Source: Actinomycetota bacterium
GTDB lineage: Bacteria; Actinomycetota; Actinomycetes; Propionibacteriales; Propionibacteriaceae
Assembly (NCBI GenBank): GCA_020161755.1
Contig: JAIUOS010000036.1
Span: 1-35,312 of the forward strand
DNA length: 35,312 bases
Direction: 5' to 3'
Under the pieces are notes generated by a model. That model ran no database searches. It was not told where the DNA came from and saw only the letters and a list, made by a program, of their open reading frames with translations. Shown piece by piece: positions 1 to 35,312 of the stretch; positions within the stretch are counted from its first letter, which is position 1, and the number at the start of each line of letters is the position of its first letter. The translations under genes were made by a program, and so were the position numbers.

Positions 1-525
1 GTAGGGGTTCAGCGCGGGCTCCATGTAGCAAAGTGTACGCCTGTATAAGGTCACCACTTATTCAGGGTTACAGAACCATACTCGTGGTCGTGGCCGGTGG
101 GTGTCGTCGGCCGACGTACTCCGGCATCATGAAGACGTAGCCAGCCCACCGCGGTGAGTGCTTGGCAGCGGACCCGGGATCTCCTGCCGGACGACAGGGC
201 CCGGGTTTCGCGCTGTCTGGGGGCCCTGTCGGGTTCGGGGTGGCTGCTGGAGCACAGTGATCTTGTGCTGGATCGTCTCGTAGCAGCTGGGGTCTCCGTC
301 TCCGTGTCCGCTGCGTAGTGAGTTGATGAGGCCGAAGAGCGCATCCGGCGCCCAGAGTGCGTGTTCGTGCCGGCCGATGCGAATGGTCGATCTTGAGTGT
401 CGAGTCCAAGGTGCGGTGCTGTCGTAGGTAGTTGAGCATGGCGAGGTCTCGGCGGGGTCGGCCGCGAGCGACAGGCTTCCGGCCAACCCCGCCAGGCGGC
501 TCGGTGCGTAACGGGTGGGCGGTGG
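1..525. other. No intact gene; degraded flank with possible gene remnant
   Basis: I see no complete gene here. On the minus strand, 127..486 encodes about 119 residues that look partly coding (a stretch with the words GRHEHALWAPD, LINSLRSG and YETIQHKI), and another minus frame around 390-460 contains AMLNYLRQH. These could be two pieces of one frameshifted gene, but I recognise no family and would not call a product. The rest is rich in stops or in shadow-like Arg/Pro translations. The state of this stretch, next to a truncated methyltransferase, fits a decayed chromosomal flank or an old insertion scar. Confidence 0.3.
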
Positions 526-690
526 CTAGTTCCGGTCGCCGGGGTCGACCGACTGCACGGGCGTCTTGAGAGGCAAGAACAGCAGTAAGCCAAGGAGTGC
601 CAGTGGCGCGCCCAAGCGGGAGTAGGACGGGTCTTGGCCCGGCACTGTGAGGACGACCAGCACCAGGCAGCGGAGTGTCCGGTGGTACAG
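526..690 (-). pseudogene. C-terminal scrap of a membrane protein
   Basis: The minus strand from about 690 down to the stop at 526 reads as a believable protein tail. It has a hydrophobic run (LVLVVLTVPG), then SYSRLGAPLALLGLLLFL, and ends PVQSVDPGDRN. It overlaps, antisense, the first residues of the plus-strand methyltransferase fragment, and both cannot be ancestral. The simplest reading is a recombination or deletion junction near 640-700 that joined the tail of one gene to the tail of another. I do not recognise the family; the 5' end is approximate. Confidence 0.3.
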
Positions 691-1611
691 CGTGAGATCC
701 CGGGCAAGGTGGCGATCGGCTCGGAGGAGGACCGGTCGGTGTACGCCGACAGGTTCGCCAACGGAGCAAACCTGTTCCCGCGGTACCTGTTCAGGGTTCG
801 CCCAGATGACAGCGCCAAGCTCGGCGTCCCGAAGGGTCGGGTCGCGGTGCGATCCGAGCGGTCCAGCGCAGAGAAGAAGCCCTGGAAGCAACTGTCTGAC
901 CTGACCGGGATCGTGGAGTCGGAGTTCGTCTGGTCGACCGTTCTCGGCGAACAGGTCGCGCCGTTCACGATCACCCGGCCTGCCAAGTTCGTGCTGCCGA
1001 TGACCGAGAAGGGTGAGATTCTTCACCCCGACGAAACCAAGATCGACCGGTGGCCAGGCGTCGCGCACTGGACCCGCCACGCACAGACGGTATGGAAGAC
1101 CAACCAGACCGGCAGCCTCGACGTCGTGACCCAGATCAACTACATGAACAAGCTTGCCCAGCAGGCCCCCTTCCCCGCGATCCGCGTGGTGTATGCCGCC
1201 TCCGGAATGCACATCGCCGCCGCCGTGCTCACGGACCCCCGAGTGGTCGTCGAGCACAGCGTGTACTGGGCCGCTGTGAGCACCACCGACGAGGCCAACT
1301 ACCTCGCGGGCATCCTGAACTCTCCGGTGATCACTGAGCTCGCCCGCCCGCTGATGTCCTACGGCAAGGACGAACGCCACATCGACAAGAACGTCTGGAA
1401 GCTGCCCATCCCGAAGTACGACGCCCAGGACAGCACGCACCGACGCATCGCAGAACTCGCCAAGCAGCTCACGGATCTCGTCGCCGGCGAGGTCGCGCTC
1501 GCGGACTACTTCGTGACCCGACGCAAGCAGATCCGTCTACTCGTGAACTCGTCGTCAGCTGGCAGTGAGCTTGACGAGCTCGTTGCCGCGATCGTGGACC
1601 AGCCCGAGTAG
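634..1611 (+). pseudogene. N6-adenine DNA methyltransferase, C-terminal fragment
   Basis: The translation from about residue 24 onward resembles the C-terminal, target-recognition part of Eco57I/N6-methylase type enzymes of restriction-modification systems: the run ANLFPRYLFRV, the LGEQVAPF motif, an FVLPM strand, and the TDEANYLAGILNS segment typical of these tails, followed by a helical end. The N-terminal methylase domain with the SAM-binding loop and the NPPY catalytic motif is missing, so about 325 residues remain of a family that usually exceeds 600. The TTG start given is only the first possible one and lies in sequence that codes for something else on the other strand. It is probably a non-functional remnant, unless the tail still binds DNA. 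A 12-bp inverted repeat follows the stop. Confidence 0.5.
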
Positions 1612-1658
1612 CCGGCCGGCGTGGGAGGGGACGGACCTGGCGCGACGGGCCCGGCTCT

Positions 1659-1706
1659 GCTGGAGTGGCCGCGGCGCGCCCCTCTCGCTGCTCGGGCCAC
1701 TCCAGC
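1659..1706. terminator. 12-bp perfect inverted repeat after the methyltransferase fragment
   Basis: The arms GCTGGAGTGGCC (1659-1670) and GGCCACTCCAGC (1695-1706) are perfectly complementary around a 24-base loop, 47 bases past the stop codon at 1611. There is no T-tract, as is common for actinobacterial terminators. It could instead be a recombination relic. I see no gene between 1612 and 1834. Confidence 0.4.
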
Positions 1707-1834
1707 GCCCGACTAAGGGCCCTTTGAGCTCTCGAAGTCAGCGCCCGCCCGAGCCCGAGGCACATGTGTCCAGGGGGATGGACGGCTGTATTGATGCTAC
1801 GGCGTGTAGTAGGTGGAGGTGAGACCCCTCATGG

Positions 1835-2311
1835 GTGACGGCTTCGCCAAGCATTGAGATAGAACCAAGGGCGATGAGGAACTGGTGCACGCGACTGGCG
1901 GGGCTTACGCTCAGCGGCGTTGGGCCCGGCATGGCAGCGCTCCTACACACGGTCGGTGGGAGCGCGGGGCCTCACCACGTCTCGACACCGGGCCAGGAGG
2001 TTCATCCGATCGCCGACTTCCCGCCTCTCGACCTGCTGTACCTCTACCGGGAGCAGGTCCATTCCATCCTCGCCGGTCACGACATGAGCCATCCGAGGAT
2101 TGTTGGGCTGGCCGCGCGAGGCTCTGACATGCCCAGCGGTTGGCCGATCGAGATCCTCGTCAGCGTGTTGGAGTTCCGCGAGCGGCCGGCCGTCGACCTG
2201 CATCGGGCTGCTGAGGACTTGGCGGAGCTCATCGGTCACGAGGTTGTGCTGCAGCACTGCGAGCCGGGGAACGAGCGGCTGCTCGAGGGTGATGAGATGC
2301 GGCCCCTCTAG
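1835..2311 (+). pseudogene. MNT-type nucleotidyltransferase-like protein, catalytic residues lost
   Basis: The C-terminal 90 residues follow the pattern of small minimal nucleotidyltransferases (pol-beta fold, as in HEPN-MNT and mycobacterial antitoxin-like proteins): a helix YLYREQVHSILAG, the strand-turn GLAARG where the family has GSxARG, then IEILV where it has SDIDLLV, an LHRAAEDLAELIGHEV helix-strand (family: L..L..LLGR.VDV), and a tail ending EMRPL. The invariant Ser of GS and the first metal-binding Asp are replaced (GL, and WPIE in place of SDID), so transfer activity is unlikely. The N-terminal 60 residues are not recognised. The GTG start is the first in frame; ATG 1874 is an alternative. 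I treat it as a decayed gene, although the frame is open. Confidence 0.45.
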
Positions 2312-2327
2312 CCACCGCCGGGGTGGC
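2311..2327. terminator. Hairpin at the stop of the nucleotidyltransferase-like gene
   Basis: GCCACC (2311-2316) pairs with GGTGGC (2322-2327) across a five-base loop, starting on the last base of the stop codon. It lies between convergent genes and may end transcription from either side. Confidence 0.35.
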
Positions 2328-2461
2328 CCGGTGAAGGTTCAGGCGGCAGCGGAGGGGACCCCGGCGGGCGGCACGGCGAGGCGGTGGCGGCGGACGAGGT
2401 GGCGCAGTTGGGTCGCGAGCGCGGTGATCGCCGCGGCGGTTTCCCCGACTGCTGCAGTCGG

Positions 2462-2839
2462 CTATGCGGACGGATTTCGATACTCGACTAGGCCGACGAT
2501 GTTTCCTTCAGGGTCGCGAATGAACGCATGCCATTCTTCTCGCCCTGCTGGCCCAAGAGCATTTGTGGTGTGGGTGAAGATCAGGTGCGCGGGCGAGACG
2601 ACCTCTATCTCGCCGGGCCGGTGAATAGCTGACTCGAGATCGTCGACCAGGAGGTAGAGCACCGCTGACGGGGCTCCGCGCTCGAGCAGCAGTCGGACGC
2701 CGTCGAGGTCGAAGAACACCAGACCCGGTGGATCGAATCGACCCAGGGGAGATGCGCCGAGCAACGCGGAGTAGAAATCCGTTGCGCGCTCGAGGTTGTC
2801 GACTCGCTGTGCCACCTGAATCAGTGCGAGCCCAGTCAC
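2462..2839 (-). CDS. VOC (glyoxalase/bleomycin-resistance fold) protein
   Basis: 125 residues of the vicinal-oxygen-chelate fold. It has ALIQVAQRVDNLERATDFYSALLG at the start, FFDLDGVRLLL in the middle and a C-terminal FIRDPEGNIVGLVEY strand, which is the usual end of these metal-binding domains. Substrate unknown; members include glyoxalase I-like isomerases, dioxygenases and antibiotic-binding proteins. The GTG at 2839 is chosen because it overlaps the stop of the upstream DUF1801 gene (GTGA), which suggests translational coupling; upstream in-frame ATGs lie inside that gene. Last gene of a four-gene minus-strand operon driven from the AraC gene. Confidence 0.85.
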   Translation of the reverse strand: MTGLALIQVAQRVDNLERATDFYSALLGASPLGRFDPPGLVFFDLDGVRLLLERGAPSAVLYLLVDDLESAIHRPGEIEVVSPAHLIFTHTTNALGPAGREEWHAFIRDPEGNIVGLVEYRNPSA

Positions 2840-3243
2840 TTGCTGGCGCCGCGGGAGTCTCGAACGGCACAGAGCGATCGCTCGAGTAGATCCCGCAGCA
2901 CGTCTCGGTCCACTGTCGACAGCCGGGTGAGGTAAAGGCAGGCGGTGCTCGTGCGATGAGGACCGAGCACTTCCAGCAGGTCGGGCCATCGCTCGGCGAA
3001 TCCCTCTACCAGGTAGAGCGTGTGCCTAGTAGCCCCGGAGGCAAAGGCTATCTCGGGTGCGATTCCCTCGCGTCCACTGTCGTATGCATAGGAGTGTTGG
3101 CCGAATCCGACGATCCGATCCGCCCACACCACGGGCGGCCGCTGCGCGACCCCCTCGAAAAGCTCGAGGAGCTCGGCGACTTCATCGCGTCGCGGCCCGG
3201 TTGCACGATCCAGCGCCTCGCCGACGCTGGTGTCGGAGGGCAT
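2836..3243 (-). CDS. DUF1801 family protein (YdhG/YjbR-like fold)
   Basis: 135 residues. A helical start (SVGEALDRATGPRRDEVAEL) is followed by the DUF1801 core: the PPVVWADRIVGFGQHSYAY strand-turn, the YLVEGF strand, and a helical end with CLYLTRLSTVDRDVLRDLL. The biochemical role of DUF1801 is not established; such genes often sit with VOC and SRPBCC genes, as here. The ATG at 3243-3241 overlaps the stop of the SRPBCC gene by one base (TGATG). The stop overlaps the start of the VOC gene. Confidence 0.8.
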   Translation of the reverse strand: MPSDTSVGEALDRATGPRRDEVAELLELFEGVAQRPPVVWADRIVGFGQHSYAYDSGREGIAPEIAFASGATRHTLYLVEGFAERWPDLLEVLGPHRTSTACLYLTRLSTVDRDVLRDLLERSLCAVRDSRGASK

Positions 3244-3698
3244 CACGAGGCGGCCTTCGAAGCTGGCTGCGACTCGACGTAGGCTTTGAGGCGGACTAGG
3301 TGCTCGCCGTCTTCTTTCTTGGTGATCGCGGCTACCAAGGGCAGCATCATTCGCCGCAGTCCGCCGGCCTCGAGCTCGCACGTCCACTCGACTCGGGTGC
3401 CGGTTTTGTCAGGGTGGAGGCGGTAGTGGTAGGTCGCGGTGATGCCTTCTGCCTCGCTGGTGATAGCGAAGGTCGAGGGCGGATCGAGGGCCAAGATCTG
3501 CAAACGGCCCGTCGACTCCTTGCCCTTTATTCGGCGGGTCTCCTCGATCACGGACCCCTCGGCGAGCGGCCCGTCTGTCAGTTTCGCGCTTCTCACCACG
3601 CCGTCGACGTAGTCGACCGATCGCGTGGGATCAGCGAGCACGGCAAACACTTCCAGTGGAGGTCGTTCGATGTGCTCGGTGAACTGGAATCCGATCAT
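3243..3698 (-). CDS. SRPBCC / polyketide cyclase-like lipid-binding fold protein
   Basis: 151 residues with a START/Bet v1-like pattern: FTEHIERPPLEVFAVLADP helix-grip opening, the EGSVIEETRRI strands, the TATYHYRLHPDKTGTRVEWTCEL strand pair, and a long C-terminal helix (EDGEHLVRLKAYVES). Ligand unknown; members bind hydrophobic compounds or act as cyclases. Its ATG overlaps the stop of the AraC gene (ATGA), and its own stop overlaps the next start, so the operon is translationally coupled throughout. Confidence 0.85.
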   Translation of the reverse strand: MIGFQFTEHIERPPLEVFAVLADPTRSVDYVDGVVRSAKLTDGPLAEGSVIEETRRIKGKESTGRLQILALDPPSTFAITSEAEGITATYHYRLHPDKTGTRVEWTCELEAGGLRRMMLPLVAAITKKEDGEHLVRLKAYVESQPASKAAS

Positions 3699-4657
3699 GA
3701 GGCTTCTCCTGGTTTAGGTACGGGCTGGTGCTCGAGGGGAACATAGGCGTCGGTGTGGCTGATGCGAGCGGCACCGTTGATGGGTTGGTCGATGTGGTGA
3801 ATCTCGAAGGGCGACGCGCAGCGCAGTCGCCACCCGTCTGAGGGCATCCACTGCACGCCGATGGCGGCGAACGTCTTTGCGATCTGCTCGGCACCGCCGG
3901 TGTGCCGATGCGCGACGCACAGCTGCGCCGGCATCCAGCGGTAGGTGTAGGGATGGGGCGGGTCTATCGGACCGGCGATCTCCAGCCCGGCGTCGAAGCG
4001 GATCTGCTCGTTGTCCACCACATAGGGGTCGTCCCGAGCGATTCCCACCACCCGATCGGATGCGTGCGCAATGCCGCTCGCTATCGCAAAGTCGCGCACC
4101 TGCTTCCACAGATCGATCGAGGCGTGTCCGATGCCGAGACCGTCATACCCGCGATGCCGTAGGACCAGCAGGTGGCGTTCCGGGGTGCGCTCCACCCAGA
4201 CCGGCGCGGCGTCGAGGTCGAAGTGAAGTGTCAGCGGAGTCTCGTCGGTGAAGCCCTCGAACACCTTGCTCTGCTGGGCCATGTCCGCGTACTCGCGATA
4301 GGAGCGCAGCATCCGCCGGTACTCGGAGGGGCTGATCTCGAAGCGCCGGATGAAGGCTCGGGTGAAAGTCTCAGACGTTGCGAACCCGGACTCCAGCGCG
4401 ATGTCAAGCACCGTGTCGGTGCTGACCTTGAGCCGGTAGACCGCTCGCTCGAGCCGCAACCTGCGCAGATGCGCCTTCGGGTTCTCACCGACGACCGCAC
4501 GAAACACGCGATGGAAGTGATGCGGGGAGAGGCCGGCGACTGCGGCGATACTCGCGAGGCTGAGCGGCTCCTCGAGTCGATCTTCCATCCAGTGAAGGGC
4601 GCGATTGACCCCCTCAGCATGCCGCTGAGCTGTGAGTGGAAGAACGGGTGCGGACAC
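3695..4657 (-). CDS. AraC-family regulator with GyrI-like effector-binding domain
   Basis: 320 residues. Residues about 14-115 form the two helix-turn-helix units of an AraC DNA-binding domain (LASIAAVAGLSPHHFHRVF; then DIALESGFATSETFTRAF and the SPSEYR end). Residues about 140-315 match the GyrI-like/SOUL small-molecule binding domain (VWVERTPERHLLVLRHRGYDG near its start, WMPAQLCVAHRHTGG). This is the architecture of Rob and SoxS-like drug-responsive regulators. It is the first gene of the four-gene operon, so it probably controls the SRPBCC, DUF1801 and VOC genes in response to a small molecule. The start lies 9 bases after the stop of the orphan ORF at 4667. Confidence 0.92.
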   Translation of the reverse strand: MSAPVLPLTAQRHAEGVNRALHWMEDRLEEPLSLASIAAVAGLSPHHFHRVFRAVVGENPKAHLRRLRLERAVYRLKVSTDTVLDIALESGFATSETFTRAFIRRFEISPSEYRRMLRSYREYADMAQQSKVFEGFTDETPLTLHFDLDAAPVWVERTPERHLLVLRHRGYDGLGIGHASIDLWKQVRDFAIASGIAHASDRVVGIARDDPYVVDNEQIRFDAGLEIAGPIDPPHPYTYRWMPAQLCVAHRHTGGAEQIAKTFAAIGVQWMPSDGWRLRCASPFEIHHIDQPINGAARISHTDAYVPLEHQPVPKPGEAS

Positions 4658-4666
4658 GACTCGAGC

Positions 4667-5137
4667 TTAGGATCGCGCCGATCTAGCGTCTCGACATTTC
4701 TTGCGAGATTCCGAAGTGATGTCGCCACTCCTGCGTCGCATCCAATACCGGATCGTCTTGGTTTGGGTGTCCTGGATGGATCTGGCGTTGACGAGCTGCG
4801 CGATCTGGTTCTGGGTTTCGGTGATCTGCCAGAGCAGGTGGGCGGGGGAGTTGGGCGGGAATGCGCGGACGGCCCATCCGCTGGCGTGGAGCTGCCCCCA
4901 GGTGTCGCCCAGTCGGGCGAGCTCGATGGCCTGGACAGTGTCGGATCCCGGGGGAGCGAACTTGACGATCGCACGGCCGGCTTCGTCTGTGGTGAGGTCG
5001 GCGTCCAGAAGTACGCCGGCTGCGCGGGAGTGCAGCGGGCCGCGGAGGCCAACGAGAATGTGAGTCCCGGGCCCTGGGTGCGAGCTGGCTGGTGTCGGGG
5101 TTGGCGTTGGGTATGTCGGTCCGTCGCAGGGCTGAGG
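4667..5137 (-). CDS. Conserved-looking ORF without a standard start codon, directly after a stop in frame
   Basis: The frame is open for about 156 codons between the TAA at 5140-5138 and the TAA at 4669-4667. It begins with a Pro/Thr linker (TYPTPTPTP), then has a well-behaved soluble domain: THILVGLRGPLHSRAAGV, AIVKFAPPGSDTVQAIELA, GWAVRAFPPNSPAHLLWQ, and a final helix (ETQNQIAQLVNARSIQDTQ). Third positions are overwhelmingly G/C, so it looks truly coding; other frames give Arg/Pro-rich shadow. No ATG, GTG or TTG occurs before its last 25 codons. The preceding stop belongs to the sigma-like gene 5138..5950 in the same frame. It may be made by stop readthrough, by an ATT or CTG start (ATT within THILV, CTG within GPLHS), or be broken at its 5' end. 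The final 20 residues look less ordered and may be replaced sequence. Function unknown. Confidence 0.6.
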   Translation of the reverse strand, partial: PQPCDGPTYPTPTPTPASSHPGPGTHILVGLRGPLHSRAAGVLLDADLTTDEAGRAIVKFAPPGSDTVQAIELARLGDTWGQLHASGWAVRAFPPNSPAHLLWQITETQNQIAQLVNARSIQDTQTKTIRYWMRRRSGDITSESRKKCRDARSARS

Positions 5138-5950
5138 TTAGGCGACCTGGTCGCGGGCTGCCGCGACGGCGGCCGCGAGGCGTCGGGTGGCGCGTGAGCA
5201 GCGTTGGCGGGCCTGGGCATGGGTGAGGTCGAACCTGGCTGCTGCTTCGACCGCGGTGTGATCGCCGATGTAGATGTGGGTCAGCAGCTCGGCGTCGGTG
5301 GTGGTGATGATCTGGGTGCGGACACCCCATTGGAGGACTTCGGCGAGTGTCGGGCCGGTGTCCTCGGTCTGGGCGGGCTGGTGGGGGGTGGCTGCGGTCC
5401 AGACGTCGTCGGCGTCTCCGACGGGGAGGGTCTGGTGGGGGCTGCGGCGTCCGAAGATGCGCGAGACCATCCGCATGTGGAGGGTGGTGGCGATGCCGTG
5501 TTCGTGGCGTTCGAGGTTGAGGGTGCTGACGAGGTCCCAGAACTCGGCGACGGCGATGTGGCGGCGGTCTTCTGCCCACCGGTTGTCGCTGGTGGGCTGC
5601 GACGGTGAGGTCTTGGTGAGCTTGCCGATGCTGGGCAGCATCTGTTGGAGCAGGATCCGCCCGGCGAGCTGGTGGCCGGCCTGGGCGAGTCGGAGCAGGG
5701 CGAGCAGCATGGCGTCCTTGACGGTGTTCTCGGCTGCGTCGATCGCGTCAACGATGTCGGCGGGCTGGGTGTAGCCGGCCAGGAGCGGTTCGAGGTTTGC
5801 CCAGCGGTGGAGTTCGGTGAGGGTGCTTCGGCTCTGGTTGAGCCCGATCCATTCGTCGATGAGCGCCCCGAACAGCTGTGAGCTGACTTGGCCGGGTCGG
5901 GTGTGGTGGGCGCGGAACGCTGAGCGTGGCGTGGTGAGTGTGGAGGTCAT
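5138..5950 (-). CDS. Sigma-region-4-like helix-turn-helix protein
   Basis: 270 residues, mostly alpha-helical. The C-terminal 50 residues resemble the region-4 helix-turn-helix of sigma-70 family factors (TTTDAELLTHIYIGDHTAVEAA, then ARFDLTHAQARQRCSRATRRL). The N-terminal part (DEWIGLNQSRSTLTELHRW; AENTVKDAMLLALLRLAQAG) is helical and has no clear region-2 signature, so it is more likely a transcription regulator than a complete sigma factor. The start is set at ATG 5950, preceded on the minus strand by GAGGAGA eight bases upstream; a longer in-frame extension toward 6808 runs antisense to the next operon and is rejected. It is divergent from the mating-pore operon, with three iterons between them, so it is a good candidate for the transfer regulator. 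Confidence 0.75.
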   Translation of the reverse strand: MTSTLTTPRSAFRAHHTRPGQVSSQLFGALIDEWIGLNQSRSTLTELHRWANLEPLLAGYTQPADIVDAIDAAENTVKDAMLLALLRLAQAGHQLAGRILLQQMLPSIGKLTKTSPSQPTSDNRWAEDRRHIAVAEFWDLVSTLNLERHEHGIATTLHMRMVSRIFGRRSPHQTLPVGDADDVWTAATPHQPAQTEDTGPTLAEVLQWGVRTQIITTTDAELLTHIYIGDHTAVEAAARFDLTHAQARQRCSRATRRLAAAVAAARDQVA

Positions 5951-6000
5951 TGGGGTCTTCTCCTCGGTGTTGGGGTGTCTCCCACTCTCTCGAAGGGGTC

Positions 6001-6036
6001 TTGCCCGATTTCTTGCCCGATTCGTTGCCTGAGGCC
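6001..6036. repeat. Three tandem 12-bp iterons in the divergent promoter region
   Basis: TTGCCCGATTTC (6001-6012) and TTGCCCGATTCG (6013-6024) repeat head to tail at exactly 12 bp, followed by a weaker third copy TTGCCTGAGGCC (6025-6036). They lie between the start of the sigma-like gene at 5950 and the mating-pore operon at 6175. A 12-bp period places the copies on nearly the same helix face. This suggests a binding site for a regulator, or an iteron of a nicking or replication region. Confidence 0.55.
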
Positions 6037-6174
6037 GTGAAGGCTGAGAAGTCACTGAGATTCGGGGTTCTTGGCTAGCCCGGTCGGTGATTGGTGGCGG
6101 TGTCGTGTCACACCCGGCTCTTCGCGCGGCGCTTTGTTTTGGGTGAAGCAGAGCCCGCGGAGGAAGGGGTGCCG

Positions 6175-6444
6175 ATGGCCGATCGTGGCGACCCGGATCG
6201 GGTGCTGTCGCCTGCGGAGACGGACCAGCTTGGGGTGCTGGCCGCTCGCCCGCTGAGCGAGCCCGCCGCGCAGGAGATCCGTCGGGCGTTGGCCGAGAAG
6301 GTGCCCGGGGGGCGCACCTCGAGCGGCCGCCGCGGGCCTGCTTCAGGTCGTGGTGGGGCTGCGACCGGCTCTGTGGCAGCCCCACCACCCAGCTCTGAGT
6401 CGGTGGTGCCGCTTCGGCTCGCGGACAGCAGGAGGTCGCGATGA
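6175..6444 (+). CDS. Small hypothetical protein heading the mating-pore operon
   Basis: 89 residues. The first half is helical (LSPAETDQLGVLAARPLSEP, AQEIRRALAEKV) and the second half is a low-complexity Gly/Ala/Ser/Pro tail. There is no membrane segment or signal peptide. The ATG at 6175 is preceded by a very strong ribosome site (GGAGGAAGG, 6159-6167). The stop overlaps the start of the TcpC gene (ATGA). Family not recognised; its position suggests an accessory cytoplasmic part or regulator of the transfer apparatus. Confidence 0.65.
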   Translation: MADRGDPDRVLSPAETDQLGVLAARPLSEPAAQEIRRALAEKVPGGRTSSGRRGPASGRGGAATGSVAAPPPSSESVVPLRLADSRRSR

Positions 6445-7463
6445 GACTGCCTTGGGCAAAGGGTGCTCGGGACGAGGCCGAGCCGGTGGAAGAGCCGGCG
6501 GTGTTCGGGAACGCGTGGACGATGGGTGACCGGCTGGCCGCCGGCGGGGCGACGGTGCTGCTGTGGGCCGGGATCCTGTGCGGTCCGGTGGCTCTGGCGG
6601 GCTGGGCTTGGCAGGTGTCCAGCCCGGCGCCTGTTGCCGCGGTGTCGGCGAGCGTGGATGCGGCCGCAGCTGCGGGACAGCAGCGGGCTGAAGAGTTCGG
6701 CGTCCGCGTGGTTACCACGTGGTTGTCGGCCGGCCGCGGCCAGGAGGATCTGGTGCGGGCGCTGCTGCCGCAGGCTTCGAGCATTACCCTGCCCGCTGAC
6801 GGGCTCAAGGTTGCCGACGCGATGGTCGTCGAGTCCCACTCGGCCGGAGCCGGTATCTGGGCGGTGACCGTTGCCGCGACCGTTGCCGATCAGCGGATGG
6901 TGTCGCGGAGGTTCTTCGAGCTGGCCGTGAAGGTCCAGGGCCAGACCGTGGCGGCGGTCTCCCTGCCGGGTGAGGTGCCGGCGTCCCTGCTGGCCGGCAC
7001 CTCACCTGATCTCGATTACAGGGTGCTGGTTCCGTCGGGATCGCCGCTTTACACGACGGCGAGCGAGTTCCTTGGAGCGTTCCTGGCAGGGCAGGGAGAC
7101 GTGGCCAGGATCATCTCTCCTGATACCGCGATCCGCGCCGTTGCTCCCGCCCCCTACACCGAGGTGAGCGTCACGGGCATCGCCGCCCACAGCGACGTTC
7201 AGGCAACACCCAGGGACGGCGACAAGCTGGACGTCCTGGTCACTGCCTCTGCCGCTTCCGGTGACCATCAGACGGTCACGGTGCAGTACCCGCTGACCCT
7301 CGCTTTGCGAGCCGGACGATGGGAAGTCGCCGCGATCCGCGACGTGCCGCTCACCTCGGTCAAGCAGCCTCAGGGCTCCGCCACGCCAACCCTGGCGCCG
7401 GTCGAGACCCTCACCCCGAGTTCCACCCCCACCACCCCGTCGGCCACGTCGACAAGACAGTAA
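6441..7463 (+). CDS. TcpC/VirB8-like conjugal transfer protein
   Basis: 340 residues with a cytoplasmic N-terminus of about 30 residues, one membrane helix (about 33-56, ATVLLWAGILCGPVALAG), and a large extracytoplasmic part made of two NTF2-like repeats (about 70-190 and 200-315) as in TcpC of pCW3 and VirB8. The end is a Ser/Thr/Pro tail. TcpC-type proteins are bitopic scaffold proteins of the Gram-positive conjugation pore. The second repeat carries the expected YTTASEFLGAFLAGQGD helix, where pore-complex contacts occur in the family. Overlaps the upstream gene by four bases; the next gene starts 12 bases after its stop. Confidence 0.8.
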   Translation: MRLPWAKGARDEAEPVEEPAVFGNAWTMGDRLAAGGATVLLWAGILCGPVALAGWAWQVSSPAPVAAVSASVDAAAAAGQQRAEEFGVRVVTTWLSAGRGQEDLVRALLPQASSITLPADGLKVADAMVVESHSAGAGIWAVTVAATVADQRMVSRRFFELAVKVQGQTVAAVSLPGEVPASLLAGTSPDLDYRVLVPSGSPLYTTASEFLGAFLAGQGDVARIISPDTAIRAVAPAPYTEVSVTGIAAHSDVQATPRDGDKLDVLVTASAASGDHQTVTVQYPLTLALRAGRWEVAAIRDVPLTSVKQPQGSATPTLAPVETLTPSSTPTTPSATSTRQ

Positions 7464-7474
7464 GGAGAGAGAAG

Positions 7475-7762
7475 ATGGGTTTCCTGGATTGGATCGGGAA
7501 CTACGCGACCCAGGCGGACAGCACGTTCAAGACGGTGCTCGTCATCTTCGCGGGGATCATGGCCTTCGTGTTCAGCGCGCAGGCGAAGTTCGCGATGTCA
7601 CGAGTCATCATCAGCATCATCGTTATGGCGGTCCTGATTGGAGGCATCTTGACGATGCCGCTGTGGGCCAAGCGGGCGGAGGCGGACTTCAAGTCGTCGC
7701 CGGCCATCGTGGTCACTATCGATCCCCACACCGCCTCAGCGAAGGCCGCCGCGGCGGCCTGA
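7475..7762 (+). CDS. Small two-helix membrane protein, pilin- or TcpD-like
   Basis: 95 residues with two hydrophobic segments (about 22-37, TVLVIFAGIMAFVFSA; and about 45-62, ISIIVMAVLIGGILTM) and an alanine-rich tail. Small two-helix proteins at this place, between TcpC and TcpE-like genes, occur in most Gram-positive transfer operons; VirB2-type pilins have a similar size and topology, but no cleavable leader is clear here. The ATG at 7475 follows AAGGAGAG seven bases upstream, and the longer frame starting at 7319 overlaps the TcpC gene and is rejected. Confidence 0.7.
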   Translation: MGFLDWIGNYATQADSTFKTVLVIFAGIMAFVFSAQAKFAMSRVIISIIVMAVLIGGILTMPLWAKRAEADFKSSPAIVVTIDPHTASAKAAAAA

Positions 7763-7766
7763 GACG

Positions 7767-8333
7767 GTGGAAGGTCGCGACGGCCGGGCTGCGAAGTGGT
7801 TTACCCAGGCCAGGAAGTTCCCTCAGCTGATCGGGCGCACACCCGATGGCACCAGGCTGTGGGGAGGCCCCTACACCGTCACTCAGCTGGTGCTGGGTGG
7901 TGTTGTCGTGCTGTTGCTGTGGAACACCACTTGGCTGTGGGCCCACTTCGGCTTGGTCGGCAACATCATCGTCGGGCTCGCCATCGTGTATGGGGCGATC
8001 TATGCGGCGGGCAAGTTGCCCTTCGGCATGCGCAACCCGGTCGTGATCGGTGCCGGCTGGGGTCGGGTGCTGGCTCGGCTTTGGTCGGCGCCGATCCCGG
8101 CCCAGATCCGACGACCACACCAGGCCTTCGGCCGCGACGTCCTCATGATCGCCCCCAGTACCGCCGCCGACCGCAGCCCGCACAAGCCTGAAGCTGCCCC
8201 TTCTACACCGCCGCACGTTGAGACGCCGGCCTCAGCCCCGCCGAGGCCTCCCGTGTCGTCGGCGGATCCGCCCAACACCCCCGCGACACTCACCGGCGTG
8301 CAGCAGCTGCTCGCGGCGGGCGCAAGGAGATAG
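7767..8333 (+). CDS. TcpE/PrgI-like membrane protein of the conjugation apparatus
   Basis: 188 residues. The core at about 25-120 has two close membrane helices (LVLGGVVVLLLWNTTWLW and NIIVGLAIVYGAIYAAGKLP), followed by an amphipathic part with the NPVVIGAGWGRVLARLW motif and a Pro/Ala tail. This layout, with its position directly before the VirB4-type ATPase gene, matches the TcpE family. The GTG start at 7767 is four bases after the upstream stop. A four-base gap also separates its own stop from the ATPase start, so the genes are co-translated. Confidence 0.7.
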   Translation: MEGRDGRAAKWFTQARKFPQLIGRTPDGTRLWGGPYTVTQLVLGGVVVLLLWNTTWLWAHFGLVGNIIVGLAIVYGAIYAAGKLPFGMRNPVVIGAGWGRVLARLWSAPIPAQIRRPHQAFGRDVLMIAPSTAADRSPHKPEAAPSTPPHVETPASAPPRPPVSSADPPNTPATLTGVQQLLAAGARR

Positions 8334-8337
8334 CAGT

Positions 8338-10884
8338 ATGCCCATCCCCACGATCGCCATGGTCAACAACCTCCGCTTCACCGACTCCGGCACCGTCTGG
8401 GCGGACTACCTGGTCCGCGGCATCAGCTACGGGCTGCGGCCAGAGAAGGAGAAACGAGCGGTCCGCCAGCTGCATCAGGCCCTCGTCCGTGCCTTGGGTG
8501 GAGAATCGCTCCTGCTCGGCCTCGCCTCGATCGCCGACCCACAACAGCTGGTCGCCAAGATGCTGGAGGGCCTGGACCCCGAGACCTGCCCCGACTGGGT
8601 GGCGGAATGCCAGGCCACCCTGTCCAGCCTCGAGCAGATTCATCCCGGGCAGCGGATCTTCTGGCTCTCCGTCCCACTCGCGAACACCACACCGCTCGCG
8701 GCCGCCGCCACCTACACCCGGACCGCGACGTGGCGGCTGAAGAGCCGGCTCGGCATGCCAAGGCAGGCGCCCACAGCGAAGCTGGTTGCCGAGCTCACCA
8801 CGATCGCGGCCAAGACCGTCGAATCGGTTCCGGCGAGCTTCCGGATTCAGCCGGCGACCCCAGCCCAGATGGTGTGGCTGCACCAGCACATGCTCGATCG
8901 CGGCCTGTTCCAGGACTGGAACCTGCCGGGCCCCAGCAACGACCAGGTCACGGTGGCGGTCGCAACGTCCAAGACCGGAACCGCGATGGTCGAGCCGTTC
9001 CTGGATGAGGGCGGACAGACCGATCTGAACAAGACCGAGCGGCTGACCGTGAACCCGTTCACACGCCGCTTCCTCAAGGTCCAGGACCCCTCCACAGGAG
9101 TCGACGAAGCGTCCTACCAGTCGCTGCTTGTGATCAGCGATGTGCCCGACAACGGGATCCCGTTCCCCGGCGGGGAGTTGATCGGCCGGATCGACGAGTG
9201 CGGAATCGCGGTCGACTGGGCCATGCGGCTACACGTCCGCTCAGCCCAGGACGTAATGGTCGAGAACAAGCGTGCCCTCGCCGCCCTGAACGAGCAGATG
9301 CTGCAGCGCGACGGCGAGATGAGCCACGCAGTGTCCGCGCTGGACCGCTACGCCGAGCTGCAGTCCGAGTACGCGTCGATCTTCGAATCCGACAAGCTTG
9401 AGGTCGAGGCCCAGGCCACCATGATTCTGTGCTGCGCCGGCCCGGACGCCGAGACTGCCAGCGTCCAGTCCAAGGCGCTCGCCGGCTGGATCTCGGAATG
9501 GGGCTACCGTGCCGTCGCCCCTCTGGGACACCAGGAGACCATGTGGTGGGCGATGGTGCCCGGCCACGCCGCAGACCAGTTCGTGCGCGAGTACGCCCAG
9601 ATCACCACCAGCACCGACCTCGCCGCGTTATGCCCCCTCGCCACCGTCGAGATCGGCGACGCCAAGGGATCGATTCTGGCGATCAACATCGGCCACGGCC
9701 CGATGCTCGCCGACGGCGTCACCTGTGGGCCGTCTTCGGTCGTCTACCACGACCCAGACGGCGCCACCGACCGCAACGAGTCAGGCTCGATCGCGGTCAG
9801 CGGCGACCTCGGCTCCGGCAAGAGCTTCACCCTGAAGACCGTCGCCGGCGACGTCCTCGATCGCGGGGGACGGATCATCGTCCCGGACCGGACGGAGATG
9901 GGGGAGTGGGCCCAGTGGGCCAGGAGCATCACCCAGGCCAAGATCGTCGACGTCGTCAACCCCGACCTGTCACTCGACCCGCTCCGGCTGTTCGGCATCG
10001 GTGTCGGCTCACGCATGGCTTTGAGCTTCCTCACCCCGCTCCTCAACTTCGCACCCACCAGCGACCAAGGAGTCCTCCTCGCCGACGTTCTCGACCCCAC
10101 CTACCTCACCGCGCACCAGCTCGACTCCATGGGCGACCTCGTCTCCCACCTCGCCGGCGACTGCGAACTTGAGGGAGCTCGCGATGTCGCCCGCAAGATC
10201 AACGTGTACGCCCGCCAGGGTCTGTGCCGGGTGATCTTCGACGCCACCTTGCCGGCGATCGCCCTGAGCGACCGAGCCGTCATCATCCTCACCCACTCCC
10301 TTGAACTCCCCACCAACGAGGAGCTCGTCACCGAGCACCTGTTCGCCCAGCTGAGCGTGGAGAAGATCTTCGGCCGCGCCCTGTATGCGTTCATCGCAGC
10401 CCTCGCCGAACGGGTCTGCTTCGAGGATCCCGACACCCTGGCCGCGTTCGTCGTCGACGAGGCCCACTTCATCACCAGCTCCAGCGAGGGCGTACGAGTC
10501 GTCACCCGGTTCGTGCGTGATGGCAGAAAGCACCGCGCAATCATCGCCCTCGGCTCCCAAGACGCGATCGAGGACTTCCCCTCGGATGTGCTGCGCGGTC
10601 TGATCCCCACACGCATCCTGATGAGGCACACCGACAAGACCCTGGCACGCCGAGGATTGCAGTGGCTCGGGCAGGATCCTGACGACGAGATGCTCGTCGA
10701 CCTGGTGACCAAGGACCTCAGCCCGAAGATCGGCGACTCCGTGCCGAACTGGCGGCGAGGCGAGGGCCTCATGAGAGACGCCGCCGGCAACATCGGCCGG
10801 GTTAAGGTCATGGGCCCGGCGCTCGCGGCCCGCAACCAGGCAGCCCGCACCGGCGGCAAACGCGACCTGGTCGAGGCACGATGA
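8338..10884 (+). CDS. VirB4/TcpF-type conjugation ATPase
   Basis: 848 residues. The N-terminal half (about 1-430) is the less conserved VirB4/TraC-like region; the C-terminal half is a RecA-type ATPase with Walker A GDLGSGKS (489-496) and Walker B AFVVDEAH (703-710, D707/E708), followed by the GSQDAIEDF motif that acts as a sensor in this family. It powers assembly of the transfer channel at the membrane. The start is set at ATG 8338, after AAGGAGA and just past the stop of the TcpE-like gene; the longer frame from 8218 overlaps that gene. The stop overlaps the start of the VirB6-like gene (ATGA). Confidence 0.88.
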   Translation: MPIPTIAMVNNLRFTDSGTVWADYLVRGISYGLRPEKEKRAVRQLHQALVRALGGESLLLGLASIADPQQLVAKMLEGLDPETCPDWVAECQATLSSLEQIHPGQRIFWLSVPLANTTPLAAAATYTRTATWRLKSRLGMPRQAPTAKLVAELTTIAAKTVESVPASFRIQPATPAQMVWLHQHMLDRGLFQDWNLPGPSNDQVTVAVATSKTGTAMVEPFLDEGGQTDLNKTERLTVNPFTRRFLKVQDPSTGVDEASYQSLLVISDVPDNGIPFPGGELIGRIDECGIAVDWAMRLHVRSAQDVMVENKRALAALNEQMLQRDGEMSHAVSALDRYAELQSEYASIFESDKLEVEAQATMILCCAGPDAETASVQSKALAGWISEWGYRAVAPLGHQETMWWAMVPGHAADQFVREYAQITTSTDLAALCPLATVEIGDAKGSILAINIGHGPMLADGVTCGPSSVVYHDPDGATDRNESGSIAVSGDLGSGKSFTLKTVAGDVLDRGGRIIVPDRTEMGEWAQWARSITQAKIVDVVNPDLSLDPLRLFGIGVGSRMALSFLTPLLNFAPTSDQGVLLADVLDPTYLTAHQLDSMGDLVSHLAGDCELEGARDVARKINVYARQGLCRVIFDATLPAIALSDRAVIILTHSLELPTNEELVTEHLFAQLSVEKIFGRALYAFIAALAERVCFEDPDTLAAFVVDEAHFITSSSEGVRVVTRFVRDGRKHRAIIALGSQDAIEDFPSDVLRGLIPTRILMRHTDKTLARRGLQWLGQDPDDEMLVDLVTKDLSPKIGDSVPNWRRGEGLMRDAAGNIGRVKVMGPALAARNQAARTGGKRDLVEAR

Positions 10885-12917
10885 GCCTGCGCCGCCGCCT
10901 TCCGCTCATCACGGTTCTCACCCTGGCTCTGATGAGCATCCTGGCCACGCCCGCGTTCGCCGACCCGATCGGGGACGCGATCAAAGGCGCGGTCTTTGGC
11001 CAGGCGAACCCGATGCTGTCGTTCATCCAGCTCACCGATTCCCACGGAATCAACGTGTGGCAGTACGAACTGTCCATCGACCGCGGTAACGCCATCACCG
11101 CGACCGACAAGTGGTTCTGGGCCAAACCCATCGACTCGGCTTGGCAGTTCTACCGCGACGGAGTCCTCACCGCGATCTGGCTCCTCCACTGGATCCTCGA
11201 CTTCGGCTGGATCGCCCCCATCGGCGACGCCGCGATGACGGTCAGCGACTCACTCCACAACGTCGTCAGCCAGATGGGCCTCGCCGCGCTGTTCCTCACC
11301 TTCGCCGGGACAGTCGCAGCGTTCTACATCGTGCGCGGCAAGATCGCCACCGGTGTCTGGGAGTTCCTGATGGCCATCGTGATCATGGCCGGGCTGACGA
11401 CGTTCCTGGCCAACCCTGCCCGCATGATCTTGAATCCCAGCGACGGGCTGGTTTACAAGGCCCGCGATGCATCAATGAGCGTGGTTGCGGCTATCGCCGA
11501 GACTCCCGACCTGAAAGGCAGCGACCAGACCGACGCGATCACCTCCGACCTCATCCAGACCTTCATCCGGCAACCGCTGGAGATGGTCAACTTCGGGATC
11601 GTCATCGACGGCACCTCGTGCGAGAGCAGCTACGACGAAGCACTCAAGTCCGGCCCGCACGCCTGGGACAGCACGATCCGCGACAAGGTCAACGAGTGCG
11701 CCTCGAAACTCGGCGACTACGCAGGCAGCCCCACCCCGTCGATGTTCGGCACCGTGATCTTCCTCTACCCCGCAGTCCTGATCGTCCTCGTCCTCGCTAT
11801 CGTCATCGGCGGCGCGGTGCTGCTGGCCGGCATCCGGGCCTGTTACCAGGCGGTCAAGGCCTCGGTCACCACGATCATCGGGGTACTCCCAGGCGCCGGC
11901 CGTCGCCCGTTCCTGGGCACGATCGCCGACTTCCTGATCGCGATCAGCGTGTTCGTGTTCTCCTACCTCTTCCTGGCCATCTTCCTGAAGGTGATCCAGC
12001 TGGTTCTCGGCGGCAGCGGCACTATGTCCGCGCCGCAGCGGATCTTCCTCACCGACATCCTGCTCGTGGCCGGTCTGGTGATCTACATGCTCAACAAGAA
12101 GCGCATCCAGCAGTCGGCGAACCACCTCAAGGAGATGCTTGCGAAGCGGCCCGGTGGATCCTCCGGCCACCGGCAGGCGCCGACCCGGTTGAACACGGCC
12201 GCGGCCATCTCGGCCGGCGCGAACGTCGCCCACCTGGTCCGCTCCGTGGCCCGCAGCCGCGTAGGGGCGGCCACCGGCGCGGCTGCGGGCAGTGTTCCCA
12301 CAGGGCTGGTCGGCAGCATCGGAGGCGGTGCCCCGTTCAACGGGTTCGTCGGCGGCAGCGGTGGAGGACCGGGCGGCGCCGGCGGCCGCGCATGGCAGAC
12401 CTACCCGAAGGGGCCCTCCGGCTCGGGTGGTGGCGGGATCCCGGCCGTGACCGGCAGGGTTCTCACCGGCGCGGCCCAGATGGGTCTGTCCTACGTCACA
12501 GGAGGGGCATCTACCGCGGCCCTGACCGCCTACCGGGTGGTCAAGCCGCGGCCGGCGCTACCGCCAGGACCCACCTCACAGAACCCGTCAGTCCGCCGAG
12601 CCGGGCCGGCCCCGGTCGGGCCGGGCAAGAAACAACTGGCGCTTCCCCCCGGACCATCGGCGTCCTCGCCCATCGTGCGGCGCCCCGGTCCTCGAGGCCC
12701 CGCGGCGCCACCAGTAGCGACCAGCGAGGTGACCGTCCGCCGGCCCGGGCAGCCCGCAGCGGCCAGCGAGACGCCAGCGTGGCGCCGGACCGCCGAGCGG
12801 CCAGAACGCCCCGAGGGGTGGCCGGTACGCAAGGCCGCCGAACGACCGCAGCAGCCTCGCCCCACTCAGACGAACCCGACCTACATCCGACGTCCGCAAG
12901 GCAGGAGAGGACAGTAG
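10881..12917 (+). CDS. VirB6/TrbL-type polytopic channel protein
   Basis: 678 residues. A signal peptide (cleavage likely after residue 27, AFA before DP) is followed by about 60 extracytoplasmic residues and six probable membrane helices (near 95-115, 133-152, 160-178, 293-318, 347-369 and 388-403). The loop between helices 3 and 4 carries two cysteines (CESSY, NECASKL) that may pair outside. Residues 415-678 form a Gly/Ala/Pro-rich, basic cytoplasmic tail with repeated PPGP and VRRPGP words. This is the layout of TcpH and VirB6-type proteins, which form the inner-membrane pore. Tail length varies widely in the family. Confidence 0.82.
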   Translation: MSLRRRLPLITVLTLALMSILATPAFADPIGDAIKGAVFGQANPMLSFIQLTDSHGINVWQYELSIDRGNAITATDKWFWAKPIDSAWQFYRDGVLTAIWLLHWILDFGWIAPIGDAAMTVSDSLHNVVSQMGLAALFLTFAGTVAAFYIVRGKIATGVWEFLMAIVIMAGLTTFLANPARMILNPSDGLVYKARDASMSVVAAIAETPDLKGSDQTDAITSDLIQTFIRQPLEMVNFGIVIDGTSCESSYDEALKSGPHAWDSTIRDKVNECASKLGDYAGSPTPSMFGTVIFLYPAVLIVLVLAIVIGGAVLLAGIRACYQAVKASVTTIIGVLPGAGRRPFLGTIADFLIAISVFVFSYLFLAIFLKVIQLVLGGSGTMSAPQRIFLTDILLVAGLVIYMLNKKRIQQSANHLKEMLAKRPGGSSGHRQAPTRLNTAAAISAGANVAHLVRSVARSRVGAATGAAAGSVPTGLVGSIGGGAPFNGFVGGSGGGPGGAGGRAWQTYPKGPSGSGGGGIPAVTGRVLTGAAQMGLSYVTGGASTAALTAYRVVKPRPALPPGPTSQNPSVRRAGPAPVGPGKKQLALPPGPSASSPIVRRPGPRGPAAPPVATSEVTVRRPGQPAAASETPAWRRTAERPERPEGWPVRKAAERPQQPRPTQTNPTYIRRPQGRRGQ

Positions 12918-13481
12918 ATGAACCGACGAAGTATCGCCGTGGTGGCTGGTGGCCTGCTGATCGCAGGCTGGTGGATCTTCGGACGGCAATCCCCGCCCGC
13001 CACCGAAACCGTCGCCAGCAGCCCTTCACCCGTCGCCTCGCAAGCGAGCCAGCCCACGTCCGTCGCCACCGCGGCGTCTTCCGCTGCCACAGCCACGACA
13101 TCCGCCGCGGAGACCGCAACCGCCACAGCCCCCCGAACTTCGGCCCGAGAACAGCAGCAGTTGGAGGCCTTTGCTGGAAGGTTCATGAGGACGTTCGCAC
13201 GTCCCACGGGCAAGCTCGACCCGCACACCTGGTGGAAGCGGGTGGCGGCGATGCTGACCGACGACGCTGTCGATGACTATTTGGGCACCGATCCGTCCAT
13301 GGTGCCGTTCACGAAGGTCACCGGTCCGGCAGCTCTCCTCGCCAGCACGGACGAGAGCGACGGCTTCTGGCTGCAGAAGGTAGCCGTCCCGACCGACGCC
13401 GGCACCTACCAGGTGCTCGTCCAGCGCGTCACACCAGGCCTGTCCGACCGGCTCCTGGTCGTCGAGCTCGTCGAGCCCTGA
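12918..13481 (+). CDS. Membrane-anchored NTF2-like protein of the transfer operon
   Basis: 187 residues. An N-terminal membrane anchor (about 5-22, IAVVAGGLLIAGWWIFG) leads into a Ser/Thr/Ala linker (about 28-75) and a small C-terminal domain (about 78-187; QLEAFAGRFMRTFARPTG, WWKRVAAMLTDDAVDDYLGTDP, VLVQRV, LLVVELVEP) with the order of helices and strands of an NTF2-like or VirB8-like unit. It could be a second TcpC-like scaffold part. The start codon directly follows the upstream stop, with GGAGAGGA as ribosome site. Confidence 0.7.
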   Translation: MNRRSIAVVAGGLLIAGWWIFGRQSPPATETVASSPSPVASQASQPTSVATAASSAATATTSAAETATATAPRTSAREQQQLEAFAGRFMRTFARPTGKLDPHTWWKRVAAMLTDDAVDDYLGTDPSMVPFTKVTGPAALLASTDESDGFWLQKVAVPTDAGTYQVLVQRVTPGLSDRLLVVELVEP

Positions 13482-13498
13482 CCCCACAGGCTCAACTC

Positions 13499-15541
13499 GT
13501 GGACAACAAGACCAAGTACCTGGTCATCGCCCTGGCCGTGACTCTGGTTGTGGGGATCGCAGTGGTGCCTCTGATCGTGATCATGGCGACCGCGTCGCTG
13601 ATGGTTCCCTCCACCATCGACCGATGCCAAGCCACCTCGCTCGACCCCAATGGCGTCGGGATCGGCGGGGCCGGCTACACGGTGATGAGCTACAACATCA
13701 AGCACGCCAAAGCGAGCGCAAAGTCAGCCGGCATGTCCGCACACACCAGGGACTACAAGTGGTCCAACCGCGGCCCGGTGGTCGCGCAGTACATCGCCAA
13801 TGTCAACCCTGACCTACTCGGGTTGCAGGAAGTCTCGAAGGTCCCGGGCAGCGCGTCCCGGCAGCTCGAAGTGATCGAGTCAGCCAACCCCGGCTACACC
13901 TGGGTCTACTCCACAACCGCGGACCCGATCGGCTGGCGGGCCTCAGCATTCGCGCTGCTGGACAAGGGCCAGATCCGCCTCAACTACAAGGGCCGTGACG
14001 GTGCCACCCTGAACAGGTTCGCCAACTGGGTGAAGCTGAGGGCCACCAGCGACGGCTCGACTCTGTTCTTCGTCAACCTGCACGCGCAGTTCGCGCAGCT
14101 CAAGGCTCAGGCCAAGGCCCGCAGCGTCGGTTGGACGAGGCTGGTGAAGGGTCTGGCCAAACAGAACCCGGGCAACGGCGATCCCTCGATCATCGTGGGT
14201 GACTTCAACGCCCTCAACAACGAGATCCGAGCCGTGTTCCGCGACCACCTGGTCAAGCTCGGCGCCGCCGGGTTCGTCCAGTCCACCGATACCGCCACGA
14301 CAATCGCACCGATAAGCAGGGTCAACTCCTACAACGGCTGGGGAGACACCATCGGCGGCAAGTTCTACTACAAGGCCATCAACCGCTCGAGCGCAGGCAA
14401 CCACATCGACTACGTGTGGACGGGCGGGGAAGCCTCCGCAACAACCTGGCAGATCTACACCGGCCCCACCGCCACCTGGAAGACGATCAACGGCTCACAG
14501 GTACCGTTCACCGCCGCGGTCGCCTCCGACCACTGGCCCGTCATCGCCCACGTTGTCGTCGGCTCCAGCGCCAGCACCCTCTCCTACACCCAACCCTCCA
14601 CCGCCACCACGGGGTCAGTCGCCGGATGGAACTCCGCCCAGATGCAGATCGCCGCCCAGATCATCGCCGCAGGAAAGTCGATGGGGCTCGACACCTGGAC
14701 CCTCACCGTCGGCGTCATGACCGGCATGGGCGAGTCGAGCCTGCGAAACCTCGACTACGGCGACGCCGCCGGGCCCGACAGCAGGGGAGTGTTCCAGCAA
14801 CGTTCCGGCTGGGGACCCCTCGCCGACAGAATGGACCCCTACAAGGCATCACAGCTGTTCTTCAGGGCCTTGATCAAGGTGCCCGGCTACCACAGCCTCG
14901 CTCCTACCATCGCGGCACACCGGACCCAACGAAACGCCGACCCCTACCACTACGCGAAGTACTGGGACGACGCCGTGAAGGTCGTCGCGGCCATCACCAG
15001 CGACTCCAGCGCCCTCGCCCTGATCGGCGCGGCCGGCGACCAAGCCTGCGCCGGCCAGAGCTACACCGGCGGCACCGGAGCCTGGGCGGACGTCATCCAG
15101 TTCGCCCTCAGTCTGGTCGGCAGATACCCCTACTCATGGGGCGGCGGCGGCCTCAACGGACCCACCGAGGGCTTCGGGGAGGGCGCCGGCATCATCGGCT
15201 TCGACTGCTCCAGCTTCGTCCGCTACGTGGTCTACCAGAAGTCCGGCGCGATCCTGCCCAGAACCTCCCGCGACCAGGCCAAGTTCCTACAGGCTCGAGG
15301 GTTCGTGACTCGCACCAACAGCTACAGCCAACTGCAGGCCGGCGACATCCTGTTCTTCTCCCACGGTGACTCAGCCGGCTCGATCTACCATGTGGCGCTC
15401 GTGGTCGGGCCCGGCGAAATCGTCGAAGAACCCGGTCTGGGACGCTACGTCCAGCACAACAAGATCGCCAACCGGATGCCGGCCGACATCTGGGGCTACG
15501 CCCGATTCGACCTGGCGGCCCTCGCCGGCTCGGCCGCGTGA
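13499..15541 (+). CDS. Fusion: DNase I-like (EEP) nuclease, lytic transglycosylase-like and NlpC/P60 domains
   Basis: 680 residues. Membrane anchor at about 8-32; EEP (endonuclease/exonuclease/phosphatase) domain at about 60-352 with all hallmark residues: N66 (SYNIKH), E111 (GLQEV), H195 (VNLHA), D235 and N237 (GDFN), D304 (HIDYVW), D344/H345 (SDHWPV). A Ser/Thr linker leads to a lysozyme-like transglycosylase domain (about 376-500) with catalytic-type Glu in MGESSLRN (E412) and the GVFQQR motif. The end is an NlpC/P60 peptidase (about 527-670): C570 in FDCSSF, H631 in YHVAL. The last two domains are the usual VirB1/TcpG-type wall hydrolase that opens peptidoglycan for the transfer channel. 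The nuclease domain between anchor and hydrolases is not normally there and would face outward. EEP enzymes may cut DNA or hydrolyse phospholipids. Last gene of the mating-pore operon, GTG start. Confidence 0.88.
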   Translation: MDNKTKYLVIALAVTLVVGIAVVPLIVIMATASLMVPSTIDRCQATSLDPNGVGIGGAGYTVMSYNIKHAKASAKSAGMSAHTRDYKWSNRGPVVAQYIANVNPDLLGLQEVSKVPGSASRQLEVIESANPGYTWVYSTTADPIGWRASAFALLDKGQIRLNYKGRDGATLNRFANWVKLRATSDGSTLFFVNLHAQFAQLKAQAKARSVGWTRLVKGLAKQNPGNGDPSIIVGDFNALNNEIRAVFRDHLVKLGAAGFVQSTDTATTIAPISRVNSYNGWGDTIGGKFYYKAINRSSAGNHIDYVWTGGEASATTWQIYTGPTATWKTINGSQVPFTAAVASDHWPVIAHVVVGSSASTLSYTQPSTATTGSVAGWNSAQMQIAAQIIAAGKSMGLDTWTLTVGVMTGMGESSLRNLDYGDAAGPDSRGVFQQRSGWGPLADRMDPYKASQLFFRALIKVPGYHSLAPTIAAHRTQRNADPYHYAKYWDDAVKVVAAITSDSSALALIGAAGDQACAGQSYTGGTGAWADVIQFALSLVGRYPYSWGGGGLNGPTEGFGEGAGIIGFDCSSFVRYVVYQKSGAILPRTSRDQAKFLQARGFVTRTNSYSQLQAGDILFFSHGDSAGSIYHVALVVGPGEIVEEPGLGRYVQHNKIANRMPADIWGYARFDLAALAGSAA

Positions 15542-15550
15542 CGACGACGT

Positions 15551-15877
15551 CTACGGGGCGGCACGGAACGCCGCCAGGATCTCCTGGCTGATCCTGCCCC
15601 GCGGCGCGACCTGGTAGCCGTGCTGGGTCGCCCAAAGTCGCGCCCGGCGTCGCTCGTCCCGATCTGCGGCGGCGGCCGCGGCGGTGGGCCTGCCGACCGG
15701 TGTCGCCGCCTTGATGTAGGGCTCCAGCTGGGCGAGGAACTTGGCGGCCGCCTTCTTGCCCAAGTCGATCGTGTAGCTCTTGCCCTGCACCGAGAAACTG
15801 ACCTGGCGGTGGTCGCCCTCCGCCAGTGGTTCGCCGGTGAGGTCATCGACAACTACCGTGACGAGGTGTTTGGCCAT
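15551..15877 (-). CDS. lsr2: Lsr2 family nucleoid-associated protein
   Basis: 108 residues. The N-terminal oligomerisation strand pair is MAKHLVTVVVDDLTGEPL and VSFSVQGKSYTIDLGKK, and the C-terminal DNA-binding domain holds the RGR minor-groove hook (APRGRISQEILAAF). Lsr2 is the actinobacterial counterpart of H-NS and silences AT-rich foreign DNA. A copy on a mobile element probably keeps the element quiet in a new host or modulates host Lsr2. ATG 15877 follows GAGGAG. Convergent with the fusion hydrolase (9 bases apart) and 51 bases downstream of the GmrSD gene, with which it may share a transcript. Confidence 0.95.
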   Translation of the reverse strand: MAKHLVTVVVDDLTGEPLAEGDHRQVSFSVQGKSYTIDLGKKAAAKFLAQLEPYIKAATPVGRPTAAAAAADRDERRRARLWATQHGYQVAPRGRISQEILAAFRAAP

Positions 15878-15928
15878 GCTCTGATTCTCCTCAGGTCCGC
15901 CCAGCTACGTGCAGTGGCGAATCTAGCC

Positions 15929-17815
15929 CTACCCGGACGGGCAAGGCTGGGACGCGGCCTGCAGCAGGGTGTCAGGTGAAGGCCACACCCGCATCGCGGC
16001 CGCGGCAAGTACCGCGGACCTGTCCCGAATCGCGTCCTCGCTCCACTCGGTGCTGCGAGCCACCGGATAGTTGATCACCAACGATTTCTGCTGCTCGAAC
16101 TCGGGCCTCTTGTCCGCCCAACCCAAGTTGGAGACGCCCTGGTTGAAGGTGCCGGTGACGAGGGTAAGGTTGCCGATCCGATCCACCGCGCGCGCCCGCT
16201 CGGCGCTGAGGGCGACCCAGACCGGGTCGCTCGGGTTGGGCGGAACGGTGTGGCCGGCCTCATCGACGAGCGGCCAGTGTTCCTGCCAGGACTGGGGCAT
16301 CACGTGCTCGATCTGGAGGTTGTCGTAGTTGATGACGGCGCTCGGCTCACGCGCATCCTCGACCCGGAGCAGGTGGTCGATCGAACCCAGAAGCAGACGA
16401 AGTCGCATCTGAGACATGCCCTCGTAGAACCGGCGGGTCTGGAAGGCGTCGACCATCTCAGCCTCCGACGGCCAGCTCAGAGAGCCATTCTGCAGCTGGG
16501 TGATCACGGTGTCGGCGATGTCAGCCCCGGCCTCGGCGGCGGTCTTGCCCTCGCGCAGCACCCGGGCCAGGTGGGAGCCGTAGCCGCGGGTCTGGGAACC
16601 GACGAAGGTGCGTCGCAGCGCCCATGACTCCACCGCCCGCACGGCACGAACGTGGGCCTCGAGGGGGAGATGCTCGGCGGGGATCGTCCGCAGCCAGGCC
16701 AGCAGTGGAATCGCGGTGGTGATGTCCAGCGCGCAGATGTTCCGGTAGGCCGCAGCGAGCCGCGCATCCTCGACGGGCAGGGCCTCGTAGATGGTCTGGT
16801 AAGCGTTGGCGAACGTCCTGAGCTGCTTCAGGATCTCCTCGGTCGACGGCCCGTCGGCGAGATACGCGCGGGCCTCCCGATACAGGTGACCGACGTTGGC
16901 TTCGGTGCCGGTGGCTGCCGTGAGCCATACGGAGAGAAGCACGTCTCGCCGTCCGCGCTGGGCGTGGCCTCGGCCGACGGTCTCCTTCCACCAGTCCTCG
17001 TCGAAGTGCGACCAGTAGGTGTCGTAGAGCCGTTCGACGTCGTCCTCGGCGAGCTCGCCGCGTAGGAAGAGCAGGTTCTTGACCAGGTCGATGGCGGACA
17101 GCGGTGTCTGTCGGCCGTTGAGGACCTCGAAGATGACCTGGGCGTCGTCGTTGTCGTCGAGGTCGATCACGACGAGCTTGAACAGGCTGGACAGCGCGTC
17201 GGCCAGGGCGAGGAGCCTTGCGGGGTCGATCTGGTCATCGGCGGTGGCGTAGTCCCGGGACGCGTCGGCGAAGAAGCGGCGCGCTTGGAGGTAGAGGTGG
17301 CCAGCCGTGGTGCTGTCGTCAGGTGTTGGTTCTCCGACGGCGGTCGGCCAGACCGCCCGGTCTCGTCGTCGGGGCCACAGCTTGTAGATCTCCTCAGGGG
17401 ACTCGACGACGTCGTCGGGGTTGAACAGCATGCGACGGACCGACTTCGTCCGCTCGGATGACGTCTCGGCCAGAACGTCGGCCAGCCCGCGGATGAGGAG
17501 TTGCACAGTGGTGAGTCGCTGCTGGCCGTCGATCACGGATCGGAGGGCGACGCCACCGGTGGCGAAGGGCAGGCCGGCGCAGACGATGGCGCCGAGGAAG
17601 TGGGGCGAAACCGCCTGCTCCTTCGCCTTGAGCTTCGTGCTGTCGTCGCCGCCGGCGCGCACCTCGAGGAGTCTGTCGGCGGTGGATGCGAGGTCTTCGA
17701 AGAGGAGCCGCCACTGGCCGTCAAGCGTCCATTCGTAGTCACGCTGAAAGGTGGGGATGACGTAGCGGCGCTCCGGCTTGAGGATGTCCTGGAGGGGGTA
17801 GGTCTTGGCGTCCAA
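15929..17815 (-). CDS. GmrSD-type (DUF262-DUF1524) modification-dependent restriction protein
   Basis: 628 residues in one chain. The DUF262 part (GmrS-like NTPase) opens with PTFQRDYEW (21-29) and VIDGQQRLTT (94-103), the ParB-like nucleotide-binding signature. A long helical middle follows. The DUF1524 part (GmrD-like His-Me nuclease) has LQIEHVMPQSW (500-510, H504) and RIGNLTLV (546-553, N549). Both active sites look complete. Known single-chain enzymes of this kind restrict phage DNA with modified cytosines, and some are part of BREX islands (BrxU). Starts at TTG 17815 with GAGGAAG in front. Its location inside a transfer region suggests defence cargo against phages or rival elements. Confidence 0.9.
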   Translation of the reverse strand: MDAKTYPLQDILKPERRYVIPTFQRDYEWTLDGQWRLLFEDLASTADRLLEVRAGGDDSTKLKAKEQAVSPHFLGAIVCAGLPFATGGVALRSVIDGQQRLTTVQLLIRGLADVLAETSSERTKSVRRMLFNPDDVVESPEEIYKLWPRRRDRAVWPTAVGEPTPDDSTTAGHLYLQARRFFADASRDYATADDQIDPARLLALADALSSLFKLVVIDLDDNDDAQVIFEVLNGRQTPLSAIDLVKNLLFLRGELAEDDVERLYDTYWSHFDEDWWKETVGRGHAQRGRRDVLLSVWLTAATGTEANVGHLYREARAYLADGPSTEEILKQLRTFANAYQTIYEALPVEDARLAAAYRNICALDITTAIPLLAWLRTIPAEHLPLEAHVRAVRAVESWALRRTFVGSQTRGYGSHLARVLREGKTAAEAGADIADTVITQLQNGSLSWPSEAEMVDAFQTRRFYEGMSQMRLRLLLGSIDHLLRVEDAREPSAVINYDNLQIEHVMPQSWQEHWPLVDEAGHTVPPNPSDPVWVALSAERARAVDRIGNLTLVTGTFNQGVSNLGWADKRPEFEQQKSLVINYPVARSTEWSEDAIRDRSAVLAAAAMRVWPSPDTLLQAASQPCPSG

Positions 17816-18156
17816 CGGGCTTCCTCGGGTTGGTGGTCGACTGGCTTGGTCGGCGGGGGGTATCCGCTGGACGAACTCTAGTCAAGCAGCCGGCGGTCCC
17901 TGCCCGACGATTGGGGGTGTTGGCGCAACTGCTGGAGTGATCGCAGTCCGGCGGCCTGGTCGGTTGGATGAGGAGGTGGCTTCGCCAGCACTTCCTTGCC
18001 CGCCGGCGCGGGGTGGCGGTGAAGGCCGAGTCCAGAACCTCTCCGAGAACCCGGTCTCGGCCTGAGCCTAAACCTGGCGTCGAGAGGGTTGCAACGTGCG
18101 ATGCGGCAGGCGATAGACGAGCCATCGTGTTGGCGATGCTCGTGGTTGGGGCCGCG

Positions 18157-18176
18157 CGACTCACCGTCGAGTCGCA
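18157..18176. repeat. Perfect inverted repeat, 7-bp arms, 6-base loop
   Basis: GCGACTC (18157-18163) and GAGTCGC (18170-18176) flank the loop ACCGTC. It is upstream of the coupling-protein gene in otherwise unassigned sequence. Possible recognition site of a transfer or regulatory protein. Confidence 0.4.
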
Positions 18177-18277
18177 GCCGATTGTCGTGGCGTACCCGGT
18201 GCGATCGGCAGGGCGAGGGACCGCCCAACACTGTGCGGTGGGGGCCACGATTGCGATAGCGCGCAACCCGCGATACG

Positions 18278-18294
18278 GATCACGATTCGTGGTC
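18278..18294. promoter_or_regulatory. Operator-like dyad upstream of the coupling-protein gene
   Basis: GATCACGA and TCGTGGTC are inverted around one central T with a single mismatch. It lies 53 bases before the GTG start at 18348, in the range expected for a repressor site over the promoter. No partner regulator can be named. Confidence 0.35.
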
Positions 18295-18323
18295 TTGTCA
18301 CATTGAGTCTCCCCGTGGGCGCT

Positions 18324-18342
18324 TTCTCTCCATGAGAGGAGG
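18324..18342 (+). promoter_or_regulatory. Hairpin overlapping the ribosome-binding site of the coupling-protein gene
   Basis: CTCTC (18326-18330) pairs with GAGAG (18334-18338), extendable by a T-G and a T-A pair to 18340. The ribosome site AGGAGG (18337-18342) thus overlaps the 3' arm. Folding would partly hide the ribosome site and could limit expression of the coupling ATPase. Confidence 0.35.
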
Positions 18343-18347
18343 TGCTC

Positions 18348-20531
18348 GTGAGTGCCAGATCCCGCGCCGCAGGCGTTGCGGTAACTGCGCCGGCAACCTT
18401 GCCCGCGCAGCGACTCTCAGCGATGCCGCCAACCCACTTGCGTGACGCGTTTCTTCTCGGATGTGCCGGGGCAGTCGGGTGGGGAGGGTTCACGCTCGCT
18501 GGCCAGCCAACGGTGGCGGGCCTCTCGATCGCGGCGGCCGCGGTCGGCGGCGCCGCCCGGGTCTGGGCCGGGGGGCTGTCAGCCAGGCGCCGCCGCATCC
18601 GCGACCTCCTGGTGGAGGCGTTGGCCGGCATCACCGGCACCCGCGAGCTCGACAGGCGAACCGTGGTCCTCTCGCACTGGAGTCTCGGCTGGCCGGGCAC
18701 ACCGCGACGTGTCGTGATCCGGTACGCCCCCGGTGCGCCGGATGGCGAGCAGGGGTGGAGGTCGATCCTTCTCGACACGCTCCACAGGCGTCTTCAGGCC
18801 AGCTACAAGGTGGTCGCGCACAACCAGGAGCGGTGCCGCGTCGTGTTGGAGATCGACCACGCGACCAGCACGCCGGTCGCGAGCAGGATGGAGCGGGCCC
18901 TGAAGGATCTCATCGGGCCGACCGCCAGGATCCGTGACTTCGAGATCGGCGAATCCGGTGATCCGGTCCGAATCACGGTGACCCATGACGTGAGCCACAA
19001 GCTGGCCGCGTCGGGCTACCGGGCTCGCGTCGAAAGAACCTTCTCTGCGATCCATCCCGGCCGGTGGAGGGCCAGGTGGGATCTCGAGGGCGACGAGATC
19101 GTCTTCGAGCTTAGGCCCACCTTCCCCAAGTCGATCTGGCTGCCGCCGTCGAAGATCGATCAGTCCTTGGATGTGCTGGCCTCCTACCGTCAGGTGTCGA
19201 TCCCATTTGGGATCGACGAGGATGGCACGGAAATGGTGTGGAGGCCGGCTATCGACCCACACCTCATGGTTGTGGGCTCAACGGGCACGGGCAAGACCGT
19301 AATGGAGCACACCGTGCTGGCCGGCGTTGCGCGCTGCGGCTGGCCGATCTGGGTGGTCGACGGCAAGTCGGTGGAGTTCCTCGGGTTCCGTTCATGGCCG
19401 AACGTCCAGGTCGTCGCAGCCTCGGTGGAGGACCAGGTTGCGGTCATCCACAAGGCATGGGAGGTGATGGAGTACCGCTACAAGCTGGTCCAGAGCGGCC
19501 TTGTCACCGAAGACGTGTTCGAGCCGCTGATGCTGTTCGTTGACGAGTACGCAGACTTCCGGGCCAAGGTCACCGACTGGTACCCCAGCGTCAAGGTCAA
19601 GGGGGACCCGTCGAAGCCGCCGGTCCTGGAGAAGTTGGCCTCGATCGCGCGTCTTGGTCGGACCGGCCGGGTGCACCTCTTGTTCGCGACTCAGCGGCCG
19701 GACGCCGAGTACTTCGGCGGCGACTTCCGCGACAACTTCAGGATGCGAGTCTCGGTTGGCCGGCTGTCTCCCCAGGGTGCGGCGATGATGTGGCAGGACC
19801 CGACGATCGGGACCACCGTGCCGAGGCTGTGCCCCGGACGGGCCACGACGATCAACGACGACAACCGGCCAGTGGAGGTCCAGACCTACCGAGTGCCTGA
19901 TCCTCGCCGAGTCCCTGATGGTGATGAGCTCCAGCTGCAGGTGCTGGCGGCGCTGCGACCAGAGTCGGCAACCCACGAACGACTCCTCATCACCCCGCTC
20001 GAGGACGAGTTCGATGATGAGAACGCACCGGTCTTCCACGGCTACCGCGACTTCGTGGCCGCGGAATGGGTCAAGGCCGCCGACCACCCGGAGCTGGATC
20101 CCGTGAACGTGGCCCCGTTGTCCCCCGAGGAAGCTCGCCGCATCTCACGTCCGATGGCCATGCTCAAGCTCGACAACGGTGCCCCTTCGGTCGTGCCACT
20201 GCCCGGGCTCAGCAGGATGCCGGACACTCCGCAGCCCGCCATCGACGCCGGCGACGGCGGTGAGGGGGCGGAGTGGGAGGACCGCGGGATCTTCGAAGGC
20301 TACGAACCGGCCATCGATATGGACCCAGAACAGCTGACGGTCGGCGACCTGGTCGACCTCGGCGACGGCCGCTGGGTGACTGTCGACATGGAACCGGACC
20401 CGGATCTCGACGACCCGGAGTATGTCGCGATCGGCTGGCGCGATGACGTCGGCGACGACGGTATCTGGTCAGTGCCCAACAGCGAACTCGTCCGTGCCCG
20501 GCATCCCATCTATGAGGCTGAAGGAGTCTAG
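18348..20531 (+). CDS. FtsK/SpoIIIE-type DNA translocase, TcpA-like coupling protein
   Basis: 727 residues. Two short membrane segments near the N-terminus (about 32-64: DAFLLGCAGAVGWGGFTLAG, then LSIAAAAVGGAARVWAG) precede an alpha/beta region and the motor domain, with Walker A GSTGTGKT (310-317) and Walker B MLFVDEYADF (D399/E400). The ATQRPDA segment follows the motor. TcpA and TraB/TraSA proteins of this class bring DNA to the pore; TraB types move double-stranded DNA. No C-terminal winged-helix gamma domain is clear: the last 200 residues are acidic instead, with a repeated D/E-rich pattern. GTG 18348 is chosen over 18342 because AGGAGG lies five bases before it. Confidence 0.9.
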   Translation: MSARSRAAGVAVTAPATLPAQRLSAMPPTHLRDAFLLGCAGAVGWGGFTLAGQPTVAGLSIAAAAVGGAARVWAGGLSARRRRIRDLLVEALAGITGTRELDRRTVVLSHWSLGWPGTPRRVVIRYAPGAPDGEQGWRSILLDTLHRRLQASYKVVAHNQERCRVVLEIDHATSTPVASRMERALKDLIGPTARIRDFEIGESGDPVRITVTHDVSHKLAASGYRARVERTFSAIHPGRWRARWDLEGDEIVFELRPTFPKSIWLPPSKIDQSLDVLASYRQVSIPFGIDEDGTEMVWRPAIDPHLMVVGSTGTGKTVMEHTVLAGVARCGWPIWVVDGKSVEFLGFRSWPNVQVVAASVEDQVAVIHKAWEVMEYRYKLVQSGLVTEDVFEPLMLFVDEYADFRAKVTDWYPSVKVKGDPSKPPVLEKLASIARLGRTGRVHLLFATQRPDAEYFGGDFRDNFRMRVSVGRLSPQGAAMMWQDPTIGTTVPRLCPGRATTINDDNRPVEVQTYRVPDPRRVPDGDELQLQVLAALRPESATHERLLITPLEDEFDDENAPVFHGYRDFVAAEWVKAADHPELDPVNVAPLSPEEARRISRPMAMLKLDNGAPSVVPLPGLSRMPDTPQPAIDAGDGGEGAEWEDRGIFEGYEPAIDMDPEQLTVGDLVDLGDGRWVTVDMEPDPDLDDPEYVAIGWRDDVGDDGIWSVPNSELVRARHPIYEAEGV

Positions 20532-20534
20532 GAG

Positions 20535-20852
20535 ATGTCCACCCCCAACGCCCCGATCCGGGGACAGGTCAGCACCGACGAACAGCTGATCCTGATGGTG
20601 CTCGCCGTTCTGGCCGGGCCCACGCTGATCGGCCTGCTGGTCGTCTTCTGGCGACAGGTCGTCGCCTGGGCCGTCCGAGTCGGAGTGCTGGTGCCTGCAC
20701 GAGCCCACCCGCTGCTCGAGCTCCCGTCCGCCGGTGGGGCGGGCGTCGATCTGCCCCGCCTGGCGATCGCCGGCGCCGTTCTCGCGGGCGTGGTGGTGTT
20801 GTCCGGCTCCCTCGCCCGGAGGGCGTGGCTGAGACGACAGATGATCCGATGA
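20535..20852 (+). CDS. Small two-helix membrane protein
   Basis: 105 residues, with hydrophobic helices at about 18-40 (LILMVLAVLAGPTLIGLLVVFW) and 76-92 (AIAGAVLAGVVVLSGSLA) and a basic C-terminus (RRAWLRRQMIR). The start is four bases after the stop of the coupling-protein gene, and its own stop overlaps the next start (ATGA), so it is part of that operon. Family not recognised. It may anchor the coupling protein or act in entry exclusion, but the sequence shows only a membrane protein. Confidence 0.7.
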   Translation: MSTPNAPIRGQVSTDEQLILMVLAVLAGPTLIGLLVVFWRQVVAWAVRVGVLVPARAHPLLELPSAGGAGVDLPRLAIAGAVLAGVVVLSGSLARRAWLRRQMIR

Positions 20853-21172
20853 ACAGGCGGGGAATCAGCCGGCGGATCCTGGCGATGAACTTCGCCAAGC
20901 GGAGGGCATGGCTCGCGAACTGCCGGCGAGCTGGGGCCCTTTGGACCCGCGCCGAGGCGGCCTGGGCGGTCGCAACGAGTGAGGAAGAGGCCGCCGCCGC
21001 GGCCGCGCCGGCGCTGGCGAAGTGCCGGGGGTGCCCGCTCCTTGTGAGTGGGGAGTGCTTCGAATGGGCCCAGACCGACCACTACTACGGACTCGCGGCC
21101 GAATTGTCCTGGGTGGACGGGACACCGCGAACCGCCAAGTACGGTCCCGCGGTCGAACAGCGCGCATCCTGA
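20849..21172 (+). CDS. WhiB-like iron-sulfur protein
   Basis: 107 residues. Four cysteines are placed as in Wbl proteins: one in ANCRRAG (about residue 25), then CRGCP and GEC (CxxC-x7-C) followed by an AxxxxDHYYGLAAEL segment, where WhiB proteins have a G(V/I)WGG turn; here it is degenerate. Typical Wbl proteins bind a 4Fe-4S cluster and contact the primary sigma factor. The clear basic DNA-binding tail of classical WhiB proteins is lacking, so it may act through protein contacts only. Overlaps the upstream gene by four bases. Confidence 0.6.
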   Translation: MNRRGISRRILAMNFAKRRAWLANCRRAGALWTRAEAAWAVATSEEEAAAAAAPALAKCRGCPLLVSGECFEWAQTDHYYGLAAELSWVDGTPRTAKYGPAVEQRAS

Positions 21173-21232
21173 GCAAGCTCTGTTCGACCGGCCACGAGGG
21201 CGTTGTCGGCGGGCATCGGTAACGTACTGAGG

Positions 21233-22672
21233 GTGCGCGAGGCTACGCCCGATCCTGAGGTTCCCGATGGCTCGTCCGGCCAGGCTGGGCATGGTCGGGA
21301 TGAGGGGGTGCCGTTCGCTGTCCGGGGTGATCGGGACAGTGACCGGATCGTTGAGGCACCTGCAGCCCAAGCTGCGATGATCGAGCTCAAGCGGGCCGCT
21401 GATGCCGCCGGTGAGGAGTTCTTCTGCGCGACTCGCATGGGAGGCTGTGGGCAGCCCGTCATCGTTGTCGCCGGCGCCCGCCGCAAACCGCACTTCCGCC
21501 ACCCACCCAACTCGGCGTGCCTCCTCACGAGCGCCGCGGTGGCCCGCGACATCTACACCCACCGTCTGATCCAGACCGAACTCGTCCGATGGCTGCGCCA
21601 CCTCGGCTACCAGTCACAAGCAGAACGCTGGCTGGACTCCCGATCACGGGTGGATGTCTGGTGCTCGCCAAAAGCCGCGATCGAGGTACAGCTGTCGGGG
21701 GAGACCGCCGGGTCGATGCAGGACCGCACCGACCGCTACAGCCGATCAGGGGAAGGGACAGTCACCTGGCTGTTCGGCACTGGCCGGCACATCGCCAGCC
21801 GTGATGCACTGCTCGCAACCGATGGCCTGGCGCAGATCGTCCGTCTCCGTCCTGAACCCGAACTCCCGTCCAGTCAGGTATTCGGCTCGCCACCAGGCGG
21901 CCGCCGCATCGACATCGGGCTCCTGGTCGAGCCGCTCGACCGGGAGAAGCCCGCTGAAGTCCGGTGGTGGCCGCTCTCGGAGTGCATCTTCGATCCGGCC
22001 GAAGGGCTCCGGGCGCCCGGTCACGCCGACGCCGTTGAGCGCGCGCGGACCCGCAGTGCCGAAAACGAGAGGCTGGCCCAGCTGCGAGCCCGGATCCGGG
22101 CCCGAGAAGCCACAGCCAAGAAGAGGAGACGCCGGCAGGACACACACCCGAGTCCGGAGGAGCCTACGGAATGGCCGGTGTACACCCCTCCACAACGGCC
22201 AGTGCCAGCTCATCCGATGGGCGGCTGCCGGCCCACCGCCAAGCCTGTGGTCGGCAGCATGTGGTCACCACACCCAGCGACGGACGACTTCTGGTGGCGC
22301 ACGGCCTGGATCGACGGCCACTGGGCCGATGGGCTTCCCTCGCCTCTGGTCGACCTGGGCTGGGGGGCGTTGTACATCACCATGCTCATGAGCCGTGGCC
22401 GGGTCGAGGATCTCGTCGGCCACAAACCTGGCCCCGATCGCCTCGCCGTGGCGCAGTACCTGGCAGACCTGGGCCTGATCGAGATCCACGGGCCCACCGC
22501 ACCCGCGTCGCCGTTCCGCACCACCAATGACCTGCGATACGCCGGAACCGAGCACGAGTGGCACCAACCGCCGGCATGGAGACCCGATGCGACTCAGTCG
22601 CTGTCGCAGCCATCGGACCGGCCACCGATTGCGACCGGGGCAGGTTCGTCGTCACAGGCTCCGCAGACCTGA
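21233..22672 (+). CDS. CoiA-like competence nuclease
   Basis: 479 residues. The CoiA-like part (about 60-215) starts with a paired-cysteine segment (FFCATRMGGCGQP), then KPHFRH, a helix (DIYTHRLIQTELVRWLRHLGY), and a PD-(D/E)xK-like centre: RVDVW (D141) and AIEVQLS (E151, Q153), with an E in the preceding helix-strand. CoiA in streptococci helps recombine incoming single-stranded DNA. The C-terminal half (about 280-479) is a basic linker and an unrecognised domain (GWGALYITMLMSRGRVEDLVG, QYLADLGLIEIHGP), which may be a winged helix. The start is uncertain: GTG 21233 is preceded by TAACGT (21220-21225), spaced as a -10 box for a leaderless message; TTG 21203 and ATG 21377 are alternatives. Confidence 0.75.
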   Translation: MREATPDPEVPDGSSGQAGHGRDEGVPFAVRGDRDSDRIVEAPAAQAAMIELKRAADAAGEEFFCATRMGGCGQPVIVVAGARRKPHFRHPPNSACLLTSAAVARDIYTHRLIQTELVRWLRHLGYQSQAERWLDSRSRVDVWCSPKAAIEVQLSGETAGSMQDRTDRYSRSGEGTVTWLFGTGRHIASRDALLATDGLAQIVRLRPEPELPSSQVFGSPPGGRRIDIGLLVEPLDREKPAEVRWWPLSECIFDPAEGLRAPGHADAVERARTRSAENERLAQLRARIRAREATAKKRRRRQDTHPSPEEPTEWPVYTPPQRPVPAHPMGGCRPTAKPVVGSMWSPHPATDDFWWRTAWIDGHWADGLPSPLVDLGWGALYITMLMSRGRVEDLVGHKPGPDRLAVAQYLADLGLIEIHGPTAPASPFRTTNDLRYAGTEHEWHQPPAWRPDATQSLSQPSDRPPIATGAGSSSQAPQT

Positions 22673-22686
22673 GCGCTTTGTCTTGA

Positions 22687-22716
22687 TCAGAAGGCTCATT
22701 CGCACCTTCTGAGGAG
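22687..22716 (+). promoter_or_regulatory. 8-bp inverted repeat abutting a ribosome-binding site
   Basis: TCAGAAGG (22687-22694) and CCTTCTGA (22705-22712) are perfectly complementary around a 10-base loop. The 3' arm runs into the ribosome site GAGGAG (22711-22716) of the gene at 22723. It may end transcription of the CoiA-like gene or tune translation of the next. Confidence 0.4.
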
Positions 22717-22722
22717 ATAGCG

Positions 22723-23037
22723 ATGACAACCATCAGCATCAGTGGACCGGCGGCACAGGCCGCCGATCGCTGCGATCTGTGCCAGGCACCCACCGACGAC
22801 TCGGCCCTGTGCGATCGTTGCGCGCCGATCTTCGAGGCCGCACGCCGGCTCGACCCCGACGAGGTGATCGTCGAGACTGCCAAGGCGATCGCGCAGCGCC
22901 AGCGTCTGGGCCAGGTCACCGCCATGGACGTAGAGCGCGCGATCCCGCTGGCGCTGGCTGCGCTGCGGGTCGTGACCGAACGGGTCAGCGAACTCGTCGA
23001 CCTCATCCCCGGACTCGCGGCCGCAGAGGGCAGCTGA
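22723..23037 (+). CDS. Small zinc-ribbon protein preceding the Gp37/Gp68 gene
   Basis: 104 residues. The N-terminal knuckles CDLCQAP and LCDRCAP (CxxC-x9-CxxC) suggest a single zinc site. The remaining 70 residues are helical (VIVETAKAIAQRQRL, AIPLALAALRVVTERVSELVDLIPG). The start has a clear GAGGAG site, and the stop overlaps the ATG of the next gene by one base (TGATG), so the two proteins are probably made together and may interact. Family not recognised. Confidence 0.7.
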   Translation: MTTISISGPAAQAADRCDLCQAPTDDSALCDRCAPIFEAARRLDPDEVIVETAKAIAQRQRLGQVTAMDVERAIPLALAALRVVTERVSELVDLIPGLAAAEGS

Positions 23038-24014
23038 TGGGCGCGCGGAGCAGGATCGAATGGACCGATGCGAGCTGGAATCCGGTCACCGGCTGCACCG
23101 AGGTGTCTGCCGGCTGCGACCACTGCTACGCCAGAGACCTGGCTGCCCGATTCGCGGGCACCGCTGCCTACCCCAACGGCTTCGAACTCACGCTTCGGCC
23201 GAAGCACCTGTACGACCCACTGCGGTGGCGACGTCCGCGCCGGGTCTTCGTGAACTCGATGAGTGACCTCTTCCACCACCTGGTGCCCACCCAGTACATC
23301 GCCAAAGTGTTCGCAACGATGGCGCTGGCGCCGGCGCACACCTTCCAGATCCTCACCAAGCGTCCCGGCCGGATGGCCTCACTGCTGACCTCAGCGGCAT
23401 TCCGCGAACTCGTCGTCACTGAACTGCCCACCGTCATCGAGGCGGCCTCTGCGGTTCGCGCACCGTCAGATCGATCAGTGCGGCAAGAGATCCCGGATCT
23501 GGTCGAGTGGCCGCTGGTGAACGTGTGGGCGGGGGTGTCGGTGGAGTCACAGAAGTGGGCCAACGTCCGTATCCCCGTCCTGCAGCGGACGCCGGCCGCG
23601 GTCCGGTTCCTGTCGATGGAACCTCTGCTGAGCCACGTGCGACTGTGCGACTGCGACGGCGCAGCCTACGAGATCCAGCGGCACCCGTTCCTGGTGAACC
23701 TCAGCTGCCCACTTCACGGCACCGTCCCGCTGGACTGGATCATCGTCGGCGGAGAGTCAGGACCGAGAGCCCGGCCCATGCACCCCGCCTGGCCGCGGGG
23801 TATCCAGCAGGCCTGCCAGGCGTCCGGCGTCGCATACCTGTTCAAGCAATGGGGCGAGTGGGCGCCATGCCCCGATACCGGGGCCGGCCGTGACGACGTA
23901 TTCAGGTTCCCCGACGGCGTGGGGATGCGTCGGGTCGGTCGGCGGGAGGCGGGCCGGGAACTGGACGGCAAGACCTGGGATGAGTACCCGGCGACAGTCG
24001 GAGGTGCGGCATGA
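23037..24014 (+). CDS. Gp37/Gp68 family (DUF5131) protein, radical-SAM-like
   Basis: 325 residues. The N-terminus IEWTDASWNPVTGC with C20, C27 and C30 (GCTEVSAGCDHCYA) is the family signature; the three cysteines resemble an iron-sulfur site of radical SAM enzymes, though the spacing is CxxxxxxCxxC rather than CxxxCxxC. Further family blocks are RVFVNSMSDLFH, TFQILTKRPGRM, VNVWAGVSVESQ, RFLSMEPLL, WIIVGGESGPRARPMHP and FKQWGEW. It is frequent in phages and mobile elements; the reaction is unproven. A second group of cysteines (LCDCDG ... SCPLHG, about 203-226) is an insertion that may bind zinc. Overlaps both neighbours by one to four bases. Confidence 0.9.
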   Translation: MGARSRIEWTDASWNPVTGCTEVSAGCDHCYARDLAARFAGTAAYPNGFELTLRPKHLYDPLRWRRPRRVFVNSMSDLFHHLVPTQYIAKVFATMALAPAHTFQILTKRPGRMASLLTSAAFRELVVTELPTVIEAASAVRAPSDRSVRQEIPDLVEWPLVNVWAGVSVESQKWANVRIPVLQRTPAAVRFLSMEPLLSHVRLCDCDGAAYEIQRHPFLVNLSCPLHGTVPLDWIIVGGESGPRARPMHPAWPRGIQQACQASGVAYLFKQWGEWAPCPDTGAGRDDVFRFPDGVGMRRVGRREAGRELDGKTWDEYPATVGGAA

Positions 24015-24355
24015 ATGAGGAGATCGTCGACTACACGATCCTTTGCGAGCACACCTGCTGGGGAAGCGACCACACCGCACCGGTGGCCATCCGCCGACGG
24101 GTGCAACTGAAGGACGGGCGGGTGCGTCACGAAGGTGCTCGTTGCGACGGAACGCCGATCACCTTGATCGAGGCCGGCCAAGGATGGGCCGACCTCCCCA
24201 CCGGATGGTCGAACCCGTGCCTGTGCTGGGAACGTGGCCAGCACACCCATCTTGGCCATTGCTGCTTCGACCAGGACACCTGCGTTGAACACGACGACCT
24301 CGCCCGCGCGTGGCTCGAAGGAGTCGCGCACAGCGACGAAGGAAACCAGTGGTGA
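24011..24355 (+). CDS. Cysteine- and histidine-rich small protein
   Basis: 114 residues. A strand-rich first half (DYTILCEHTCWGSDH, VAIRRRVQLKDGRVRHEGARCDG) is followed by a Cys/His cluster (NPCLCWERGQHTHLGHCCFDQDTCVEHD) that could bind one or two metals, and a short helical end. The ATG overlaps the Gp37/Gp68 stop (ATGA), which points to a shared function. Family not recognised. Confidence 0.65.
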   Translation: MNEEIVDYTILCEHTCWGSDHTAPVAIRRRVQLKDGRVRHEGARCDGTPITLIEAGQGWADLPTGWSNPCLCWERGQHTHLGHCCFDQDTCVEHDDLARAWLEGVAHSDEGNQW

Positions 24356-24423
24356 TCGGCGCAACTCATGCTCGCAACCACCGTTGCAGCTCCGGCTCCG
24401 ACCTCGACGGCTCGACGGCTCGG

Positions 24424-24429
24424 TAGAGT
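24424..24429 (+). promoter_or_regulatory. Candidate -10 promoter element
   Basis: TAGAGT fits the actinobacterial -10 consensus and lies 31-36 bases before the ATG at 24460, after a 100-bp gap that ends the overlapping gene chain. No good -35 is visible. The ribosome site AAGAAGGG follows at 24446-24453. Confidence 0.35.
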
Positions 24430-24459
24430 CGCGTCGACGACCCCCAAGAAGGGCACCTG

Positions 24460-25158
24460 ATGATCCTCGTCAACCTCGCGAAGAGCTACCCGGCGGTCGC
24501 CCGGCAGCTGGCGGAACTCGGTTACGCCGAGCCCAAGTACGTGAAGGTCGCCGACCTCGCACCGTTGGCGGCAGCGACCGCAGGGGAGTGGTACCGGGTG
24601 TCTGCTCTCGCGATCGAGGAGTTCGGGGACTTGCTCGTCGGTGGCTACGCCGGCGAAGCGGTGTCGGTCTGGAAGATCGTTGGCCACGACCAGCACCCAC
24701 AGAACGGCACCGTGACGTTCCAGCTGAAGCCTGCGCTGGAATGGCACCAGCTGGTCGGCGCACCGCAGCCCGCCGGGCCGTGGAAGCAAGGCGAGGCCCG
24801 CGGAATCCGGTACATCCCCACCGAGGAGTACCAGCGATACCAGGGACGCCCGAACATCAACACGTGGAAAGCCAACACGTGGTCGTCGGCGATCGCCCAT
24901 CACAGCCGGATCGACCGCACCGCCGTCCCCGTGGCCGCGCTCAGCACGCCCGCCGAGATCTCCGTCAACTGGCCGCACCTCGGGCCGATCAAGCTCGCGA
25001 TCACCAGCACCGGCATCTTGGAGATCTCCGTGCCGCACGGGCTGAGAACCCGCACTCTGCACCTGCCCGCCCCAAAGCCAGCCCGCCGCAGAACAACCAC
25101 GAGGAAGACCCCCGGCGCGCGCGGCAAGGAGGCCCCGAAGGCCACACCCGACCAGTAG
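24460..25158 (+). CDS. Hypothetical protein with basic tail
   Basis: 232 residues without signal or membrane segments. Visible blocks are MILVNLAKSYPAVARQLAELG, the strand-rich VSVWKIVGHDQHPQNGTVTF, and INTWKANTWSSAIAHHSR. The last 35 residues are Lys/Arg/Pro-rich (RRRTTTRKTPGARGK), as in nucleic-acid-binding tails. It has its own candidate promoter (24424) and ribosome site. I do not recognise the family; the conserved Trp/His words suggest a folded nucleic-acid-associated domain, but that is inference. Confidence 0.65.
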   Translation: MILVNLAKSYPAVARQLAELGYAEPKYVKVADLAPLAAATAGEWYRVSALAIEEFGDLLVGGYAGEAVSVWKIVGHDQHPQNGTVTFQLKPALEWHQLVGAPQPAGPWKQGEARGIRYIPTEEYQRYQGRPNINTWKANTWSSAIAHHSRIDRTAVPVAALSTPAEISVNWPHLGPIKLAITSTGILEISVPHGLRTRTLHLPAPKPARRRTTTRKTPGARGKEAPKATPDQ

Positions 25159-25263
25159 CGAAGCACTCACGCGCCATGAGCCGACGAGCTCGGGCTGCGG
25201 CCTCGGCTCTAGTTCAAGACATGACAGTAACGAGCTGCCCGTGCGCGGTGTCAGTATTAGAAC

Positions 25264-25599
25264 ATGGGTACTAATCGCCGCTATCCTCAGCTGAGTGCTC
25301 AGCTGGCTGAGGAGCGCGAGCTTCGTGCGGCTCGGAAGAATGGGCCCTTGCAGTCGCTGACTGATGCTCAGATCAGACTCGGCCGAGAGGTTGTCTCGAT
25401 CGTTCCGGACGGTGCGGAGATGTGGGGGCGCGCGTGGCTGCGGTTCGGGACCACCGATGTCCGGGCCTGTGTTCGCGTGATGCGCTGGACATCAGACGCC
25501 GTAGGGGTGGAAGTAGAAGTAGCCGGCGATCGGCTCCGCTGTTGGGTGTGGCAGGGAGCCGTTGAACATCTTGCCAGCCGCGACGACGCCTGGCGCTAG
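25264..25599 (+). CDS. Hypothetical protein
   Basis: 111 residues. A helical start (LSAQLAEERELRAARKNGPLQSLTDAQIRLGR) is followed by a small beta domain (EVVSIVPDG, AWLRFGTTDVRACVRVMRWTSDAVGVEVEV, RLRCWVWQGAVEHL). It uses more T-ending codons than its neighbours in its first third. It is preceded by 105 bases with no gene and a slightly AT-richer stretch (GTATTAG at 25253-25259) that may hold its promoter. No family recognised. Confidence 0.65.
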   Translation: MGTNRRYPQLSAQLAEERELRAARKNGPLQSLTDAQIRLGREVVSIVPDGAEMWGRAWLRFGTTDVRACVRVMRWTSDAVGVEVEVAGDRLRCWVWQGAVEHLASRDDAWR

Positions 25600-25762
25600 A
25601 TGCCTGGGAGGCGCGTCTCTCACCTCGCACCCTCACTCCGCGGTCTGAACCGTGTCGTAGGAGACGCCAGCCATGTTGGTGCTCGTCGAGAAGGCGGTTG
25701 AACAGCTTGGGCGGAGCTCGCGACGGTTTCCGCAAACCTGACACTCCGAGCCAGTGCACTCA

Positions 25763-25806
25763 CCGCCCGTCCAGACCGCGCCGTTCGCGGCGGTCTGGAC
25801 GGGCGG
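25763..25806. terminator. 17-bp perfect inverted repeat, bidirectional terminator
   Basis: Arms 25763-25779 and 25790-25806 are fully complementary (inner ends GACCGC / GCGGTC) around a ten-base loop. It lies between the plus-strand gene ending at 25599 and the minus-strand gene whose stop is at 25810, where a two-way terminator is expected. It has no T-tract. The 160 bases before it hold nothing I can assign. Confidence 0.6.
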
Positions 25807-25809
25807 ACG

Positions 25810-26181
25810 TCAGCGGTAGAGCCGCTGGTCGTCGTAGGGGTCCGCGAACACCTCGGCGCAGCGCTGGCACTCGAACTCGAGCCCACCGTCGACGTTCAGT
25901 TCTGCGTTCCCGCCGCGATCGCCGCAGCGGCAGTAGCCCCACCGGGCCGGGTCGCCCAGGTCGGACGAGTAGTAGTCATCCTCGGTGTCGGTGCTCACCT
26001 CCAGGGCGTACTCGCCGATGATTTCGAGGTCCCAGGGGATGTCCTCCGCCTCGAGCGTGCGGTCGAGCTGCTGCTCGCGGAGCTGCCACAGCTGGCGGTA
26101 CTCCTCGGGGGTGACGGTGCCGCAGCCGCGGGTCACGTAGACCCAGACGATGCGACCGGTGGTGGTGGAACTCCTGGACAT
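25810..26181 (-). CDS. Small zinc-finger-like hypothetical protein
   Basis: 123 residues. The first half is GRIVWVYVTRGCGTV, a helix EEYRQLWQLREQQLDRTLEAEDI, and IIGEYALEVSTDTEDDYYSS. The C-terminal third has four cysteines as two knuckles (YCRCGD and ECQRCAEVF) that would bind one zinc. The ATG at 26181 is preceded by AAAGGGA; an in-frame extension to 26388 is Arg/Pro-rich and lies in the divergent promoter region, so it is rejected. It faces away from the MoxR operon across 282 bases. No family recognised. Confidence 0.7.
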   Translation of the reverse strand: MSRSSTTTGRIVWVYVTRGCGTVTPEEYRQLWQLREQQLDRTLEAEDIPWDLEIIGEYALEVSTDTEDDYYSSDLGDPARWGYCRCGDRGGNAELNVDGGLEFECQRCAEVFADPYDDQRLYR

Positions 26182-26385
26182 GTGATGTCCCTTTCTGTCG
26201 AGCCCGGGCTGAGAACCCGGATGGGCTGGTGGCCGACGGTCCGGCGGCCTCGCTACCAGTGCGTGCGGGGCTGCTTCTCGGCTGCCGACGGGAAGGTTGA
26301 CGGCACCGCCGCGTTTCGCCGGTTGTCGTCGGCGCTGATCTATGCGGCCGCCCTGCCGGTCAGGCAGAAACGTGTGGCGCCGGGT

Positions 26386-26401
26386 CACCCCGGGAGGGGT
26401 G
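26386..26401 (+). repeat. Structured palindrome, copy 1 (upstream of MoxR operon)
   Basis: CACCCC-GGGA-GGGGTG, followed by CGG. It shares a 15-base run (from A26387 to G26401) with copies 2 and 3. The lower stem of the other copies is not preserved here, so it is the most diverged copy. It lies 62 bases before the ATG at 26464 and is not behind any plus-strand gene, which argues against a simple terminator. Confidence 0.6.
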
Positions 26402-26426
26402 CGGGGAGTGGGAGCGGACCGTCCAC

Positions 26427-26446
26427 GCTGGGGTAAAACCCCTAGC
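26427..26446 (+). promoter_or_regulatory. Second hairpin in the MoxR leader
   Basis: GCTGGGG (26427-26433) pairs with CCCCTAGC (26439-26446) to give seven pairs (one G-T) around an A-rich loop. It sits between palindrome copy 1 and the start codon at 26464. It could be a leader structure controlling the operon. Confidence 0.4.
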
Positions 26447-26463
26447 CAGACGGAGAAACAACC

Positions 26464-27564
26464 ATGACAGACCTAGCTACCGCCGTGACCCTGATCGACG
26501 CCTGCGGGCACGCCCACGTACCGGTCCTGTTGCTGAGTGATCCGGGGATGGGCAAGTCGTCGCTGGTGCGGGGCCTCGCCACCAATCAGGGCGTGCTCTG
26601 TGAAACGGTGTTGGGCTCGATCCGGGAACCCGCCGACGTGGGCGGGTTGCCGGTGGTACAGCCTGACGGGACGGTGCTGCTGTCCCCGCCGTCGTGGGCG
26701 CGCAGGCTCGCAGAGGCGGGCAGCGGCTACGTGTTCTTGGACGAGCTGACGACCTGCCCGCCAGCGGTGCAAGCCGCGATGCTGGCGGTCGCACTGGACC
26801 GGGTTGTGGGCGATCTGGTGCTGCCCGCCGGTGTCCGTGTCGTCGCCGGGGCGAACCCCGCAGACCGGGCCGCTGACGGCTGGGAGTTGTCGCCCCCGCT
26901 GGCCAACCGGTTCTGTCACGTCACGTTCGCGCCGACCGTGGACGACTGGTTGGAGGGCATGACGGTCGGATGGGCCGCGCCCCCGGCGTCACGGGCGATC
27001 ACCGCCGACCCGATCCGGGTCGAGATGGTTAAGGCGCTGGTGACAGGCTTCGTCCGCCGCAAGCCTGAGCATCTGCACGCCTTCCCGATGACCGCCGCCG
27101 GGTCGGCTGGGCCGTGGCCGTCGCGGCGGACCTGGGCCATGTTGGCGTCGGCGCTGGCGAACGTGCGAGACGAGGACGCCGCTGCCCGGCAGGCGATCAC
27201 CTTCGGGCTGGTCGGGGAGGGCGTCGGGGTCGAATTCCTGACGTGGTGCGCGGAGGCCGATCTGCCCGATCCCGCGTTGGTGGTGGACAACCCGGCGGTG
27301 GTGGACTGGACGGACCGTCCAGATCGGGTTTGGGCCGTGCTGTCGGCGGTGGTCGGCTGGGCTGCGTCGAAGCGGACGGTGGAGGCGTGGCGGTCTGCGT
27401 GGGGGCCCCTGCTGGCTGCCGCAGAGGGTGGGGCGGTGGACGTGGCTGCTGCTGCCGCCCGGCCATTGAGCGCCTGCCGTCCGGCGTCGGCGCGGATCCC
27501 GGCTGCGGTGCGTGAGCAGTTCTCCCCGGTACTGGCTTCTGCCGGGCTGGGGGTGGCGGGGTGA
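26464..27564 (+). CDS. MoxR-type AAA+ ATPase
   Basis: 366 residues. The AAA+ core is compact: Walker A SDPGMGKSS (25-33), the MoxR-typical GSIREPADVGGLPVVQPDG segment, Walker B YVFLDEL (89-95, D93/E94), sensor-1 like VVAGANPAD and the LANRF arginine-finger motif before residue 155. A helical lid and an unrecognised C-terminal region follow. MoxR ATPases act as chaperones that work with von Willebrand A (vWA) proteins to activate or remodel targets; the next gene is such a partner, overlapping by four bases (GTGA). ATG 26464 follows GGAGAAA. First gene of a five-gene operon. Confidence 0.88.
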   Translation: MTDLATAVTLIDACGHAHVPVLLLSDPGMGKSSLVRGLATNQGVLCETVLGSIREPADVGGLPVVQPDGTVLLSPPSWARRLAEAGSGYVFLDELTTCPPAVQAAMLAVALDRVVGDLVLPAGVRVVAGANPADRAADGWELSPPLANRFCHVTFAPTVDDWLEGMTVGWAAPPASRAITADPIRVEMVKALVTGFVRRKPEHLHAFPMTAAGSAGPWPSRRTWAMLASALANVRDEDAAARQAITFGLVGEGVGVEFLTWCAEADLPDPALVVDNPAVVDWTDRPDRVWAVLSAVVGWAASKRTVEAWRSAWGPLLAAAEGGAVDVAAAAARPLSACRPASARIPAAVREQFSPVLASAGLGVAG

Positions 27565-28811
27565 GCGTGCTGGTGAGGCCTCTGCGGCCTGCTGAGTTGG
27601 AGGCGTTCAGGCTGGCGAGGCTGGTTGCAGCCGAATGGCAGCCGTACCTGATGCACGCCCTGTTCGCCGTCGCGCCGGTTGCCGCCGAAGGGCTGGGCAC
27701 GTTCGCGGTCGATGCGGGGTGGCGGTTGTACCTTGACCCGGCACGGCTGGTGGGGGAGTCCCGCTGGGACGCCCCGCGCGCGGCTGCGGTCCTGCTGCAC
27801 GAGGTCGGCCACCTGATCCGGGACCATGCTGGCCGGGCCGAACTGTTGCCGCTGCCGCGCCACCATTTGGCGTGGAACCTCGCCACGGACGCCGAAATCA
27901 ACGACGACCTGATCGCGGCGTCCGTGCCACTGCCGGACGGGCCGGTCACCCCGGCATCGCTCGGCTGCCCGGACGGGGAACTGGCCGAGACCTACTACGC
28001 GACGCTGCGTCGCGACCATGCCTCCCTGCCCGACGACGGCGGTGAGGGTTGCGGCTCGGGTGCAGGCTGCGGGCCGATACCGGGGGAGCTGCCCGGCACG
28101 ACCGGTCTCGGTGAAGGGGCGGGGGCTCCGGTCGACCCGGCGGAGGCCGACATGGTGCGCCGCCGGGTCGCGCAGGCGGTCCGGGATGCTGCTGGCGGCG
28201 AAGGTCGCAGCACGCTGCCCGCAGGGATGGAACGCTGGGCCAACGGGGTGCTGGCCCCGCCCGTGATCGGCTGGGACCACGTACTGCGCTCAGCTATCCG
28301 GCGGGGCATCGCCGACGTGGCGGGCAGGGTCAACTACACCTACCGGCGACCCGCGCGCCGACAAGTGCCCGGCATCGTCCGCCCCGCGATGCGGGCCGTG
28401 CAGGCCCGGGTGTCGGTGGTGGTGGACACGTCCGGCTCAATGGGCCAGGACGATCTGGACGCCGCACTGACTGAGGTCGGTGGCGTTCTGCGTTCCTCGG
28501 GGGTGGCTCGGGCCTCGCTGCGGCTGGTCAGCTGCGACGCGGCGGCGGCAACGTCCAAGCGGGTCAGGTCCGTGTCGGGCGTGGAACTCGTCGGTGGCGG
28601 CGGGACCGATATGCGGGTGGGGATTGCTGCCGCTGAGGCCGACCGGCCCGCTCCTGACGTGGTGATCGTGCTCACCGATGGCTACACGCCATGGCCGGAT
28701 GAACCGGGCCACGCACAGCTCATCTGTGCGGTGATCCGCGACGGCGACCCGAGCGATACACCGACGTGGGCGACCACCGTGCATATCCCGGTGGGGAGGT
28801 CGGCAGCATGA
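27561..28811 (+). CDS. Metallopeptidase-like / von Willebrand A (DUF2201 type) protein
   Basis: 416 residues. N-terminal peptidase-like domain with a zinc motif LLHEVGHLIRDH (H80, E81, H84) and the downstream ATDAEIND (107-114) that supplies the third ligand in this family. A Gly/acidic linker (about 155-195) leads to the C-terminal vWA domain with a complete MIDAS site: DTSGSMG (289-295), GGGTDM (346-351) and LTDGYTPWP (371-379). The pairing with a MoxR ATPase is a known combination; the metallopeptidase part suggests that activation may release proteolysis. GTG start overlaps the MoxR stop; its own stop overlaps the next ATG. Confidence 0.88.
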   Translation: MSVLVRPLRPAELEAFRLARLVAAEWQPYLMHALFAVAPVAAEGLGTFAVDAGWRLYLDPARLVGESRWDAPRAAAVLLHEVGHLIRDHAGRAELLPLPRHHLAWNLATDAEINDDLIAASVPLPDGPVTPASLGCPDGELAETYYATLRRDHASLPDDGGEGCGSGAGCGPIPGELPGTTGLGEGAGAPVDPAEADMVRRRVAQAVRDAAGGEGRSTLPAGMERWANGVLAPPVIGWDHVLRSAIRRGIADVAGRVNYTYRRPARRQVPGIVRPAMRAVQARVSVVVDTSGSMGQDDLDAALTEVGGVLRSSGVARASLRLVSCDAAAATSKRVRSVSGVELVGGGGTDMRVGIAAAEADRPAPDVVIVLTDGYTPWPDEPGHAQLICAVIRDGDPSDTPTWATTVHIPVGRSAA

Positions 28812-28993
28812 CCGGCGCTTCCTCGGACCTGCACGAGCACGCCCGGCGACTCCTGCTGGGCTCCGACCTGACCGTGGCCGATGCCGTGGCGCTGGCCTCG
28901 GGACAGGTGATCGGGGAGACGCTGTTGGCCTCGGCGCTGCGGGATGGGTGGACCGCCGCCGAGCGGACCGGTGAAGGGGGCCGGTCCCGGTGA
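28808..28993 (+). CDS. 61-residue helical protein of the MoxR operon
   Basis: Short but well supported by position: its ATG overlaps the vWA gene's stop (ATGA) and its stop overlaps the next GTG (GTGA). The sequence is helical (LHEHARRLLLGSDLTVADAV, VIGETLLASALRDGW) with a charged C-terminus. No family recognised. It may be an adaptor or inhibitor between the ATPase/vWA pair and the larger proteins. Confidence 0.65.
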   Translation: MTGASSDLHEHARRLLLGSDLTVADAVALASGQVIGETLLASALRDGWTAAERTGEGGRSR

Positions 28994-30165
28994 GCGTGGA
29001 GTGGTTCGAGTTGGGCCAGCGGCTTCGGGCGTCCACCGGAGAACGCTGCGAGCCCCGGCTGCTCCACGCCCCGATGTTGCTCGGTCCGCGCCCGGTCGCG
29101 GTGCGGGCCGAGCAACACCACGGCGTTGTGACTGTGGCTGCCGCATCCTCCGATGGCCGGGGTGAGGCAGGGGGATTGGACGGGCTGGAACTCCTTGCCG
29201 GGCTGGGTGTCTCGCTGGACGAGTCCGAGCCCGCCACGCTGGTCAGTGACGATCCGGCCACCTTGCGCAACCTGCTCGCACTGGCCCGCACGGTAGCTCC
29301 CGGCAGCGGCGCTGACGCGGTAGCCGGACACATCGGCTGGTGGGCCGAGCGCGCCGACTTCCCCGGCGGGAGCGCGGTGGCCGACGTGGTGGAGGGCTGC
29401 CGCGCTCGCTGGGTCACCGGGCGCGCGCCCTCGGCGGAGCCTGAGCCGGGGCTGTGGCGTGACTGGCTCGGTGTCCGGGACGCCTCGGTGGCCGGTGTGT
29501 TGGCCTTGCACGGGCTGGTCACGGAGGGTGAGCCGCTGCCGTGGCTCGACGCGCTGGCCGACGACGACCGGTACACCTTTGGGCAGGCGCGTAAGTCGCA
29601 CAGCGATGGGTGGGACTGGCGGCGTCCCGACACCACGAGCCGGGCGGCGGTTGGTCTGCGGACGCGGTGCGATGCGGCGGACTTGTACGCCGGGGCACTG
29701 CTCAGCGACCCGCTGTGGCGTGCTCGCGGCGTCCACACCGGCGAGGTCGTCGTCGGTGAGGTTTGCGGCGATCCGCCCGCCGGTCAGCGCGTGGTCGCGG
29801 TTGCCTGTGGCCGGTTGGACGCGAGGGTGCGGGCCGGGGCGGACGTGCTGTGGTGGCTCGGCGCGCCGACCGATGCGCTCCCGGCGGGCGGTGGAACCAC
29901 CGGCACCGTGCGGGCAACGGCGGTGAGCGGGGGCCGGTTGGTGTTGTCGCTCTCGACCCCGTACAACCGGCCCGCGCTCGGTGCCGGGCAAGAGGTGACC
30001 CTGATGCCTGCTGCGCCGAGTGTCCAGCGACAGCGGCGCGGCCAACAGGCCTACCGGAGCTTGCAGTACTCCCGCCGGTCGTGGCTCACCCAAGGTCGCA
30101 CCCCAACGCCCACCCGGCGAACCGTGCCACTGGACGTGCTGCTGGCCGGTGCTGAGAACGACTGA
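28990..30165 (+). CDS. Unrecognised protein of the MoxR-vWA-helicase operon
   Basis: 391 residues without membrane segments or motifs I can assign. Blocks that may be conserved are WFELGQRLRASTGERCEPRL, HIGWWAERADFPGG, LWRDWLGVRDASVAGVLALHG, DDDRYTFGQARKSHSDGWDW, and a beta-rich C-terminal part (TGEVVVGEVCGD, VTLMPAAPSVQRQRRGQQAYRSLQ) ending in a basic stretch. The C-terminal part with its nucleic-acid-friendly charge could be an OB- or SH3-like fold. GTG start overlaps the upstream stop; the helicase gene follows 12 bases later. It may be the specificity or target protein of the system. Confidence 0.7.
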   Translation: MSVEWFELGQRLRASTGERCEPRLLHAPMLLGPRPVAVRAEQHHGVVTVAAASSDGRGEAGGLDGLELLAGLGVSLDESEPATLVSDDPATLRNLLALARTVAPGSGADAVAGHIGWWAERADFPGGSAVADVVEGCRARWVTGRAPSAEPEPGLWRDWLGVRDASVAGVLALHGLVTEGEPLPWLDALADDDRYTFGQARKSHSDGWDWRRPDTTSRAAVGLRTRCDAADLYAGALLSDPLWRARGVHTGEVVVGEVCGDPPAGQRVVAVACGRLDARVRAGADVLWWLGAPTDALPAGGGTTGTVRATAVSGGRLVLSLSTPYNRPALGAGQEVTLMPAAPSVQRQRRGQQAYRSLQYSRRSWLTQGRTPTPTRRTVPLDVLLAGAEND

Positions 30166-30177
30166 AAGGACACGACG

Positions 30178-31494
30178 TTGCGCACCATTCCCTCGGGCTC
30201 TGTGATGGCCTCCACACGCCCAGAATCGCCCGCTGCGGCCCCGGCGGCACCGGAACCGGCAACTTGCCCACACCCGAGCCTCGGCGTGGGCTGGACCGCC
30301 TCAGCGATCATGGACGACCCCACCACGGCGGGCGTGCTGCACTCGGCATGGTCCGGCGACCCGGCGCTGGTGGTGCCGTCCCCACCCGGCGCGGGCAAGA
30401 CCCGGCTGGTCGTGCTGCTGGCCGCGTCCCTTGCCGAACGGGCCAAGCTCCGCGTCGGAATCGCGGCTCAAACGCGGGACCAGGCCGTTGAGATTGCACG
30501 CCGCCTCGGCGTGCTCGGCCACCCCGCGCTTCTCGCGTGGTCGGCCACCGCACCGGCCCCGGTGTTGGGCGGCGCGGCGCGCACGGCGAAGGGCTGGCAG
30601 GTCCGATTCCCGCCCTCGGGCGGTGGTGTCGTGGTGGCGACCACCGCCCGCTGGCTGGTCAGCGACCCCGGCAAGCTGTCCTGCGACCTCATGGTCGTGG
30701 ACGAGGCGTGGCAGGCCACCTACGCCGATCTGGGCGCTTTGGGCGCGTTCGCGGGCCAGATTGTGTGCGTGGGTGACCCCGGACAGATTGACCCGGTGGT
30801 GACCGGCAGGACGCGCCGCTGGGAGGGCTCAGCAACCGCGCCGCACCTTCCCGCCCCGGAGGCGCTTCTGGCTGCACACGCCGAAGGCGTGTCGGTTGTG
30901 CAGCTTCGCCACACATGGCGGCTCGGGCCGCAGACCACCGCTCTGATCCAGCCGGTGTTCTATCCATCCCTTCCGTTCACGTCGCGCCGTCCTGCTGAGT
31001 ACCTGATCGGCGCGGCAGGCGAGCGGCTGCCGGAGGTCGTGTCCGAGCCCGTTGCAGCGATCGCCGGGCCGGGTGACCCGGCGCTGGTCGGAACCTGTGC
31101 CCGGCTGGCGCGTGATCTGTTGGGCCGCACAATCGTCACCACCGATGCGTCCCGGCCCGTTGAGGCCACTGATCTGGCCGTGGTCACCCCGCACGTCGGG
31201 CAAGCGGCGGCGGTGCAAGCGCTTCTGGCCGATCTGCCCGACGTGCTGGTTGGGACGGCCAACCAGTTGCAGGGGCTGGAACGGCCCGCCGTTGTCGCCC
31301 TCCACCCGCTCGCGGGCTACCGCGACCCTTCGGGATTCGCGACCGATCTTGGCCGGGCGTGCGTCATGCTCTCGCGCCACCGGGCGCACCTGATCGTGGT
31401 CACCGACACCGCGAGTCTCGACGTGCTGGCCGGTCCCGATCCGACTCCCGCCGTGACGGCTCACCGTGCGCTGCTGGAAGCGCTGGCGGGCTGA
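30178..31494 (+). CDS. Superfamily 1 helicase-like ATPase
   Basis: 438 residues, compact. Motif I PSPPGAGKT (67-75), motif II VVDEAWQ (173-179; DEAW instead of DEAQ/DEED), motif III VGDPGQIDPV (198-207), motif IV-like LRHTWRLG (243-250), motif V GTANQLQGLE (359-368), motif VI VMLSRHRAHL (396-405). This is the Upf1/Dna2-like SF1 pattern without large insertions, so a minimal motor on DNA or RNA. The first 35 residues are a Pro/Ala leader. It starts at TTG 30178 with AAAGGA seven bases upstream and is the last gene of the operon. A structured palindrome follows at 31519. Confidence 0.82.
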   Translation: MRTIPSGSVMASTRPESPAAAPAAPEPATCPHPSLGVGWTASAIMDDPTTAGVLHSAWSGDPALVVPSPPGAGKTRLVVLLAASLAERAKLRVGIAAQTRDQAVEIARRLGVLGHPALLAWSATAPAPVLGGAARTAKGWQVRFPPSGGGVVVATTARWLVSDPGKLSCDLMVVDEAWQATYADLGALGAFAGQIVCVGDPGQIDPVVTGRTRRWEGSATAPHLPAPEALLAAHAEGVSVVQLRHTWRLGPQTTALIQPVFYPSLPFTSRRPAEYLIGAAGERLPEVVSEPVAAIAGPGDPALVGTCARLARDLLGRTIVTTDASRPVEATDLAVVTPHVGQAAAVQALLADLPDVLVGTANQLQGLERPAVVALHPLAGYRDPSGFATDLGRACVMLSRHRAHLIVVTDTASLDVLAGPDPTPAVTAHRALLEALAG

Positions 31495-31518
31495 CCGGCC
31501 CCCCCGCCCTCGGTCGGT

Positions 31519-31557
31519 GAGGGCTCCGCGCCACCCCGGGAGGGGTGCGGAGCCCTC
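31519..31557 (+). repeat. Structured palindrome, copy 2 (between helicase gene and dprA)
   Basis: Lower stem 31519-31529 pairs with 31547-31557 (11 perfect pairs; GGCTCC with GGAGCC inside). A three-base bulge GCC follows on the 5' side, then upper stem ACCCC / GGGGT with loop GGGA. It lies 67 bases before the ATG at 31625. The upper part is identical to copy 3 and the lower stem differs in sequence but keeps pairing, a sign of selection on structure. It may terminate the helicase operon, control dprA, or both. Confidence 0.65.
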
Positions 31558-31624
31558 CGCTGGTTCGGCTTGGCTGGACGGGAAGGGCGTGGTGGGCGCG
31601 ATCGGCAACGAAGGGAGCCAGGCG

Positions 31625-32524
31625 ATGAGCGCGAACAGGAGTGAGGCCAGCAGCGACCGGGTGTCGCGGATGTGCCTGGCCGCGGTGGCGGAGCCGGGCG
31701 ATCCTGGGATCGCTGCGGCGGTCGCAGCCAACGGGGCGTCGAAGGTGTGGGCGGACCTGGCCGGCGCGTCCGGCGAGGGTGCGATCGCTGCACGCGCGCG
31801 GCGACTCGACCCCCGGGACCTGGTCACCCGGACGCGCGCTGCTGGCCTGCGGTTCCTGATCCCCGGGGACGACGACTGGCCAGCTCGGCTGGCCGACCTG
31901 GCGGGATGCGAACCGATCCACAACCTGACCGGCGACCCGCTGGGCCTGTGGGTGGCGGGCCGCGGAAGCCTCGGCGAACTCACTGCCTCATCGATCGCCA
32001 TGGTCGGCTCGCGGGCCTCGAGCGCCTATGGCGACAAGGTGGCCGCCGACATCGCCGCTGGGCTGTCCGCCAGCGGCCGCTGCGTCCTGTCCGGCGGCGG
32101 GTACGGAATCGACGCGGCCGCCCACAGAGGATGCCTGTCAGGGCCCACCGCGACGGTGGCCGTCCTGGCCGGCGGCGCCGACATCCCCTACCCGTCGGGG
32201 CATCATCCGCTGTTCGAACGGATCGCCGAACGCGGCGTCCTGGTCAGCGAACTCGCCCCCGGCGAGCACCCCACGAGGATCCGGTTCCTGGCGAGGAGCC
32301 GACTGATCGCAGCCATAGCCCGCGGCACCGTCCTGGTGGAGGCCGCCGCCCGCTCGGGCGCATGCAACACCGTGACCTGGGCCAACGCCCTGGGGCGGAC
32401 CGTGATGGCGGTACCGGGCCCGGTCACCAGCTGCACATCGCTGACCCCCCACCGCCTGATCCGCGGCGGCGAGGCCGTACTGGTTACCGGCGCCGCGGAC
32501 GTCCTCGACCTGGTGGGCGGGTAA
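31625..32524 (+). CDS. dprA: DNA-processing protein DprA
   Basis: 299 residues with the DprA Rossmann core intact: VGSRASSAYG (127-136), SGGGYGIDAAAHRG (156-169), VLAGGADIPYPSGH (180-193), GVLVSELAPG (204-213), FLARSRLIAA (221-230; most family members have RNR instead of RSR), GTVLVEAAARSG (234-245), VMAVPGPVTS (260-269). DprA loads RecA on incoming single-stranded DNA, which would protect or establish a transferred element. The C-terminal winged helix of many DprA proteins is absent; the chain ends after the core. ATG 31625 follows AAGGGAG. Confidence 0.92.
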   Translation: MSANRSEASSDRVSRMCLAAVAEPGDPGIAAAVAANGASKVWADLAGASGEGAIAARARRLDPRDLVTRTRAAGLRFLIPGDDDWPARLADLAGCEPIHNLTGDPLGLWVAGRGSLGELTASSIAMVGSRASSAYGDKVAADIAAGLSASGRCVLSGGGYGIDAAAHRGCLSGPTATVAVLAGGADIPYPSGHHPLFERIAERGVLVSELAPGEHPTRIRFLARSRLIAAIARGTVLVEAAARSGACNTVTWANALGRTVMAVPGPVTSCTSLTPHRLIRGGEAVLVTGAADVLDLVGG

Positions 32525-32566
32525 CCGAGCCTGCACGCGCAACCGGGGGGTCTTCCCGGGCGTTCG

Positions 32567-32607
32567 CGAGGCTTCCGCGCCACCCCGGGAGGGGTGCGGG
32601 AGCCTCG
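32567..32607 (+). repeat. Structured palindrome, copy 3 (upstream of the 32660 gene)
   Basis: Lower stem 32567-32578 pairs with 32596-32607 (12 pairs, one G-T), then the same three-base bulge GCC, upper stem ACCCC / GGGGT and GGGA loop as copy 2. It lies 52 bases before the ATG at 32660 and 42 bases after the dprA stop. Confidence 0.65.
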
Positions 32608-32659
32608 CCGCACGTTGGTTGACTAGCGGTAGGCGGAGGAGAGAGGAAGGGCACACGTC

Positions 32660-32923
32660 ATGGGCGACCGATTCTGGGCCGATGCCGACTACGCCGTCAG
32701 TACCGAGCTCTACAGCCCCCAGGCAGAGGACCACCCCGACGAAGATGCGCCGCTCGTCGCCGGCCAGGCGCGCCGGTGGGCCCTCGAAATCGGCGGGGAC
32801 TACGCCCTGGTGATCGACGGCTCGCTGGACCAGTTCGAAGCCGTCCTCCGCCGCGCTCTCGCCAAGGTGACCGCGGCGAAGAGAGCCTCGTCCACCTCGG
32901 CGCCGGAAAGGGATCTGCCATGA
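32660..32923 (+). CDS. Small hypothetical protein
   Basis: 87 residues: an acidic N-terminal half (WADADYAVSTELYSP, EDHPDEDAPLVAG) and a helical second half (ARRWALEIGGDYALVIDGSL, FEAVLRRALAKVTAAK). GGAGGAGAGAGG precedes the ATG. Its stop overlaps the next start (ATGA). It is the first gene behind palindrome copy 3. Family not recognised. Confidence 0.65.
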   Translation: MGDRFWADADYAVSTELYSPQAEDHPDEDAPLVAGQARRWALEIGGDYALVIDGSLDQFEAVLRRALAKVTAAKRASSTSAPERDLP

Positions 32924-33219
32924 CCACTTGCAGCACCTGTGCCCGCCTCGATGAGGCCAAGGACGCGATCCTCGGCGGCGCGCCGGCGCCCGACCCAGAC
33001 GGGCCCACCCGCTGGTGGCACTGCGGCCGCTGCGGCGCGCATCTGGTGCGCTATCGCGGTCAGGGCGACCAGACCTGCGGCTGCGGCGCCTGGTACAACG
33101 CCTTTGGCCAGCGCCTCCGCGACGACTGGACCGACAACCCGGCCTGGGGCGACAGCGATCTCGACGACCTCGAAGGCTTCGAACAGCAATCCCTCAGACG
33201 CGAGGCCGGCCGTGGCTAG
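32920..33219 (+). CDS. Zinc-ribbon protein
   Basis: 99 residues. An N-terminal CSTCARL knuckle, then HCGRCGAHL and the pair TCGCGAW (WHCGRCGA-x12-TCGCGA), which together look like a rubredoxin-like zinc ribbon. An acidic tail follows (WGDSDLDDLEGFEQQ). ATG 32920 overlaps the upstream stop; longer frames from 32776 run antisense-like over that gene and are rejected. Family not recognised. Confidence 0.65.
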   Translation: MTTCSTCARLDEAKDAILGGAPAPDPDGPTRWWHCGRCGAHLVRYRGQGDQTCGCGAWYNAFGQRLRDDWTDNPAWGDSDLDDLEGFEQQSLRREAGRG

Positions 33220-33333
33220 ACCCCAAGCATGGTGTCACACCCCAGCAAGCCTTCTAGCCGATCACCATGGGGATGTCACACCACCTACCTCGGCGAACCG
33301 CTTTGTCTGTGGGACCCAAAGGAGGCATCCCCA

Positions 33334-33678
33334 ATGGACGTCGTCGAGATCCCGCTTCACTCAGACGGAAGGCCCTGCTCGCTGGCCCGAAGCACACAGA
33401 GCTGCCCGCGGCCGCACCGCTACCGCCAGCACGCGGCGTCCTGCTACGCCCACGCGCTCGGCCGCGCGGTCGAGACTTGGCGCGATGCCGCTCTCCGCGC
33501 ATCGCAACCCCTCGACGGACCCCTGCAATGGGCCGCGAGACTCCTCAGCGAGGGCACGGTCAGCTGCTACTGCAGCCAGGAACCGCCGATACTGCCAACC
33601 GCCCTCGGCCGCGCCTTCCTCGCCGCTCTCGAAGAGCCGCGGCCGCGCCTTCTCGATCTGGCGGGAGCTGCCGGGTGA
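33334..33678 (+). CDS. Small hypothetical protein
   Basis: 114 residues: SCPRPHRYRQHAASCYAHALGRAVETWRDAAL suggests a helical Cys/His-containing core, followed by AARLLSEGTVSCYCSQEPPILPTALGRAFLAAL. ATG 33334 is preceded by AAAGGAGG at 33318-33325. The 114 bases before it contain a nine-base word TGTCACACC twice (33233 and 33274). No family recognised; the frame is supported by the ribosome site and G/C third positions. Confidence 0.55.
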   Translation: MDVVEIPLHSDGRPCSLARSTQSCPRPHRYRQHAASCYAHALGRAVETWRDAALRASQPLDGPLQWAARLLSEGTVSCYCSQEPPILPTALGRAFLAALEEPRPRLLDLAGAAG

Positions 33679-33791
33679 GACCCCCAGCGGACTCCCCATG
33701 TGCCAACGGTGATCAGCCGGCGGCGCCTCACTTCTTCACTCGCGAGGTGAAACGCCCGACCCCAACTCTGTGAACGAGAGAGGAGAACGAC

Positions 33792-34259
33792 ATGGCAAGC
33801 ACTGAGGAGGAGCAGCGGCCCATTCGGGTGGTCTTCTGCGGCCGGCGGATGCTCGGTGATGGCAGGCTCGCGCACGTCTTCGCCCCGGAGGCGTCTCCCA
33901 CGTCCGAAGGCGCCTTCCGGTTCCGAAAGGGGGGCTGGGTCGTGGGAGGCATCTACGAGGCGAACGGCACCGTCGTCGACGGGGTGCTCGCTCGTCTGTC
34001 TCGCCCGGGCTCCTGGACGGGGGAGCGTGTAGACCAGGCCCAAGCCGCAGCCTGGGAGCTGCTCGATCGCCACGCCCAGCAAACCGACGCAGCTCGCCGC
34101 GCGGAGGACCGTGCAAAGCGTTCACCGGCCTACCAGGGCGTGATCGCGGCGGCCAGCCCGGTCATGGCGAACGCTCACACCTACCGGGATGCCGAACGCA
34201 TCGCAGATGCGCTCAAGTGGGCCCTCCTCGAAGAGTGGAACAAGCAGGCCCGCAGGTGA
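33792..34259 (+). CDS. Hypothetical protein upstream of the Mom-like gene
   Basis: 155 residues. The first 75 look like a small beta domain (IRVVFCGRRMLGDGRLAHVF, FRFRKGGWVVGGIYEANGTVV). The rest is helical and charged (QAQAAAWELLDRHAQQTDAARRAEDRA, AYQGVIAAASPVMANAHTYRDAE, ALKWALLEEWNKQ). GAGAGGAGAA precedes the ATG. Its TGA overlaps the GTG of the next gene, so it is probably co-translated with the Mom-like protein and may help it. Family not recognised. Confidence 0.65.
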   Translation: MASTEEEQRPIRVVFCGRRMLGDGRLAHVFAPEASPTSEGAFRFRKGGWVVGGIYEANGTVVDGVLARLSRPGSWTGERVDQAQAAAWELLDRHAQQTDAARRAEDRAKRSPAYQGVIAAASPVMANAHTYRDAERIADALKWALLEEWNKQARR

Positions 34260-35032
34260 GCATGGACATGCCCTGCCAGCGCTGGAACTCGGGGCGGCAC
34301 TCGTGGCGCCACCTCCGCGAGGGTGGCTTCGACCGCCGGCGCTACCAGGTGACGGAGCTGGCCGAAGCCGACGCGAAAGCCTTCTGCGCCGCCCACCACT
34401 ACGCCGGCGCGAGCTATCCGGCTGCGCTACGCCGATACGGCCTCATCGACCGGGCAGACGGTCGCTTGGTCGGCGTGGCTGTCATCGGCGCGCCAGTCAG
34501 TTCAAAGGTCCTCACGCGGCCTCTGCCGACTCTGGAGCCCTACCGGGAGAGCGTCGAGCTGTCGCGTTTCGTGCTCCTCGACGAGTGCCCGGCCAACACG
34601 CATGGCATCAGGGGAGTGGGCAGCTTCGCCGACCCCGTGCCTCGCTGGACCGCGGCCGGCGTCCTGATCAAGCCGGGACACTTCGGCATCATCTACCAAG
34701 CATGCGGCGCCGACTTCACCGGCCGCGGAACCGCTCGATCCCTGGTCATGCTCCCCGACGGGACGGTGCTGAATGCCCGGGCCGCCCAGAAGGTGCGCAG
34801 CCAAGAGCAGGGCCACCAGTACGTAGAGGGCCGGCTGGAGGCCCTTGGGGCGCGAGGGCGGCGTCCTGAGGAAGACCCGGCGGCGTGGCTACGGGAGGCG
34901 ATCGCGGCGGTCGGCGCCGGCCGCGTCCAGCACCCTGGTGCCTTTCGGTACGTGTTCAGGCTCGACCGTCCTCGGGACCGGGTACCCCTCGGCCTGCCCC
35001 CACGCGAGTATCCGAAGCCGGTACATAGCTGA
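34256..35032 (+). CDS. Mom-like (GNAT-fold) DNA modification protein
   Basis: 258 residues. The order of motifs resembles phage Mu Mom and its actinophage relatives: HHYAGASYPAALRRYGL (48-63), LVGVAVIGAP (71-80), VELSRFVLLDECPANT (100-115), GSFADPVPRW (122-131), PGHFGIIYQACGADFTGRGT (140-159), MLPDGTVLNARAAQKV (165-180), and a final HPGAFRYVF. Mom converts adenine in DNA to N6-methylcarbamoyl-adenine and shields phage DNA from restriction. Between NT (115) and GSFADP the chain seems short: relatives that I recall have a longer segment with a SWFLARAF-like helix, so part of the acyl-CoA site may be missing. GTG 34256 (GTGA overlap) or ATG 34262 can be the start. Confidence 0.65.
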   Translation: MSMDMPCQRWNSGRHSWRHLREGGFDRRRYQVTELAEADAKAFCAAHHYAGASYPAALRRYGLIDRADGRLVGVAVIGAPVSSKVLTRPLPTLEPYRESVELSRFVLLDECPANTHGIRGVGSFADPVPRWTAAGVLIKPGHFGIIYQACGADFTGRGTARSLVMLPDGTVLNARAAQKVRSQEQGHQYVEGRLEALGARGRRPEEDPAAWLREAIAAVGAGRVQHPGAFRYVFRLDRPRDRVPLGLPPREYPKPVHS

Positions 35033-35152
35033 GTGAACGATCCCCCCAGCTCGGCCATCCGTTCCCCTAGGCGTCAGCAGCGGCTCGACAAGCTCGCTGA
35101 AAGCGGCTCCCGAGGCTCTCCGAATCGAAGCCCTCCTGCGGTTCCCCCTGTT

Positions 35153-35171
35153 CGCGCCGCGAAGCGGTGCG
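35153..35171. repeat. Hairpin with GAA loop, no. 1
   Basis: CGCGCCGC (35153-35160) pairs with GCGGTGCG (35164-35171), one G-T pair, closing the loop GAA. The core CCGCGAAGCGG contains GCGAAGC, a sequence known to form a very stable single-strand hairpin. Confidence 0.55.
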
Positions 35172-35232
35172 ATAGACCGTGTGAGCAACGCACGATAGTG
35201 AAGGCGATAGAGACACGATTACGTACGCAATG

Positions 35233-35255
35233 AACGGACCGCGAAGCGGGCCGTT
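35233..35255. repeat. Hairpin with GAA loop, no. 2
   Basis: AACGGACCGC (35233-35242) pairs with GCGGGCCGTT (35246-35255) with a single mismatch around GAA. Same GCGAAGC core as no. 1. The 60 bases before it are AT-richer than the rest of the window. Confidence 0.55.
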
Positions 35256-35263
35256 AGGTTCGT

Positions 35264-35312
35264 CCAACGGGGCGCGCCAGCGCCCCGACGTGCGAAGCAC
35301 GGCGCCCGTTGG
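35264..35312. repeat. Nested palindrome with GAA-loop hairpin at the window end
   Basis: The outer arms CCAACGGG (35264-35271) and CCCGTTGG (35305-35312) are perfect, with three more pairs inside (CGC 35273-35275 with GCG 35302-35304). An inner hairpin CGTGC-GAA-GCACG lies at 35289-35301. An alternative fold pairs GGGGCGC (35269-35275) with GCGCCCC (35280-35286) around a four-base loop. The structure ends exactly at the last base of the window, so more may follow. Confidence 0.6.

Follow-up and report, generated by a model that had tools for sequence, protein, structure and literature searches.

The window, i.e. the whole 35,312-nucleotide stretch analysed here, carries five open reading frames, g1 to g5, exactly where a preliminary description of the sequence had placed them; coordinates and overlaps were confirmed (Table 1). 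Genes g1 to g4 overlap successively by 4 bases, and a gap of 12 bases separates g4 from g5. The residues singled out earlier are present as well: K31 in the Walker A motif of g1, E81 within HEVGH in g2, and K74 in g5. Ratios of dN/dS (NG86) lay between 0.03 and 0.43 in 48 out of 48 estimates (12 pairs, not independent of each other, for 4 genes), meaning that the conservation of these reading frames is not due to chance. Searching the whole window for Rfam families at the gathering threshold, and for tRNAs, gave no match.

Table 1. Features of the five-gene locus and its surroundings (positions in the window).
Feature	Position	Strand	Basis
Palindrome copy before g1	26373-26411		
g1, MoxR-type AAA+ ATPase (AAA_5), 366 aa	26464..27564	+	ORF, Pfam, phrog_1297
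g1, Walker A K31 codon	26554-26556	+	
g2, DUF2201_N zinc metallopeptidase-like domain fused to DUF2201 vWA-like domain, 416 aa	27561..28811	+	ORF, Pfam, HExxH conservation
g2, HEVGH	27798-27812	+	
g2, MIDAS DTSGS	28425-28439	+	
g3, small protein, 61 aa	28808..28993	+	4-base overlap with g4 start
g4, predicted accessory subunit of an SF1B helicase split over two genes, 391 aa	28990..30165	+	
g4 residues 1-182, RNase H-like fold, DEDD-exonuclease-like	28990..29535	+	
g4 residues ~214-375, stalk helices and 1B-like barrel, Upf1-like	29629..30114	+	
g4 C-terminal tail motif RRxVPLDVLIAGA	30115..30153	+	same motif in remote homologues
g5, motor of an SF1B helicase, limited to RecA1 and RecA2, 438 aa, TTG start	30178..31494	+	
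Palindrome copy after g5	31519-31557	+	
Palindrome copy after dprA	32568-32606		

In the first two genes, a MoxR-type AAA+ gene adjoins a vWA gene whose metallopeptidase domain is N-terminal to the vWA domain (Pfam, loci compared). The Pfam match of g1 was AAA_5 (E 2.4e-5), and g2 matched DUF2201_N metallopeptidase (1.1e-29) followed by DUF2201 vWA-like (4.3e-15). Among relatives, K31 of g1 belongs to the columns at least 95% conserved. The peptidase motif of g2 reported earlier proved to be conserved, HExxH being kept in all 28 aligned rows; the MIDAS motif DTSxS was found in 26 of them, and is gapped in two R. fascians rows. We propose from these sequences that g1 and g2 form a module in which a MoxR AAA+ ring works with a vWA co-factor carrying a putative zinc peptidase. 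No function for DUF2201 was found in literature titles and abstract openings. Both proteins also match phage families over most of their length, phrog_1297 for g1 (E 2e-51) and phrog_1314 for g2. The latter is labelled HNH endonuclease in PHROGs.

The g4 protein had no Pfam match at E≤1 and nothing meaningful in NCBIfam, PADLOC or PHROGs; its profile, compared with PDB sequences, likewise gave nothing at E≤1. Its predicted model (pLDDT 89.8, pTM 0.85) was compared with PDB using Foldseek, and the top-ranked matches were Sen1, Setx and Upf1. After realigning Foldseek's top 1000, they were Setx, Sen1 and IGHMBP2. Residues 1-182 matched RNase H-like folds in two PDB comparisons, among the matches listed. 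An active exonuclease was rejected, as the four DEDD catalytic acids are not conserved: in the alignment of homologues no D/E is invariant over residues 1-182, the most acidic columns are 150 and 7 (96% D/E), then 120 (85%), and none of the top 14 falls in strand 35-43, presumably the expected place of the first DEDD motif. This degenerate domain probably grips nucleic acid. The last 30 residues are predicted with low confidence (pLDDT ~37-61), though the tail motif is conserved, and it is possibly a docking peptide. Remote homology to g4 was seen in Arthrobacter. A single protein gave a weak match to the g4 profile (prob 2.7), while a five-row profile reached prob 67 and E 5e-5, and a rerun of the latter gave a score of 37.8, when the highest of 60 column-shuffled controls was 26.6. 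This homology is credible because of the five-row profile, not of the single protein.

For g5, Pfam matches were AAA_30/AAA_12, and K74 and D175-E176 lie in columns with at least 95% conservation in relatives. By sequence, its profile retrieved IGHMBP2 (1.4e-10), Setx (7.6e-9), Dna2 (1.7e-6) and Upf1 (2.5e-5), the same family as that found independently with the predicted structure of g4; RecD came up too (5e-4). On IGHMBP2 the two proteins are complementary, as g4 aligns to residues 7-179 and g5 from 195 to 616, the first block of the g5 alignment being weak taken alone. The g5 chain begins at the motor and contains neither stalk nor 1B barrel; it has no space for 1B, as none of its other spacings exceeds that of IGHMBP2. 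We infer from the g4 model that the stalk and 1B parts of an Upf1-like helicase would be supplied only in trans, by g4; the two proteins would then bind each other. Together, they seem to make up a single Upf1/Dna2-like SF1B helicase. The earlier view that the helicase and the 391-residue protein form a nucleic-acid module is thus retained, but not the idea that one or the other acts as a sensor, as g4 appears instead to supply what the g5 helicase lacks. We know of no earlier helicase split of this kind, and no precedent for a split Upf1/Dna2-type helicase was found in literature titles and abstract openings, among the matches listed.

In all 38 loci examined, which have 30 distinct g3 sequences, the overlap between the stop of g3 and the start of g4 is exactly 4 bases (L027, L045, L051, L054 and L055, where the g4 start was missing or unaligned, were omitted from this count). 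The common pattern of g3 is approximately ..hA..hL.GT......A..ALR.GW..A. Nothing was found in Pfam at E≤1, nor any meaningful match in NCBIfam, PADLOC or PHROGs; a beta-lactamase was discarded, the NCBIfam matches being weak and far below cut-offs. We propose that g3 is a partner translationally coupled to g4.

The five genes had been described as a cassette of defence cargo bounded by structured palindromes. Palindrome copies after g5 and after the next gene, dprA, do fold strongly (z -4.0 and -4.35), but the copy before g1 does not (z -0.57), so that this detail of the description is only partly right. Two core matches were detected in a same-genus relative (L024), again after g5 and dprA. 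The two folded copies look like operon-end hairpins rather than cassette borders, and transcription may terminate at the one that follows g5. A defence cargo bounded by palindromes was rejected, given this position of the hairpins and the synteny of the set in the absence of restriction cargo.

The order g1-g2-g3-g4-g5 was kept in the window and in plasmid and genome loci. In a species-wide scan, g1, g2, g4 and g5 were detected together in 27 of 32 loci (near-duplicates included: L030-L032, L041/L042, L035/L037/L049), and conservation therefore extends beyond the MoxR-vWA pair. Among 396 Actinomycetota genomes, scored on a few first-look candidates each (4 in the rows shown), the set was present in one, that of the window itself, and a chromosomal housekeeping operon was rejected on this count. 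The preliminary description thus survived on the two points that could have overturned it, gene order and housekeeping.

Matches to g4 were found in 45 plasmid records. Carriers of the operon include large plasmids from Rhodococcus, Mycobacterium and Cellulosimicrobium, among others. Its occurrence follows a single VirB4 clade: of the best 60 of 304 VirB4 records, 27 of 32 have the set, and 0 of the 28 records that come next. These are not 27 independent events, as many plasmid records are near-copies. Distances of the cassette and of VirB4 were correlated (r 0.62-0.67, p 0.0005; 28 chosen records, 15 with RpoB). In the same-genus relative, synteny is retained and no protein of the element is better conserved than g1, g2 and g5, whereas the GmrSD, Mom and AraC genes have no match in its 75.6 kb contig. 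As a cargo control, tblastn with GmrSD gave matches in 214 plasmid records, including 4 from Rhodococcus; two Rhodococcus records are among the best 40, and neither is among the 45 with g4. We conclude that the set is probably part of the backbone of a family of large actinobacterial conjugative plasmids. Two observations lower the weight of this conclusion: in partial correlations g4 is tied to the host as strongly as to VirB4, and five Rhodococcus records lack g5. In Euzebya, g3-g4-g5 form an operon of their own, 10 kb from g1-g2, which argues for two modules. In two Rhodococcus plasmids g1 and g5 are both broken, as expected if their function is joint. The literature search gave no recognised publication on this gene combination, among the matches listed.

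What the computation shows is the order of the genes, their domains and motifs by sequence, the predicted folds and the linkage to plasmids. As the most likely reading, we tentatively propose that the five proteins could form a nucleoprotein-remodelling machine of the plasmid backbone, in which a MoxR/peptidase-vWA pair serves a split SF1B helicase; binding of g4 to g5, 5′ to 3′ polarity, substrate and proteolysis are the inferred parts. The RecA motor of g5, with the stalk, 1B barrel and degenerate RNase H-like domain of g4 in trans, would track 5′ to 3′ (a family property) either along RNA or along plasmid DNA that is single-stranded while the plasmid is transferred, established or replicated. 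It would stall at a protein bound or covalently attached to the strand, the g2 vWA-peptidase would be recruited, and MoxR would unfold the block for g2 to cut. The plasmid's own nucleic acid would in this way be cleared of obstacles. A more precise version, that the machine strips proteins, including covalent relaxases or terminal proteins, off plasmid single-stranded DNA and that the g4 tail docks to the motor or the protease, is rather speculative. In eukaryotes the corresponding route is SPRTN-p97-FANCJ, and the proposed plasmid machine would be its bacterial counterpart.

A plasmid-borne defence, where the helicase module recognises foreign nucleic acid and the MoxR/vWA-peptidase pair then acts on the invader or on the cell itself, by killing or blocking it, is less likely but a serious alternative. 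MoxR-vWA ternary systems have been predicted to be conflict systems (PMC7159879). The element also carries restriction and modification genes (GmrSD, Mom), and patchy loss within Rhodococcus would fit too. The best PADLOC matches of g5 were MkoC (5e-12) and MkoA (8e-9), which we take to be Mokosh helicases. The N-terminal domain of g4 has a fold like that of the exonuclease Cap18, presumably linked to CBASS. On the other hand, neither g3 nor g4 has a Pfam match to any effector domain, and g4 had no match in 50,697 phage records and none confirmed in an IMG/VR pattern scan, which also led us to reject a phage-borne set. The rarity of the set in genomes, its frequency in one VirB4 clade and the conservation of g1, g2 and g5 in a relative whose contig has no match to GmrSD, Mom or AraC likewise go against the defence cargo initially suggested.

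Instead of our clearing machine for bound proteins, an unlikely Sen1-like machine acting on the RNA side would remove plasmid R-loops or stalled RNA polymerase, the peptidase disposing of polymerase or factors; if true, it would relieve transcription-replication conflicts on the plasmid. This would agree with the ranking of Sen1 and Setx for g4, and with an RNase HI-like gene, second after g2, at a related locus of five Arthrobacter-group plasmids. But in the annotated regions examined, loci of the window's subtype include no RNase H gene, conserved acids are missing at their expected place in the RNase H-like domain of g4, Dna2 has the same domain order, and Upf1-like helicases work on RNA and ssDNA alike (PMC11090510). 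Finally, a maturation chaperone that trims or assembles the split helicase or the transfer channel, and does not act on nucleoprotein blocks, is improbable. The conserved g4 tail could serve as a cleavage or docking site, g1-g2 occur without g4-g5 on the Streptomyces SAT1 plasmid, and similar pairs are proposed to process jumbo-phage virion proteins (PMC7824862), but the co-occurrence of the five genes argues for joint action.

Parts of the proposed machine are found in known systems. As a Upf1-like helicase associated, we presume, with a PLD nuclease, Mokosh shares the helicase similarity alone, as Pfam matched a PLD domain in none of the five proteins. Upf1-like SF1B helicases (Upf1, Sen1/Setx, IGHMBP2) share the g5 motor and the stalk/1B-like barrel of g4, which are here split over two genes; compared with IGHMBP2, the 1C region of g5 is shortened (~56 positions fewer between aligned blocks). 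Dna2 has the order of g4 plus g5, nuclease fold, barrel-stalk, then motor (PMC4716839), but with PD-(D/E)XK where g4 has a predicted RNase H-like domain devoid of the conserved acids. Type II/III CoCoNuT (PMC11090510) share an AAA+ partner, an Upf1-like helicase with a stalk/OB domain and vWA genes in the operon; there the stalk is in one chain with the helicase, whereas McrB, McrC and the coiled-coil gene were not recognised here, g1 being AAA_5/MoxR-like (Pfam, NCBIfam, five proteins). In jumbo phages of group 2.2 (PMC7824862), too, a MoxR ATPase adjoins a vWA protein that has an N-terminal metallopeptidase, but the setting is a phage and the proposed role concerns the virion, no helicase partner being mentioned in the passage, while our loci lie on plasmid backbones. 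The vWA-MoxR ternary systems of VMAP, iSTAND and FtsH types (PMC7159879) share the MoxR-vWA core, third components and actinobacterial hosts; no VMAP or iSTAND was recognised here (g3 and g4 lack Pfam matches and g4 resembles other folds), the g2 vWA has a zincin with intact HExxH rather than variable effectors, and the further components are helicase parts. MoxR and vWA genes also lie in the backbones of the unrelated conjugative elements IncP-7 pCAR1, R478, Rts1, SXT and R391 (PMC2642839); in the passage no helicase set is named, and the likeness is one of MoxR and vWA gene content.

A helicase as regular genetic partner of MoxR-vWA points to a concrete class of substrate, nucleoprotein. To our knowledge, such pairs are widespread, yet few have known substrates. 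If the accessory domain that defines the helicase family is indeed encoded by a separate gene, nature would offer a separation-of-function system for Upf1/Dna2 helicases. In the regions examined, the genes are annotated as hypothetical, AAA, MoxR or VWA-like, and g3 as 'chemotaxis' in some mycobacteria. As these annotations are only generic, the operon may be an overlooked factor in plasmid persistence and spread.

All five open reading frames lie exactly as the preliminary description had stated, with four-base overlaps and a 12-base gap 5′ of the helicase gene, on a contig (C36, 35,312 bases) that makes up the entire window and belongs to a genome of 4.08 Mb in 61 contigs. Pfam assigned g1 to the AAA_5/MoxR ATPases, and in g2 it recognised a putative metallopeptidase domain, DUF2201_N, together with the vWA-like DUF2201. 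The g5 product is an SF1 helicase, and for g3 and g4 no Pfam family matched at E≤1. Purifying selection was found in all 48 dN/dS estimates (range 0.03 to 0.43). Very probably, g4 and g5 together form a split helicase.

Features of the window and of related loci
Feature	Coordinates	Location	Remarks
Endonuclease/exonuclease/phosphatase domain with C-terminal NlpC/P60 domain	13499-15541	window, transfer block	one ORF
ORF	24460-25158	window	67% identity to Propionicimonas relative
DprA-like gene	31625-32524	window, next after the cassette	Pfam and sequence
Hairpin closing g5	31519-31557	window	strong
Hairpin closing dprA	32568-32606	window	near-identical to the preceding
Hairpins closing g5 and dprA	L129:1502, 2583	locus L129	same type
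Mom-family protein	34217-35032	window	Pfam E 5e-12
RAMP-superfamily protein	L132:15544-17250	contig C26	Pfam RAMPs weak, E 9e-4, just below cut-off
RAMP-annotated gene	L012:12999-13862	pBD2	few kb 5′ of cassette
RAMP-annotated gene	L019:3012-3860	pFiD188	few kb 5′ of cassette

Conservation of order extends beyond the MoxR-vWA pair. A g4 profile run against GTDB species genomes identified 32 loci, and in 27 of them g1, g2, g4 and g5 stand in order on a single strand, the others being cut by contig ends (L027, L049, L055) or without a detected g1 (L040, L046). The overlap of g3 stop and g4 start was exactly four bases in all 38 loci examined (ATGA in 19, GTGA in 19), with 30 distinct g3 sequences. 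One of the 27, on an Actinopolymorpha chromosome, has a fragmented g4 and a truncated g5 (L050), and a split VirB4 lies ∼70-80 kb from it, as expected for a decaying integrated element. In R. fascians (L019, L031), g2 is without the vWA MIDAS segment, the remainder of the gene being conserved. The L055 contig, 3.4 kb long, bears a Chloroflexota label and may be mis-binned; it holds the g4 end and g5 at 52% identity.

Among 72,556 plasmid records, tblastn matched g4 in 45, g2 in 65 and g5 in 49; hosts were mainly Rhodococcus and mycobacteria, and for g4 also Xylanimonas, Cellulosimicrobium and Euzebya. The best 40 of the 45 g4 records were all among the g2 matches listed (60 of 65), and 35 were among the g5 matches listed (40 of 49). 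Since all 26 Rhodococcus g5 records were listed, the remaining five, from Rhodococcus, are without g5 at the tblastn threshold. Two of these, R. erythropolis pR09L01 (L137) and R. qingshengii pLP1 (L138), have a fragmented g1 and a g5 reduced to residues 38-70, while the reading frames of g2, g3 and g4 are still open; decayed copies therefore exist. The five-gene order was found in nine plasmid regions (L010-L013, L019-L023), that of L022 being broken up by insertion sequences; pBD2 has a frameshift in g1.

The cassette is composed of two modules, g1-g2 and g3-g4-g5, which are separated by 10 kb in Euzebya, where the second (65, 448 and 451 aa) keeps four-base overlaps. A remote g4 homologue of 365-368 aa, with the same C-terminal VPLDV.LAGA motif, occurs in five Arthrobacter-group plasmids (L017, L018, L126, L127, L128). 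This homologue is divergent to g5; behind it come variable genes and then g2, a ∼254 aa protein and an RNase HI-like protein (catalytic residues apparently intact by eye in one plasmid); a MoxR-like gene is present in 3 of the 5 stretches examined. This locus, a second subtype, is a rearranged relative of the cassette, and its ∼254 aa protein is conserved. The g4 tail is conserved and falls in the lowest-confidence region of the g4 model, which suggests a docking peptide.

Pairwise identities of the four cassette proteins correlated at 0.95-0.97 among themselves, at 0.62-0.67 with VirB4 (26-28 records, permutation p 0.0005) and at 0.32-0.53 with host RpoB (14-15 genomes, p 0.0005-0.0065); VirB4 and RpoB correlated at 0.16 (p 0.13). 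Partial correlations in the RpoB subset were 0.46-0.52 with VirB4 and 0.28-0.52 with RpoB, the host value exceeding the VirB4 value for g4. We infer that the four genes have passed down together as a single block, whose movement followed the plasmid family in part and host lineages in part.

Was this block cargo? The preliminary description had taken it for defence cargo of a conjugative element. A same-genus relative (Propionicimonas, G008, also L024 and G454) keeps the window order of VirB4 block, FtsK-like gene, cassette, DprA and others. Identities are highest for g1 (80%), g2 (79%) and g5 (76%), followed by g4 and VirB4 (68% each), ORF 24460-25158 (67%) and then g3 (61%), other transfer-block proteins reaching 35-58%. 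Twelve of the 32 window ORFs tested, GmrSD, Mom and AraC among them, gave no hit anywhere in the 75,589-base contig of the relative. The cargo claim is not supported: the cassette is syntenic and g1, g2 and g5 are the best conserved proteins, while those three are unmatched. We regard a defence system as rather unlikely. A core housekeeping set is dismissed, the g4 profile matching 1 of 396 Actinomycetota genomes, the window's own. Six of 60 near relatives matched, own genome included, two weakly and partially. Among 50,697 phage records g4 had no match, and a viral contig scan gave 45 pattern matches, of which none was confirmed. For g2 alone, a single phage, Thermus phage phiFa, matched at E≤1e-5 (30%).

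A plasmid backbone role is the likely alternative to cargo. With the closest VirB4 (at least 41% identity), 27 of 32 plasmid records carried g4, versus 0 of the next 28 among the matches listed. Of 35 genomes or records with the cassette or relatives of it, 32 had a VirB4; in 9 of 11 plasmids it lay on the record that carries the cassette, in 2 of these as a weak match (26% identity). The window's genome has another contig (C26, 60 kb) that is collinear with the remainder of the relative's element and encodes a ParA and T2SSE/T2SSF proteins; this suggests a plasmid of ∼95 kb or more, split over C36 and C26. The hairpin core, CACCCCGGGAGGGGTG, has only five exact copies genome-wide, all on these two contigs. 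The RAMP gene of C26, in the element's other half, adjoins a conserved 235 aa protein (71% identity to the relative), and it may likewise belong to the backbone of these plasmids; such plasmid genes are called type IV-B CRISPR by DefenseFinder in PMC12915292. The domain fusion in the transfer block looks unusual.

MoxR rings and vWA partners are protein-remodelling pairs, established as such for some. With a helicase as partner, the pair would most simply serve to clear proteins off nucleic acid, for which the SPRTN-p97-FANCJ route is a comparison; we put forward such clearance of protein blocks only tentatively. For the peptidase-vWA version, processing of jumbo-phage virion proteins has been proposed (PMC7824862). 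A role in handling the element's own single strands agrees with the DprA encoded in the window, with the ssb and Rad52-like genes close to a related vWA gene in Allomeiothermus, and with the MoxR-vWA genes of pCAR1, R478, Rts1, SXT and R391 (PMC2642839).
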